Below are positions 1 to 61,168 of a DNA stretch of 61,168 bases, one piece after another; position 1 is the stretch's first letter, and each line of letters opens with the position of its first letter. Source of the stretch: an uncultured Pelagibacteraceae bacterium (GTDB lineage: Bacteria > Pseudomonadota > Alphaproteobacteria > Pelagibacterales > Pelagibacteraceae); NCBI GenBank assembly GCA_902552345.1, contig CACDGO010000006.1, positions 1 to 61,168 on the forward strand, given 5' to 3'. Under the pieces are notes generated by a model. The model was not told the origin of the DNA. It was given only the letters and a program-made list of their open reading frames with translations, and searched no databases. The position numbers and the translations under genes are program-made.

Positions 1-645
1 GGGTTGAAAACTTTCTAATCCTTTTATTCTACAATTAAGTAATGCATTATCCTTGTTAATAGTTTTAGATGTTGAAATTATACAATCATACTTAGATCTA
101 ATTAAATGTGATACTAATCTTGATCTCTCGTTTGTTATCCATTTTGATTTTTTATTTACTGTAAAATAGTCATCAGATATTGCTATTTTACCATCGAGAT
201 AAGGTGAATTATTTTTTTTATTTATATAATAACTTTTATAGAAATCTTTATTTATCTTAGAGGTATTTATTTTACTTAATTTAATATTATTTTTTTTTAA
301 TATTCGTTTCGCTTTTTTATAAGTTCTTTTATCTGGATCATAAAAATTAAAATAAACTTTCTTTATTTCTTTTTTCTTTATTATTTTAGTACAAGGAGGT
401 GTTATACCATAATGGCTGCATGGTTCTAAAGTTACATATAAAGAACTTCCTTTAAAGTTTTTTTTTTTATTTAATGCATTAAACTCTGCATGTGGTCTAC
501 CATTAATTGAAGTGCATCCAGAACTTATTACTGAGTTACCCTTAACAGCGACACACCCTACTGATGGATTTGTTTTGGTTTTTCCCAAATTTTCTTCAGC
601 TATTTGAAATGCAAGATTAGAAAAAAAATTATGATTTATTCTCAT
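1..645 (-). CDS. ribD: Riboflavin biosynthesis deaminase/reductase RibD (3' end outside window)
   Basis: Bifunctional enzyme of riboflavin synthesis: the N-terminal half deaminates the pyrimidine ring of the GTP cyclohydrolase II product and the C-terminal half reduces the ribose side chain with NADPH. The frame is open from an ATG at 645 to the window edge (215 codons), so the protein is cut off, not broken. The cytidine-deaminase-fold zinc site is visible as HAEFNAL followed by EPCSHYG and PPCTK. The start of the reductase domain is seen (DGKIAISDD, then [17 protein letters not shown], which resembles the reductase segment). The start overlaps the end of nrdR by 17 bases, as is common for nrdR-ribD in alphaproteobacteria, and it is the last gene seen of the rpiB-glyA-nrdR-ribD operon. 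Confidence 0.93.
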
Positions 646-1090
646 CTAATGTGCCTACAAACTCTTCAAAATCTTTAGCTTCTTTAAAATTTTTATAAAC
701 AGAGGCAAAACGGACATAGGCAACTTTGTCTAAAGCAGAAAGACCTTCCATAATAAATTTACCGATAGTGGGTGTTGGAATTTCACTTTCACCAAGACCT
801 TCTAGATTTCTTACAATTTTTGAAATAAACTTTTCTATTGTTTCAGAGTCTATAGGTCTTTTTCTTGTTGCAATTCTAATAGACTTTGAAATCTTATCTC
901 TATCAAATGGCTCTCTTTTTCCGTTACCTTTAATGACTGTTAATTCTTGAAACTGCACTCTTTCAAAAGTAGTGAATCTTTCTTTTCTTTCGCAACCACA
1001 TAACCTTCTTCTTCTTATCGCAGTTCCATCCTCTGTCGGTCGAGAGTCTACAACTGAGGTATCTTTTTCTCTACAAAATGGACAAAGCAT
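629..1090 (-). CDS. nrdR: Transcriptional repressor NrdR
   Basis: ATP/dATP-sensing repressor of ribonucleotide reductase genes. The 153-residue length is normal. The N-terminal zinc ribbon starts with MLCPFC, then DSR, RRRR and [10 protein letters not shown], followed by the ATP-cone domain ([16 protein letters not shown]). Oddity: the second half of the zinc ribbon reads C31-G-C33-E-R-K-E-R-F. The family normally has C-x-x-C-x-x-R-F, so the second cysteine pair is C-x-C and one residue is inserted before the conserved RF. The gene lies 11 bases after glyA and overlaps ribD. Family identity is certain from the rest of the sequence; whether zinc binding is unchanged is not. Confidence 0.96.
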
Positions 1091-1101
1091 AATTTATAAT
1101 A

Positions 1102-2403
1102 TTACTCTCCATAAATAGGAAAAGATGAACATAGATCAATTATTTCTTTTTGAACTTCTTTTTCTACTTTAGAATTATTTTCTTTATTTTTACTTAGACC
1201 ATCTATAATTTTAAAGATTAAGTCACCGATATGTTTAAATTCATTTGGACCGAAACCTCTAGTTGTACACGCAGGCGTGCCAAGTCTAATACCTGATGTT
1301 ATCATAGGGCTTTCTGTATCAAAAGGAATTCCATTTTTATTACAAGTAATATTTGATCTCCCTAAAGATGCTTGAGCGTCTTTTCCTGTAACACCAAAAG
1401 ACCTAAGATCTAGTAACATCAAGTGAGTATCTGTGCCACCTGAAAAAATTTTAAAACCTTTTTCACTCAATCTCTCAGATAGAGCTTTTGCATTTTTAAT
1501 TACATTTTCAGAATACACTTTGAAATCTTCCGACAAAGCTTCTTTAAAACAAACTGCTTTTGCTGCTATCACATGCATCAGTGGTCCACCTTGCAAACCC
1601 GGGAATATTGCACTATTAAATTTTTTAATTAGGTCCTCTCTATTAGTTAAAATTATTCCTCCCCGTGGTCCTCTTAAAACTTTATGGGTTGTAGAAGTTA
1701 CAACATCAGCATATTTAGTAGGATTTGGATAAACACCCCCAGCCACTAGTCCTGAAAAGTGAGCCATATCGACTAGTAAATATGCATTAACTTTATCACA
1801 TATATCTCTAAATTTTTTAAAATCAATTACTCTTGAGTATGCGCTGCCTCCTGCAATAATAAGTTTTGGTTTATTTTCAATTGCGAGTTTTTCAACACTT
1901 TCATAGTCAATGAGACCAGTTTCTTTATCAACCTCATAATGTAATGCATTAAACCATTTTCCTGATTGTGCAGGTTTTGCGCCATGTGTTAAATGTCCTC
2001 CAGAATTTAAACTCATTGCAAGTGTAGTATCACCAGGTTTTAATAAGGCCAAATAAACTGCACCATTGGCTTGAGCACCAGAATGCGGTTGCACATTGGC
2101 AAATTTACAATCAAATAATTTTTTTGCTCTTTCAATTGCTAAGTTTTCTGAAACATCAACATGTTCACAGCCACCATAATATCTTTTTCCTGGATAACCT
2201 TCAGCATATTTATTTGTTAAAACTGAACCTTGAGCTTCTAAAACAGCTTTAGATACAATATTTTCTGAAGCAATTAGTTCTATATGGTTTTGTTGTCTTA
2301 AAAATTCTTCTTCAATAGATTTATATAGTTCCTTATCAGCTTTTTTTAAATCTAATTTAAAAAAACTATTTAAATATTTATTTAATTTAATAGCAATTGA
2401 CAT
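1102..2403 (-). CDS. glyA: Serine hydroxymethyltransferase
   Basis: PLP enzyme that interconverts serine and glycine with tetrahydrofolate, feeding one-carbon units to purine, thymidylate and methionine synthesis in the cytosol. At 433 residues it has family length. Visible motifs are IELIASEN near the N-terminus, the [11 protein letters not shown] segment, the PLP lysine in [14 protein letters not shown], and GTPACTTRG near the C-terminus. It starts one base after the rpiB stop and is followed by nrdR, the common alphaproteobacterial order. No glycine riboswitch or long leader precedes it. Confidence 0.98.
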
Positions 2404-2404
2404 T

Positions 2405-2857
2405 TTATATTTTATTTATCCTTTTTAAGTGTCTACCACCTTCAAACTTAGTTTTCAAAAAAACTTCAACTAATTTTAAAGATAATTTTTTTTTAATTAG
2501 TCTTGATCCTAAAGCTAATATATTAGCATTATTATGTTGTCTACACAATCTCGTAGACTTTAAATTATAACATACAGCTGCTCGAATTGTTTTGATTTTA
2601 TTGGCGCTTATTGCCATTCCTGTACCTGATCCACAAACAAGTATACCAACATCGCTTTTTTTTAGCTTTATCCTGTTTGCAAGTTTTTTAGCGAAATCTG
2701 GATAATCTACTGATTGATCATTAAATGGACCTAAATCAAATATAGAAATATTTTTATTAATTAAATGATTTTTGATAACCTCTTTTAAATCAAATCCTGC
2801 ATGATCTGAGGCAATACATACAGTTTTAAATACACTATTTAGTTTTATATTGCTCAT
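2405..2857 (-). CDS. rpiB: Ribose-5-phosphate isomerase B
   Basis: Interconverts ribose 5-phosphate and ribulose 5-phosphate in the pentose phosphate pathway. The 150-residue protein has the RpiB/LacAB fold markers: [13 protein letters not shown] at the N-terminus, DFGP-like [16 protein letters not shown], the active-site [13 protein letters not shown], and [13 protein letters not shown]-type sequence ([12 protein letters not shown]). First gene of the rpiB-glyA-nrdR-ribD operon, divergent from hemB across 78 bases. That gap holds a repeated ACTAATTAAA (2862 and 2876). Confidence 0.96.
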
Positions 2858-2935
2858 GAATACTAATTAAATTACACTAATTAAAATAATAATAATATAT
2901 TTGTCGCACTAAACTTATAAAAATCAGGCTAATAA

Positions 2936-3934
2936 ATGAAAATTTTAGGCTCTTTTCCAAAAACTAGGCTCAGAAGAATGAGAAAATCAAGGTGGATTAG
3001 AAATTTAATTTCTGAAAATAATATTTCAAATAATGATCTAGTATTACCTATCTTTGTTAGGGAGGGAAAAAATAAAATTGATCAGATTAAAAATATGCCT
3101 GGTGTAAGTAGATATTCTGTAGATAGATTGCCTTCAATTTTAAACCAAGTAAAAAAATACAGAATTCCAATGGTGGCATTATTTCCTTACACACCAGAAA
3201 TTAAAAAAGATCAATTAGGATCGGAAGCTCTAAACGAAAATAATTTAATTTGTAAAAGTATAAAATTTATAAAAAATAATTTTCCAGAGATTGGTATAAT
3301 GTGCGATGTAGCTTTAGATCCTTATACTTTACATGGTCACGACGGTATAGTTATCAAAAATGAAATTGATAACGATGAGACTATAAAAGTATTGATTAAA
3401 CAAGCTTTGCTTCAAGCAAAAATGGGATGCGATGTTATAGCTCCTTCTGATATGATGGATGGTAGAATTAAAGCTATAAGACAGGCCTTAGATAAAAATA
3501 ATTTTAAAAATGTTTGTATACTTTCTTATGCAATTAAATACGCATCAAATTTTTATGGTCCTTTTAGAGATGCAGTTGGTAGTAGTTCTAAATTAAAAAA
3601 TGATAAAAAAACTTACCAAATGGATTTTAGGAACTCTTCAGAGGCTTATAGAGAAGTTGGCTTAGATATTAAAGAAGGAGCGGATATGGTTATGGTCAAA
3701 CCTGGAATGATTTATCTAGATGTAATAAATAATATAAAAAATAATTTTAAAGTTCCTGTCTTAGCTTATCAAGTATCTGGTGAATATAGTTTGATCAAAA
3801 ATGGTATTGAAAAAAAAATTTTAAAAGAAGATTCAATTATTGAGAGTATTATTTCATTTAAAAGAGCTGGAGCATGTGCAATAGTCACATACTTTGCAAT
3901 TGATGTAGCTAAAATAATTAAGTCTGCTAATTAA
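2936..3934 (+). CDS. hemB: Delta-aminolevulinic acid dehydratase (porphobilinogen synthase)
   Basis: Condenses two 5-aminolevulinate molecules to porphobilinogen, the second committed step of heme synthesis. The length of 332 residues is normal. Both Schiff-base lysines are present (SYAIKYASNFYGPFR and MVMVKPGMIYLD). The metal-site segment reads DVALDPYTLHGHDG, with aspartates where zinc-dependent enzymes carry cysteines, so this is the magnesium-type active site described for several alphaproteobacteria and Pseudomonas. Monocistronic between divergent rpiB and convergent recO, overlapping the recO 3' end by 8 bases. An AGG at 2926 is the only Shine-Dalgarno-like element, and a TTATAA at 2915 could be a -10. 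Confidence 0.97.
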   Translation: MKILGSFPKTRLRRMRKSRWIRNLISENNISNNDLVLPIFVREGKNKIDQIKNMPGVSRYSVDRLPSILNQVKKYRIPMVALFPYTPEIKKDQLGSEALNENNLICKSIKFIKNNFPEIGIMCDVALDPYTLHGHDGIVIKNEIDNDETIKVLIKQALLQAKMGCDVIAPSDMMDGRIKAIRQALDKNNFKNVCILSYAIKYASNFYGPFRDAVGSSSKLKNDKKTYQMDFRNSSEAYREVGLDIKEGADMVMVKPGMIYLDVINNIKNNFKVPVLAYQVSGEYSLIKNGIEKKILKEDSIIESIISFKRAGACAIVTYFAIDVAKIIKSAN

Positions 3935-4607
3935 AATAACTTTCTAATAAAATTCTGGATTTTGGAAAAGGCAAATTATTAGGTATAAAAAACCGACTCT
4001 GTATTAAATTTCTTGTAAAATATAATGACTTACTAATTAAATATTTTGATATTTTTTCTGGAGGCTTATTTAAAATTAAATAAACAGGGATTTCATGAAA
4101 TAATGTATCAATTTTTACTTTTACTATATCTCTAGAAGTTAAATCATTATTTTTGAATTGAGATAAATTTGCATCATATCCTAGAAACTTAATTAGATTA
4201 AGTTCAAAAAAAATATACAAAATAATCCAATTATTTAAGTTTATAGAATTTAAGAATTCTTCAAAAGCTTTGTAAATATTTTTATTGGGTTGGTCCTCTG
4301 GTAGTAAATAGTTTAAAATCGAACAAAGTGATATTAAAGCTGAGGTTCTTTCTTTGTCATTAAAATACAAAGGCGAAATAGGTTTAATAAGTTCTGTTTT
4401 AAAGTAACTGCTCTTGTTATCATTTTTTGAATTATGAACAATGAATAATTTATTTGAAATTTGTAAATAGTTTCTAATTTTTCTGGAATTTCCACCATAC
4501 ACAATACCTGATACCTTACCTTTTGATCGAGAAAAAATATTGATAATATTTGCATTTTCTCTAAATTTCCTTTTTGATAATAAATAACATTCATCTTCCC
4601 AATTCAT
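3927..4607 (-). CDS. recO: DNA repair protein RecO
   Basis: Recombination mediator that with RecR loads RecA on SSB-coated DNA. The N-terminal OB fold is recognisable (MNWEDECYLLSKRKFRENANI, then RSKGKVSGIVYGGNSRK), followed by the helical domain with FELNLIKFLGYD. At 226 residues it is close to usual size. No CxxC zinc motif is seen. Last gene of the ten-gene overlapping operon; it overlaps rnc by 4 bases. In most alphaproteobacteria era sits between rnc and recO, but here there is no room for it. Confidence 0.92.
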   Translation of the reverse strand: MNWEDECYLLSKRKFRENANIINIFSRSKGKVSGIVYGGNSRKIRNYLQISNKLFIVHNSKNDNKSSYFKTELIKPISPLYFNDKERTSALISLCSILNYLLPEDQPNKNIYKAFEEFLNSINLNNWIILYIFFELNLIKFLGYDANLSQFKNNDLTSRDIVKVKIDTLFHEIPVYLILNKPPEKISKYLISKSLYFTRNLIQSRFFIPNNLPFPKSRILLESYFN

Positions 4608-5269
4608 ATTTCTAAAATTTTTATGAGTTTAGAAGCAGCGTTCTGTTGGGCGTTTTTTTTTGAGGTTCCAATTCCTGCAATTTTTTTTGACTGTGGGATC
4701 TCAACCTCTGTTTTAAATATAGGTTTGTGCTGAGGACCTGTTTTTTTAAAAAAAAAATATTTAGGCAATTGTTTAAACTTTTTTAAACTATACTCTTGTA
4801 ATTTTGTTTTTGGATCAATTGGTGTAATTAATGATTTATCAATATATGATTTCCAACAATTCAATATAAATTTTTCTGAGCTCTTAAGACCTCCATCTAA
4901 ATATATTGCTCCTACAATTGCCTCTAAACAATCACTAGTAATTTTGTTTGCCGATCTTTCTAGATTTTTGTGTGATGAGCCAAGGTATATATAATTTTTA
5001 ATTTTAAGATGATTAGCTATTTTTGCACATGTTTTTTTATTTACTAAATTAGCAAATTTTTTATCAATTATACCTTCATGCTCTGTGGGATACTTATCTA
5101 ACAATTTTTTTGAGATAACTAATCCTAGAACTCTATCTCCTAAAAATTCTAATTTTTCATTATTAATTTTGTTGCTAAAACTTTTATGTGTTAATGCCCT
5201 ATTCAATAAATCTCTGTTCTTAAAGCTATAATTTAAAATTTCTTCAAGTTCTTTCAATGTTTTATTCAT
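4604..5269 (-). CDS. rnc: Ribonuclease III
   Basis: Double-strand-specific endoribonuclease that processes rRNA precursors and structured mRNAs. The 221-residue protein has the RNase III signature (NEKLEFLGDRVLGLV), second metal-site acidic residues in SDCLEAIVGAIYLDGG, and a C-terminal double-stranded-RNA-binding domain (DPKTKLQEYSLKK to KKNAQQNAASKLI). It overlaps lepB upstream and recO downstream by 4 bases each, consistent with translational coupling. Confidence 0.97.
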   Translation of the reverse strand: MNKTLKELEEILNYSFKNRDLLNRALTHKSFSNKINNEKLEFLGDRVLGLVISKKLLDKYPTEHEGIIDKKFANLVNKKTCAKIANHLKIKNYIYLGSSHKNLERSANKITSDCLEAIVGAIYLDGGLKSSEKFILNCWKSYIDKSLITPIDPKTKLQEYSLKKFKQLPKYFFFKKTGPQHKPIFKTEVEIPQSKKIAGIGTSKKNAQQNAASKLIKILEI

Positions 5270-6009
5270 TTTAGTTTTTTAAAAGTTCTTTCAAATCTGA
5301 AAGATTTATGTAGACCCCATACTTTCATCAAACTTCCTTTTATAGTGTCATTTGAAAAAAAAATCATCTTTGCCTTTCCAACTAAATTTAACTTATTAAC
5401 ATAACCTACGTCTTCTAAAAATCGGCTGTCTTTTGAACAATCACGATTATCACCCATTAGAAAATAATGGTTTTCAGGGACTTTAAATTTTTTAGTGTTT
5501 TGTAAAGTATTTTCAATACTATAAGTTGCCAAATGTTCAACACCGTTAGGAAGAGTTTCAACATATGTATTAGTTTCAAGAGAAAATTTACCACACCTAA
5601 TAGGATATGAAATATTAATTTTTTTTCTCAAAATTAATTTATTATTTATATAAATTTCTCCATTTTTAAATTGGATTTCATCACCCGGCATACCAATTAG
5701 TCTCTTAATATAATCGGTCCTATTATCAGCAGGTGTTTTAAAAACTACAAGGTCACCTTGATTAGGATTTTTTGAAAAAAAACGTTCATTGGAAAAATTA
5801 GGACTAAAAGGAAAAGAATGCTTACTATAACCGTAAGAATATTTAATAACAAATATTCTATCACCAATAAGTAATGTCGGCTCCATTGATGATGATGGAA
5901 TATAAAATGGCTGAATTATTAAAGATCTAATAATTATAGCTATGATTAAGGCTCCTACTAGGGTTTTAATATTTTCAGTTATTTTTTTTATTATTTTTTC
6001 TTTTTTCAT
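5266..6009 (-). CDS. lepB: Signal peptidase I
   Basis: Membrane serine protease that removes signal peptides from exported proteins. One N-terminal membrane segment (about residues 15-35, LVGALIIAIIIRSLIIQPF) is followed by the catalytic serine in IPSSSMEPTL and the general-base lysine in DYIKRLIGMPGD. The conserved GDNRDCSKDSR box is present near the C-terminus. 247 residues is normal. Overlaps acpS and rnc by 4 bases. Confidence 0.97.
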   Translation of the reverse strand: MKKEKIIKKITENIKTLVGALIIAIIIRSLIIQPFYIPSSSMEPTLLIGDRIFVIKYSYGYSKHSFPFSPNFSNERFFSKNPNQGDLVVFKTPADNRTDYIKRLIGMPGDEIQFKNGEIYINNKLILRKKINISYPIRCGKFSLETNTYVETLPNGVEHLATYSIENTLQNTKKFKVPENHYFLMGDNRDCSKDSRFLEDVGYVNKLNLVGKAKMIFFSNDTIKGSLMKVWGLHKSFRFERTFKKLK

Positions 6010-6389
6010 GATGAAATAGTTACAAAAGCTACAGCATAATTATCTTCGTCTGTTAAAGATAATGAAATCTTATATTTTTTTTTTTTAAATCTTTTATCAA
6101 CTCTTTCTTTTGTTTTTTTTAGTAATTTAATAAATGGCTTTCCGTTCTTTTCATTTAAAATTACAATTTCATTTAAACTTATACCTTTTGATATACCTGT
6201 GCCTAAAGCTTTTGAAAAAGCTTCTTTTGCAGCAAATCTTTTTGCGAAACAATGAGGTGAATTTTTTGTTTTTTTACATCTTTTAATTTCATTCGTGTGG
6301 TAGATTCTTTCCAGAAAAGTTTTTTTTTTTATAGATTTTTTTATTCTATTTATTTGAATTATATCTGTGCCAATACCAAATATTTTCAT
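6006..6389 (-). CDS. acpS: Holo-[acyl-carrier-protein] synthase
   Basis: Transfers phosphopantetheine from CoA to apo-acyl carrier protein, activating fatty-acid synthesis. The 127-residue protein shows the magnesium-binding IGTDIIQINRI start, the FAAKEAFSKALGTG core motif and the SLTDEDNYAVAFV end. Overlaps pdxJ and lepB by 4 bases. The sequence is very lysine-rich, in line with the window. Confidence 0.96.
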   Translation of the reverse strand: MKIFGIGTDIIQINRIKKSIKKKTFLERIYHTNEIKRCKKTKNSPHCFAKRFAAKEAFSKALGTGISKGISLNEIVILNEKNGKPFIKLLKKTKERVDKRFKKKKYKISLSLTDEDNYAVAFVTISS

Positions 6390-7111
6390 TTTTGTAATAT
6401 TTTTTTAAATTCTTTTATGGTTTTTTCTAACCCCAAAAAAATTGACTCACCTATTAAAAAATGGCCAATGTTAAATTCTTTTATTCCGGTTATTTTAGAA
6501 AGTATTCTTGCAGACTTGAATGTTAAACCATGTCCCGCATGAACTTCGAGACCTAAATTATTACCGAATTCTACAGCTTTTTTTATGATAATTAACTCTT
6601 TTCTGTAATCTTTATTTTTATTTACTAAATTACAAAATTTCCCAGTGTGAATTTCTACACAATCTGCATTTAAATTTTTTGATTCTTTAAGGTCTTTTAT
6701 CTTTGGTTCTATAAAAAGACTTACTCTAGAACCATTTTTTTTTAAATTATAAATAATTTTTTTTAAAAAATTATTATTATATTTCAAATTAAGGCCTCCT
6801 TCTGTTGTAATTTCTCTTCTTTTTTCCGGGACTATACAAATAAAAGATGGTTTATATTTTAGTGCAATTTTAAACATTTCCTTTGTTGCAGCAATTTCAA
6901 GATTCAGTGGAATTTTTAATTTTGATTTAATTAGTTTTAAATCCAAATCATTTATATGACGTCTATCTTCTCTTAAGTGAATAGTTACAGAGTCAGCACC
7001 TTTTTTTTTTACTAATAATGCTGCTCTTAAAGGGCTAGGATAGTTTTCGCCTCTTGCATTTCTCACTGTTGCCACATGATCAATATTTACACCAAGCCTA
7101 ATTTTTTTCAT
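6386..7111 (-). CDS. pdxJ: Pyridoxine 5'-phosphate synthase
   Basis: Last ring-forming step of the deoxyxylulose-5-phosphate-dependent vitamin B6 pathway: joins 3-amino-2-oxopropyl phosphate to deoxyxylulose 5-phosphate. 241 residues. Motifs include LGVNIDHVATVRNARG, TIHLREDRRHI, the LNLEIAATKEM strand, VPEKRREITTEGGL, ADCVEIHTG and VHAGHGLTF. Its substrate comes from PdxA; the only PdxA-family gene in the window (31494-32501) is divergent. It shares one base with the pyrE stop. Confidence 0.97.
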   Translation of the reverse strand: MKKIRLGVNIDHVATVRNARGENYPSPLRAALLVKKKGADSVTIHLREDRRHINDLDLKLIKSKLKIPLNLEIAATKEMFKIALKYKPSFICIVPEKRREITTEGGLNLKYNNNFLKKIIYNLKKNGSRVSLFIEPKIKDLKESKNLNADCVEIHTGKFCNLVNKNKDYRKELIIIKKAVEFGNNLGLEVHAGHGLTFKSARILSKITGIKEFNIGHFLIGESIFLGLEKTIKEFKKILQK

Positions 7112-7692
7112 TAAAGATTTCTACTTCCAGGTTTTATGGCTTTAATCTTTAACAATTCTTTTGGCAAGTTTTCATTTTTATAAGTAGGTATACTTAACTC
7201 AACTTGAGAAATAATTTTTTTATTCAAAAGATTTTTTTTATCTGATCTATCTATTAGACATGCGTAACCAATTATTAATCCTCCACTGTCATGCACTAAT
7301 TTAGAACATTCTAAACTCGATTTTCCTGTTGTAATAACGTCTTCTACAATTAATACTTTTTGGTTTTTTTTAATTATAAAGTCTCTTCGCAATTTAAAAG
7401 TTCCATTTACTCTCTCACAAAAAATAGACTCTTTTTTAAGCAGTTTACCAACTTCATAGCCAACTAAAATTCCACCCATTGCTGGAGAAAGAATGATATC
7501 TATATTATTAAATTCTTTACTAATTTTCTCAGATAAAGAGACGCAAAGTTTATGAGCTTTATCAGGTTTACTCATTAGCTGGGCACATTGAACATAAGCA
7601 GAACTATGTAGACCTGACGATAAAATAAAATGTCCCTCTAAAAGTGCGTTAGTTTCTTTTAAAATTTTCAAAGATTCTTTTAATGAAAGCAT
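7111..7692 (-). CDS. pyrE: Orotate phosphoribosyltransferase
   Basis: Makes orotidine 5'-phosphate from orotate and PRPP in pyrimidine synthesis. The PRPP-binding motif is clear as VLIVEDVITTGKSSLE, with the hood segment LEGHFILSSGLHS at the N-terminus. 193 residues. The start at 7692 lies inside the 3' end of spoT, overlapping it by 44 bases. I keep it because the family's usual N-terminal segment (SLKESLKILKETNALLEGHF) begins directly there. Overlaps pdxJ by one base. Confidence 0.95.
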   Translation of the reverse strand: MLSLKESLKILKETNALLEGHFILSSGLHSSAYVQCAQLMSKPDKAHKLCVSLSEKISKEFNNIDIILSPAMGGILVGYEVGKLLKKESIFCERVNGTFKLRRDFIIKKNQKVLIVEDVITTGKSSLECSKLVHDSGGLIIGYACLIDRSDKKNLLNKKIISQVELSIPTYKNENLPKELLKIKAIKPGSRNL

Positions 7693-9397
7693 TTTTTTTT
7701 TGTTTGTGTCGAATTATTTTAAATTTTAATTCACTTTGCTTTATCTGACTTATCAAGTTTGTGAAATTTTTCAAATCTTTAATTTGTAAATCAAAAGAAA
7801 AGGTGAGATGATCTTTGTTTCTTTTAATTATTTCTAAATTTATTATATTTCCTTTATTAAGGCCTATTAATGAAGTTATATGACCTAAAACACCAGGTTT
7901 GTGTGGTAGGTCGACCTCAATGGTACTGGTGTAATTTTTTTCAACAGTTTTATGAGTTTCAGTAGATTTATCTTGCCAATACCTTCTTATAGCAGAACGG
8001 GCTTTACCCGTAATTGATGATGATAGCCAATGTAATGATGGTGAGGCATTTTTCGATGTTAAGATATTAACTAAGTCACCATTCTTTAATATTGTTTGTA
8101 ATGTTGCTGTGTTCCCATTTATAGTGCACCCAGTTGCACTGTTCCCAATTTTTGTATGTACAGCGTAAGCAAAATCAATAGAGGTTGCGTTTTTTGGTAA
8201 TTTAATAACAGCACCTTTTGGTGTAAAACAAAAAACGTTTTCTTGAAACATTTGAAGCTTCGTAAATTCATAATAATGTTCGGGACTCGTGCCAGCCTCA
8301 ATAATTTCTACTAAATCTCTTAGCCAATCGTATTCCTTCCATGACAATTCGGAAAACTTTTCTGATGATTTATATTTCCAATGAGAAGCTATACCTCTCT
8401 GTGCAAATTCATGCATATCACTTGTTCTTATTTGAATCTCAATTCGATTTTTTTTTGGTCCAATAACTGCAGTATGAATAGATTTATAATTATTAATTTT
8501 AGGTGTTGAAATATAGTCCTTAAATTTTCCTGGTATAGTTGAAAATTGGCTATGAAACACACCTAAAGTTTTATAACATTCGTCCACAGATCTAACTATA
8601 ACTCTAAAACCAATTATATCTGTTAATTGTTCTAATGATATTTTTTTATTTTGAATCTTTCGCCAAATAGAAAAAGGAGTTTTTTCTCGACCAGTGATAG
8701 TTGCTGTAATACCATTTTTTTTTAAAAGGTCAATTAATTCATAAGAAATTGATTTAAAAGTATCATCTTTATTATTTTTAATAAATTTTAATCTTTCTAG
8801 AATTAACTCTCTAGCCGGCCTGTTAAGCACTGCAAATGAAAGATCCTCTAATTCATCTCTAATACGGTTCATCCCCATTCTGTCAGCTAATGGAGCATAT
8901 ATTTCCATAGTTTCTTTAGCTTTTCTTATAATTTTTTTCTTGTCTTTTACATATCCGATAGTTCTCATATTATGTAGTCTGTCAGCTAATTTAACTAATA
9001 AAACCCTGATATCTTTTGATGTAGCTAAAATTAATTTTCTGAAATTTTCAGCTATCGAGTCTGTAGAAGCTTTATCTTCAAGAGCTGAAATTTTGGTTAC
9101 TCCCTCAACTAAATTTGCAACTTCTTCTCCAAACTCTTTTTTGACAGTTTCGTATGTAACATTAGTATCTTCGATTGTGTCGTGTAATAATCCTGTAGTA
9201 ATTGTAGCGCTGTCTAACTTTAAATCTGTTAAAATCTTCGCAACTTCTACAGGATGAATAATATAAGGAACTCCCTCTTCTCTTTTTTGGTTTTGATGAG
9301 CCTTTAAAGCAAAGTTGTAAGCCTTGCTTAATGAATCTGAGTTTAAAAACCTATTATATGTCTTAATTTGATTAATTAATTCATTGTTGTTAATCAT
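7649..9397 (-). CDS. spoT: Bifunctional (p)ppGpp synthetase/hydrolase, SpoT/RelA family, shortened
   Basis: Alarmone enzyme of the stringent response. Domains in order: HD hydrolase with HPVEVAKIL and LLHDTIEDT (roughly residues 45-190); synthetase with GREKTPFSIWRKI, RVIVRSVDECYKTLG and IEIQIRT (about 235-360); TGS beginning ENVFCFTPKGAVI (about 385-450); ACT beginning STIEVDLPHKPGVLG (about 490-582). The synthetase charge motif is K-F-K-D, matching the RxKD type of bifunctional enzymes rather than the ExDD of synthetase-only RelA. At 582 residues it is about 120-150 shorter than usual because only a short linker (SSITGKARSAIRRYW and about 20 more residues) joins TGS to ACT. Overlaps folK by 4 and pyrE by 44 bases. 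Confidence 0.94.
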   Translation of the reverse strand: MINNNELINQIKTYNRFLNSDSLSKAYNFALKAHQNQKREEGVPYIIHPVEVAKILTDLKLDSATITTGLLHDTIEDTNVTYETVKKEFGEEVANLVEGVTKISALEDKASTDSIAENFRKLILATSKDIRVLLVKLADRLHNMRTIGYVKDKKKIIRKAKETMEIYAPLADRMGMNRIRDELEDLSFAVLNRPARELILERLKFIKNNKDDTFKSISYELIDLLKKNGITATITGREKTPFSIWRKIQNKKISLEQLTDIIGFRVIVRSVDECYKTLGVFHSQFSTIPGKFKDYISTPKINNYKSIHTAVIGPKKNRIEIQIRTSDMHEFAQRGIASHWKYKSSEKFSELSWKEYDWLRDLVEIIEAGTSPEHYYEFTKLQMFQENVFCFTPKGAVIKLPKNATSIDFAYAVHTKIGNSATGCTINGNTATLQTILKNGDLVNILTSKNASPSLHWLSSSITGKARSAIRRYWQDKSTETHKTVEKNYTSTIEVDLPHKPGVLGHITSLIGLNKGNIINLEIIKRNKDHLTFSFDLQIKDLKNFTNLISQIKQSELKFKIIRHKQKKNAFIKRIFENFKRN

Positions 9398-9909
9398 TGA
9401 TGAATATTAACATTTTTCCTCAGTCTTGTAATCTCTATCCTGGATTTTTGACTAAGTTTGTTTATTAAATATTTGGCGTTTTTCCTTAGAATTGGATGTG
9501 ACCATTTGGGATCTATTTCTAGAATAGGATATAAAACAAAATTTCTTAAATGTGCTCTTGGATGCGGTAAAATAAGATCTTTTGAGTCTTTGATTAAACC
9601 ATTAAAATCAACTATATCAATATCAATTATTCTAGGATCGTTTTTCTTTGTTTGAATTCGTCCAATTTTTTTTTGAATTAAATGTATATCTTTATATAAT
9701 TTTAAAAGGTTTAAGTTTTTGTTCACTAAAATCCCAATATTAAGGAATTTTGGTAGTTTCTGGTTTGGATAAGAGGGAGTTTCATAGAAATTAGAAATTT
9801 TTTCAATTTTAAGGTTTGCTTCAATTAGTAACTGAATAGCTATTGTAATATTATTAATTCTTGAACCATGAATTGAATTTAGATTTGATCCAATATTAAG
9901 GTGTATCAT
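9394..9909 (-). CDS. folK: 2-Amino-4-hydroxy-6-hydroxymethyldihydropteridine pyrophosphokinase
   Basis: Transfers pyrophosphate from ATP to the pterin in folate synthesis. The 171-residue protein has the family start HLNIGSNL, the substrate-loop [11 protein letters not shown] segment, and the signature [14 protein letters not shown] followed by [19 protein letters not shown]. Sits between smpB and spoT with 4-base overlaps on both sides. Confidence 0.94.
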
Positions 9910-10379
9910 TTATTATTTCTACTTAACAGTCTTGCTTTTTCTCTATTCCAATCTCTTTTTTTCTTTACTTGTCTTTTATCGTAAAGTTTTTTTCCTTTTG
10001 CAACAGCGATTTCAATTTTTACTTTTCCTTTGAAAAAATACATCTTGGTAGGAATAATAGTTAAACCTTCCTGATTTATTCTACCTATTAATTTATTAAT
10101 TTCACGTCTTTTTAAGAGAAGTTTTCTTTCACCTTTGGGATTATGGTTGTTGTATGATGATTGTCTGTAAAGCGGAATATGAGAATTGATTAAAAACAAT
10201 TCGCCATTATTATCTATAGCGTATGAGTCTGCAATACTTCCTTTCCCCTCTCTAAGCGATTTGACTTCTGAACCTTTCAGGGAGATACCTGCTTCTAAAG
10301 TTTCTAAAAAAAAATAATTGAAACTAGCTTTCCTATTTAAACAAATTATTTTTCTTCCAGGTGCTATATTTTGTTTCAT
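9906..10379 (-). CDS. smpB: SsrA-binding protein SmpB
   Basis: Binds tmRNA and delivers it to stalled ribosomes for trans-translation. 157 residues with family motifs: [38 protein letters not shown] and the basic tail [22 protein letters not shown]. The tmRNA gene itself is not in this window. Shares one base with the dapA stop and overlaps folK by 4. Confidence 0.97.
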
Positions 10380-11248
10380 TAAAGTAATTTAGCTACTTTA
10401 AGTGCTTCAGATACTTTCTTTTTTGTTTCTTCTCTAATTTCTACTAATGGTAGTCTAACAGATGGACTACACATACCTAATAGCGATGCTGCATATTTAA
10501 CTGGTGATGGATTGCTTTCAATAAATAACGCTGAATGTAAAGGCTGTAAGAGTTTATCTAATAACTCTTCTTTTCCATTTTTTTCCTCACAAGCTTTTTG
10601 AAAATCAGAGGAAATCTTTGCAGCTATATTTGCTGTAACTCCGATAGCCCCCACTCCACCCCTTCTGTTAAATTCCAAAGCATTATCATCATTTCCAGTA
10701 AGTTGAATAAAATCTTTTCCCATTGCTTTTAATTGCTGGTCTACTCTTTTCAAGTCACCAGTTGCATCTTTTACTCCAGTTATATTTTTTAGTTCATATA
10801 GTTTACTCATCGTTTCAACTGACATATCTATTACTGATCTAGAGGGTATGTTGTAAATTATAATTGGTATACCAACGCTATCGTTTATTTTTTTATAATG
10901 TTGATACAAACCCTCTTGAGTTGGTTTGTTATAATATGGTGTAACAACTAATAATCCGTCTGAGCCAACTTTCTCTGCATATTGAGAAAGTTCCACAGCT
11001 TCATCTGTTGAATTAGAACCTGTACCAGCTATCACAGGTATTTTTCCATTACATTCTTTAACAGCTATCTCTATAATTTTTTGGTGTTCACTATGAGATA
11101 AAGTAGGAGACTCTCCAGTAGTACCACCGGGAACTATGCCATTAGTGCCATTATTTAAGTGATAATCAATTAATCTTCTATATGTATTTTCATCAAGATT
11201 ATCATCTTTGAATGGGGTTATTAACGCAACAATTGATCCTTTAAGCAT
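10379..11248 (-). CDS. dapA: 4-Hydroxy-tetrahydrodipicolinate synthase
   Basis: Condenses pyruvate with aspartate semialdehyde, the first committed step to diaminopimelate and lysine. 289 residues. Motifs: start [21 protein letters not shown], the tyrosine in IIYNIPSRS and the Schiff-base lysine in [10 protein letters not shown]. First gene of the ten-gene operon running down to recO. It is divergent from the lytic transglycosylase gene across 31 bases, which contain TAAGG/CCTTA inverted arms at 11258-11274. Confidence 0.97.
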
Positions 11249-11279
11249 AAAACAATATAAGGTAGATATCCTTAAACTT

Positions 11280-13535
11280 ATGCTTAATAGATTAATTAGT
11301 CTAGTATTTTTATTATCATTTTTGAAAATTAGTATCGTTTATTCAGAGACAGATTTCTTATTACCGCAAAAAAAACCATCAATTTTTAAAAAATCAGAAA
11401 CTCAGATCCAAAAAATTATTAATAAAAATCTACCTGAACCAAAGCCATTATTAGAAAAAAAAGGTAAAACTAAACCAGCCGTAGTTGAACAAAAAAAAGA
11501 GCTTGCTAAAAAAAAAGAAATAAAAACAGAACTTAAAGAAGAAGTAAAAACACAAATATCGTCTACATTTGTGTACCCTAAAAAAAAACCAATTACATAT
11601 AAAGTTTCATCAAAAGAAGTAAAAAGTTCTAAAATTCTTAATAAAAAAGATTTTCAGAGAGCAAAAGAAACAATTGATTTTATTAAACAAAAAAAATGGA
11701 ATAGTGCTTTAAAAAGTGCCCAAAAAGTTAAAGATAGTGAGTTTAGAAAATTAATTACATGGATGCATCTTAAAACCACTAGAAATGGAGCATCATTCAG
11801 TGAATATAAAAAATTTATAGAACAAAATGATTATTATCCAAGAATTAACAGAATAAGGTATTTAGCAGAAGAAAAAATATATTTAAGAAATAATTCGCCT
11901 ACATCAATAATTAGTTGGTTTGAAAAATATCCTCCCTTAGGTGGTTTAGGTAAAATTAAATTAGCTGAGGCCTATTTAGAACAAGGAAAACTACAAAAAG
12001 TCAAAGAGTTAGTAAAAGAAGGATGGGTCACTGCTGAGATAAGCAAAAATAATTTGGGTTATTACAGAGCCAAGTTTAAAAAATTTATCTCGTCAGATGA
12101 TCATGTAAAAAGAGCTGATTATTTAGCATGGGAAAGGAAATATTGGGATCTAAAAAGAATGCTTAAGTATTTGCCTACAGATCAAAGAGCTCTTTATAAT
12201 GCAAGACAAATTTTAATGAGTAACTCATACGGTGTGGACAATGCAATAGCAAAGGTACCTCAATATTTAAAAAAAGATCCTGGTTTAGAGTTTGATAGAT
12301 TGAGATGGAGAAACCGAAGAGGACGATTAGACGGATCTTTAGAAATTTTATTTCAAAACGCGAATAAAACTGAGACGCAAATGGTTAGACCGGATAAATG
12401 GTGGGAACAGAGAGAGAGTGTTACAAGAAGTTTAATTTACAAAAAAAGATATAAGACAGCATATAAAGTAGCTAGTGAGCACTCTCTTTCATCTGGTCCA
12501 TCCTTTGCGGAGGCTGAATGGTTATCTGGTTGGATAGCTTTAACTTTTTTAAAATCTCCTGAGTATGCAATTAATCATTTTCAAAATTTTTACAATAATG
12601 TTGGCTATCCGATAAGCTTGGCTAGAGGAGCATATTGGCTGGGAGAGTCATACGAAAAATTAAATGAAATGGAAGCTGCTAATAAATTTTTTTCAGAAGC
12701 AGCAAAATTTCCAATGACTTATTATGGACAACTTGCTTTCAATAAGGTTAATCCTGGTGGGAATTTTGAATTAAGAGACGAAAGTAATTTTGATAAGGAT
12801 TATGAAAAAGAGTTTAAAAAAAATAAACTTATTAAACACGTTATTCTATTACATGAACTTGATGCAAGCCAATATGCTAAAGATATTCTTAAACATTTGG
12901 CTAATCTTAATATTGAGAAAGGGAGTGAAGTTTTAGCAGCAGAGTTATCTACATCTGTTGAAAGATACGATTTTGCAATTCAAATATCAAAAAAAGCATC
13001 CTATGAAAAAAGATTTTTAAATAAATATAATTATCCAGTTATCGCCACTCCAAAAATTGTAAATAATAAACAGATGCCTAAACAAGAAATTGTTCTTGCA
13101 ATAATTAGACAAGAAAGTGAATTTGACAGGAAGGCCAATAGTTGGGCTGGAGCTAGAGGTATGATGCAGTTAATGAAGTACACTGCTAAGATTGTAGCTA
13201 AACAAGCAAAACTACCTTACAGTATTAGTCGACTAACAGCAGATCCAGAATACAACATTAAACTTGGTTCATATTATTTTAATGGATTGCTTAATGATTA
13301 TAATGGCGTTTTCCCGTTTGCTATTGCTGCGTACAATGCGGGTCCAAATAGAGTAAAAACTTGGAGGAGAGTAAATGGAGACCCTTCTAGAGGTCAAATT
13401 TCTTATATTAATTGGATTGAACAAATTAGATTCGAAGAAACTAGAAATTACGTTCAACGAGTTCTAGAAAATATTAATGTTTACAAATATATTTTAAGAA
13501 AAGAACCGGTACAAATAGACAGTTATTTTAACTAA
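11280..13535 (+). CDS. slt: Soluble lytic murein transglycosylase (Slt family)
   Basis: Periplasmic enzyme that cleaves the MurNAc-GlcNAc bond of peptidoglycan with 1,6-anhydro product formation. I choose the ATG at 11280 because it gives a signal peptide (MLNRLISLVFLLSFLKISIVYS); the frame continues upstream into the dapA gene with no function. The 751-residue product has a Lys/Pro-rich low-complexity stretch (about residues 30-110), a long helical-repeat region, and a C-terminal SLT domain with the catalytic glutamate in RQESEFD, then GMMQLM and AIAAYNAGPNRV. The domain order is that of Slt70. A tRNA gene lies just after it on the other strand. Confidence 0.93.
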   Translation: MLNRLISLVFLLSFLKISIVYSETDFLLPQKKPSIFKKSETQIQKIINKNLPEPKPLLEKKGKTKPAVVEQKKELAKKKEIKTELKEEVKTQISSTFVYPKKKPITYKVSSKEVKSSKILNKKDFQRAKETIDFIKQKKWNSALKSAQKVKDSEFRKLITWMHLKTTRNGASFSEYKKFIEQNDYYPRINRIRYLAEEKIYLRNNSPTSIISWFEKYPPLGGLGKIKLAEAYLEQGKLQKVKELVKEGWVTAEISKNNLGYYRAKFKKFISSDDHVKRADYLAWERKYWDLKRMLKYLPTDQRALYNARQILMSNSYGVDNAIAKVPQYLKKDPGLEFDRLRWRNRRGRLDGSLEILFQNANKTETQMVRPDKWWEQRESVTRSLIYKKRYKTAYKVASEHSLSSGPSFAEAEWLSGWIALTFLKSPEYAINHFQNFYNNVGYPISLARGAYWLGESYEKLNEMEAANKFFSEAAKFPMTYYGQLAFNKVNPGGNFELRDESNFDKDYEKEFKKNKLIKHVILLHELDASQYAKDILKHLANLNIEKGSEVLAAELSTSVERYDFAIQISKKASYEKRFLNKYNYPVIATPKIVNNKQMPKQEIVLAIIRQESEFDRKANSWAGARGMMQLMKYTAKIVAKQAKLPYSISRLTADPEYNIKLGSYYFNGLLNDYNGVFPFAIAAYNAGPNRVKTWRRVNGDPSRGQISYINWIEQIRFEETRNYVQRVLENINVYKYILRKEPVQIDSYFN

Positions 13536-13536
13536 T

Positions 13537-13631
13537 TGGCGGTGAGAGAGGGATTCGAACCCTCGGTAGCATAGTTAAATACTACGGAAGTTTAGCAAAC
13601 TCCTGGTTTAAACCAACTCACCCATCTCACC
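13537..13631 (-). tRNA. tRNA-Ser (GCU anticodon)
   Basis: Read on the minus strand, the acceptor stem GGTGAGA (13631-13625) pairs with TCTCACC (13547-13541), followed by discriminator G and an encoded CCA (13539-13537). The T arm contains GGTTCGAAT, and the anticodon stem GGAGT/ACTTC encloses loop TTGCTAA, giving anticodon GCU, which reads AGU/AGC serine codons. A long variable arm (GTAGTATTTAACTATGCTAC region) is as expected for serine tRNA. Confidence 0.95.
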
Positions 13632-13647
13632 ACAAGCTTTACATATC

Positions 13648-13653
13648 TTTATA
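13648..13653 (-). promoter_or_regulatory. Candidate -10 element for tRNA-Ser
   Basis: On the minus strand TATAAA lies 16 bases upstream of the first tRNA base, a suitable place for a -10 element with a short 5' leader. A -35 partner is not clear (a TTGATG lies about 20 bases further upstream). Weak prediction based only on sequence match. Confidence 0.4.
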
Positions 13654-13686
13654 AAGAAAATTAACTTATATTGCATCAACTTTGTA

Positions 13687-14559
13687 ATGCAACAAAAACA
13701 ATTATCAGGAATTTTTTATGCTGCTTTTGCATCTCTTTGGTGGGGTGTTGTGGGAACGATTTTTTTCAAATTTGTGTCTTTTGCATCATTTATTGAATTA
13801 ACTGTTCACCGAACTATTTGGACTGCAGTTCTTTTAATTCTCACAACAAGTTTTTACAATAAATGGCCAGAATTTATTAAAATTTTCAAAAATAAAAAAA
13901 ATCAATTATTACTTTTTACATCGGGTTTATTAGTTAGTATAAATTGGGGAACCTGGCTTTATGCCGTCAGTGTAAATAAATTATTAGACTCAAGTTTAGG
14001 ATATTATATCTATCCGATAATTAGTGTATTTTTAGGAAGAGTATTTTTGAAAGAAAAACTTAATAGAAATCAATTTATAGCCGTAATGTTAGTTATAATT
14101 TCCCTATTTTACTTTTTACTAAAGTTAGGTGAATTGCCGTGGATTGGTTTAACAGTTGCAATTACCTTTAGTATTTATGGATTGATAAGAAAAAAAATTA
14201 AAGTTTCATCAGATATAGGCCTACTAATTGAAACATTACTAATTTCACCAATAGCAATTGTATTATTTATTTATCTAATGAATTTAAACCTAAATGTTTT
14301 TTCATATGAAGAACCTCTTTTATCTTTTTATTTATTTTGGTCTGGATTTATGACTTTGGTACCTCTCTTTTTATATACATTAGGTTTTAAAATAATTGGA
14401 ATTGGTCCAGCAAGTATGATTTTATTTTTAACTCCAACATCTCAATTTCTTTTGGGAATAACTTATTTTGATGAAATTTTAACATTAGAAAAATTTTTTG
14501 GTTTCGTAATAATTTGGGTAGCAGTATCAATTTATCTTAATGAATTACGTAAAGAGTAA
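13687..14559 (+). CDS. rarD: RarD-type EamA family inner-membrane transporter
   Basis: Drug/metabolite-transporter superfamily permease. The 290-residue protein has about ten hydrophobic segments arranged as two EamA repeats. The RarD-like N-terminal repeat is recognisable (GIFYAAFASLWWGVVGTIFFK, then VHRTIWT) as is SINWGTWLYAVSVN; the second repeat has YTLGFKIIGIGPASMILFLTPTSQF. Substrate is unknown; the name comes from the chloramphenicol-sensitivity protein of E. coli. The ATG at 13687 follows TTTGTA without a Shine-Dalgarno sequence. Its 3' end overlaps thiV (opposite strand) by 28 bases. Confidence 0.85.
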   Translation: MQQKQLSGIFYAAFASLWWGVVGTIFFKFVSFASFIELTVHRTIWTAVLLILTTSFYNKWPEFIKIFKNKKNQLLLFTSGLLVSINWGTWLYAVSVNKLLDSSLGYYIYPIISVFLGRVFLKEKLNRNQFIAVMLVIISLFYFLLKLGELPWIGLTVAITFSIYGLIRKKIKVSSDIGLLIETLLISPIAIVLFIYLMNLNLNVFSYEEPLLSFYLFWSGFMTLVPLFLYTLGFKIIGIGPASMILFLTPTSQFLLGITYFDEILTLEKFFGFVIIWVAVSIYLNELRKE

Positions 14560-15986
14560 ATCGTAATTGTTACAAGTGGTACAATTGTAGCTGCAATAAA
14601 TGAAATAAATAATAAGTTTGAAGATATAATTGGACTAAAATTTTCTACAGAAATAATATTACCTACTAATAAACTTGATTGGAAATTCTGACTTGGGAAA
14701 AACAATAAACCTGAGCTTAGTCCTAGAATTATTGATATTAAAGATAATCTCGTATTAATTTTTTTCTTTAAAAAACCATAGAATACGGTTACAACAGCTG
14801 CACAACATAATAGATCGGCGAATAAAAATAAATATAAGATACTATAGCCTTTAGAAGCTAAAACAAAAACAATCACACATAGTAATAAAATTAATTTATT
14901 GCTTTTATTTTTTATTTTTCTACCACCTAAAAATTTGTTAATTTCTTTTCCATCAATTATTATAAGACTTGAAATAGCATTAATTAACGTATCAATAGTA
15001 CTTAACGTTAAAGCTAGGGCTAAAATTAAAACAGAAACAATTATTAAAACATTATCATTTAATAATATTAATTTAAAAAAAGCTAAATCAGGTTTTATTT
15101 CGGGGTTGATTGAAAAAGATATAAGGCCTGTGTAGCCCATCCATAAAACAATCAAAAAAGAAATAATCGATGAATAAACTAAACTTTTTTTTAGAATAAG
15201 ATTATTTCTTGCAGCAAATACACGCTGCCAATTACCCTGATGAAATAAATTTGTTGCTGCTACGGCAATAAAAAATGTCAGTCCAGCAGTGTAATTTGGT
15301 ATATAATTTTTACTTATAAGTTTTGCAGAATTTTTTTTAATTAACTCATAACTACTTATTTCTAAATTTCCTAAAATTAAAAATAAAGAAATTAATATTA
15401 TGCTTAAAACTATTATAAATTGATACTTATCAGTAATAATTGAAAGCTTAAATCCACCTTTTAATATATACAACAGACATATGATTAAAGTTAGCCCTGA
15501 TGTTATCCATAAAGGCGTTTTCGAGATTAGATTTAATAAAAAAGCTATTGCTGTAACTTCGGCTATCAAGAAAATTGATAAGTAAAATAGAATTAAGATT
15601 AAGATTATTTTTAATATTCCAGTCCCAAATCTTCTTTTTACAAATTCAGTTAAAGACATCCCATTAGGAAATTCTCTCCTTATTTTTGGTCCAAAATTTA
15701 ATAAAAATAACATAGGTGTAGCCGTTCCTAACGCATATCCGATTACTGCCCCTATTCCTCCCCAGGTAGCTGCTGAAGCTGGACCAAATAATATCCAAGC
15801 TCCCAAAGCTGATGCTGATAAACTCGTTGTTAATGAAAAAACACTCTCGTTTCTATCACCGACTATGTGACTTTCTTTATTATCTGAAATTTTTTTTAAA
15901 TTTATGTAACCTAAAGCAATAAAAAAAGCTCCTACTACTAGAGTAATAATTAATGTTGTTTGTGTTGATAAGTATATTTCTTTCAT
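14532..15986 (-). CDS. thiV: Sodium/solute symporter, probable thiamine-pyrimidine (HMP) transporter ThiV
   Basis: Sodium:solute symporter family protein of 484 residues with about 13 hydrophobic segments. Family marks include SVFSLTTSLSASALGAWILFGPASAATWGG near the N-terminus (shown here only as SLSASALGAW and GPASAATWGG), GGFKLSIITDKYQ, and NLFHQGNWQRVFAARN. The assignment to thiamine metabolism rests on the TPP riboswitch directly before its start codon. Established knowledge: in SAR11 a riboswitch-controlled SSF gene, thiV, is the proposed importer of the thiamine pyrimidine precursor HMP, which these cells need. It follows umuC on the same strand, with only 71 bases between. Confidence 0.88.
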   Translation of the reverse strand: MKEIYLSTQTTLIITLVVGAFFIALGYINLKKISDNKESHIVGDRNESVFSLTTSLSASALGAWILFGPASAATWGGIGAVIGYALGTATPMLFLLNFGPKIRREFPNGMSLTEFVKRRFGTGILKIILILILFYLSIFLIAEVTAIAFLLNLISKTPLWITSGLTLIICLLYILKGGFKLSIITDKYQFIIVLSIILISLFLILGNLEISSYELIKKNSAKLISKNYIPNYTAGLTFFIAVAATNLFHQGNWQRVFAARNNLILKKSLVYSSIISFLIVLWMGYTGLISFSINPEIKPDLAFFKLILLNDNVLIIVSVLILALALTLSTIDTLINAISSLIIIDGKEINKFLGGRKIKNKSNKLILLLCVIVFVLASKGYSILYLFLFADLLCCAAVVTVFYGFLKKKINTRLSLISIILGLSSGLLFFPSQNFQSSLLVGNIISVENFSPIISSNLLFISFIAATIVPLVTITIYSLRNSLR

Positions 15987-15988
15987 TT

Positions 15989-16054
15989 ATCCCTCACTGA
16001 ATTACCGGTCAGGTTCTTTGGGTATAATCTCAGTCTTTATGACACCCCTTATAC
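15989..16054 (-). promoter_or_regulatory. TPP (THI-box) riboswitch
   Basis: On the minus strand the RNA contains the conserved TPP aptamer pieces in order: GGGGTGTC (16048-16041), a minimal P3 GTC/GAC, the CTGAGA core (16033-16028), ACCC (16023-16020), GAACCTGA (16016-16009), a GGTAAT loop, and GAGGGAT (15995-15989). The total is about 66 bases, near the lower limit for this class. The final GAGGG is also the only Shine-Dalgarno sequence for thiV, whose ATG begins two bases after the aptamer (15986). Ligand binding would therefore hide the ribosome-binding site directly; no terminator is present, so control is inferred to be translational. Confidence 0.93.
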
Positions 16055-16057
16055 AAA

Positions 16058-17335
16058 TTATATATTTATTTTAGGTAAGAAGTCAAATGAAGCTGTATCT
16101 ATTCTAGATGAGTGTTCTCTTCTCATTTTCCAATCGTTACTTATACCAGCTTGAGCTATACTGATTGCATTTCGTCCATATTTTGCATTAGTAAAATCGA
16201 TCGCTCTCATTAATGGTTGAGATTTATTCTCTAAAATTGGTGCTAATAAATTTAGCTCTTTTTCAGAAGTGTCTCTAAGCTTCGATAAAATAACTCCAGC
16301 TTTTTGGTAGAAATAACCATATTTATAAATCTTTCCTAGTCCGCTAATCGCAGTTTTTACAAGTTCAATGCTGTTATTAGTTGCCACCGGTAATTCAACA
16401 GTAATAGAATTTGAATAGTATTTTCTATTTTTATCAAATGGACTTGTTCTGATAAATACAGTGACAGCTCTCGTAGTTTGTTTATCTGTTCTTATTTTTT
16501 CTGCCGCATTTAAACAATGAGTAGTTATAGACTCTTTTAATTTATCTAAACTCTCAACTTTTTTTCCAAACGATCTTGATACACAACAGCTTTTTCTTTT
16601 TGTTTCCCCAGTTTCTAAATCTATACAAGAAATTCCTCTTAACTCCATTACTGTTTTCGCACCTAAAACATTTGTACTTTTCTTAACCCATGTGTTTGAA
16701 ATATTTTTTAGTTTATAAGCATTGTCTATTCCGTTTTTAATATATAGTTTTGATAACTGTCTTCCTACTCCCCATACATCTGCAATATCAAAATCTTTTA
16801 GTATATTGTCAATATTTCCTTTTAAAAATATTACTCCTGCTTTATTTTTTTTAGCAATATGATTTGCAACTTTGCTTAAAGTTTTTGTATTTGAGATCCC
16901 TACACTTGTAGGTATTCCTGTCCATTTTAAAACTCTTTCTCTTATTTCTTTTCCGTATTCTTCAACTTGTTCATCTTTGATATGTGATAAATCTAAAAAT
17001 GCTTCGTCTATGGAATAGATTTCAATTTTATCAGTAAAACCTTTTAAAACTTTCATTACTCGTCTAGAAAGATCCCCATACAATGCGTAGTTTGAAGAAA
17101 ATATTTGGACGTTGTTTTTTTTAACCAAATCTTTAACTTTAAAATATGGTTCTCCCATTCGTATTCCAAGTTTTTTTGCTTCAGTAGATCTTGATATTAC
17201 ACATCCATCATTATTAGATAGCACCACGACTGGTACATTTTGTATTTTAGGATTAAATAGTCTTTCACAAGAAACATAAAATGAATTACAGTCAATTAAT
17301 GCAACCTTTTTTCTACTGCTGTTTGTGTATGACAT
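16058..17335 (-). CDS. umuC: DNA polymerase V catalytic subunit UmuC
   Basis: Y-family translesion polymerase that with cleaved UmuD copies damaged templates. The 425-residue protein begins with the catalytic palm motif [19 protein letters not shown], has [19 protein letters not shown], the second acidic cluster [10 protein letters not shown], and the helix-hairpin segment [14 protein letters not shown], plus the little-finger region with CVSRSFGKK. Full length against E. coli UmuC (422). Its start overlaps umuD by 23 bases, so the pair is translationally coupled and shares the SOS promoter ahead of umuD. Confidence 0.96.
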
Positions 17336-17708
17336 ATGTTACTACTCCCCAAATTATTATTTCTGGATTATCTGTTAAATTAATTCGATCTGAAGTGTTT
17401 TTTGAACCTGATGTTAAGTAGTTGTTACCCTTGCTTTTAACCAGAGTTTTAACTACGAGTTCTTCGTTGATATTTGCTATAACAGTGGAGAAATTTTTTG
17501 GATTTAAACTTTTGTCTACTATTAAAAGATCTCCATCATATATGCCCACATTAGTCATAGATTTACCCTGTACCCTAATGATGAAAGTGGCTGGTGCATT
17601 TGTTATCAGATGAGAATTTAAATCTATATCATCCTCTATATAGTCTGTTGCCGGAGAAGGAAAACCAGCTCCCACTTTATGTAAATAATAAGGTATTGTT
17701 AGCTTCAT
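17313..17708 (-). CDS. umuD: UmuD, self-cleaving subunit of DNA polymerase V
   Basis: S24-family protein whose RecA-stimulated autocleavage yields the active UmuD' of polymerase V. 131 residues. The predicted cleavage site is Ala14-Gly15 in VGAGFPSPA. The catalytic dyad is Ser50 (VQGKSMTN) and Lys87 (ELVVKTL), 37 residues apart as in E. coli (60 and 97). There is no DNA-binding domain, so it is not LexA. The start is fixed by the cleavage-site context. A LexA box lies 4 bases upstream of the start codon. Confidence 0.94.
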
Positions 17709-17712
17709 AAAT

Positions 17713-17757
17713 GTTCTTGTTTTGTTCTTTATAGCTGATAAACTACCTTTCAGTCAA
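17713..17757 (-). promoter_or_regulatory. SOS promoter with alphaproteobacterial LexA box for umuDC
   Basis: Read on the minus strand: TTGACT (17757-17752) as -35, 18 bases, TATAAA (17733-17728) as -10, then GAAC-N7-GAAC (17727-17713). GTTCN7GTTC/GAACN7GAAC is the established LexA operator of alphaproteobacteria. The operator abuts the -10 and covers the expected transcription start, so bound LexA would block initiation. The resulting leader would be only about 12 bases and has no clear Shine-Dalgarno sequence. lexA and recA are not in this window. Confidence 0.85.
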
Positions 17758-17832
17758 CCCTTTTTCAGAAGATTGTTTAAGTGGGTCAAATTGCAAATCG
17801 AAAAAAAGAGAGAGATTAGCTATTAACAAACT

Positions 17833-18603
17833 GTGATTAAAAATATTTTTTCAGCATTATTAATATTACTTGTATCAACAAGCGTTCAAGCAGAATCTAA
17901 GCTAGATTCAATCAAAAAAAGTGGTGAGTTAAGAGTTGGTACAACAGGAGACTGGGATCCGATGTCAATGAAAGATCCGAAAACAAACAAGTACAAAGGA
18001 TTTGATATTGATGTGATGAATGAGCTAGCCAAAGATTTAGGCGTAAAAGTGAAATTTGTACCTGCGGAATGGAAAACTATTGTTGCCGGAATAACAGCTG
18101 ATAGATACGATATATCAACAAGCGTTACTAAAACACCAAAAAGAGCGGAAGTGGCTGGGTTTACCGCTACGTATTACAAGTATGCAACAGTCCCGCTTGT
18201 TTTAAAAAAGAATTTAAAAAAGTTTTCAACTTGGGAGTCCTTAAACAACAGTAGCGTTACAATAGCTACAACGTTAGGTACATCTCAGGAAGAAAAAGCA
18301 AAAGAATTTTTTCCAAAATCAAAACTTCAATCAGTTGAAGCTCCTGCAAGAGATTTTCAAGAAGTTTTAGCAGGTAGAGCTGATGGAAATATTACAAGTT
18401 CAACAGAAGCAAACAAACTAGTTATTAAATATCCCCAACTAGCTATAGTTCCTGATGGAGGAAAAAATCCAGCATTTTTAGCAATGATGGTTCCAAAGGG
18501 TGACAATGTATGGAATGATTACGTTAGCGATTGGATTAAGAAAAAACAATCATCTGGATTTTTTAAAACTTTACTAGCAAAGTACGATCTAAAAAGCTTA
18601 TAA
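17833..18603 (+). CDS. Periplasmic solute-binding protein, family 3 (polar amino acid/cyclohexadienyl dehydratase-like)
   Basis: Extracytoplasmic binding protein of an ABC importer. It uses a GTG start giving a signal peptide ([20 protein letters not shown]). The mature protein has the family-3 pattern [62 protein letters not shown] and [13 protein letters not shown]. The 256-residue length fits. The sequence also resembles the secreted cyclohexadienyl dehydratase branch of the same fold, so an enzymatic role cannot be excluded. A matching permease follows 41 bases later, which supports transport. Substrate unknown. Confidence 0.88.
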
Positions 18604-18644
18604 TTTAAGTTTCAATACCTTTCATTAACAAATATAGTCAATTA

Positions 18645-19379
18645 GTGAAATTTTTAAAAATAATTTCTATTTTATTTTTGCTTCAAGGATGTAGTTCTAA
18701 CTATGAATGGGGTTGGTATATTCTAAGTCCAAATAATATAGATGGTTTAACTAATCTAAAATTTTTAATTAGCGGAATTACAACTACAATTTATATTTCA
18801 GTAGTTTCAATAATTCTAGCAATGATTATCGGTTTGATAGTAGCTCTGCCTTCATTGTCAAATAATAAATTCTTAACTTATTTTAACATAACATACGTAG
18901 AAATTGTTAGAGCCATTCCTTTGTTAGTTTTAATTCTTTGGATTTATTATGGCCTACCAATCATGATTGGAGTAAGTTTCTCGCCATTTGTATCTGGAAT
19001 AATTGCTTTGACCATTAGTGAGAGTGCGTTTCAAGCAGAAATTTTTAGAGCTGGAATTAATTCAATTTCAAAAGGTCAACATGAAGTATCTGAGTCATTA
19101 GGAATGGATTTTTGGAGAAAGATGAGATTAGTAATTCTTCCTCAAGCGATTAAAGTTGTCTTGCCAGCAATGGGAAACCAATTTGTTTATGTTTTAAAAA
19201 TGTCCTCTCTAGTGTCAATTATAGGTATAGGAGATTTAACAAGAAAAGCTAATGAGTTAGTCACAACAACCTACAGGCCTTTAGAAATATATACTTTTTT
19301 AATTCTTGAATACTTAGTGCTTATCTTGGTTGTATCTTATTTTGTTAGAAAATTAGAGAATAAACTAGAATACAAATAA
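18645..19379 (+). CDS. Amino-acid-type ABC transporter permease with lipobox-like N-terminus
   Basis: HisM/GlnP-type inner-membrane subunit of 244 residues, GTG start. About five membrane segments follow residue 35; the EAA loop that contacts the ATPase is seen as EIFRAGINSISKGQHEVSESLGMDFW with ILPQAIKVVLPAMGNQF. Residues 1-17 form a charged-hydrophobic leader ending LLQGC, similar to a lipoprotein signal and unusual in a permease. No ATP-binding subunit lies beside it: the next gene is a MATE exporter on the other strand, overlapping this one by 15 bases. The ATPase must be encoded elsewhere or shared. Confidence 0.88.
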   Translation: MKFLKIISILFLLQGCSSNYEWGWYILSPNNIDGLTNLKFLISGITTTIYISVVSIILAMIIGLIVALPSLSNNKFLTYFNITYVEIVRAIPLLVLILWIYYGLPIMIGVSFSPFVSGIIALTISESAFQAEIFRAGINSISKGQHEVSESLGMDFWRKMRLVILPQAIKVVLPAMGNQFVYVLKMSSLVSIIGIGDLTRKANELVTTTYRPLEIYTFLILEYLVLILVVSYFVRKLENKLEYK

Positions 19380-20726
19380 TTTTTTAAAAGAAATCCTAAA
19401 TACTCTCTTTAAAAAGAAAGGTACAAAAGTCAATACAACTAATCCCATCATCCAATTTGTTACTAAAATCGTATAAAAAATATCTTGATATTCGCCATTT
19501 CTAATATTAATGACATACCATAATGACAAAAATGGTATTAACGTTAGTCTTAGAATTGTCATATACAAACTAAAAATTGGTCTTTTAAGTGCCTGAAACA
19601 GTGCAGAGGTAATAAAGAAGACGGGATACACGGGCCCAATTAAAGCGGCAACTTGTAAGTAAAGTGCGCCTCTTCGAATAACTTCTAAATCATTAGTAAA
19701 AAAAGAAATTATAATTTCTGAAGTTAGATAGACGAATATACCCGCTAAGACCATAAATCCAGAACCGAACATTAAAGCTTTTCCATATACTTCTTTAACT
19801 CTAAAATACATTTTTGCCCCAAAATTTTGACCTGCTATTGATAAAACAGCGGTATTTAAACCAATGACTGGTAACAATAAAACTTGTTCTATTCTTACAG
19901 CAGTACCGTATCCCGCTGTAGCTAATTCTCCAAACTGGCCAACAAAATAGAAAATATTGAATACTCCAAACATTATCATCAACATAGTAAACATTATTGG
20001 AACTGATTGTTTGAAGAGTGAGCTTAAGTACTCAATTTTTGGTTTGAAGCATTCTATATAAAGAAATTTTTTTAATTTACAGCAATAAACTTTGTTAGCT
20101 AAATATATTAAGCCAATACACTGAGAAACTAGCGTAGCGATAGCTAAACCAGCAATTCCAAATGCTGGTATAAACCCATAACCAAAAATAAATAATGGAT
20201 TTAAAAAAATATTTAAGAAAAAGGTAAAAATTAAAACATTTCTATAACTTTTTGTATCACCTTGGGCATTTAAAGTTCCATTTAAAGATAATTGAACTAA
20301 TACAATGATAGTTCCAAAAAAAATAATATCTAAATATTCGCGTGTTAAGATTATACTTTCTTCAGTAGAGCCCATAATTCTTAAGAGTTCATCAGAAAAA
20401 TTTAAGCCAAATAAAGTTACTAAAATTGAAATTACAATCGCTAATACTATTGACTGAGCGACGTACATTGAGGCTTTTCTATCTTCTTTGGCTCCAATTG
20501 AATTACTGATTAAAGCTGTAGTTCCGGCGCCAATACCGACCGCAACAGCTATTGCTATAAAATAAATTGGCCATGATTTTGCAATCGCTGCTAACGCTTC
20601 CGGTGAAATTCTACCTGCAAAATAAGTATCGACTAGATTATAAAAAGTTTGAAATAGTGATCCTGTACTTGCTGGTATGGTCACTTTTCTTAAGAGATGC
20701 CAAATTGAGCCTTTAGTCAAATCCAT
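19365..20726 (-). CDS. MATE family multidrug/cation antiporter
   Basis: Twelve-segment inner-membrane exporter of the MATE superfamily, 453 residues. Supported by the N-terminal LLRKVTIPASTGSLFQTFYNLVDTYFAGR-type opening (LVDTYFAG is diagnostic), the IGAGTTALISNSIGAK segment, the GTLNAQGDTKSYRN loop, and AGQNFGAKMYFRVKEV in the second half. Substrate unknown. Last gene of the gatC-gatA-gatB-methyltransferase-trhO-MATE run; 2 bases after trhO. Confidence 0.92.
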   Translation of the reverse strand: MDLTKGSIWHLLRKVTIPASTGSLFQTFYNLVDTYFAGRISPEALAAIAKSWPIYFIAIAVAVGIGAGTTALISNSIGAKEDRKASMYVAQSIVLAIVISILVTLFGLNFSDELLRIMGSTEESIILTREYLDIIFFGTIIVLVQLSLNGTLNAQGDTKSYRNVLIFTFFLNIFLNPLFIFGYGFIPAFGIAGLAIATLVSQCIGLIYLANKVYCCKLKKFLYIECFKPKIEYLSSLFKQSVPIMFTMLMIMFGVFNIFYFVGQFGELATAGYGTAVRIEQVLLLPVIGLNTAVLSIAGQNFGAKMYFRVKEVYGKALMFGSGFMVLAGIFVYLTSEIIISFFTNDLEVIRRGALYLQVAALIGPVYPVFFITSALFQALKRPIFSLYMTILRLTLIPFLSLWYVINIRNGEYQDIFYTILVTNWMMGLVVLTFVPFFLKRVFRISFKKLFVF

Positions 20727-20728
20727 AA

Positions 20729-21634
20729 TTAAAATTCCTTTTGGAACTTATGCTTTCTTCCAGCTTTTTTAGCAAGGTTAATTTGATTTTGCCTCATACG
20801 AAATCTAGTTTTTTGTGAATTTGAGAGTGTGTCATAACATCTAGGACATGAAACACCCTCCTCATATTTGTTAGATTTTTTGTCTTTTGGTGAAAAAGGT
20901 TTTCTACAACCACTACATACCGAGTAGGTTCCTTGTTTTAATTTGTGTTTAAGAGATACTCTATTATCAAAAACAAAACACTCACCTTTCCATAGACTGT
21001 CTTTCTTTTCGATTTTATTTAAATAATTAAGTATCCCGCCTTTTAACTGGAAAACATTCTTAAAACCTTTTCTTTTTAAAAATATTGAGGCTTTTTCACA
21101 CCTAATACCCCCGGTGCAAAACATCGCTACAGGTTTTGCTTTATCGATTTTTTTAAGATATTTTGGAAAATCTCTAAAATTTTGAATATTTGGATTTATA
21201 GAATTTTTAAAAGTACCTATATCGTATTCAAATGGCTTTCTAACATCTACAACTAAAGTTTCTTTATTTGAAATAATTTTGTTCCATGATTTCCCAGAAA
21301 TATATCTATTAAGTTTTTTATTATTTGAATTTATTTTTAATCCTAGTGGAACAACTTCATTTTTTATTTTTATTTTACCTTTGTGGAATGGTTGAAAACG
21401 ACTTTGAGACATATTGCTACTGTCAAAATCTTTAAAATTAAATACTTTTTTTAAAGATTTAATTATCTGGCTAATATTTCCCCTCTTTCCAGCAATGGTT
21501 CCATTAATTCCTTCTTGGGAAAGAATAATTGTACCACTTATGTTATTTTTTAAAATTTCTCTTTGCAGAAACTCTTTATTTTTCTTCAAAAAATTACTTT
21601 TCTTAAATTTATAAAATCCAAAAACAGTGAACAT
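20729..21634 (-). CDS. trhO: tRNA uridine(34) hydroxylase TrhO (rhodanese-related, YceA family)
   Basis: Oxygen-dependent enzyme that converts the tRNA wobble uridine to 5-hydroxyuridine. 301 residues. N-terminal acylphosphatase-like part contains GTIILSQEGINGTIAG; the rhodanese domain has the catalytic cysteine in MFCTGGIRCEKA; the C-terminal part is cysteine-rich (CSGCRKPF and CPRCYD), probably zinc-binding. Shares one base with the upstream methyltransferase gene. Confidence 0.92.
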   Translation of the reverse strand: MFTVFGFYKFKKSNFLKKNKEFLQREILKNNISGTIILSQEGINGTIAGKRGNISQIIKSLKKVFNFKDFDSSNMSQSRFQPFHKGKIKIKNEVVPLGLKINSNNKKLNRYISGKSWNKIISNKETLVVDVRKPFEYDIGTFKNSINPNIQNFRDFPKYLKKIDKAKPVAMFCTGGIRCEKASIFLKRKGFKNVFQLKGGILNYLNKIEKKDSLWKGECFVFDNRVSLKHKLKQGTYSVCSGCRKPFSPKDKKSNKYEEGVSCPRCYDTLSNSQKTRFRMRQNQINLAKKAGRKHKFQKEF

Positions 21635-22287
21635 TATTTTTTAATACAAATTGTTAATCCATCACCAATGGGAATGATATTTTTTATCACTCTATTATCG
21701 TCTTTTATATATTTGTTAAATTCTCTAATGATATTGGTGAATTTATCATTTTTTGAATTATCGGCTACCTCACCATGCCATAAGACATTATCAATTATAA
21801 TAAGTCCATTTTTACCAATTAATACAATACTTTTTTCATAATAATTTATATAATTTTCTTTATCTGCATCAATAAAAACCAAATCAAATTTTTGTTTAGC
21901 ATTTTCTAGTTCTTTCAAACTCTCAAGTGCTGGCTTTATAATTTGTGTTATCTTGTTTTCATTAGCCTTATCATAAAAAGATTTTGCTTTTTTACTAAAT
22001 TCAACGTTTTTATCTAAGCTAATTAAAGATCCATCATTAGGTAATGATAAGGCCATTGATAAAGCGCTAAAACCTGTAAAACTTCCAATTTCTAAAACTT
22101 TTTTTGTATTAGATGTTTTAATCAATGTTTGAAGAAATTGCGCTTGTGAAATAGAAATTTGCAATTTCTTTTGATCACCAAGACTAAGATTATAATTTAA
22201 GATCTCTTTTTGAACGTCAGTAAGATCATCAGAATGGTCAATAATATACTTTTCAAGATTATTTGTTAAATCTAATTTTTTAGGCAT
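21634..22287 (-). CDS. Class I SAM-dependent O-methyltransferase (caffeoyl-CoA type)
   Basis: 217-residue methyltransferase of the O-methyltransferase family 3. SAM-binding motif VLEIGSFTGFSALSMA, acidic residue after strand 2 (SLISLDKN), metal/catalytic aspartate region DLVFIDADKENYINYYE, and IIIDNVLWHGEVAD. Proteins of this family methylate small catechol-like molecules or tRNA uridines (TrmR in Bacillus). TrmR acts on 5-hydroxyuridine-34, the product of TrhO, and trhO is the next gene here; a TrmR-like role is therefore a reasonable inference. Confidence 0.88.
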   Translation of the reverse strand: MPKKLDLTNNLEKYIIDHSDDLTDVQKEILNYNLSLGDQKKLQISISQAQFLQTLIKTSNTKKVLEIGSFTGFSALSMALSLPNDGSLISLDKNVEFSKKAKSFYDKANENKITQIIKPALESLKELENAKQKFDLVFIDADKENYINYYEKSIVLIGKNGLIIIDNVLWHGEVADNSKNDKFTNIIREFNKYIKDDNRVIKNIIPIGDGLTICIKK

Positions 22288-22289
22288 AA

Positions 22290-23759
22290 TTAGCCTTTTA
22301 AAAGTTTTTTTAAAATCTCGTTTGTTAATTGAGGATTTGCTTTTCCACCAGATAATTTCATAACCTGTCCAACAAAAAAACCAAATAATTTTTCTTTTCC
22401 AGCTTTGTATTGATCAACTTTATCTTTATTTTTTGATAATATTTCATTAATCATCTTCTCTAATTTTTTAGGATCACTTTGCTGCTTCATTCCTTTTGAC
22501 TCTATAATTTTTTTTGGATTGTCTCCACTTTCAACCATAATTTCGAAAACTTCTTTTGCTATTCTTCCTGAAATTTCTCCAGATTTAATTGCTTGAACTA
22601 GCTCTGCGAAATGTTTTGCTGATATAGGAGATTTTGATATATCAAGCCCCCTATCATTTAACATTGCAAATAAATCCCCCATCATCCAAGTAGCTGCGAG
22701 TTTTTTATCAGATTGTTTTGCAACTTCTTCGTAATAGTCAGATATTTCTTTTTCTGAGACTAAAACATTTGCTTCATATGCATTTAGTCCATATTCTTTT
22801 ACAAATCTTTCCTTTTTTTTATCAGGAAGCTCTGGAAGAGATTTTTTTAAGTCATCGATTAATTTTTGTTCTAACTTTAATGGAAGAAGATCTGGATCAG
22901 GAAAATATCTATAATCGTGTGCATCTTCTTTGGATCTCATTGATCTTGTTTCATTTTTTTTTGTGTCGAAAAGTCTTGTTTCTTGATCTATTTTTTTACC
23001 ATTTTCTATTAGTTCAACTTGTCTTGCAGCTTCATATTCTATTGCCATCTGCATAAATTTTATAGAATTTACATTTTTGATTTCACAACGTGTTCCAAAA
23101 TTTTTGTCACCTTCTTTTCTTACAGATACGTTTACATCTGCTCTAAGTGATCCCTCTTGCATATTTCCATCACAGGTTCCTAAATATCTCATGATTGATC
23201 TTAATTTTTTTATATAAGCATTAACTTCATCTGGTGATCTAAGATCTGGTTTGCTAACAATTTCCATTAAAGCAATTCCTGAACGATTTAAATCTACGTA
23301 AGTGTTAGATGGATCCATATCATGAATGCTTTTACCCGCATCTTGCTCGAGATGAAGTCTTTCTATGCCAATTTCTTTTGACCCGTAAGGCATATCCAAC
23401 AAAACTTTTCCTTCCCCTACAATAGGATTCTTATACTGAGATATTTGATAACCTTGAGGTAAATCTGCATAGAAATAATTTTTCCTATCGAAAACTGAGT
23501 AATTATTTATTTTAGCATTTAAACCAAGGCCAGTTCTTACTGCTTGCTTAATACATTCTTCATTGATGACCGGTAACATTCCTGGAAAAGCAGAGTCAAT
23601 CAAACTCACCTGGTTATTAGGATCAGCACCAAATTTAGTTGATGACCCAGAAAAAAGTTTGGATTTAGATAAAACTTGAGCATGAACTTCAAGTCCTATC
23701 ACAACTTCATATTTCCCTTTTTCTCCCTTAATAAAATAATCAAATTTTTCTTTGCTCAT
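22290..23759 (-). CDS. gatB: Aspartyl/glutamyl-tRNA amidotransferase subunit B
   Basis: Kinase/tRNA-binding subunit of GatCAB, which converts misacylated Glu-tRNA(Gln) and Asp-tRNA(Asn) to the amides. Key segments are [21 protein letters not shown], the [12 protein letters not shown] region, [15 protein letters not shown], and [12 protein letters not shown], with a C-terminal YqeY-like tail. I choose the ATG at 23759, which overlaps the gatA stop as ATGA. A GTG three codons earlier (23768) is in frame but less likely. 489 residues, normal length. Confidence 0.97.
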
Positions 23760-25213
23760 GACCACCACTTTTTAATTTCATTTTTAAAACCACAGTTTTT
23801 TTCAAATGCATAACCAATATTAAGAATTTTTTGCTCGTCTAATGCTTTACCAATAAGCTGTAAACCTAAAGGATGACCTTGCTTATCAACACCTGCGGGT
23901 ATTGATAAAGCTGGTAGGCCAGCTAAATTTACAGGTACAGTAAAAATATCATTCAAATACATAGAAACAGGATCATTTGTTTTTTCTCCTATTTTGAATG
24001 CAGAACTTGGTGTTGATGGTGTAAGAATAGCATCTATTTTTTTAAAACTATCATCAAAATCTTTTTTAATGAGTTGTCTAACTTTTTGTGCTTTAAGATA
24101 ATAAGCATCATAATAACCTGATGAAAGAACATAAGTTCCAATTAATATCCTACGTTTAACCTCATCTCCAAAACCTTCAGACCGAGTTTTTTCATACATC
24201 TCAATTAAATCTTTTCCTTGATTTGATCTATAACCATATCTAACTCCATCATACCTGGCTAAATTGGATGAAGCTTCAGCTGGAGCAACTATATAATAAG
24301 TAGGTAAAGCATATTTTGTATGAGGCAATGAAATATCAATTAATTGTGCGCCAAGATCTTTTAATATCTTTTTTCCTTTTTCCCAGAGTTCATCAACTTC
24401 TATGGGCATATTGTCAACACGATATTCTTTTGGAATTCCAATTTTTAAACCTTTAATATTATCTTTTAAATTTTTTGAATATTGTTCTTTCTTTTTGTTT
24501 ATTGAAGTGGAATCTTTCTCGTCAAAGCCAGACATTGACTCCAGCATTATTGCGCAATCTTTGATTGTTTTTGTCATTGGACCGGCTTGATCTAAAGATG
24601 AAGCAAAAGCCACGATACCCCATCTAGAACATAATCCATAGGTTGGTTTTAAACCTACAGTACCGGTAAAGGAAGCTGGTTGTCTGATCGATCCACCAGT
24701 ATCAGTTCCAATTGTGGCTGGCGTCAAATCTGCAGCTAAAGCAGATGAGGATCCTCCAGATGAACCGCCCGGTACTAATTGATCTCCTACAGGATTAATT
24801 ACATTTCCATAGTGACTTGTCTCGTTAGAAGAACCCATCGCAAATTCATCACAATTTAATTTTCCTAAAAGAAATGATCCATTGTTCCATAAATTTTTAG
24901 TAACTGTTGACTCATAAGATGGAATAAAGTTGTTTAAAATATTGCTTCCAGCAGTTGTTTTTGTATTTTCAGTACAAAATAAATCTTTAACAGCTAAAGG
25001 TATTCCTGGAAGCAATTGATCAAAATTTGGTTTGTTATCAAATTGTTTTGCCTTATCTAAAGCTTGATCAAATGTTGTAGTAACAAATGCATTTAACTTT
25101 TTTGCACTTTCAATATTTTTTATATATGCTTTAGTTAATTCTGTGGATGAGACTTTTTTCGTTTTTACATTTTCTATAATTTTATTTAGACTTTGATTTG
25201 TAATATCAGCCAT
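23756..25213 (-). CDS. gatA: Aspartyl/glutamyl-tRNA amidotransferase subunit A
   Basis: Amidase-signature subunit that releases ammonia from glutamine for GatB. The Ser-Ser-Lys triad is visible: Lys in [11 protein letters not shown], the serines in [13 protein letters not shown] and [11 protein letters not shown]. 485 residues. It shares one base with gatC and 4 with gatB, so the complex is made from a tightly coupled operon. Confidence 0.98.
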
Positions 25214-25500
25214 TACTCCACCACCTTAGGAACTACAAAAAATTCCTCATTTTCTTTAGGAGAATTTTTCAGAATTTTGTCTCTTATCTTGCCATCACTA
25301 ATTTCATCTTTTCTCGATCTTAATGACTGATTAAGTATAGAAGTTAATGGTTCAACCTTATCTGTATTTAGTTCATTTAATTGCTCTATAAACTTAAAAA
25401 TAGAGTTTAAATCTTTTGTTAGACTCTCAACTTTTGCTTCATCAACTGAAATTCGAGCTAATTTTGCAACATGTTTAATTTTTTCTTTATCTAAGGACAT
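25213..25500 (-). CDS. gatC: Aspartyl/glutamyl-tRNA amidotransferase subunit C
   Basis: Small linker subunit that stabilises GatA-GatB. 95 residues with the family pattern [33 protein letters not shown] and the C-terminal [13 protein letters not shown]. First gene of its operon, divergent from ruvX across 51 bases. Confidence 0.96.
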
Positions 25501-25551
25501 TTGTGAAATAAGTTAATTTAAATGTGTTTTATCACAAATTAGGTAAATTTC

Positions 25552-26016
25552 ATGCTTGATATTGATGAATTTAAGAAAAAACTCGATAAAAAGTCTAGGT
25601 TAATGGGAATTGACCCAGGTAGAAAACGTGTTGGTATAGCCATTTCTGATGAAAATAAAATTATTGCAACTCCTTATACAACTTTAATAAAAAATAAATA
25701 TTCTGAATTTCTCAAAGAAATAATAAAGATTTTTAATGAAAATCAGATTAAAGGTATAGTTGTTGGCAATCCAATCAATATGGACGGATCATCTAGTCAA
25801 TCGTCACAATCAGCTAAAGATTTAGCTATTAATTTATCAAAAGATGTTACTGAAAATGTCACTTTATGGGATGAAAGATTATCAAGCCAGGGAGCGTTCA
25901 ATTTGTCCAATGATTTAGCATCAAACACGTCAAAAAAAATTAGCAAATTAGATGAGAATTCTGCACAATTTATACTTCAAGGAGCCTTGGACTACTTAAC
26001 TAAAGAAAATACTTGA
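25552..26016 (+). CDS. ruvX: Putative pre-16S rRNA nuclease / Holliday-junction resolvase-like RuvX (YqgF)
   Basis: RNase H-fold nuclease implicated in 16S rRNA 5'-end maturation. 154 residues. The fold is shown by LMGIDPGRKRVGIAISDE with the first acidic residue, GIVVGNPINMDGSSSQSSQ, and VTLWDERLSSQGAF with the second. The C-terminal acidic residue lies in KLDENSAQFILQGALDYL. Gene order ruvX-pyrB next to gatCAB is typical for alphaproteobacteria. Confidence 0.94.
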   Translation: MLDIDEFKKKLDKKSRLMGIDPGRKRVGIAISDENKIIATPYTTLIKNKYSEFLKEIIKIFNENQIKGIVVGNPINMDGSSSQSSQSAKDLAINLSKDVTENVTLWDERLSSQGAFNLSNDLASNTSKKISKLDENSAQFILQGALDYLTKENT

Positions 26017-26051
26017 TCTGATACTATAAAACGCCTATAGAGTTGATTTTA

Positions 26052-26996
26052 ATGGCAGTTAAGAAAAACAATACAGCTATTAAAAACTCTCCCAAACATC
26101 TTCTTGGTATTCAAAACCTTTCGATATTAGAAGCTAAAGCAATATTAGATGAAGCAAAAAAATTTATTGAATTAAACAGAAGTAGCTCAAAAAAATTAGA
26201 TGTTCTAAGAGGAAAAACTCAAATTAATTTATTTTTTGAACCATCCACAAGAACTCAAAGTTCATTTGATCTAGCAGGTAAAAGATTAGGTGCAGATGTA
26301 ATGTCTATGAACATGGACAACTCAGCACTTAAAAAAGGTGAAACTTTAATTGATACAGCAATGACTTTAAACGCGATGCACCCTGACTTAATTGTAATTA
26401 GACATCAAGACTCTGGTGCACCAAATTTATTATCTCAAAAAGTTAATTGTGCAGTTATAAATGCTGGTGATGGAAGAAGAGAACATCCTACTCAAGCTTT
26501 ACTTGACGCTTTAACAATAATTAACAGAAAAGGTAAGATTGAAGGACTGAAGATAGCAATTTGTGGTGACATACTTCACTCAAGAGTAGCTAGATCAAAT
26601 ATTTATTTAATGAACATGTTAGGTGCTGAAGTAAATGTAATAGCACCTAAAACATTAATGCCAAAATCAATTAATAGAATGGGAGTAAAGTCTTTTACAG
26701 ATATGAAGAAGGGACTTGAAGGTTGCGACATTGTAATGATGTTAAGATTGCAAAATGAAAGAATGCAGGGTTCATTCTTACCTTCAAAAAGAGAATATTA
26801 TGAATTTTACGGCTTAACTCCAGAAAAATTAAAATTTGCAAAAAAAGATGCACTTATTATGCATCCAGGTCCAATGAATAGAGGAGTAGAAATAGATACA
26901 AAACTTGCAGACGACATAAACGTTAGTTTAGTTAAAGAGCAAGTTGAATTAGGTGTAGCTGTAAGAATGGCTTGTTTAAAAAAGTATTGTAAATAA
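26052..26996 (+). CDS. pyrB: Aspartate carbamoyltransferase catalytic subunit
   Basis: Joins carbamoyl phosphate and aspartate in pyrimidine synthesis. Motifs: carbamoyl-phosphate site [20 protein letters not shown], then [25 protein letters not shown] and the aspartate-loop region MLRLQNERM, ending [13 protein letters not shown] choose the ATG at 26052 (314 residues) over a TTG nine bases earlier. The stop codon is followed directly by the start of the dihydroorotase-like gene, with no intervening base. A class of ATCases forms dodecamers with a dihydroorotase partner, and that arrangement is likely here. Confidence 0.97.
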
Positions 26997-28286
26997 ATGA
27001 AAGAAAAAATTTTTATTAATGCAAGAATTATAGATCCATCACAAAGCATGGATGAGAAAGGCTCTTTAATTTTGAATGATAAAGGAAAAGTAAAAGCTAT
27101 AGGAAAAAATGTAAAAAAAACTGACTCTAATAAAGATGCTGAGATAGTTGATTTAAAAGACAATATTTTAATTCCAGGGTTAGTAGATATGAAGGCTTTT
27201 GTAGGCGAGCCAGGATATGAATATAAGGAAAACTTTAGAACTCTTAGCCAAGCAGCTTTAGCTGGAGGGGTTACATCTATAGTAACTATGCCTAATACAA
27301 AACCCATTATTGATAACGTTTCGATGGTTGATTTCATTATTAGAAGAGGAAGAGACAAAGCTAATGTTAACCTTTTTCCTTGTGCTTCAATAACTAAACA
27401 ATGCGAAGGTAAGCTGATGACTGAGTTTGGTTTACTCTCTAGTAGGGGAATAATTGGCTTTAGCGATGTTAATAAAACTATTCAAAATACAGAGCTAATG
27501 TCTAGGATAATGGATTATGCTTCTGATATTGGGGTTTTGATAATGCAACATGCAGAAGACTATGAGTTATCAAAAAACGCTTGTATCAACGACGGAGAAA
27601 TAGCTACAAGACTTGGGCTACAAGGTTTATCAGCTCTAGCTGAAAAAATAATAATTGAAAGAGACTTAAGTTTACTTAGTGAATATCCTTGTAGATATCA
27701 CATAAATCAAATTTCATCTAAACAATCTTTAAATGTTATTAGAATAAATAAAAATAATGGTAAAAAATTTAGCGTAGGTGTCTCAATTAATAATTTATCA
27801 CTTAATGAAAATGATATTGGTGAATTTAAGACTTTTTTAAAATTATCTCCTCCCCTTAGACTTGAAGAAGATAGATTATCACTTGTTCAAGGTATCAAAG
27901 ATGGCTTAATAGATGTAATAGTTTCAGATCATTTACCTGAGGACGAAGAAAGCAAAAGATTACCATTCTCACAAGCTGCTACTGGCGCTATTGGTGTAGA
28001 GACCCTTCTTCCTCTTGCTTTAGAAATGTATCATAATGAATCTCTTCCTCTAAATAAAATAATAGAAACCCTAACCATCAATCCTGCTAAAATATTGAAC
28101 ATTAAAAAAGGAACTTTGGTAAAAGGATCAGATGGAGATATTTGTATATTTGATTTAGAAGCTCCATGGAAAGTAAATGCTGATAAACTAAAATCTAAAT
28201 CAAAAAATACAGCCATAGAAAATAGAAATCTCCAAGGAAAGATTTTAATGACTTATCTTAATGGTGAACTAGTTTACTCAAATTAA
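26997..28286 (+). CDS. pyrC: Dihydroorotase-like protein, probably non-catalytic partner of PyrB
   Basis: Amidohydrolase-fold protein of 429 residues related to class I dihydroorotases. The usual metal motif (DxHxH followed by REPG) reads VDMKAFVGEPGYEYKE, so both histidines of HxH and the arginine are gone. Later features of the family survive: PNTKPIIDN, IMQHAED, CRYHINQIS, NGVSINNL-type sequence (VGVSINNLSLNENDIG) and IVSDHLPED. Loss of HxH is known for the inactive homologue (PyrC'/PyrX) that structurally supports ATCase in Pseudomonas and many alphaproteobacteria. A catalytic dihydroorotase should therefore exist elsewhere. The symbol reflects family membership only. Confidence 0.88.
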   Translation: MKEKIFINARIIDPSQSMDEKGSLILNDKGKVKAIGKNVKKTDSNKDAEIVDLKDNILIPGLVDMKAFVGEPGYEYKENFRTLSQAALAGGVTSIVTMPNTKPIIDNVSMVDFIIRRGRDKANVNLFPCASITKQCEGKLMTEFGLLSSRGIIGFSDVNKTIQNTELMSRIMDYASDIGVLIMQHAEDYELSKNACINDGEIATRLGLQGLSALAEKIIIERDLSLLSEYPCRYHINQISSKQSLNVIRINKNNGKKFSVGVSINNLSLNENDIGEFKTFLKLSPPLRLEEDRLSLVQGIKDGLIDVIVSDHLPEDEESKRLPFSQAATGAIGVETLLPLALEMYHNESLPLNKIIETLTINPAKILNIKKGTLVKGSDGDICIFDLEAPWKVNADKLKSKSKNTAIENRNLQGKILMTYLNGELVYSN

Positions 28287-28864
28287 TGGATATAAATTTA
28301 ATAATAGTTGCAGTCTATTCTTATTTATTAGGATCAATTCCTTTTGGATTAGTTTTAACAAAAATTTTTTTAAAAAAAGATATTAGAGAAATAGGATCAG
28401 GCAATATTGGAACGACAAATGTTTTAAGAACTGGAAAAAAATCTCTAGCTGTTACTACTCTTATGCTAGACTTGCTAAAAGGATATTTTTCTATCATCAT
28501 AACATTTACTTATTTTGAAAATCTAATTTCATATTCTGCTTTGATTTGTTTTATCGGTCATATTTTTCCTGTTTGGTTAGAATTTAAAGGAGGTAAAGGA
28601 GTTGCAACTTATCTAGGTGTTATATTGGCACTTTCATATAAATTTTTTCTAATTTTTGGAATTGCTTGGCTTGTTTTATCTTTTTCATTTAGATACGCAT
28701 CATTATCTTCGATCGTTTCATCTCTAATTGTTTTTGTTTATTCGTATTTTTTTATTAATAATTTTTCTTTAATACTTTTTATTTTTTTCGTAATTATCGT
28801 TTACACACATCGTGAAAATATAGTTCGATTAAAAAATTCTGAAGAAAGTAAAATTAAGTTATAA
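28286..28864 (+). CDS. plsY: Glycerol-3-phosphate acyltransferase PlsY
   Basis: Membrane enzyme that moves an acyl group from acyl-phosphate to glycerol 3-phosphate, starting phospholipid synthesis. 192 residues, five membrane segments. The three conserved loops are visible: YLLGSIPFGLVLTK, GSGNIGTTNVLRTGKK and GHIFPVWLEFKGGKGVATYLG. The start overlaps the previous stop by one base. Confidence 0.97.
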   Translation: MDINLIIVAVYSYLLGSIPFGLVLTKIFLKKDIREIGSGNIGTTNVLRTGKKSLAVTTLMLDLLKGYFSIIITFTYFENLISYSALICFIGHIFPVWLEFKGGKGVATYLGVILALSYKFFLIFGIAWLVLSFSFRYASLSSIVSSLIVFVYSYFFINNFSLILFIFFVIIVYTHRENIVRLKNSEESKIKL

Positions 28865-28896
28865 GTGTTGTCTTTTCTAGTTTTTAAATAATAAAT

Positions 28897-28925
28897 TTGA
28901 CAAATTCATTTAATTTTGAAAATAA
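28897..28925 (+). promoter_or_regulatory. Candidate topA promoter
   Basis: A perfect TTGACA -35 (28897-28902) is followed after 17 bases by AAATAA (28920-28925), a poor -10. Initiation would fall at about 28932, immediately before the ATG at 28933, implying a leaderless mRNA; no Shine-Dalgarno sequence is present in the preceding AT-rich stretch. Prediction from sequence match only. Confidence 0.35.
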
Positions 28926-28932
28926 ACAAATA

Positions 28933-31497
28933 ATGAATTTAGTAATTGTTGAAAGTCCAGCAAAAGCAAAAACAATAAATAAATACTTAGGTAAAGATTA
29001 TTTAGTTTTAGCTAGTTATGGGCACATAAGAGATCTTCCTTCCAAAAATGGATCTGTAGATCCTGAAAATAAATTTCAAATGGAATGGGAAATAGACTCT
29101 TTTTCAAAAAAATATTTAAAAGAAATTACTAATGCCGCTGAAGACTCTGATAAAATTATTTTAGCTACAGACCCTGATCGTGAAGGTGAAGCTATCGCAT
29201 GGCATGTTAAAGAGGTTTTAGATAAAAAAAAGTTATTAAAAGATAAACATCTTGAGCGTGTTGTTTTTAATGAGATTACGAAGAAAGCAATTCTAGATGC
29301 AATTAAAAATCCAAGAGAAATTCATTTACCTCTAGTTGAAGCATATCTGGCACGAAGAGCTTTAGATTATCTTGTGGGATTTAATATCTCACCAATCCTT
29401 TGGACAAAATTACCTGGATCAAAATCAGCAGGAAGAGTTCAATCAGTAGCCTTAAAACTTATTACTGAAAGAGAAAAAGAAATAGAATTATTTAAACCAG
29501 AAGAATACTGGACACTTACATCAGACTTTACAAACAAAGATAATAAAAATATTTTCTCAAAGTTAAGTTTATTTAATGGAGAAAAAATTGAAAAATTTTC
29601 TTTTAAAAATAAAGAACAAATACAAAAAGCAGTTGATATAATAAACAAAACAAAATTTAAAGTAGCTGATGTGAATACAAAAGTGTTTAGACGAAATCCT
29701 CTAGCCCCTTTTACAACTTCAACTTTACAGCAAACCGCTTCGGGAAGATTTGGGTTTGGAGCTTCCAGAACAATGCAAATTGCACAAAGACTTTACCAAG
29801 GAGTAGATATCGAGGGTGAAACAACTGGATTAATTACTTATATGAGAACTGATGGAACTAATATTTCAAAAGAGGCAATTGATGGTTTTAGGAAATTTAT
29901 TACTGATGACTATGGTGATAAATATTTACCTGGGGAGCCAAATACTTATACCGGAAAAAAAGCAAAGAACGCTCAGGAGGCCCATGAAGCAATTAGACCA
30001 ACTAATATAACTAGGAAACCTTCTGATATAAAAAAATACGTTAATGCAGATCAATTTAAACTTTATGAATTAATTTGGAGTAGAGCTTTATCATCGCAAA
30101 TGACTCCAGCAGAATTTGATAGAAATACGATAATTATTTCTTCGGATGATAACAAAATTAACTTCAGAGCTAGTGGTTCAATAGTTAAATTTGATGGTTT
30201 TCTGAAAGTTTATCAGGTTCAAGAAACTGACGAGGATGCGAAAAATTCTTTGCCAGAGGTCAAAGTTGGTGAAGAGATCAATATCCTTAAACTGAATGAT
30301 GAACAGCACTTTACAGATCCACCGCCACGATACTCCGAAGCTAGTTTAGTAAAAAAGATGGAAGAATTAGGCATAGGGAGACCCTCCACATATGCTAGCA
30401 TTATCTCAGTATTATCAACGAGAAATTACGTCGAATTAATAAATAAGAGGTTTAATCCAACTGACAGAGGTAAGCTAATTTCAGCATTTTTAGAAAAATT
30501 ATTCTCTAAATACGTGGATTATAATTTCACAGCAGACTTAGAAAATCAGCTAGATGAAATTACTAGTGGTAAGATTGAATGGGTTCAAGTTTTAGATAAT
30601 TTTTGGAAAGATTTTTACGAAAACGTTGGAAAAGTTAAAGAAAAAAGAACTAGAGAAGTATTAGACTTGTTAAATGAAAGTCTAGGCGCTTTAATTTTTG
30701 AAAGGGATGATAAGGACGCTATAGATCGAAAGTGTAAGTTATGTTCCAAAGGAGAGTTAAGTCTTAAGAATAGTTTTAGAGGTGGAGCTTTTATCGGATG
30801 TTCAAATTATCCTGAATGTAAATTTACTAGACCTTTATCTAAAGCTAAAGCTGCAGCCCAATATAATTTAGCAGAGCCTAAATTACTTGGTCAAAATGAA
30901 AAAGGTAAAGATATATATTTAAAAAATGGTCGATTTGGCCCCTACTTACAATATGAAAAAGAAAAAGACGAACTAGAAACTAAAAAGAAAAAAGGTAAAA
31001 AGAAAAAAAATGAGAATGAACATCTTAAAAATGTTTCCATTCCAAAAGGTATTGATGTCGACAGTGTTGATTTAGATAAAGCGAAATATTTATGCTCTCT
31101 TCCAAAAGTATTAGGGCAACACCCCGAAAATGGGCAAGATATAACTTTAAACTCTGGAAGATTTGGCCCTTATTTAAAATGTGAAAATAAATCTGCAAGA
31201 CTCGAAAATATAGAGGATCTTTTTTCTATTGGTTTGAACAGAGCTATTACAATGATTGCTGAGGCTAAACCTGGAAGGATATCTTCATCCCTAATAAAAG
31301 ATTTAGGGGAACATCCAGAAGACAAAAAACCTGTTAGAATTATGAAAGGACAATATGGTCCTTATATTAAGTATAAGTCTCTTAATGCTACAATTCCTGA
31401 GGAAAAAGATCCTAATGAATTAAATATGGAAGAAGCTTTGATTTTAATTGAAAAAAGAAAGGAATACGATAAGTCTAAGAAAAAGAAAAAAAAATGA
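28933..31497 (+). CDS. topA: DNA topoisomerase I
   Basis: Type IA topoisomerase that relaxes negative supercoils. I choose the ATG at 28933, because the protein then starts with the Toprim strand MNLVIVESPAKAKTI; an in-frame TTG at 28897 belongs to a TTGACA element. 854 residues. Features in order: Toprim acidic motif ATDPDREGEAIAWH, active-site tyrosine in TGLITYMRTDGTN, IGRPSTYASI, one zinc finger (CKLCSKGE and CSNYPEC), then three C-terminal repeats (GRFGPYLQYEK, GRFGPYLKCEN, GQYGPYIKYKS) and a lysine tail. The usual alphaproteobacterial neighbour dprA is absent between plsY and topA. Confidence 0.97.
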   Translation: MNLVIVESPAKAKTINKYLGKDYLVLASYGHIRDLPSKNGSVDPENKFQMEWEIDSFSKKYLKEITNAAEDSDKIILATDPDREGEAIAWHVKEVLDKKKLLKDKHLERVVFNEITKKAILDAIKNPREIHLPLVEAYLARRALDYLVGFNISPILWTKLPGSKSAGRVQSVALKLITEREKEIELFKPEEYWTLTSDFTNKDNKNIFSKLSLFNGEKIEKFSFKNKEQIQKAVDIINKTKFKVADVNTKVFRRNPLAPFTTSTLQQTASGRFGFGASRTMQIAQRLYQGVDIEGETTGLITYMRTDGTNISKEAIDGFRKFITDDYGDKYLPGEPNTYTGKKAKNAQEAHEAIRPTNITRKPSDIKKYVNADQFKLYELIWSRALSSQMTPAEFDRNTIIISSDDNKINFRASGSIVKFDGFLKVYQVQETDEDAKNSLPEVKVGEEINILKLNDEQHFTDPPPRYSEASLVKKMEELGIGRPSTYASIISVLSTRNYVELINKRFNPTDRGKLISAFLEKLFSKYVDYNFTADLENQLDEITSGKIEWVQVLDNFWKDFYENVGKVKEKRTREVLDLLNESLGALIFERDDKDAIDRKCKLCSKGELSLKNSFRGGAFIGCSNYPECKFTRPLSKAKAAAQYNLAEPKLLGQNEKGKDIYLKNGRFGPYLQYEKEKDELETKKKKGKKKKNENEHLKNVSIPKGIDVDSVDLDKAKYLCSLPKVLGQHPENGQDITLNSGRFGPYLKCENKSARLENIEDLFSIGLNRAITMIAEAKPGRISSSLIKDLGEHPEDKKPVRIMKGQYGPYIKYKSLNATIPEEKDPNELNMEEALILIEKRKEYDKSKKKKKK

Positions 31498-32501
31498 GTC
31501 TTAACAAAACAAATATAGGATTATTACTAGGTGATCCTTCAGGTATTGGACCGGAGTTGACAGTCAAATTACTAGATAGCGATGTGAGCGAAAAAGCTAA
31601 CGTCATAGTAATTGGTGAAAAAAAGGTCTTAGAAGATGGTCAGGAAATAGCTGGAAAAAAAATAGATTTAAAATTTGTAGACAATTTCGATGATGTTAAT
31701 TTTGATGGGAAAACAAAATTTTTTTTAGACATTTCTAAGGGAACAAACAGATCATACGTTAAGAAACAAGTTTGTGCTGAGTCGGGTAAAAGTGTTTTAG
31801 AAGCTACAGAAATAGCCCTTAGTTTAGCAAAAAAAAATAAGATTCATGCAATTAATTTTGCTCCTATGAATAAAGCGAGCCTGATTCAAGGAGGCTGTGA
31901 GTTCAATGATGAACATGAATTATTTCAAAATAGGCTAAATGTTAAAGATTTTTGTTGTGAATTCAATGTTGTGGATAATTTTTGGACTGCTAGAGTAACT
32001 TCACATATACCAATAAAAGAAGTTGCTCAAAATATTACAAAAGAAAATATTTTAAAACCAATTAAACTTCTAAATAAGACACTTAAAATGAGTGGTATTG
32101 TAAATCCGAGGATAGCAGTGCAAGCTTTAAATCCTCATGCTGAATTCGGTACGGAGGAAAAAGATGAAATTATCCCGGCTATTGAAGAAGCAAAAAAGAT
32201 GGGTATAAAAGCTGATGGCCCGCTGCCATGTGATACTTCATTTATCACAGCTTTTAAAAATAAAAATCATGATTGTATTGTTGGTATGTATCATGATGCA
32301 CTTCAGTGTGGTTTAAAAGCATTTGGTTTTGATAGAGGCGTAACCGTTTCAGGTGGTTTAGATATTCCAATTACAACACCTGCGCACGGTACTGCATTTG
32401 ATATTACGGGAAAAAATATTGCTAATTTAGAACCAACTATCCAATCATTCAAATTAGCAATAAAAATGGCTGAGAGTAAATTCAATGGGAAAAGTAATTG
32501 A
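31494..32501 (+). CDS. PdxA-family dehydrogenase, divergent
   Basis: NAD-dependent oxidative-decarboxylase fold of 4-hydroxythreonine-4-phosphate dehydrogenase (PdxA), 335 residues. Family marks: GLLLGDPSGIGPELTVKLL, ALNPHAEFGTEE and GMYHDALQCGLKAFGF with two metal histidines, and HGTAFDITGKNIA. Deviations from PdxA: the first metal motif GHTE is replaced by NDEHE, so the histidine is shifted by one; PVHKG is PMNKA; and the RTSxDHGTA lead-in is ITTPAHGTA. It may be the true PdxA of this organism (pdxJ is in the window) or act on another phosphorylated hydroxy acid. It overlaps topA by 4 bases and the RidA gene by 17. Confidence 0.85.
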   Translation: MSLNKTNIGLLLGDPSGIGPELTVKLLDSDVSEKANVIVIGEKKVLEDGQEIAGKKIDLKFVDNFDDVNFDGKTKFFLDISKGTNRSYVKKQVCAESGKSVLEATEIALSLAKKNKIHAINFAPMNKASLIQGGCEFNDEHELFQNRLNVKDFCCEFNVVDNFWTARVTSHIPIKEVAQNITKENILKPIKLLNKTLKMSGIVNPRIAVQALNPHAEFGTEEKDEIIPAIEEAKKMGIKADGPLPCDTSFITAFKNKNHDCIVGMYHDALQCGLKAFGFDRGVTVSGGLDIPITTPAHGTAFDITGKNIANLEPTIQSFKLAIKMAESKFNGKSN

Positions 32502-32949
32502 TAGAATTAATGCATTAAAAATTAAACTACCAGAACCTAAGCCTCCGGTTGGAGCCTATGTTGCAACAAAAATAATTGGAAATTTATTATATATTTCTGG
32601 ACAGGTTTCAATCGATGAAAATGCAAAACTTATCACAGGAAAAATTGGAAAAGAATTAGATTTGGAAGAAGGTTATAAAGCTGCCGAAAGGTGCGGATTG
32701 AGTATTGTCGCACATGTTAAAAATGCATGTGAAGGAGATTTAGATAAAGTTAAATCTTGTGTCAAATTAACAGGTTATGTTAATTCAACCGATGATTTTA
32801 AAGATCAGCCCAAAATTATTAATGGTGCATCAGATATAATAGCTAAAATCTTTGAAAAAAAAGGTGAGCACACACGTGCTGCAGTAAGTGTGAATAGTTT
32901 ACCTTTAGGAGTTGCAGTTGAAGTCGATGCTATCTTTGAACTTAATTAA
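32485..32949 (+). CDS. RidA/YjgF/UK114 family protein
   Basis: 154-residue trimeric-barrel protein of the family that hydrolyses reactive enamine/imine intermediates. The N-terminal LPEPKPPVGAYVATKIIGNLLYISGQ and GKIGKELDLEEGYKAAERCGLS are typical of the longer YjgF subgroup with a LeuP-like KLTGYVNS motif. The usual substrate arginine is not obvious: the R in GEHTRAAVSVNSLPLGVAVEVDAIFE is in the right place. Tight overlap with the PdxA-like gene suggests joint function. The 3' end faces the alginate-lyase-like gene 7 bases away. Confidence 0.9.
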   Translation: MGKVIDRINALKIKLPEPKPPVGAYVATKIIGNLLYISGQVSIDENAKLITGKIGKELDLEEGYKAAERCGLSIVAHVKNACEGDLDKVKSCVKLTGYVNSTDDFKDQPKIINGASDIIAKIFEKKGEHTRAAVSVNSLPLGVAVEVDAIFELN

Positions 32950-32956
32950 TTTAAAA

Positions 32957-34228
32957 TTAATTCATACACTTTGGCTCAAATCCAAAATTTCTATCTACGA
33001 AATAAACTGATTTTTTAGATTTCCACATTCTGTCATTAGCAACAATAGTATGATCTTTGTCTGTGTATTTTTCAATTAACCAATCTAGAGATATAGCCAT
33101 CTGGTGTACATGATAATTTGCGTGCGCTTGATCTTTTGTAAAATTCTGCAATCCTGATGGGTCTTTACGTTCTCTGTAACTTTTAATATCAGTAAGTCCC
33201 AAGTTCAGCACGTCGACAGTTTTATCTATTCTTTGCTTTAATTCTTTTGGAAAATTCTTGTAACCCCATAGTTCAGATATTGCATAAAGTCCTAATAAAT
33301 TATTTACACCCTGTGAATGATACCAGACATCTCTGACACCTCTGAAACTGTTATTATGAATATATCCATCTTTATATACAACTTTATCAGCTTTACTAAT
33401 TCCCTTTTTAATCCATTCTGCTGCAGCTTCTGGTTTATCTTTCCAGGCCAAATACGAAAGCACAGAGATAGTTCCATCAGCCATTTGTATAAACCCTCTT
33501 GCATGTTTCTTTGTTGTTAATTCCTTTACAGCCCACGGCTTGATATATTTTTTGTACAAAGACTCAATATACTCATCAACAATTTTAAATTGTTCTTTAG
33601 TAAATTGATCTCTCATTAGATATGCTTGTTGTATATAGGTAGCTCCATATATTTGAGCTTCGTGGGGCCTGTGGGAAATACAAGGTTTGTTACCTTTAGC
33701 TTTCGCGCCGCCATAACATAGTTTATCAACTTTACCTTCGTCTTTCAGTTTATTAATTTCTTTAGAAGTTAGAGTACTTAACATAACACCTGCTTCTGCC
33801 CAAGCTACCATAACTTTAGCAATTAGTGGTCCATGCTCGTCCATTTTGCTATCTACAATTGCCGAAACAATGGTTCCGTGCAATAATGCCAATCTATTAG
33901 AGTGTTCTTCATGATTAACATATATGCTATTTGATCTTTGTTCGTGATCTTTATTCCAATCATACTTAGTAAGTTTCATTAAATGATCATAATTGTTACC
34001 TTGTAATTCAGGATTTTTTGATTTGCTTACATGTGTTATTGCAAGATCCAAGTCCCAGCCTGCTTTACCCCAACTCCCATAACCATGCACACCTTTTAAA
34101 GAACATGTTTTTTTAGAAAGTTCGTTTGCAAAGAAATATTTTGGAATTACAATATCGTCTTTATTTGCATAAGCATTAGTAGAAAAAATTATTACAAAAA
34201 GGAAAAATATTTTTTTTAAATTATTCAC
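32957..34228 (-). CDS. Secreted alginate-lyase-like protein
   Basis: 423 residues with a signal peptide (MNNLKKIFFLFVIIFSTNAYA). The mature part is rich in aromatic and histidine residues and shows the helical-toroid pattern of alginate-lyase-like proteins: KPWAVKELTTKKHARGF, NNSFRGVRDVWYHSQGVNNLLGLYAI, then DQAHANYHVHQMAISLDWLIEKY. The WYHSQGVNNL segment is comparable to the catalytic region of PL5 AlgL, but the match is by eye and the substrate is unknown. It is last in galU-ugd-this gene, with no base between ugd and it. Because that operon makes UDP-glucuronate, a role in handling a uronic-acid polymer in the periplasm is inferred. Confidence 0.6.
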   Translation of the reverse strand: MNNLKKIFFLFVIIFSTNAYANKDDIVIPKYFFANELSKKTCSLKGVHGYGSWGKAGWDLDLAITHVSKSKNPELQGNNYDHLMKLTKYDWNKDHEQRSNSIYVNHEEHSNRLALLHGTIVSAIVDSKMDEHGPLIAKVMVAWAEAGVMLSTLTSKEINKLKDEGKVDKLCYGGAKAKGNKPCISHRPHEAQIYGATYIQQAYLMRDQFTKEQFKIVDEYIESLYKKYIKPWAVKELTTKKHARGFIQMADGTISVLSYLAWKDKPEAAAEWIKKGISKADKVVYKDGYIHNNSFRGVRDVWYHSQGVNNLLGLYAISELWGYKNFPKELKQRIDKTVDVLNLGLTDIKSYRERKDPSGLQNFTKDQAHANYHVHQMAISLDWLIEKYTDKDHTIVANDRMWKSKKSVYFVDRNFGFEPKCMN

Positions 34229-35533
34229 TTAAATAGAGTTAGGTCTTCCAACAGAGTAATAATTAATTTTATTTTTTTTCATTTCTTCTGCGGAATAAAG
34301 ATTTCTTAAATCATACACCTTAAAATTCTTTTTTTTAACGATTTTTTTAAAATCAATCGATTTGAATTCGTCCCATTCAGTTAGTAAAACTATTAAATCC
34401 GCACCATTGCAATTAGATTTGATATTATTTTTGTAATTGCAGTTTTTAATTTTCTTAAATTCATTTTTTTCACCAGAAGGATCATAGTAATTAACTTTTG
34501 CTCCTTTTTTGCATAGATAAGGTATCATGTTAAGACTAGTAGAATCTCGCATATCATCAGTGTTTGGTTTAAATGTAACTCCTAAGAAAGAAATTCTTTT
34601 ATTTTTTATATTTGAACCTAAGATTTTATGAATCCTTTGAGTGAGTAAATTAACTCTTTCTTTATTAGATTTAATAACTGATTTCACAACTGATAGATTT
34701 ATTTTATATTTATCTGCGGCAGATACGAGACCTTTTGTATCTTTTGGAAAACATGAGCCTCCGTATGCTGGGCCAGCACGTAAAAACCTACCGCCTATTC
34801 TACTATCAGAGCCCATTCCTAATGAAATATCTTCTATATTAACTCCAGATTTTTCGCATAAGTTTGCAAGTTCATTTATAAAAGTAATCTTAGTTGCAAG
34901 AAAAGCATTAGATGCATATTTTATTAATTCAGCTCCTCTTCTTGAAGTAGTAAAAAATTTTGAACCTTTGTTAGTTAATGGTGCATAAAGTTTTTTCATA
35001 ATATTGAAGGTTTTTTTTTCGTTAGATCCTATTACAATTCTATCCGGATATCTAAAATCTCGAATTGCTTCACCCTCTCTTAAGAATTCAGGATTAGAGA
35101 TTACTGTAAAAAGTTTTTTCTTTTTTTTTAAAATTTTTTCAATCTCATCGCCTGTTCCTACAGGGACAGTAGATTTAGTAATGATAATTTTTTTTCTTTT
35201 TGAATATTTTAATATCTCTTTCGTGCATTTATAAACGAAAGATAAATCAACTTTAATTGATCCTTTTTTTGTAGGAGTTCCCACGCATATAAAAATTATA
35301 TCTGACGAATTTATGGCTCTATCAATATTTGAAGTAAATGAAAGACGTTTAGCTGTAAAATTTTTTTTGATTAATTCATCTAATCCTGGTTCATAAATTG
35401 GAGAAATTCCAGAGTTGAGTTTTTCTATTTTATTTTTATCTTTATCAACACAAACAACCTGGTTGCCTATGTCAGCAAAGCAGACTCCACTTACTAATCC
35501 AACATAACCAGTCCCAATCATACATAGTTTCAT
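34229..35533 (-). CDS. ugd: UDP-glucose 6-dehydrogenase
   Basis: Oxidises UDP-glucose twice with NAD to UDP-glucuronate. 434 residues. Rossmann motif MIGTGYVGLVSGVCFADIG, the EPGLDELI segment, the catalytic cysteine in AYGGSCFPKDTKGL and VTFKPNTDDMRDS before the C-terminal NAD domain. Directly follows galU with no spacing base, giving glucose 1-phosphate to UDP-glucuronate in two steps. Confidence 0.96.
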   Translation of the reverse strand: MKLCMIGTGYVGLVSGVCFADIGNQVVCVDKDKNKIEKLNSGISPIYEPGLDELIKKNFTAKRLSFTSNIDRAINSSDIIFICVGTPTKKGSIKVDLSFVYKCTKEILKYSKRKKIIITKSTVPVGTGDEIEKILKKKKKLFTVISNPEFLREGEAIRDFRYPDRIVIGSNEKKTFNIMKKLYAPLTNKGSKFFTTSRRGAELIKYASNAFLATKITFINELANLCEKSGVNIEDISLGMGSDSRIGGRFLRAGPAYGGSCFPKDTKGLVSAADKYKINLSVVKSVIKSNKERVNLLTQRIHKILGSNIKNKRISFLGVTFKPNTDDMRDSTSLNMIPYLCKKGAKVNYYDPSGEKNEFKKIKNCNYKNNIKSNCNGADLIVLLTEWDEFKSIDFKKIVKKKNFKVYDLRNLYSAEEMKKNKINYYSVGRPNSI

Positions 35534-36349
35534 TTAATTTCCCTTAGATATTTGAATTCCTGAATTTATATATCCACTTAAAGTTCCGCAATCTAAATAT
35601 TTACCCTTAAAAATATTTCCGTAAAATTTATATTCTTTTTTAATTAAACTTCTAATTGCGTCAGTAATATGTATTTCTCGTCCGTGGCCAGGTTTTAATT
35701 TTTTAATTTCACTAAAAATTTTTGTTGGCAATATATATCTTCCAATAATTGCAAAATTTGAGGGCGCTTTTTTGATGCTAGGTTTCTCTACAACATCTTT
35801 AATTCGAAAATAGCTTTTTTTTTTATTTTGGATTGATAAAATTCCCCATCTTGACACTGTTTTTCTCTCTACTCTTTTTGTAGCAATTATAGAACCTTTA
35901 GTTTTTTTATGTAGTCGTATCATTTCTTTTGAACAATTATTTTTTATTATTAAGTCATCAGGCAAGAGCATTAAAAAATATTTACTTTTTATAAATTTTT
36001 GGCATTTTAAAACTGCATCACCTGTGCCTTTTGGCTTGTTTTGATAAACAAATTTTATCATTTTCTGATATCTTTTTATTTTTTTATATTCTTCAAGTAG
36101 TCTTTTATCTTTCTTCTTTTTTATTATTTTTTTATAAAAACTGTCGTTAAAAAAATATTTTTTAATCGATAGTTTTTTTTTTGAAATTATAAATATAAAT
36201 TCCTTTACACCTGCTTCAAAGCATTCATCTAATATATATTGTAAATTCGGTTTACCATTTATGGGCATTAACTCTTTTGGCATTACACTTGTCAAAGGAA
36301 GCAATCTAGTCCCTAAACCTGCTAATGGAATAATGGCTTGTTTTATCAT
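35534..36349 (-). CDS. galU: UTP-glucose-1-phosphate uridylyltransferase
   Basis: Makes UDP-glucose from glucose 1-phosphate and UTP. 271 residues, slightly short of the usual 290-300. The nucleotide loop is IIPLAGLGTRLLPLTSVMPKELMPI; further motifs are QNKPKGTGDAVLKC, LLPDDLI and the C-terminal GHGREIHITDAI with YLDCGTLSGYI. First gene of the galU-ugd-lyase operon; divergent from panC across 38 bases that must contain both promoters. Confidence 0.95.
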   Translation of the reverse strand: MIKQAIIPLAGLGTRLLPLTSVMPKELMPINGKPNLQYILDECFEAGVKEFIFIISKKKLSIKKYFFNDSFYKKIIKKKKDKRLLEEYKKIKRYQKMIKFVYQNKPKGTGDAVLKCQKFIKSKYFLMLLPDDLIIKNNCSKEMIRLHKKTKGSIIATKRVERKTVSRWGILSIQNKKKSYFRIKDVVEKPSIKKAPSNFAIIGRYILPTKIFSEIKKLKPGHGREIHITDAIRSLIKKEYKFYGNIFKGKYLDCGTLSGYINSGIQISKGN

Positions 36350-36387
36350 ATGATTCTTATATTAGTTATTATCATTGCTTTATAGAA

Positions 36388-37203
36388 ATGAAAATATTTA
36401 AAGATAAACATACCCTTCAAAGAGAGATTTTAAAAACTAAAGGCATATCTTTTGTTCCAACAATGGGTGCATTACATAAAGGGCACATTTCATTGATCAA
36501 AAAATCTAAGAAATCTGGGTTAAAAACCTTAGTATCTATTTTTGTGAATCCCAAACAGTTTCATAAAAAAAGAGATTTTAGAAACTATCCTAGAAAAACA
36601 ACACAAGATATTAAACTGCTTAAAAAATTGAAAATTAATTACCTATATATTCCAACATCAAAGGAGATATACGGATTTAAACCTAGAAACAAAATTTTCT
36701 TAGATAAATCATCAAAAAAATTATGTGGTAAATTTAGAAAAGGTCATTTTGAAGGTGTATTAAATGTAGTAAACAGGTTTTTAGAAATAATTAAACCTAA
36801 ATATATATATTTAGGGAAAAAAGATTATCAGCAACTTTTTCTAATTAAAAGACACATTGAAAAAAGAAAGATTAAATCTCGAATAATTGAATGTGAAACT
36901 ATTAGAGAAAATAATGGAGTGGCTTGTTCGTCGAGAAATTTAAAACTAAATAAAAATCAAATTAAAGTTGCATCTAATATTTATAATTATCTGAGTAACT
37001 TAAAGAAAAAGATAAAAAAAAATTATAGTTTATTTAATACAAATAAAATAACAAAAGATTTAATAAATTTAGGTGCAAAAAAAATAGATTATATAGAAAA
37101 TTATGATATTAAAAATTTTAAAAAAATTATAAAATTTAATAAAGATTTTAATTTATTTTTTGCATATTACATCAAAAATATTAGATTAATCGATAATATC
37201 TAA
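36388..37203 (+). CDS. panC: Pantothenate synthetase
   Basis: ATP-dependent ligase joining pantoate and beta-alanine to pantothenate. 271 residues. Motifs: FVPTMGALHKGHISLIKKS (ATP-binding HxGH), VSIFVNPKQF, YIYLGKKDYQQLFLI and CSSRNLKLN. The C-terminal third is very Lys/Asn-rich. panB is not next to it, unlike in many bacteria. Its end overlaps mgtE on the other strand by 4 bases. Confidence 0.95.
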   Translation: MKIFKDKHTLQREILKTKGISFVPTMGALHKGHISLIKKSKKSGLKTLVSIFVNPKQFHKKRDFRNYPRKTTQDIKLLKKLKINYLYIPTSKEIYGFKPRNKIFLDKSSKKLCGKFRKGHFEGVLNVVNRFLEIIKPKYIYLGKKDYQQLFLIKRHIEKRKIKSRIIECETIRENNGVACSSRNLKLNKNQIKVASNIYNYLSNLKKKIKKNYSLFNTNKITKDLINLGAKKIDYIENYDIKNFKKIIKFNKDFNLFFAYYIKNIRLIDNI

Positions 37204-38579
37204 TTAAGAAAATAAAAAGATCCTAGACCTAGAAATGAGAGAAAGCCAATAACATCTGTAATAGTTGTCACAAAAACGCTTGATGCTAAAGCAGGATCAA
37301 TATTTAATTTTTTTAACGAAACTGGAACTAAAATTCCAAATAAACCTGCAACAATCATATTTAAGATCATTGAAATTCCTATTAATAGAGAAAGATTTAA
37401 TTCTTTAAACCAAAATTGAACTATTATTGCAGTGATTATAGCAAAAATAATACCATTTAAAATACCTATTAGAAATTCCTTTCCTACTACACGATTAAAA
37501 TTACTTTTTGATAATTCTTTTGTAGCTATAGCTCGTATTGTAACTGCTAACGTTTGCATGCCAGCATTCCCTCCCATTGATGCAACTATTGGCATTAAAA
37601 AAGCTAAAGCAACCATCTGCTCTATTGATGCTCCAAAGAAACTTATTACCCAAGTTGCGAGTAAAGCAGTAAACAAATTTAATAATAACCAATTAAATCT
37701 TCTTTTAGTTTTAAGCATTACACTATCAGTAATTTCCTCGTCACCTACCCCGGCTAAACGCAATGCATCTTCCTCAGCTTCTTCTTGAACAACTGTAACA
37801 ACATCATCTGCTGTAATCATTCCAACTAGTTTATTTTCTTTATTTACTACTCCTGCAGAAACTAAGTTGTAGTTTTCAAAAGTAAGACCAACTTCCTCTT
37901 TATCCATATTTACTGAAATCAAAACTGGCATTTCCCTCATAATAGAACTCATTTTTGAATCTCTTGATGTTCGTAATACTCTTGATGAAGGTACAGTTCC
38001 AATTGGTTTAAAGTCATTATCTACTATAAATATTTCTAAAAACTCCTCAGGAAGATCTTTATCTTCTCTAAGATAATCAATAGTTTGTCCTACTGTCCAG
38101 TTGCTAGGAATAGCTGTAAATTCCCTTTGCATAATTCTTGCTGCAGAGTCCTCTGGATAGCTTAAGCCCTCTTGAAGTAAAAACTTATCTTGCGGTGGAA
38201 GTTTTTCTAAAACTTTTTCTTTAATTTCTTTAGATAAATTTTCAAGAATTTTAATAGCATTGTCTGACTCTAAACGTTTGATTACTTTAATTAGAGAGTC
38301 AATCGAAAGTAACTGTAAAACCTCACTTTGAATAGACTCGTTTAATTCAATAAAAATTTCTGGATCAATATTGAATGACTCAATTTCGATTAGTTTTGTT
38401 CTTGTATCAGGACTTAAATTTTCAATTAAATTTGCAACATCTGCTTCATGTAAATCTTTAAGCGTTTGGTTAATAAATTCAATGTTTCTTCTCTCAATAT
38501 TTTGTGTGAAAGTATTAATAAATTCTTTATTAAAATCTAAATTGACTTTTTTTGCTTCTTTTGGATTTGGTAAAGTCAT
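37200..38579 (-). CDS. mgtE: Magnesium transporter MgtE
   Basis: Dimeric magnesium channel, 459 residues. N-terminal helical MgtE_N domain (LHEADVANLIENLSPDTRTKLIE), a CBS pair (about residues 140-265, with MITADDVVTVVQEEAEEDALRLAG linking to the pore), then five membrane segments with the conserved PIVASMGGNAGMQTLAVTIRAIA. Stand-alone gene, convergent with panC and divergent from lipB; AAGAGGT before the ATG is a good ribosome-binding site. Confidence 0.96.
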   Translation of the reverse strand: MTLPNPKEAKKVNLDFNKEFINTFTQNIERRNIEFINQTLKDLHEADVANLIENLSPDTRTKLIEIESFNIDPEIFIELNESIQSEVLQLLSIDSLIKVIKRLESDNAIKILENLSKEIKEKVLEKLPPQDKFLLQEGLSYPEDSAARIMQREFTAIPSNWTVGQTIDYLREDKDLPEEFLEIFIVDNDFKPIGTVPSSRVLRTSRDSKMSSIMREMPVLISVNMDKEEVGLTFENYNLVSAGVVNKENKLVGMITADDVVTVVQEEAEEDALRLAGVGDEEITDSVMLKTKRRFNWLLLNLFTALLATWVISFFGASIEQMVALAFLMPIVASMGGNAGMQTLAVTIRAIATKELSKSNFNRVVGKEFLIGILNGIIFAIITAIIVQFWFKELNLSLLIGISMILNMIVAGLFGILVPVSLKKLNIDPALASSVFVTTITDVIGFLSFLGLGSFYFLN

Positions 38580-38602
38580 AAATACCTCTTAAAGTTTTTC
38601 TG

Positions 38603-38615
38603 AGACTATTAGTCT
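38603..38615. repeat. 13-base perfect palindrome between mgtE and lipB
   Basis: AGACTA-T-TAGTCT lies in the 60-base divergent gap between mgtE (minus) and lipB (plus). Its position suggests an operator or part of a promoter, but no known factor's consensus is recognised. Stem is too short for a terminator, and neither gene ends here. Confidence 0.35.
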
Positions 38616-38639
38616 ATAAAATGATAAAATACAAATTAA

Positions 38640-39251
38640 ATGAGTATAGAAATCAAAATTAGTAAAAAACGTATACCCTATAAAAAGGCAATGCTTTACC
38701 TTAATAAAAGAGTCGAGGAAGTAAAAAATGGCAAAAATAAAGAATTATTATGGATTTTGGAACATCCAACTACTTATACAGCAGGGATCAGTTTTAATAA
38801 AAAAGAGATAATAGATAAAAAGATAAACGTAATAAAATCAAACAGAGGGGGTAAAATTACACTACACAACCCTGGACAAAAAATTGTTTATTTTGTTATC
38901 AATTTAAATAATAGAAAAAAAGACATAAGAAAACTAATAGATTTAGTAGAAAATAGTTTAATACAATTTTTAAATAATTACAAAATTATCGCTCAAAAGG
39001 ATAAGAAGAATATAGGTATTTGGGTAAATGATAAAAAAATTGCAGCGATTGGTATAAGAGTATCCAGATGGATTGCATATCACGGCTGTTCAATAAATAT
39101 TTCTAATAATTTAAATCAATACTTAAAGATTATACCATGCGGTTTAAATAATAGAAAAATAACTTCAATATTAAAAGAAAAAGAAATTAAAATTAAAGAT
39201 TATGAAAAGAGATTAGCTAATATATTTGTCAAAAATATTAATAGTTTTTAA
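38640..39251 (+). CDS. lipB: Octanoyl-[acyl-carrier-protein]:protein N-octanoyltransferase
   Basis: Moves octanoate from acyl carrier protein to lipoyl domains. 203 residues. Motifs: LWILEHPTTYTAG, NRGGKITLHNPGQ (substrate loop), KIAAIGIRVSRWIAYHGCSINI with the catalytic lysine, and IIPCGL with the catalytic cysteine. The 3' end overlaps the pseudouridine synthase gene on the other strand by 14 bases. Confidence 0.95.
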   Translation: MSIEIKISKKRIPYKKAMLYLNKRVEEVKNGKNKELLWILEHPTTYTAGISFNKKEIIDKKINVIKSNRGGKITLHNPGQKIVYFVINLNNRKKDIRKLIDLVENSLIQFLNNYKIIAQKDKKNIGIWVNDKKIAAIGIRVSRWIAYHGCSINISNNLNQYLKIIPCGLNNRKITSILKEKEIKIKDYEKRLANIFVKNINSF

Positions 39252-40146
39252 ATATTTTTTTTAAAAAATCTTCAAATGACTTGTCATATTTTGCTTTAAA
39301 ATTATATTTTACATTATTTATCATAAATTTAATTTTATAAGCGTGTAGCATAAGATTCTTTATTTTTACTCTTTTGCTCTCTTTTAGAAAGTACTTTTCA
39401 TCTCCAATTATAGGATTTCCTATATTTAATAATTGTTTTCTCAATTGGTGTTTTCTTCCTGTGATAGGATTTAATTCTATAAAAGAATAGGCTTGATTTG
39501 ACTTAATAACTTTAAAATTTGATATTGCTTTTTGAGTAATTTTTCTGTTATTTTCATAATAAACAAGATCATCTCTCATTGTTTTAATTGACGCGTCTAC
39601 TTTACCATGAACTATAGCTAAATAAGTTTTATGAATTTTTCTTATTCTAAATAATGAAGTAAAAAGTTGAGCGTATTTTCTATTTTTAGCAATTAATAAA
39701 ATTCCGGAAGTTTCTTTATCTATTCTATGAACTATATAAGGTTTTGAATTTTGAAAGTATTTTGTCTCTTTTAATATATCAATCATATTTTTAAATGATT
39801 TTGTTCCTGATTGAACTGGTATACCTGTAGGCTTATTGATTACTAAAAAATTTTCATTATCCTCTATGATATAATCATCATACTTACTAATTTCTTTTCT
39901 TTTTGGAAGGTATTTGATTTTTTTTTCATTATCTGTTGGTTTTAATTTTGAAATATCATAAATTTCGATCAAATCCCCTAATTGCAATCTATATGAAGAC
40001 TTTGTTTTTTTTTTATTAACTTTAATCTTATTCTGCCTTATGATTTTTTCTATAAGTGAGTGTGGTAAACTTAAAATTTTATTTTTAAACCATTTATCTA
40101 GACGTGAGTCATTATATTCATCGTCTACAATAAAAGATTTGGGCAT
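39238..40146 (-). CDS. rluC: 23S rRNA pseudouridine synthase, RluC type
   Basis: RluA-family pseudouridine synthase of 302 residues. N-terminal S4 RNA-binding domain (SRLDKWFKNKILSLPHSLIEKIIRQNKIKVN), then the catalytic aspartate in IVHRIDKETSGILLIAKN and the C-terminal HQLRKQLLNIGNPIIGD. The DKETSG plus KTYLAIVHG pattern fits RluC better than RluD, but the exact rRNA sites are inferred. Last gene of the ribosomal block, 10 bases after rplQ. Confidence 0.85.
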   Translation of the reverse strand: MPKSFIVDDEYNDSRLDKWFKNKILSLPHSLIEKIIRQNKIKVNKKKTKSSYRLQLGDLIEIYDISKLKPTDNEKKIKYLPKRKEISKYDDYIIEDNENFLVINKPTGIPVQSGTKSFKNMIDILKETKYFQNSKPYIVHRIDKETSGILLIAKNRKYAQLFTSLFRIRKIHKTYLAIVHGKVDASIKTMRDDLVYYENNRKITQKAISNFKVIKSNQAYSFIELNPITGRKHQLRKQLLNIGNPIIGDEKYFLKESKRVKIKNLMLHAYKIKFMINNVKYNFKAKYDKSFEDFLKKIFKNY

Positions 40147-40156
40147 GAAGCTTAAA

Positions 40157-40606
40157 TTATTTGCTTGCTACTTTTGGCTCAATTTGAGTTTCTTTTTTTT
40201 TATCTTTAATATCTATTTTTTTTGGTTTATCAACTTTCCTGGCCTCTGTGTTTCTATCTACTAGTTCGATAACTGCCATGGGAGCATCATCGCCGCTTCT
40301 AAATCCGGCTTTCAAAACTCTTGTATATCCTCCTTTTCTCGAACTATATCTCTTAGAAAGTTCTCCAAACACTTTTGTTACAGATGATTTATTTTGCAAT
40401 TTTGAAAATAATCTTTTTTTATTACTCAAATCGTTTTTCTTTCCGATTGTTATTACTTTATCGATTTGTGGCTTAAGTTCCTTAGCTTTAGGCAAGGTTG
40501 TTATGATTTGCTCATACTTAATTAAGGAATTAAGCATATTTTTGAACAAAGCTTTTCTGTGTTCGCTTGTTTTATTAAGCTTTCTATAACCTATGCCGTG
40601 TCTCAT
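40157..40606 (-). CDS. rplQ: 50S ribosomal protein L17
   Basis: Large-subunit protein near the exit tunnel. Starts [21 protein letters not shown], with the TLPKAKELKP and GGYTRVLKAGFRSGDDAPMAVIELV segments. 149 residues; about 20-25 more than the minimal family because of a Lys-rich C-terminal tail (KPKKIDIKDKKKE). Shares one base with rpoA, the standard alpha-operon order. Confidence 0.97.
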   Translation of the reverse strand: MRHGIGYRKLNKTSEHRKALFKNMLNSLIKYEQIITTLPKAKELKPQIDKVITIGKKNDLSNKKRLFSKLQNKSSVTKVFGELSKRYSSRKGGYTRVLKAGFRSGDDAPMAVIELVDRNTEARKVDKPKKIDIKDKKKETQIEPKVASK

Positions 40607-41640
40607 TAGTAATTATTTTCCTCCAGTTTTTTTGAAAGTTCGGCAATATTATCTGGTGGCCAATTAGGTATTTCCATCCCTAAATACAATGACATTGTAT
40701 TTAAAACTTCTTTAATCTCATTTAGAGATTTTCTTCCAAAATTAGGTGTTCTTAACATTTCAGGCTCAGTTTTTTGAACTAAATCTCCGATATAAATTAT
40801 ATTATCATTTTTTAAACAATTCATAGACCTTACTGATAACTCCAACTCTTCGACTCTCTTTAATAGATTTCTATTAAATTCAGGTTCAGATGATTTAACT
40901 TCTTTCACTACTTCTTGTGGATCTTCGAAATTGACAAACATTGACAATTGATCCTGGAAAATTCTCGCAGAATATGCAATTGCATCTTCTGCGTCGACAG
41001 TGCCATTAGTTTCTACTGTCATTACTAATTTGTCATAATCTAGTGCACTTCCAGCTCTAGTATTTTCTACTGAAAAAGAAACTTTTTTAACTGGGCTAAA
41101 GAGAGAGTCAATTGATATAAGACCTAATGGACTGTCTTCAGATTTATTTTTTTGAGCTTGAACATAACCTTTACCAGTATTAACCATTAATTCCATGTGA
41201 AAATTTGTTTTTTCATCTAAATTGCAAATTGTTTGCTCTGGATTGAGTATCTCAACTTCAGGTACTAGGGTAATATCTTTAGCTTTAACTTCTTTAGGTC
41301 CTTTGATGTCTAAAATAATTTTTTTTGGACTGGATGAAGAGGACTTAATGGCCAAATTTTTGACGTTTAAAACAATATCGGTTACATCCTCTCTTACACC
41401 TTTGATAGATGAAAATTCATGAAGTACTCCATCTATTTGTATAGCTGTAACTGCAGCTCCTTGAATTGATGAAAGCAATATTCTTCTCAAAGAATTTCCT
41501 ATTGTCTGCCCAAACCCTTTCTCTAATGGTTCAGCAACTACTTTTGCTACTGTTCTATCATCATTACTTGTTATATCTAATTTACTTGGTTTAATTAGTG
41601 CTTTCCAATTTTTATCAATTATGTTTGATGTTGCTTGCAT
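40606..41640 (-). CDS. rpoA: RNA polymerase alpha subunit
   Basis: Assembly and regulatory subunit of RNA polymerase, 344 residues. N-terminal dimerisation domain with [30 protein letters not shown] (the dimerisation core is [11 protein letters not shown]). C-terminal DNA/activator-binding domain has [16 protein letters not shown] and [13 protein letters not shown]. Begins at the base after the rpsK stop. Confidence 0.98.
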
Positions 41641-42087
41641 TTATACTCTCCTTCTTTTTGGCGGTCTTGCTCCGTTATGTGGCATCGGCGTTGTATCTCT
41701 TATTGATGTAATCTTAAATCCTTTTGACTGAAGAGATCTTAAAGCTGTTTCACGACCGGAACCTGGCCCTTTTACTTGAACAGTTAAAGTTCTTAATCCT
41801 TGTTCATATGCTTTTGAACCAGCGTCATCTGCAGCAATCTGAGCTGCATATGGGGTCGATTTTCTTGAACCTTTAAAACCTTTTGCTCCAGCTGAAGACC
41901 AAGATATGACATTTCCATTTTCATCAGCAATAGAAATAATTGTATTATTAAAAGTTGAAAAAACATATGCTATTCCCGAAGTTATATTCTTTTTAATTTT
42001 TTTCTTTTTTTTAAATGAACTTACTTTTTTAATGTCAGTTGTCTGTGATTCTTTTTTTTTTTCGACTTTTTCGATTTTTTTGTTCAT
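41641..42087 (-). CDS. rpsK: 30S ribosomal protein S11
   Basis: Small-subunit platform protein. Core motifs: [34 protein letters not shown] and [16 protein letters not shown] at the end. 148 residues against about 129 usual; the excess is an N-terminal Lys-rich extension (about residues 1-25, with [10 protein letters not shown]). No better internal start is seen, since the first core residues are preceded only by AAA/AAT-rich codons. Confidence 0.97.
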
Positions 42088-42088
42088 A

Positions 42089-42472
42089 TTATTTTTTTAA
42101 TGGTGTTAGTTTTTTTCCAGCAATAGCTATAGCTTTTCCTTTTCTAGTTCTTGCGTTACATTGTGTTCTCTGACCTCTAACTGGTAATTTTTTTTTATGA
42201 CGAGAGCCCCTATAACAAGCTAAGTCAACCAGTCGCTTAATATTTACTGAGACTTCTCTTCTTAAATCTCCTTCGACTTTATGATTTGTATCTATAAATT
42301 CTCTTATTTTTAAAACTTCTTCCTCTGATAATTGATTGACTCTTTTCGATGAAGGTATATTTAGCTTTTGGCAAATTTGCTTAGAAGAATATAGTCCTAT
42401 ACCATGAATATATGTTAAAGCTATACTAACAACTTTATTTTGTGGAATGTTTATTCCTGCGATACGAGCCAT
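42089..42472 (-). CDS. rpsM: 30S ribosomal protein S13
   Basis: Head protein contacting the P-site tRNA and L5. Starts [26 protein letters not shown] and has [26 protein letters not shown] near the end. 127 residues. First gene of the alpha operon with a good promoter just upstream (42500-42527). rpmJ, often found before rpsM, is absent. Confidence 0.98.
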
Positions 42473-42499
42473 ATTTTAATGAATTCAGTTTACTGCGTA

Positions 42500-42527
42500 T
42501 TTATATTGTGAAATCATTTAAAGTCAA
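42500..42527 (-). promoter_or_regulatory. Promoter for rpsM-rpsK-rpoA-rplQ
   Basis: On the minus strand TTGACT (42527-42522), 16 bases, TATAAA (42505-42500): five of six matches at both sigma-70 elements. The -35 overlaps the adk stop codon. It lies in the only gap longer than 10 bases in the whole rpsL-to-rplQ block. Expected initiation near 42493, giving a leader of about 20 bases without a clear Shine-Dalgarno sequence. Confidence 0.7.
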
Positions 42528-43096
42528 CCCTTGATACCATCAATTAAGCCGCTAATTTCAATATTAATTTCTGATATTCCAGCCTCACCATTTACAACTT
42601 TGACTAAATTAGACCGACTATAATAATTTAGGACGAGTTCAGATGAAATTTCGTAAGTCTTATATCTTTTAATAGCAGTTTCCTTATTATCATCAGCTCT
42701 TTTTTCTATAGTTTGCCTCTCTAAGATTCTTTTTAACACAGTTTCTAAACTCACCGAGAGTTTAAGCACTACGTCGATTTTTTGATTATATTTTTCTAAA
42801 AGAGAGTCTAAATTTTTTGCTTGCGCTAAATTCCTTGGGTATCCGTCAAAAATTATCTTATTTTCAAAATTTTTGTCTGAAATAGTTTTTTCGATTAGAT
42901 CGCTAACAATTTGATCTGACACTAATTCACCCTTATTCATAATTGATGAAATTTTCAAGCCTAATGAGGTTTTATTTTTAATTTCATTTCTTAATAGATC
43001 ACCTGTAGAAAGTTGATATAACTTGTATTTGTCAACAATAAATTTTGATTGGGTTCCTTTTCCAGCACCTGGAGGTCCGAAAATGATGATATTCAT
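42524..43096 (-). CDS. adk: Adenylate kinase
   Basis: Interconverts ATP + AMP and 2 ADP. 190 residues, the short-lid type: P-loop IIFGPPGAGKGTQSK, AMP site LSTGDLLRNEI, IIFDGYPRNLAQA and a brief lid (ERQTIEKRADDNKETAIKR) without zinc cysteines. Between secY (7 bases) and rpsM (51 bases), the common spc/alpha-operon position. Confidence 0.97.
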   Translation of the reverse strand: MNIIIFGPPGAGKGTQSKFIVDKYKLYQLSTGDLLRNEIKNKTSLGLKISSIMNKGELVSDQIVSDLIEKTISDKNFENKIIFDGYPRNLAQAKNLDSLLEKYNQKIDVVLKLSVSLETVLKRILERQTIEKRADDNKETAIKRYKTYEISSELVLNYYSRSNLVKVVNGEAGISEINIEISGLIDGIKG

Positions 43097-43103
43097 CTAT
43101 TTT

Positions 43104-44408
43104 TTATTTTCCAAATTTTGTTTTTTTGATTAGTGACTCATACTGAGAACTCATTAACCTTGTTTGCACTTGTGTAACAGTATCCATAGCAACTACTACA
43201 ACAATTAAAATTGATGTTCCGCCTAAATAAAAAGGAATTGGGTATTTAGCGATAAGAAACTCTGGCATTAAACATACAAAAGTTAAGTAAAGTGCTCCAA
43301 CAGTTGTTAATCTTTTTAATATCGTGTCAATATATTCAGCTGTTCTCTCACCTGGTCTAATTCCAGGTATGTAGCCTCCATATTTTCTTAGATTTTCTGC
43401 AGTTTCTTTTGGATTAAAAACAATTGATGTATAGAAAAAAGCAAAAAATATTATTCCTGATGCATAAAGCAACATGTAAAGTGGTTGACCTTGAGTAAAC
43501 ATAGACGAAATTTTTAAAAAAGTATCAGACTCAGCAAATCCAAAATTAGAAATTGTTATTGGTAACAATAATAATGCTGAAGCAAATATAGCTGGTATCA
43601 CTCCCGCAGTATTTATTTTTAATGGTAAATGAGAAGACTCCCCTCCATACATTTTATTTCCAACCTGTCTTTTTGGATAATTAATTAATATTTTTCTCAT
43701 TGCTCTTTCAAAAAATACAATAAACAATACAGTGAAGATTACTAAAATAAAGATACCTACTATCATTAAAGCAGATAATGCACCTGTCCTTCCTAGTTCA
43801 AATGTAGAAGCTAAAGCTCGTGGTATTTCAGCTACAATTCCCGAAAAAATTATCAAGGAAATTCCATTTCCAACACCTCTTAAAGTGATCTGTTCACCTA
43901 ACCACATTAAAAAAGTAGTTCCAGCCACTAAAGAAATTGTTGTTATAAGCCTAAAAGCTATACCAGGTTCAATAACTAAATTTCCGGCATTTTCTAAACC
44001 AACTGCTACTCCATATCCCTGAAGAAAAGCAATTAATACAGTTCCATATCTTGTAATTTGAGTAATTTTTTTTCTTCCAATTTCACCTTGTTCCTTCAAA
44101 TTTTTAAAATAATCTGATACGCCAGTGAGCAATTGAACAATAATTGCAGAAGAAATATAAGGCATAATACCTAATGCAAAAATGGCCATCCTTGTCACTG
44201 CTCCACCAGAGAACATATTAAACATACCTAGAAGGCCTTGTTGACTAGTAGACATAATTTGTTTTAAGGCTGTTGGATCAATTCCAGAAAGAGGTACGTA
44301 AGTACCTAATCTATAGATTGAAAGTATCAAAATAGTAAATAAAATTCTGTTTTTTAAGTCTTTAGCTTGACTAAAAGCACCAGCAGTATTTAAAGTTTCG
44401 CTAGACAT
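43104..44408 (-). CDS. secY: Protein translocase subunit SecY
   Basis: Ten-segment pore of the Sec translocon, 434 residues. Signature motifs: [24 protein letters not shown] ([12 protein letters not shown]) and [23 protein letters not shown], then [33 protein letters not shown] in the sixth cytoplasmic loop ([10 protein letters not shown]). Five bases after rplO. Confidence 0.98.
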   Translation of the reverse strand: [434 protein letters not shown]

Positions 44409-44413
44409 GAAGA

Positions 44414-44860
44414 TTATTTCTTAATTAAGCTTAGTTTACCACCAGCTTTTTCAATTTTAGCTAGAGCCTGTTTTGAAGCAAAATGTGCAGTAATTTCTAA
44501 GTTCTTTTTTAATTCACCCGATCCTAAAATTTTAAGTTTAGAAAATTTTTTACCAACTAATTTTTTTTCTTTAAGTATCTTTAAATCTAATATGTTCGTT
44601 ATATTTTTTTTATCTACAATATTTTGAATTTTAGATAAGTTTAAAATAGCAATATTATTTCTATTTATGGTTTTAAATCCTCTTTTGGGTAGCCTTCTAT
44701 ATAATGGCATTTGACCACCCTCAAAACTTTTAATTGAAACACCTGATCTGGATTTTTGACCTTTGTGACCTCTTGATGAAGTTTTACCTTTTCCAGATCC
44801 TATTCCCCTTCCAACTCTGATTTTTTTTTTATTATTTTTCACTAAATTATTTAGAAACAT
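44414..44860 (-). CDS. rplO: 50S ribosomal protein L15
   Basis: Late-assembly large-subunit protein. N-terminal Gly-rich basic segment [26 protein letters not shown], then [17 protein letters not shown]. 148 residues. It overlaps rpsE by 14 bases, so rpmD (L30), which normally lies between them, is absent. Confidence 0.97.
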
Positions 44861-45377
44861 TTTTTCCCTCTCTTTTAAGTACTATTTCAGAAATTTTTTT
44901 ACCTCTAATTGTAGATAAAATTTTTGGAGAGTTCTGTGATTTTAATCCGTTAACACAAGCTTTAAGAACGTTATGAGGATTAGCTGATCCAAGCGATTTC
45001 GCTACTACATCTTGAATGCCCAAAACTTCACATACAGATCTGATTGCACCTCCAGCAATTATTCCAGTTCCAGCTGGAGCAGATCTTAAAAAAACTTTAC
45101 CAGATCCGTTTTTTCCTTTAACATCATGATGTAGCGTTCTGCCGTCTTTTAAAGGAATCTTAATTAGATTTCTTTTTGCATTATCGGTAGCTTTTTTAAT
45201 AGCATCTGGAACTTGTTTAGATTTTCCTTGTCCTATTCCTATTGATCCTTTTTGATTACCAACAACTACTAGAGCAGCAAATCCAAATCTTCTTCCTCCT
45301 TTAACAACTTTAGTTATTCTATTGATTGCTACAAGTTTTTCTTTTATATCAGATTCTATCTTTTTATTTTCTGGCAT
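44847..45377 (-). CDS. rpsE: 30S ribosomal protein S5
   Basis: Decoding-accuracy protein. 176 residues with [57 protein letters not shown] and [10 protein letters not shown]. One base after rplR. Confidence 0.98.
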
Positions 45378-45378
45378 A

Positions 45379-45732
45379 TCAAAACTTTAATCCATTTTTT
45401 CTTAATGTCTCAGCGAATATTTTGAGTCTACCGTGATATCTATATTCTCCTCTATCAAAATAAACCTCAACGATATTTTTATCCTTAGCCCTTTTTGCTA
45501 GAATCTCACCTACTAAAGTTGACTTATCAATTTTTTTAACTTTTTTTAACTTAATATCTTTTTCTACTGATGAGGCTGAAACTAATGTTTTTCGTTGTTT
45601 ATCATCAATAATTTGAGCAGAAAGATTTTTTAATGATTTTGAAACCGAAACTCTAAGTCTATTTACATTTACTTTTTTAAGTTTATTTCTATTTCTTATT
45701 TTTCTTTTAATTTTATTATTCATTTTTCTCAT
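45379..45732 (-). CDS. rplR: 50S ribosomal protein L18
   Basis: 5S rRNA-binding protein, 117 residues: [62 protein letters not shown]. The start shares its A with the rplF stop (TAATG); a second ATG three codons later is possible. Confidence 0.96.
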
Positions 45733-46274
45733 TATTTTTTCTTTCCTTCTTTTCTCAAAATATATTGGCCTCTTTCTTTAATTCCTTTTGCCTTATATGG
45801 TTCAACTGGTTTTAAATCTTTAATGTTTGATGCTATTTTTGAAACTAGTTCTTTATCAACACCACTTATCTTAATTACAGTTTGTTTTTCCACAGCAATT
45901 TTGATTTCTTTAGGAATTTTAAAGTTTACATCATGACTAAATCCAATTTGTAAATTTAGTATTTCTCCCTTCAAATTTGCTCTAAACCCAACACCACTTA
46001 ACTCTAAAATTTTTTCATGTCCTTTTGAGACACCAGTAATTGCATTGTTGACTAAACTTCTATAAGTACCCCACAATATTGATGTTCTTTTGTCCACTTT
46101 TTTATCTAGTGGTTCGATTTTAAATTCACTTTCATTTAGTTTTGAGGAAAAAATTTTATCATTAATAGTAAGTTTTTTAGTTCCTTTGGGGCCAGATATG
46201 GTTAAATTTGCTCCTTCAATTTTAATTGAAGAGTCCTTAGGTACAATTATATTTTTCTTTCCAATTTTTGACAT
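45732..46274 (-). CDS. rplF: 50S ribosomal protein L6
   Basis: Two-domain protein near the factor-binding site. 180 residues; starts [16 protein letters not shown], with [10 protein letters not shown] and a C-terminal [39 protein letters not shown]-type signature ([11 protein letters not shown]). Single-base overlaps with rpsH and rplR. Confidence 0.98.
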
Positions 46275-46672
46275 TAAAATACCCTACAAATTATTTCACC
46301 ACCAATGTTATTTTTTCTTGCCTCTGCGTCGCTCATTACACCTTTTGGTGTCGAAAGTATAGATAAGCCTAGTCCATTCATTACTTTTGGAATACTTGCA
46401 GCTCTAGAATAAACTCTTCTCCCTGGTTTTGAAATTCTTTTTATTTCTTTAATTACTGGTTGGCCATCAAAATACTTAAGAGAAATTTTTAAACTTATCT
46501 TATTATTTTCGCTTTTTTCTATAAAAAAGTCTCTTATGTACCCCTCATTCTTGAGAATTTCTAAAATATTTTTTCTGAAATTTGATGAAGGAATGATGAT
46601 TGAGCTTAGTGATCTAAGTTGACCGTTTCTTATTCTAGAAAACATATCACCAATTGGATCTGTAAATGTCAT
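46274..46672 (-). CDS. rpsH: 30S ribosomal protein S8
   Basis: Central-domain 16S rRNA binder. 132 residues: DPIGDMFSRIRNGQLR at the N-terminus, SKPGRRVYSRAASIPKVMNGLGLSILSTPKGVMSDAEARK at the end (SILSTPKGVMSD is diagnostic). Confidence 0.98.
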   Translation of the reverse strand: MTFTDPIGDMFSRIRNGQLRSLSSIIIPSSNFRKNILEILKNEGYIRDFFIEKSENNKISLKISLKYFDGQPVIKEIKRISKPGRRVYSRAASIPKVMNGLGLSILSTPKGVMSDAEARKNNIGGEIICRVF

Positions 46673-46679
46673 AATTCTC

Positions 46680-46985
46680 CTACCAGCTTGATTTTGTTAT
46701 TCCTGGAATTTTTCCTGCAGAAGCCATATCTCTTAAGGCAATTCTAGAAATTTTAAGTTTACGATATACGCCGTGTGGTCTACCTGAGACTTCACAACGA
46801 TTTCTTATTCTTATTTTTGACGAATTTTTTGGTAATTTATTCAATTTAAGTTGAGCTGCGAATCTTTCAGACAATTCAAGTTTTTTATTATTAATTATCT
46901 TTTTTAATTCGGCTCTCTTTTTTGCATATTTCTTTACAAGTTTTATTCTTTTCAAATTTTTCTGTATTGCGCTAGTTTTTGCCAT
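46680..46985 (-). CDS. rpsN: 30S ribosomal protein S14
   Basis: 101 residues, the long zinc-free form: the sequence near the end is [35 protein letters not shown] with a single cysteine rather than a CxxC pair (diagnostic core [14 protein letters not shown]). Seven bases after rplE. Confidence 0.98.
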
Positions 46986-46992
46986 AATATCC

Positions 46993-47544
46993 TTAATTTT
47001 TTTTGTTTGTTATCGGAAAATTAAATTCTTTTAGTAATTCTAAAGTTCCCTCTTTAGTTTTGCTTGTAGTAACAATAGTAATATCCATTCCTCTAATTTT
47101 ATCTACCTTATCAAAATTTACCTCTGGAAAAATTATATGTTCCTTAACACCAAAAGAAAAGTTATTTGAACTATCTATTCCCCTTGATGAGAGTCCTCTA
47201 AAGTCTTTTATTCGTGGTAAGGCAATATTTACTAATCTATCTATAAACTCATACATTTTAAAAGATCTTAAAGTTACTTTTACTCCAGCATTAGATCCTT
47301 TTCTTGTTTTAAAATTTGAGATTGATTTTTTAAATTTGGTTATTACCGGTTTTTGTCCCGCTATCAAGCCCATATCATCAGCACAAGCTTTAAGTTTCTT
47401 TCCATCAGACCCGTCTTCACCTAGGCCCATGTTGAGGATTATCTTTTTAATTTTAGGCACCTCGTGTTTATTTTTTAATGAGAGTTTTCCCATTAATTTT
47501 GAGATTATATTTTTATCATAGGATATTTTTAATCTTGGTATCAT
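46993..47544 (-). CDS. rplE: 50S ribosomal protein L5
   Basis: 5S rRNA-binding protein contacting S13. 183 residues: [62 protein letters not shown] (core [11 protein letters not shown]) and [15 protein letters not shown]. Confidence 0.98.
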
Positions 47545-47792
47545 TTTTTACTCGCTATTTTTTTTTCTTTTTTTTTTAAATCGATATTTTTTACGTTTGA
47601 CTGATGAATGAAACTCTCTTTTGAAATAATTCCACCTTTATTTTCTTTTGTTGGTTTTAAGTGTCTCTTAATCATACCAATAGATTTTATTTTTACTTTA
47701 TTGAGCTTTCTATTTATTTCTAAGACTTCACCTGTTTTGCCTCTATCTTTACCAGATATTATTTTTACTTGTGTTCCTTTTTTTAAAATCAT
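47541..47792 (-). CDS. rplX: 50S ribosomal protein L24
   Basis: Assembly-initiating large-subunit protein with a KOW motif (KKGTQVKIISGKDRGKTGEVLEI). Only 83 residues against about 100-105 in many bacteria; the C-terminal part is truncated to a Lys-rich tail. One base after rplN; overlaps rplE by 4. Confidence 0.96.
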   Translation of the reverse strand: MILKKGTQVKIISGKDRGKTGEVLEINRKLNKVKIKSIGMIKRHLKPTKENKGGIISKESFIHQSNVKNIDLKKKEKKIASKK

Positions 47793-47793
47793 T

Positions 47794-48162
47794 TTAAAGC
47801 ACCTCCGGAGCTAGTGATATAATTTTAGTATGACCTTTAGATCTTAATTCACGTGTTACAGGTCCAAAAATTCTCGTTCCAATAGGCTCACCTTTTTCAT
47901 CAGTTAACACAACTGCATTTGTATCAAATTGCACTTTAGATCCATCATCTCTATAAATTTCTTTTTTTGTTCTTACAACAACAGCTTTATGCACTGCGCC
48001 TTTTTTTACTTTACCTTTTGGAATTGCATCTTTAACGCTTATCACAATAATATCCCCTACAGAGGCGTATCTTCTTTTTGAACCTCCTAAAACCTTAATA
48101 CATTCAACTCTCTTTGCGCCGGTATTATCTGCTACTAATAATTCTGTTTGAATTTGTATCAT
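47794..48162 (-). CDS. rplN: 50S ribosomal protein L14
   Basis: 122 residues, full length: [29 protein letters not shown] (core [13 protein letters not shown]), then [15 protein letters not shown] and [23 protein letters not shown] at the end. Confidence 0.98.
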
Positions 48163-48389
48163 TACTCAATCACCTGCCAAGTTTTCTTTTTTGAAATAGG
48201 TTTGCACTCAATAATTGAGACTTTTTCACCTTCCTTAAACTTATTTTTTTCATCATGTGCATGATATTTTTTCGATCTTTTTATAACTTTTTCATAAAAT
48301 GGATGTTTAAATTTTCTTGTAACTTCAACTACAATAGTTTTATTGCTTTTAGAACTTTTTACTACACCTTTTAAAATTTTTTTTGTCAT
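48162..48389 (-). CDS. rpsQ: 30S ribosomal protein S17
   Basis: 75-residue OB-fold primary 16S rRNA binder: [30 protein letters not shown] and [21 protein letters not shown]. Overlaps rpmC by 4 bases. Confidence 0.97.
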
Positions 48390-48574
48390 TTAGAATTTTT
48401 TATCGTTGTGTACAACCTAGCTATGCTTCTTTTGATTTGATTATACTGTGCAGGGTTGTTAATTTGATTATTTATTTTTTTAAATCTTATATTAAACAAA
48501 TCTTTCTTAAGAGTCATAATTTTCTTTTCTGCTTGGTCTTTAGTTAGTTTTTTATCTTCTTTTTTTTTTGCCAT
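48386..48574 (-). CDS. rpmC: 50S ribosomal protein L29
   Basis: 62-residue helical hairpin protein near the exit tunnel: [32 protein letters not shown] (core [12 protein letters not shown]), then [12 protein letters not shown]. Identified by sequence and by its fixed position between rplP and rpsQ. Confidence 0.96.
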
Positions 48575-48978
48575 TATCTTTTAATAAATTTAGTTTTAAT
48601 TGGTAATTTTGCCGATGCTTTATACAAAGCCTCTCTAGCAACATCTTCGCTTACTCCATCAATTTCAAAAATAATTCTTCCAGGTTTTACTCTGCAAGCA
48701 TAATATTCTGGTGATCCTTTACCTTTTCCCATTCTAACCTCGGTTGGTTTTTTCGATACCGGAATATTAGGAAAAATTCTTGTCCAAACCTTACCTGTTC
48801 TTTTCATGTACCTTGTAAGAGCAACTCTTGCTGCTTCAATTTGTTTACCTATAATTCTTTCAGGTTCAATGGCTTTTAAACCAAATTGTCCATAATTCAG
48901 TTTTACTGCCCTAGTAGCGTTACCGTGAATTCTACCTTTGAATGCTTTTCTAAATTTAGTTCTTACTGGTTGTAGCAT
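48574..48978 (-). CDS. rplP: 50S ribosomal protein L16
   Basis: A-site-adjacent protein of 134 residues: [21 protein letters not shown] start, [42 protein letters not shown] (core [11 protein letters not shown]). The start lies 23 bases inside rpsC. Confidence 0.98.
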
Positions 48979-49642
48979 TTTTCACTCTCTCTTTTTTTTC
49001 TTTTTCAACATCTTTAGCCATAAGTTCGCCTTTATAAATCCAAACTTTTACACCAATAATTCCATAAGTTGTTAAAGCTTCCGCAAAACCGTAATCGATA
49101 TCAGCTCTCAAAGTATGAGAAGGTATACTGCCCTCTCTCAACCACTCAGTTCTCGCAATTTCATTTCCAGCTAATCGACCGCTTAGCATTACTTTAATTC
49201 CTTTTGCGTTTAATCTCATAGCAGATTGCATTGCTCGTTTCATTGCTCTTCTATAGGCAACTCTTTTTACTAATTGTTGTGCAATATTTTCAGCAACTAA
49301 ATTAGAATTAAGCTCTGGTTTTTTTATTTCTTTAATATTAACATTCACATCACTTTCTGTAATTTTCATTATATTTTTTTTTATTTTTTCAATATCAGCA
49401 CCTTTTTTTCCAATAACAAAACCAGGTCTAGAAGTATTAATAGACACAGTACATTTTTTTGATGACCTTTCGATAATAATTTCTGAAACACCCGAGTTTA
49501 CAATATTTTTCTTAATATAGTTTCTAATCTTAAAGTCTTCGATCAAGAACTTTCCAAAGTCTCTTTTTTTTGCAAACCAAGTGGAATCCCAACCTCTATT
49601 TATTCCAAGTCTAAGCCCTATCGGATTAATTTTTTGTCCCAT
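48956..49642 (-). CDS. rpsC: 30S ribosomal protein S3
   Basis: mRNA-entry-channel protein, 228 residues: [23 protein letters not shown] start, KH motif [14 protein letters not shown], and [22 protein letters not shown] (core [16 protein letters not shown]). Confidence 0.98.
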
Positions 49643-50001
49643 TATTTTTTACCTTTTTTTTCCTCTAATATTATAGTTAATCTACTGTATGGTTTTTTAA
49701 TCGGACTCGCTCTGCCTTTTGCACGCGGTCGATACCTCTTCATAACAATTGATTTTCCAACGTATGCTTCCTTAACAAATAAATTATCAATATCAAATTG
49801 ATAATTGTTTTCTGCGTTTGATATTGCTGATTTAACAGTTTTGCTTACATCTTTTGCAATTTTTTTTCTTGTGAATTCAAGATCTCTAAGTGCTATATCT
49901 GCTTTTTTTCCTTTTATAAAATTACAGACTAGTGAAAGTTTTCTAGCGCTTGTCCTCACATTTTTATTTATAGCCTTCACTAACGTATTATCTTTTTCCA
50001 T
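49642..50001 (-). CDS. rplV: 50S ribosomal protein L22
   Basis: Exit-tunnel protein, 119 residues: [30 protein letters not shown] and the tunnel-loop/end [26 protein letters not shown]. Single-base overlaps with rpsS and rpsC. Confidence 0.98.
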
Positions 50002-50324
50002 TATTTTTTGTCTCCTGAAGCTGGTTTAGTTTCGGTAGAAGGTGTTGAGGTAGCAGCTTTTTTATCTGCTGGGGTGTGTCCTTTAAAGGTTCTGGTAGGA
50101 GCAAACTCTCCTAATTTGTGACCAACCATTTCTTCTGAAATAGTAATTGGTATGAAGGTTTTCCCATTATGAATCATAAAACTATGTCCAACAAAATCTG
50201 GGATAATCGTAGAGTTTCTTGACCAGGTTTTAATTGGTTTTTTATTTGAACTATCTTTTAGTTTGTCAATTTTTTTCAACAAACTTGGGTGTACAAACGG
50301 TCCTTTCCAAATAGATCTAGTCAT
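50001..50324 (-). CDS. rpsS: 30S ribosomal protein S19
   Basis: Head protein paired with S13. Core: [45 protein letters not shown] and [16 protein letters not shown]. 107 residues; about 14 beyond the usual 92-93, in a Thr/Ser/Pro/Lys C-terminal tail ([19 protein letters not shown]). Confidence 0.97.
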
Positions 50325-51157
50325 TATTTATTTCTCTTTTTCCTTCTCATAATTATTAATTTATCACTTCTTTTTGGTCTTCTTGTCTTTAATCCTTTTG
50401 CAGACTGACCCCATGGCGAAACAGGGCTTCTTCCACCTGATGTTTTTCCTTCTCCACCACCGTGAGGATGGTCTACTGGATTCATTGCAACACCTCTAGT
50501 TTGTGGTCGTTTTCCTCTCCATCTATTTCTTCCAGCCTTTCCAATCTTAATATTTTTTTGATCAGGATTAGAAACAACTCCAATTGTGCCTATACATGAA
50601 CTACTTACTTTTCTTGTTTCCCCTGAAGAAAGTTTTAAAATTGCATAGTCACCATCATAACCAGAAAGACTTACAGATGATCCAGCTGATCTTGCTAATT
50701 TTGCACCATTACCTGGTATTAATTCTACATTATGAAGAGAAGTGCCTGGAGGTATATCTTTGAGTTCTAAGGTATTTCCAATTTTAATTTCAACTTTTTT
50801 CCCAGCTTCTATGATATCGCCTTTTTTTAATCCCTGAGGACAAATTATATAGGACTTTTCCTTATCAGCATAAGTTATTAAAGCAATATATGCAGTTCTA
50901 TTAGGATCATACTCAATTCTTTCAACAGTTGCAGGTATATCTTTTTTCTTTCTATAAAAATCAATAATTCTATATTTATGTTTAGAGCCACCACCAATAT
51001 GTCTAGAAGTTATCCGGCCATTATTATTTCTGCCTCCAGTAAAGTTTTGACCTTTAGTCAGGGGTTTGTAAGGTGCACCTTTCCACAAAGAACTTTTGTC
51101 AATAACCACGGTGCCTCTAGTAGATTTTGTGTAAGGTTTGAAAGTTTTTAATGCCAT
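50324..51157 (-). CDS. rplB: 50S ribosomal protein L2
   Basis: Peptidyl-transferase-region protein, 277 residues: [11 protein letters not shown]-type start ([15 protein letters not shown]), [18 protein letters not shown], and the conserved [29 protein letters not shown] with the essential histidine. Confidence 0.98.
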
Positions 51158-51160
51158 AAA

Positions 51161-51454
51161 TTAAATTCCTGTAGTTAAATCAATACTTTGACCTTTCTTA
51201 AGCGTAATAATTGCTTTTTTATATCCAGTTTTATAAGATTTTTTTCCTTGTCTTATTTTAAGTTTTGATTTTTTATTTATTATATTTACTTTGACTACAT
51301 TTACTTTAAATAATTTTTCAATATTCTTTTTAATCGTATTTTTATTAGCTTTTTCGTGAACTTTAAAAACTGTCTTATTTTGTTCAGACAAAATGGTTGC
51401 TTTTTCTGTTATTATCGGATTGCGAATTGAGTCTATATAATTAATTTTTTTCAT
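51161..51454 (-). CDS. rplW: 50S ribosomal protein L23
   Basis: 97-residue exit-site protein, docking point for trigger factor and SRP: IRNPIITEKATILSEQNKTVFKVHEKANKNTIKKNIEKLFKVNVVKVNIIN (core PIITEKAT and KLFKVNVVKVN). Overlaps rplD by 14 bases. Confidence 0.97.
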   Translation of the reverse strand: MKKINYIDSIRNPIITEKATILSEQNKTVFKVHEKANKNTIKKNIEKLFKVNVVKVNIINKKSKLKIRQGKKSYKTGYKKAIITLKKGQSIDLTTGI

Positions 51455-52076
51455 TTAAAAATCTTTCTTGTATTTTTTTTGCGGATGATGATGTTATCAA
51501 AATATTTTTATATTTAAATAAATCATATACATTTGCGCCTTCATCATTAATTAGCTTTACGTTCTTAATATTTCTTGCTGATTTATTTATATTTTTCAAA
51601 GACTCTTTATCTGAAATAATTAAAGTATTTGTTAAATTATTTTTTTCTAAGAAACTATTGAATTCTTTTGTTTTTTTAATTTCTTTTTTTATATCTGCTA
51701 AAATATGTAAATTTTTATCATAATTTTTTTTTGATAATGTTTGCGCTAATGCAATTTTTTTTACTTTCTTGTTTATTTTTTTAATTTTGTAAGCTTTGCC
51801 TTTGGGACCATGTGCAACCCCACCACCCACAAATAATGGTGCCTTTTTACTTGCATGTCTTGCCCCTCCACTACCTTTTTGTGCAACTATTTTTTTTGTA
51901 GAGCCTCTAATTTGATTTCTTTGTTTCGTTTTAGCTATCCTAGGTTTAGAATGGTTTAATTGCCAATCAATAACATATTTAATTAATTTAAAATTTACTT
52001 TTAGCTTCACTAATTTATCAGAAATCTCAATAGAGGCAGTTTTAGAACCGTCAATATTTAAAAGTGGAAATTTCAT
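51441..52076 (-). CDS. rplD: 50S ribosomal protein L4
   Basis: Tunnel-constriction protein, 211 residues. RQNQIRGSTKK-like segment appears as KQRNQIRGSTKKIVAQKGSGGARHASKKAPLFVGGGVAHGPKG (core QKGSGGARHAS and GGGVAHGPKG). In E. coli L4 also represses its operon; no leader attenuator is visible here because rpsJ follows fusA after 3 bases. Confidence 0.97.
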   Translation of the reverse strand: MKFPLLNIDGSKTASIEISDKLVKLKVNFKLIKYVIDWQLNHSKPRIAKTKQRNQIRGSTKKIVAQKGSGGARHASKKAPLFVGGGVAHGPKGKAYKIKKINKKVKKIALAQTLSKKNYDKNLHILADIKKEIKKTKEFNSFLEKNNLTNTLIISDKESLKNINKSARNIKNVKLINDEGANVYDLFKYKNILITSSSAKKIQERFLNEKN

Positions 52077-52781
52077 TTATTTTTTCCCTTTCTTCGCAGC
52101 AGCAGCTTTGACTTTTGCTTCGTGTTTTTCTTTAATTGTTTTTCGACTCACATTTTTAATTGACTCTCTAAGTATAACAGTTGAATTTTTAGCACCCGGA
52201 ATTGAACCTTTTAAAAATAGAAGATTATTTTCTAAATCAGACTTTATAACTTCTAAGTTTAACATTGTTCTTGGTTTATCTCCCATGTGTCCAGCCATTT
52301 TTTTTCCTTTAAAAACTTTTCCCGGATCTTGTCTTTGTCCTGTTGACCCATGTGATCGATGTGAAACAGAAACACCATGCGAGGCTCTTAATCCGCTAAA
52401 ATTCCATCTTTTCATTACTCCTGCAAACCCTTTACCAATAGTTTTTGATCTAACATCTATGAATTTTTTATCTTTAAATATTTCTAGACCTAATTCATTG
52501 CCCTCTTTATACTGATCATTATTTTCAACCCTAAACTCTTTTAAAATTTTTTTAGGTTCAGTATTTTTTTTTGAAAAATATCCTTTCATCTGTTTTGTTA
52601 ATTTTGAATTTTTTAATTTAAAAAAGCCGAGTTTTACAGCTTTATAGCCTCTCTTATCCTCTGAAATAATATCTAAAACTCTTCCTTTCTCTACTTTTAT
52701 TACTGTTACTGGCACTGACTGACCAGTTTCTAAGAATTCTCTTGTCATGCCAATTTTAGTTCCTATTAATCCTATACTCAT
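52077..52781 (-). CDS. rplC: 50S ribosomal protein L3
   Basis: Early-assembly protein, 234 residues: SIGLIGTKIGMTREFLETGQSVPVTVI start, KGFAGVMKRWNFSGLRASHGVSVSHRSHGSTGQRQDPGKVFKGKKMAGHMG (core ASHGVSVSHRSHGSTGQ). Ends in an Ala/Lys-rich tail. Confidence 0.98.
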   Translation of the reverse strand: MSIGLIGTKIGMTREFLETGQSVPVTVIKVEKGRVLDIISEDKRGYKAVKLGFFKLKNSKLTKQMKGYFSKKNTEPKKILKEFRVENNDQYKEGNELGLEIFKDKKFIDVRSKTIGKGFAGVMKRWNFSGLRASHGVSVSHRSHGSTGQRQDPGKVFKGKKMAGHMGDKPRTMLNLEVIKSDLENNLLFLKGSIPGAKNSTVILRESIKNVSRKTIKEKHEAKVKAAAAKKGKK

Positions 52782-52786
52782 AACGT

Positions 52787-53095
52787 TTATATTTTTATTT
52801 CAATATCTACTCCAGAAGCTAAATCGAGTTTCATTAACGCCTCTACAGTTTGAGGAGTAGGTTCTATAATATCAATTAATCTCTTATGTGTTCTAGACTC
52901 AAATTGTTCTCTACTTTTTTTGTCTATATGAGGAGATCGAAGCACAGTATATCTCTCTATTCTTGTAGGTAAGGGAATTGGACCTTTAACTTGTGCACCA
53001 GTTCTTTTAGCAGTGTTAACAATTTCCTCTGTAGATAAATCTAGGATCTTGTTATCGTATGCTTTTAAATGAATTCTTATATTCTGATTTTCCAT
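52787..53095 (-). CDS. rpsJ: 30S ribosomal protein S10
   Basis: 102 residues: [60 protein letters not shown] (core [19 protein letters not shown]). Follows fusA after 3 bases; tuf, usually between them, is absent. Confidence 0.98.
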
Positions 53096-53098
53096 AAT

Positions 53099-55171
53099 TT
53101 AAGCTAATTTTTTTGTCACCTCATCTTGTACATTTTGAGGAACTTTATCGTAATGACTGAATTGCATTGTGTATTGTGCACGTCCCTGTGTTGAGGACCT
53201 TAGGTTATTTATGTATCCAAACATGTTAGCTAATGGCACCACTGCATTAATTGCAGTAGCATTTCCTCTAGGCTCAGTAGATCCTACTTGTCCTCTTCTA
53301 CTATTTAAATCTCCTATCACGTCACCCATAAATTCTTCTGGTGTAACTACTTCAACCTTCATCATAGGCTCAAGTAATTTTAATATAGCTTTTTGACATG
53401 CTTCTCTAAAACAGGATCTGCTAGCTATTTCAAATGCTAAAACACTAGAGTCAACATCATGATGTAAACCATCTAAAATTTTGACTTTATAATCTATTAT
53501 TGGAAATCCAGCTAGAATTCCGCTGTCTGCAACACCTTCAACTCCTTTTTCAACACCTGGGATATACTCTTTAGGAATTGCTCCTCCTTTAATAAGATTT
53601 TCAACTTCTCTACCTTTTCCTGCTTCTAAAGGTTCAACACTCAGCCTTACTTTAGCAAATTGACCAGCTCCTCCGCTTTGTTTTTTATGAATATATTCCA
53701 TTTCTGCAGTACCTAAGATAGTTTCTCGGTAAGCTACTTGTGGTGCACCAATATTAGCTTCAACTTTGAACTCTCTCTTCATTCTGTCTACAATTATATC
53801 CAGATGCAGTTCACCCATACCTTTAATAATCGTTTGACCTGACTCCTCGTCAGATGAAACTCTGAATGAGGGATCTTCTTTTGCTAATCTAGCTAATGCT
53901 TCACCCATTTTTTCTTGGTCACCTTTAGTTTTTGGTTCAACTGCGATTTCGATTACTGGATCTGGAAATTCCATAGGCTCTAAAAGAATTGGGTTTTTTG
54001 AGTCACATAAAGTGTGACCTGTGATAGTATGTTTTAATCCAGCTAAAGCAACTATATCTCCAACTGTCGCAGATTTTATATCTTCCCTACTGTTAGCATG
54101 CATTAGAAGCATTCTACCAATTCTCTCATCTTTATCTTTTGATGAATTTAATATTGATGTTCCTGCATTAAGTGTACCAGAATATATTCTTATGAAGGTT
54201 AGGGAACCTACGAATGGGTCGTTAGCAACTTTAAAAGCCAATGCAGAAAAATTTTCTTTTTCCTCAAACTTCATTGTTACTTTTTCATCTGAACCAACTT
54301 TAGTTCCGTCAATTGAGCTTAAATCACTAGGGCTAGGTAAAAAATCTATTACAGCATCTAATAACGGTTGAACACCTTTGTTTTTAAATGCTGATCCAGT
54401 CAAAATAGGCACAAAGTTAAACTCTAAAGTCCCTTTTCTAATGCATTTTATAAGATCTGTTTCTGATGGTTCTTTACCATCTAGATAAGACTCCATTAAC
54501 TTTTCGTCTTGTTCTACTGCTGTTTCTACAAGATCTTTTCTATATTTGTTAGCTTTTTCCTTTAAGTCCTCTGGGATTTCAACGTATTCAAACTTTGCTC
54601 CCAAATCCTCATTTTGCCAAACTATCCCTTTCATTTTAACTAAATCTACAACGCCTTTTAAGTCTGCCTCTGCTCCGATTGGCAGTTGAAGCGGTAGTGG
54701 TTTGCATCCAAGCCTTTCCTTAATCATATCTACACAACGATAAAAGTCTGCTCCTGTTCTATCAAGTTTGTTAACAAAACATATTCTAGGAACTTTATAT
54801 TTGTCAGCCTGTCTCCAAACAGTTTCTGATTGTGGTTCAACGCCTGCTACTCCATCAAAAACTGCTACAGCACCATCCAAAACTTTTAATGATCTCTCAA
54901 CTTCGATAGTGAAATCCACGTGTCCAGGTGTATCAATAATATTAATCCTGTGATCTCTCCAAAAACAAGTAGTAGCAGCTGATGTGATTGTAATTCCTCT
55001 TTCTTGCTCTTGTTCCATCCAGTCCATTGTCGCTGCGCCGTCATGTACTTCACCGATTTTATGGCTTTTTCCAGTGTAATACAAAATTCTCTCGGTAGTA
55101 GTCGTTTTGCCTGCATCTATGTGAGCCATTATTCCAATATTTCTGTATTTATCTAAAGAGTATTTAGCCAT
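53099..55171 (-). CDS. fusA: Elongation factor G
   Basis: Translocase GTPase, 690 residues. G1 [20 protein letters not shown]2 [10 protein letters not shown]3 DTPGHVDF, G4 [10 protein letters not shown]; later [18 protein letters not shown] in domain III-IV and [17 protein letters not shown]-type tail ([20 protein letters not shown]). Six bases after rpsG. Confidence 0.98.
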
Positions 55172-55177
55172 GATATT

Positions 55178-55648
55178 TTACCATCTAAAGTGTGCAAAAG
55201 CTTTATTTGACTCTGCCATCTTATGAGTATCCTCTCTTTTTTTTATTGCAGAACCTTTATTCTGAGAAGCGTCCATTATTTCAAAATAAAGTTTTTCAGC
55301 CATTGTTTTATTTTTTCTTTTTCTTGTTGCGTCCATTAACCATCTTAATGCTAAAGCTTGACCCCTTTTTGTTTTTACCTCGACTGGAACTTGATAAGTT
55401 GCTCCTCCTACTCTTCGAGATCTACATTCTAAGTTTGGTTTTACATTGCTTATAGCTGTATTGAAAATCTTTAAAGGATCTTCTTTGTTTTTAGATTTAA
55501 TTTTTTCTAAAGCATCATACAAAATTTTTTCAGCAGTTGATCTCTTTCCATCATACATAATTGAATTTATAAACTTCGAAACAACCTCAGAATGATATTT
55601 TGGATCAGGATAAACTTTTCTAATTGGCGCTTTTCTTTTTCGAGACAT
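55178..55648 (-). CDS. rpsG: 30S ribosomal protein S7
   Basis: Head-nucleating protein, 156 residues: [21 protein letters not shown] start, [47 protein letters not shown], and [20 protein letters not shown] at the end. Confidence 0.98.
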
Positions 55649-55651
55649 ATT

Positions 55652-56023
55652 TTATTTTGGTTTTTTTGCTCCGTAGAGAGATCTTCTTTGTTTACGGTTT
55701 GTTACTCCTTGAGTATCTAAATTTCCTCTTAATATATGGTAACGTACACCGGGTAAATCTTTTACTCTTCCACCTCTCAAAAGTACAACAGAGTGTTCTT
55801 GTAAATTATGACCTTCTCCGGGTATGTATGCAGTAACTTCAAATCCATTTGATAGTCTTACTCTTGCAACTTTTCTAAGAGCTGAATTCGGTTTTTTTGG
55901 TGTGGTTGTATATACTTTTACACAAACTCCTCGTTTGAGAGGTTGTTTTTCAAGAGCCGGTACTTTATTCCTGGCAATCGGTTTAATTCTACTTTTTTTA
56001 ATCAACTGATTAATAGTCGGCAT
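55652..56023 (-). CDS. rpsL: 30S ribosomal protein S12
   Basis: Decoding-centre protein, 123 residues: [12 protein letters not shown] start, [51 protein letters not shown]. The lysines of KKPNS and RVKDLPG, where streptomycin resistance changes arise, are of the sensitive type. First gene of the str/S10/spc block, after a 157-base gap holding its promoter. Confidence 0.98.
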
Positions 56024-56087
56024 AAAAATATTTTGAAGTTAAGGAGTAAGAAAAACCTTTTTTAAGAAATTTATGTTAGTGTTTAAG

Positions 56088-56117
56088 GTTATAATCCACC
56101 TTACTTCTAACTTTCAA
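56088..56117 (-). promoter_or_regulatory. Candidate promoter for rpsL-rpsG-fusA and downstream ribosomal genes
   Basis: On the minus strand TTGAAA (56117-56112), 18 bases, TATAAC (56093-56088), which would give a leader of about 57 bases before rpsL. A second -35-like TTGACT at 56155-56150 has only a poor -10 partner. The rest of the 157-base rpoC-rpsL gap is AT-rich with no open frame. Confidence 0.5.
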
Positions 56118-56156
56118 AATTTGCCGTAAATTATCATTGAACTAGTAAAAGTCAAT

Positions 56157-56186
56157 GTTTAATGAGATATAGCTCAGAGATTAAAC
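56157..56186 (-). terminator. Hairpin at the end of rpoC, possible weak terminator
   Basis: GTTTAAT/ATTAAAC arms (7 bp) begin in the last codon and stop codon of rpoC and enclose an inner GAG/CTC pair. The stem is AT-rich and is followed by ATTGACTTTT rather than a long T run, so efficient termination is doubtful. It may instead stabilise the rpoBC mRNA 3' end. Confidence 0.3.
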
Positions 56187-59100
56187 TGTCTGTTCAGGGG
56201 CTGTATTTGCGGATTCTAGCTCTTGTTTTTTTAACTCTTCTAATCTTGCTTTATCTTGATCACTTGCCTCTTTATCCCATCCCATTTTAGTCAAGCCTGT
56301 ACCAGCTGGGACTAATCGTCCGACAATCACGTTTTCTTTTAATCCCTCAAGAGTGTCAGTTTTGCCCTTAACGGATGCATCTGTAAGAACTCTTGTGGTT
56401 TCTTGGAAAGAGGCAGCTGAAATAAATGAATTAGTTTGTAAAGAAGCTTTGGTAATACCTAACAAAACTCTTTCAAACAATGCTGGTTTCTTTTTGTCTT
56501 CTCTTAATTTGTCATTAATTGAATGTATTTCCAGTAAATCAATGACTTCGCCAACTAAAAGCTCGGAGTCTCCCGGATCTTTTACTTCAACTCTTTTTAA
56601 CATTTGACGAACTATTGTCTCTATATGTTTGTCATTAATAACAACACCTTGCAGTCTATAAACTTCTTGAACTTCTGTAACAAAATACTCTGTTAATTTT
56701 TCTACTCCTAAAATTCTTAATATATCGTGTGGAGCAGGACTTCCATCTAATAAGTATTCACCTTTTTTAATTTTTTCACCTTGATTAAAATTAACATGTT
56801 TTCCTTTAGGTATTAAATAATTAGATGTTTCACCACTTGAGGATACTATTGAAATTTTTTGTTTGCCTCTTACTTCTTTACCAAATTCAATAACCCCATC
56901 GTTTTCAGCTATTATAGCACTATCTTTCGGTCTTCTTGCCTCAAATAATTCCGCTACTCTTGGCAGACCTCCAGTGATATCTTTTGTTTTTGAAGTTTCC
57001 TTAGGAAGTCTAGCTAACACATCACCAGCAGATATTTTTTGACCATCTTTTACTGATAATATTGTATCTGGAACTAAATAGTATCTTGCTTCATTTCCAT
57101 CTGCTTTTTTAATAATTTCTCCTTTTTCATTTCTTAAAGTAATTCTTGGTTTTAATTCAGAATTTTTTAATGAAGATTTCCAATCAGTGACTGATTTTGT
57201 AGATAACCCAGTTGCATCATCTAGTGTCTCTGTCAAAGAAGTTCCTTCCATTAAATCCATGTAATTTGCAATACCATTAGTCTCCGCAATTACGGGAAGT
57301 GTATATGGATCCCATTCCGCAATTTTTTTTCCTTTATCAATAATGTCTCCATCTTTGAAAAATAATTTTGAACCATAATTAACTTTATAAATTGCAAGTT
57401 GCCTTTTATTTTCATCTTCAATACTTAGCTGAGTATTTCTTCCCATTACAATAATATTCTTCTTTGAATCTTCAATTAAATTTTTATTAATAATGTTCAA
57501 TTTACCTTTTGTTTGTGAAATAATTTGAGACTCTTCCTTAATTTGAGCGGTTCCACCAACGTGAAATGTTCTCATTGTTAATTGAGTTCCTGGTTCTCCA
57601 ATTGATTGCGCTGCTATCATCCCAACAGCTTCGCCTATGCTTACTAGTTTTCCTCTGGCAAGATCTCTACCATAACAGACTTGACAAACACCTCTTGTAG
57701 ATGCGCAGGTGATAACCGAATAAACGTTAACAGATTTTACTCCAGCGGCGTCTATTTTTTCGCAATCAAATTCATCTATAAGCTTATCTTTTTTAATTAT
57801 AATCTCACCTGTTACAGGGTTTTTAATATTTTCTGCTATCACTCTTCCTAAAACTCTCTCTGAAAGACTAACCAAAATATTACCGCCTTCTATAATTTCA
57901 GAAATAGTTACTGAAGATCTTTTTTTAGGATCACACTCGGCTTTAGTTATTTGAACATCTTGGGCTACATCGCACAATCTTCTAGTCAAATAACCAGAGT
58001 TGGCAGTTTTTAATGCTGTATCCGCAAGTCCTTTTCTTGCTCCGTGAGTGGAGTTAAAATATTCTAATACTGATAAACCTTCTTTAAAATTTGAAATAAT
58101 TGGAGTTTCAATTATTTCTCCAGATGGTTTAGCTATTAATCCACGCATACCAGCTAATTGTTTCATCTGAGCTTGAGATCCCCTAGCACCAGAGTCAGCC
58201 ATCATATAAACAGAATTTGTCTCTATTCTATCATCATCGTAAATTTTTTCAGCAGATGAAATTTCTTTCATCATTTCATTAGCAACAGTGTCTGTACATT
58301 TAGACCATACATCGACTACTTTATTATATTTTTCCCCTCTAGTGATCAATCCGTCTGAATATTGTTTCTCATATTCTTCTATTTGCTTTTTTGTGCTGTT
58401 AATAAGATTTTCTTTCGTTTTTGGTATAATTAAATCATCTTTTCCAAATGAAATTCCAGCTTTAAATGCATGTTTAAAACCTAATGTTTTTATCTTATCG
58501 CAAAAAATAACTGTTTTCTTTTGGCCACAATATCTAAAAATAGTATCTATTACTTCAGATACATTTTTTTTTGTTAAAAGTTTATTTACCAAACTAAATT
58601 TGATGTTTGTATTTTCAGGTAAAAGATTTGCTAAGAGAAATCTTCCTGCAGTACTCGTATATTTTTCTTTTATTTTATTACCCTTTTCATCAATTGTGTG
58701 GAAAACTGATATGATCTTAGAATGTAAACTTATTGACTTATTTTCTAAGGCTTGTTCTATTTCTTCTACACCTAAAAAAATACCTTTAGGTTTTTTCTTC
58801 TCATCTTCTGAATCTTGTGACAAATAATAAATACCTAGAACAATATCCTGACTTGGTACTATTATTGGCTTCCCATTTGATGGACTTAAAATATTATTTG
58901 TTGACATCATCAATACTCTAGCTTCAAGCTGAGCTTCCAAACTAAGTGGTATATGTACAGCCATTTGATCACCATCAAAGTCTGCATTAAACGCTGCACA
59001 CACTAAAGGATGTAATTCTATTGCGTTACCTTCAATTAATTTTGCTTCAAATGCTTGAACCCCCAACCTGTGAAGTGTCGGTGCTCTATTTAAAAGAATA

Positions 59101-60371
59101 GGATGTTCTCTGATTATATGTTCTAAAGAATCCCAAACTTCACTTTTTTCTTTTTCTACAAGTCGCTTTGCTTGTTTAATAGTTGTGGCTAACCCGAGTT
59201 TATCTAATCGAGCATATAAAAAAGGTTTGAATAGTTCTAGAGCCATTTTTTTAGGTAGACCGCATTGATGAAGTTTTAATTCTGGACCTACAACAATTAC
59301 TGATCTACCTGAGTAATCTACTCTTTTACCTAAAAGATTCTGTCTAAATCTTCCTTGTTTCCCTTTTAACATTTCGGCTAAAGATTTTAATGGCCTCTTA
59401 CCGGTTCCGGTTATCACTCTCCCTCTTCGTCCATTATCAAAGAGTGCATCAACTGACTCTTGAAGCATTCTTTTTTCATTTCTTACAATTATGTCAGGAG
59501 CTTTGAGATCTAAAAGTCTTTTTAAACGATTGTTTCTATTTATTACTCTTCTGTATAAATCGTTTAGATCTGATGTTGCAAAACGACCTCCATCTAATGG
59601 GACCAAGGGTCTTAACTCAGGTGGTATAACTGGAACAGATGTAAGTATCATCCACTCAGGTTTATTACCTGAGGAAATAAAAGACTCAATCAATTTTAAT
59701 CTTTTGATTGTTCTTTCCTCTGTGACTTTTGATTTAATTGAATTAAGGGACTCTCTCAGTTTTTTTTGCTCACTTTTAAGGTCTAAATTAACTAAAATTT
59801 CCCTCACAGCTTCTGCGCCAATACCTGCGGTAAATGCATCTTCTCCAAATTCCTCTTGGGCTTTTAATAAATCCTCCTCAGATATTAACTGTCCTTTTTT
59901 TAAAGTAGTTAATCCGGGTTCAACAACAATGAAACTCTCAAAATATAAGACTTTTTCAACCTCTTTGAGTTTCATGTCTATAGCTAGAGAAATTCTACTT
60001 GGTAAAGATTTTAAAAACCAAATATGTGCTACTGGACATGCTAAATCAATGTGCCCCATCCTTTCTCTTCTTACATTTGATTTTGTTACTTCTACACCAC
60101 ATTTCTCACAAATTATTCCTCTAAATTTCATTCTTTTATACTTACCGCATAAGCATTCATAATCTTTAACTGGTCCGAATATCCTAGAGCAAAAAAGACC
60201 ATCTTTTTCTGGTCTAAATGTTCTATAGTTTATTGTCTCAGGTTTTTTTATTTCACCATACGACCATGATTTAATTTTTTCGGGACTTGCAAGAGTAATT
60301 TTTATACTATTGAAGTTGTTTTCGTTGGCTAAACTCTGACTTTCAAAATTTTTAGTTAAGCTCTTTTCCAT
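56181..60371 (-). CDS. rpoC: RNA polymerase beta' subunit
   Basis: Largest catalytic subunit, 1396 residues, full length. N-terminal zinc site [23 protein letters not shown], active-site magnesium loop [17 protein letters not shown], bridge-helix/trigger-loop region with [23 protein letters not shown], second zinc site [13 protein letters not shown], and [25 protein letters not shown]. Two bases after rpoB. Confidence 0.99.
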
Positions 60372-60373
60372 AA

Positions 60374-61168
<795 letters not shown>

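Follow-up and report, generated by a model that had tools for sequence, protein, structure and literature searches.

The galU-ugd locus and its third gene

Within the stretch of DNA that was analysed (61,168 nucleotides; hereafter, the window), three genes follow one another on the minus strand: a galU-like gene for a UTP-glucose-1-phosphate uridylyltransferase (35534..36349, 271 aa), ugd, a gene for a nucleotide-sugar (UDP-glucose) dehydrogenase (34229..35533, 434 aa), and a gene for an exported-looking PL5-like protein of 423 aa (32957..34228). The first two were assigned by profile matches, the galU-like product scoring 129 bits against PF00483 (cut-off 21.2) and 261.1 bits against TIGR01099, under the 326.8 cut-off of that equivalog model, and the ugd product scoring 459.4 bits against TIGR03026 (cut-off 189.8), while the third was recognized by its ORF, predicted fold, relatives and selection. 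Exactly 0 bases separate galU from ugd and ugd from the PL5-like gene, whose GTG start abuts the ugd stop, so the gapless arrangement described in the first-pass annotation is indeed present. This zero spacing is real yet ordinary in the window, where the gap is 0 in 5 of the 59 same-strand neighbour pairs, 0 or less in 33 and at most 2 in 40. That two genes abut in a streamlined genome does not prove that they work together. Seven bases (32950..32956) lie between the PL5-like gene and a convergent ridA-like gene on the plus strand (32485..32949), which was identified by profile matches and, from empty sites in other genomes, as the right border of the slot that the PL5-like gene, hereafter the cargo, occupies. 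Its further neighbours in the window are panC, mgtE and the genes that we take, by eye, to be pdxA and topA; no synthase, epimerase or glycosyltransferase gene adjoins it in the window.

The 423-aa ORF behaves as a real gene under purifying selection, with dN/dS (NG86) values of 0.075–0.177 in all nine window-versus-relative comparisons run. Its N-terminus resembles a signal peptide (residues 1–21, 34166..34228, minus strand) with a putative cleavage after A21, as judged by eye, and relatives whose N-terminal part is complete begin in a similar way; from this N-terminus the protein is predicted to be exported. Base composition lends weak support to a foreign origin, the GC3 of the cargo (0.236) being the highest among eight genes compared and its GC (0.329) the same as that of pdxA and ridA.

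Predicted fold and active-site residues

Searches of Pfam, NCBIfam, PHROGs and PDB sequences with the window protein alone returned nothing significant, a profile of its close relatives gave only two chance-level PDB matches, neither a lyase, and HHalign of a shallow alignment (A1) was not significant against PL5 alone (probability 0.7) or against PL5 and NNHG-type rows together (probability 4.3). Profile A4, searched against PDB, gave six matches at E ≤ 10, all of them PL5 and topped, weakly, by AlgL (E 0.037), in an alignment that pairs the catalytic Arg and Tyr. In a search against PL5 profiles, as the first-pass annotation had proposed, PF05426 was matched by 5 of the 22 family alignment members at E ≤ 0.1 (best 1.2e-7) and not by the window protein. 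One of the 22 also weakly matched a glucuronyl C5-epimerase domain (E 0.0048).

A first structure model, for which the input was limited to close relatives, was of low quality (pLDDT 48.3; Foldseek ranks 1–17 PL5) and gave way to one built with phage homologues (pLDDT 79.0, pTM 0.86). With this better model, VIA placed PL5 lyases (A1-III, AlgL, PanPL and Smlt1473) at all of ranks 1–21, with Z of 20.2–18.3 and 273–319 residues aligned, and Foldseek placed PL5 at ranks 1–6 (probability 1.00, best E 3.0e-3), with no match at E ≤ 0.001 and unrelated folds from rank 10. The VIA runners-up, PL38 (17.9), PL33 (17.3) and other toroid lyases, trailed the last of the PL5 entries by no more than 1, and because they score so close behind, the subfamily call is soft. 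By this model the window protein is predicted to have the PL5 alpha/alpha toroid fold, which backs what had been an earlier guess at a helical toroid.

AlgL of Pseudomonas aeruginosa (PL5; 4ozv, 7sa8) and A1-III (1qaz, 4f13) resemble the model along almost all of the mature protein (Z 20.2–19.6) and are exported, as is predicted for the window protein, but structural identity is only 8–11%. The AlgL-like segment pointed out earlier, WYHSQGVNNL (residues 302–311), was borne out by an R-x2-R-x3-Y-H pattern that aligns with AlgL: R296 and Y303 are, by alignment and with identical spacing, the equivalents of AlgL R249, the neutralising Arg, and Y256, the catalytic Tyr (PMC8829089). Both belong to a family signature at residues 287–304 (DGYIHNNSFRGVRDVWYH; 33317..33370, minus strand), defined from a 48-row alignment in which R296, Y303, H304, H186, N293 and H375 are invariant, N292 is conserved in at least 95% of rows, and R299 is not invariant. 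The catalytic His (H202 in AlgL, H192 in A1-III) and its preceding Asn, in contrast, are not kept; GFIQMADG stands where PL5 has NNHSYW (the NNH motif), and the N167-H168 pair of Smlt1473 is likewise missing, whereas the family's own invariant motif at 287–304 and its H-x-H-Q are absent from AlgL and A1-III. Because the Asn-His pair is missing, we call the protein PL5-like and do not file it as PL5. The earlier likening to AlgL holds at the level of the predicted fold.

The missing pair could also mean that the toroid binds an acidic glycan without cutting it. In AlgL, the H202A variant had no detectable activity in vitro, yet its strain tolerated alginate production (PMC8829089). Some of the invariant residues, H186, N293 and H375 among them, or the nearly invariant N292, could nevertheless replace the pair here, and with R296, Y303 and H304 also unchanged in all rows we consider a non-cutting protein quite unlikely. 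The PL38 alginate lyase BoPL38 (9fi3, 9fhu) is the next best fold, at a lower Z than PL5 (17.9–17.2) and 12–13% identity; going by a PDB title that names a Q173 mutant, a Gln may have in that enzyme the part that Q248 could play in the window protein. Smlt1473 and PanPL, both PL5 and neighbours in Foldseek as well as VIA, have 9–14% structural identity to the window protein, and the substrates given for Smlt1473 in PMC8511899 are hyaluronan, polyglucuronate, polymannuronate and polyguluronate. Closer to the organism, three SAR11 proteins of the PF05426 type (L006, L033 and L034) have the WYH segment in common with the window family, match A1 in HHalign (probability 80, E 1.4e-5, 77 columns), are 28% identical over the matched piece and form the outgroup of its tree; L006 itself scores 22.6 bits against PF05426, just above the 22.2 cut-off.

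Distribution, insertion site and phage relatives

A match to ugd was found in 126 of the 151 genus genomes, including 12 of the 12 most complete, some of these matches being weak paralogues only, whereas the lyase-like gene is present near full length in 12 of the 151, and a single one of the 12 most complete genomes has any lyase-like match. A class-wide search with A1 found the window's own genome only (1 of 289). We fetched 20 regions, among them 18 non-carriers that were hand-picked from the ugd list rather than drawn at random, and in all 18 the ugd-ridA junction is intact; ridA and ugd share 8 bases in 17 of these regions and 20 bases in the remaining one. The cargo sits cleanly at these overlapping stop codons of the convergent ugd and ridA genes, its right junction (32950..32956) preserving sequence from the empty site's stop region, and from this position it could ride on galU-ugd transcription. 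That the cargo is mobile is seen from these empty sites and also from sequence identities, on which Ugd and the cargo disagree: between L009 and L017, Ugd is 95.6% and the cargo 85.7% identical, while between L010 and the window the values are 81.6% and 91.0%. Relatives of the cargo gene also lie inside the histidine operon, in the hisH-hisA interval, as seen among the 30 best his loci of the search (ORFs of at least 70 aa counted; hisH outside the stretch at L163 and L164). Other neighbouring genes, presumably umuC/umuD and, in the g6 loci, GT2, DUF1800 and DUF1501 genes, were named partly by eye.

These data bear on the proposal that galU, ugd and the lyase form a uronic-acid polymer system, in which galU-ugd would feed a glucuronate polymer and the exported lyase would clear polymer stranded in the periplasm, much as AlgL clears periplasmic alginate (PMC8829089). 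The gene's place flush behind ugd and its PL5-type fold suit such a role. Against it stand the disparity between ugd and lyase counts, the relatives in the his operon and elsewhere, and the lack, within the window, of any synthase or exporter gene linked to it; unlike at the AlgL locus, no alginate operon surrounds the gene, and Poly_export, which covers Wza-type and not AlgE/AlgK-type export, was matched in 0 of 41 genomes (the window's own, 24 of the genus and 16 of the order). We regard this housekeeping role as highly improbable. Inconsistent synteny in relatives, named beforehand as counting against the operon claim, is what the relatives show, and because the gene is patchy, has histidine-operon copies and leaves empty ugd-ridA sites, we rejected the link to UDP-glucuronate; a uronate-polymer system with galU-ugd is unsupported, and the place of the cargo beside these genes is probably incidental. 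UDP-glucuronate in some SAR11 has another reported use, in glucuronic-acid glycolipids (PMC4796936).

Relatives of the protein were found on 12 IMG/VR contigs (11 loci with alignment A3, the same and one more with A4); neither a first viral scan with the single window protein nor another with a different SAR11 protein of the PF05426 type brought up a relative. On two of the 12, PHROGs identified genes of phage replication or nucleotide metabolism: the L127 contig has DNA polymerase (phrog_262), clamp loader (phrog_168) and exonuclease (phrog_107), and the L121 contig thymidylate synthase (phrog_85) and QueE (phrog_2076); the other contigs were covered by their nearby ORFs at most. PA5oct-group jumbo phages were the top INPHARED records for the viral contigs' clamp loader (52.8%), HNH endonuclease and a 498-aa protein, at 39–53% identity; the labels 'T4-type' or 'jumbo' for the contigs themselves are partly our assumption, made by eye. 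No virion gene was found on the viral records, since terminase PF03237 and Gp23 PF07068 were matched in 0 of 11, which are possibly fragments, PF07068 being absent from the controls too. The family has no significant PHROG, the window, L125 and L127 proteins had no match among INPHARED genomes, and a plasmid search with the lyase-like protein gave none. Among open-access PMC titles and abstract openings we found no description of the family, whether from SAR11 or from SAR11 phages, and one may exist elsewhere.

In a tree of 51 rows (duplicates, own-genome copies, some re-fetched copies and two distant AlgL rows dropped), phages L121 and L123 join SAR116 copies within the window-type clade (93/95, not starred), and phages L124–L126 and L144 join the SAR11 rows L035, L106 and L107 in a second clade (97/92, starred). 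Phage rows are absent from two other clades, one of 19 SAR11 rows and one of 13 g6 rows. As 10 of the 48 inner branches are open and the tree warns of long-branch joins (the outgroup with the window clade), it gives no settled direction of transfer. Being removable cargo with relatives on large uncultured phages, the gene seems to encode an enzyme that cuts polysaccharide and has been exchanged between phages and abundant ocean bacteria.

Candidate roles of the exported-looking protein

To account for these findings, the explanation we hold to be probable is that the gene encodes an exported acidic-polysaccharide lyase of PL5-type fold, its activity suggested by fold and residues, which is mobile cargo common to SAR11, SAR116 and large uncultured phages. 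The product of the third gene would be exported and would then, by beta-elimination outside the cytoplasm, cut a polysaccharide that is acidic and contains uronate; R296 and Y303 would stand where AlgL has R249 and Y256. The cargo would be traded among SAR11, SAR116 and phages whose backbone genes are nearest the PA5oct jumbo-phage group. The company of several relatives speaks for a lyase: PF14099 lyase genes lie near them in 5 of 7 Pfam-scanned loci (L028, L018, L019, L014 and L029; not L013 or L022, with some of the neighbours scanned). Counted by genome, however, carriers of the gene (7 of 12 with PF14099) do not clearly exceed non-carriers (60 of 139), by our own tally.

What such a lyase would be used for may be read in more than one way. 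It could be nutritional, breaking dissolved polysaccharide of algal or bacterial origin down to unsaturated uronate oligomers that the cell takes up, and the surroundings of some relatives point this way: L029 holds a run of lyase genes comprising the family member, one PF05426 and five PF14099 genes, L018 has a sulfatase gene nearby, and L014 an MFS transporter gene downstream. However, the window genome (~86% complete) has no PF14099 or PF05426 match, and secreted enzymes would be costly for a free-living oligotroph; we view a nutritional role as possible but doubtful. Two of the PF14099-type neighbours, searched against PDB sequences, gave no useful match.

Alternatively, phages may use the exported or lipid-anchored lyase to trim the surface glycan of the infected cell, for superinfection exclusion or easier release, and SAR11 and SAR116 may retain the gene as protection against phages that depend on this glycan. 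The interleaving of phage and host copies in two tree clades is consistent with this, as are the lipobox pattern, which six of the phage rows and the two from SAR116 show in the alignment, the very similar N-terminal extension of L121–L123 and L022/L023, the patchy presence and the purifying selection; the PF14099 lyases and sulfatase near some relatives fit feeding equally, and we consider this reading rather unlikely. A wider scenario would have an exported or lipid-anchored PL5-like lyase of large PA5oct-related phages remodel the infected cell's surface glycan, with SAR11 and SAR116 repeatedly capturing the gene, docking it scarlessly in slots where core genes abut (ugd|ridA and hisH|hisA) and keeping it as a swappable surface-remodelling gene, the whole constituting a new lyase family whose active site has been rebuilt without the Asn-His pair; in this full form we think it unlikely.

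SAR11 cells are regarded as streamlined consumers of small dissolved molecules. If the probable reading, an exported and mobile acidic-polysaccharide lyase, is true, some SAR11 would cut or reshape acidic polysaccharides, and there would be a testable link from phage gene transfer to SAR11 surface or feeding traits.

The cargo gene and its product

The cargo gene, a 423-aa ORF (32957-34228, minus strand), follows galU (35534-36349) and ugd (34229-35533) on the same strand, the three being consecutive with zero spacer. Both ugd and galU were recognised by Pfam and NCBIfam models, galU with an equivalog score below its cut-off. Such packing is normal for the window, since the gap is zero or negative in 33 of its 59 same-strand neighbour pairs (exactly zero in five). 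The cargo gene encodes a real, exported-looking protein: its GTG start codon abuts the ugd stop codon (an ATG occupies that position in a relative, L017), residues 1-21 resemble a signal peptide as judged by eye, the N-terminus is similar in relatives complete at that end, and dN/dS was 0.075-0.177 across nine comparisons of the window gene with relatives. Of the 48 aligned rows, six from phages (L121, L122, L123, L128, L129 and L130) and both from SAR116 (L022 and L023) have a lipobox pattern.

Searched singly, the window protein matched nothing in Pfam, NCBIfam or PDB sequences. A first structural model, for which 23 close rows were used, was of poor quality (pLDDT 48.3), with Foldseek ranks 1-17 all PL5, one of them at E<=0.001. 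The second model, built from 22 rows including viral-contig homologues, the others being 26-95% identical to the window protein, reached a pLDDT of 79.0 and a pTM of 0.86. VIA placed 21 PL5 entries on top (Z 20.2-18.3 and rmsd 3.4-4.2 over 273-319 aligned residues); PL38 (17.9) and PL33 (17.3) came next, within 1 of the lowest PL5 rows. Foldseek ranks 1-6 agreed with PL5, at a best E of only 3.0e-3 and with an unrelated fold at rank 10. The first-pass annotation had guessed at an AlgL-like protein, and at the level of fold this was a good guess, PL5 entries leading both lists. The 22-row profile gave six PDB matches at E<=10, all PL5 and headed by AlgL (E 0.037), and its members matched PF05426 in five of 22 cases (best E 1.2e-7) and the glucuronyl C5-epimerase domain in one (E 0.0048).

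With residues numbered from the GTG codon, the R-x2-R-x3-Y-H segment of AlgL, in which R249 and Y256 are required for activity (passages of PMC8829089), corresponds in the alignments to R296, R299, Y303 and H304. In place of the Asn-His pair of PL5 (N167-H168 of Smlt1473; passages of PMC8511899), the window protein has GFIQMADG. Residues invariant in the 48 rows include H186, D287, G288, Y289, I290, N293, R296, Y303, H304 and H375, N292 being conserved in at least 95% of them, and N292/N293, Q248 or histidines might substitute for the missing pair. Because the predicted fold and R296/Y303 are kept and the Asn-His pair is missing, the protein is PL5-like in fold and in half of its machinery, and we leave it outside PL5. 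That a protein with such a site is a non-catalytic binder is, in our estimate, quite unlikely.

Slots beside ugd and in the histidine operon

A contig scan for relatives yielded 23 loci, 21 in Pelagibacteraceae (SAR11) and two in SAR116. The order galU-ugd-cargo-ridA, ending in the convergent ridA (32485-32949, plus strand), was present in nine of them, a PF14099 gene separating ugd from the cargo in L028; cargo-ridA lies at a contig edge in L025, and the cargo is elsewhere in the remaining 13. In all 18 hand-picked genus genomes without the cargo, galU, ugd and ridA stand side by side and the 3' ends of ugd and ridA overlap (8 bases in 17 genomes, 20 in the other); this shared stop region is the cargo position. 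Ugd identity is 95.6% between L009 and L017 and 81.6% between L010 and the window, against 85.7% and 91.0%, respectively, for the cargo; by these conflicting values the cargo seems to move independently of ugd.

In 13 regions fetched from a second genus of the order (g6), a relative lies in the hisH-hisA interval in five, in a lyase-type cluster in seven and elsewhere in one. In that interval it is the sole ORF in L151 and stands beside others in L147, L148, L152 and L158, the operon being recognised through verified HisB, HisH, HisA and HisF in L147 only and through similar place and start in the other loci. At least one ORF of at least 70 aa, of several kinds, precedes hisA in 11 of the 30 best-matching hisA loci of g6 (L159-L188), one of which (L162) holds a cargo-family member; the hisH-hisA junction is thus a cargo slot. 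A 289-aa ORF lies between hisA and hisF at L177:2224-3093, so the operon may have a second slot. The seven clusters, all with PF14099-type homologues, adjoin orthologues of window genes 16058-17708. These genes look umuC/umuD-like by eye, their orthologues bordering the cluster in L146, L149 and L153-L157; no lyase cluster was seen beside them in the window.

Nothing links a histidine operon to uronates. Copies of the family in that operon speak against the earlier proposal that the cargo protein works with galU-ugd in a uronic-acid polymer system, as do the lack of any polymer synthase or exporter adjoining the cargo gene in the window and the finding of Poly_export in none of 41 genomes searched (four of 14 control genomes were positive). 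Some SAR11 are reported to use UDP-glucuronate for another purpose, in glucuronic-acid glycolipids (passages of PMC4796936). On these grounds, the operon-based proposal is not supported and the placement beside galU-ugd is probably incidental. Clearing of the AlgL type is a highly improbable role.

Copies in phages and hosts

Twelve IMG/VR loci encode relatives, with best-segment identities of 29-82%. PHROG annotation, taken to this depth for two of the twelve contigs, identified a DNA polymerase (phrog_262, E 2e-196), a clamp loader (phrog_168) and an exonuclease (phrog_107) on that of L127, and a thymidylate synthase (phrog_85) and QueE (phrog_2076) on that of L121. For the clamp loader, an HNH endonuclease and a 498-aa protein of the viral contigs, the best INPHARED matches belonged to the PA5oct group (39-53% identity). 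Terminase PF03237 and Gp23 PF07068 were found in none of 11 viral records, and tblastn of the window, L125 and L127 proteins against INPHARED genomes gave no match. By eye, L132-L143, pieces of two viral contigs, carry many radical-SAM/SPASM-like ORFs as well as TctC/TctA-type transporter-like and MetK-like ORFs.

In the tree, which has several open forks and flagged long branches, phage L122 falls outside a group of the remaining 23 window-type rows (84/87), L121 and L123 cluster with SAR116 (93/95), and L124-L126 and L144 do so with SAR11 rows L035, L106 and L107 (97/92), L127 being adjacent (82/81); two clades, one of 19 SAR11 rows and one of 13 g6 rows, contain no phage rows. The SAR116 copies have the same unusual N-terminal extension and lipobox pattern as L121-L123, which suggests transfer, in either direction, between phages of this type and SAR116.

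The window's genome comprises 997,704 bases in 20 contigs. Near full-length copies occur in 12 of 151 genomes of its genus and any match at E<=0.001 in 16, the extra four comprising a 37% relative and three weak matches; among the 12 most complete genomes, one matches. For ugd the counts were 126 of 151 and 12 of 12, some being weaker paralogues only. Profile A3 matched 27 of 247 genomes of an order-wide sample, namely four of the window's genus (its own included), 22 of g6 and, weakly, one of a third genus; the shallow close-relative alignment (A1) matched one of 289 class-wide, the window's own genome. The genus has further PF05426-type proteins that are more distant (L006:796-1983, L033, L034 and L031:1123-2253), the NNHS motif being kept in L031. 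Around the cargo relative of one SAR116 record (L022:4001-12000), GC is about 0.3, down from 0.43-0.47, which places this copy at a composition border.

Neighbouring lyase genes and proposed function

PF14099 polysaccharide-lyase genes stand near the cargo in five of seven loci with some neighbours Pfam-scanned (L028, L018, L019, L014 and L029), and were absent among those scanned in L013 (two) and L022 (one). One Pelagibacteraceae record (L029:302-7927) has seven consecutive lyase-type genes (the cargo family, five PF14099 and one PF05426), and in a SAR11 genome the genes after the cargo encode an FG-GAP-repeat protein and a sulfatase (L018:9278-12383). The PF14099, PF05426 and sulfatase genes support, by their proximity, an acidic polysaccharide as the putative substrate class. 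Genus-wide, PF14099 scored above cut-off in 67 of 151 genomes and seven of the 12 most complete, and was not clearly commoner in cargo carriers (7 of 12) than in non-carriers (60 of 139).

We consider it fairly probable that the family is an exported PL5-like lyase travelling as cargo between phages and hosts. The protein would be exported to the periplasm, its lipobox forms tethered to a membrane, and would probably act by beta-elimination on a polysaccharide that contains uronates; by analogy with AlgL, Tyr303 would serve as acid/base and Arg296 as its partner. Such cutting could serve feeding, a possible if doubtful purpose, or the reshaping of the cell surface, which is unlikely; our estimates for these two, for binding and for clearing overlap with that for the overall reading. 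Full-text searches of open-access literature brought up no description of this family in SAR11 or its phages. What is new is the sharing between phage and host, the departure of the active site from that of PL5, and the occupation of open slots next to core genes.
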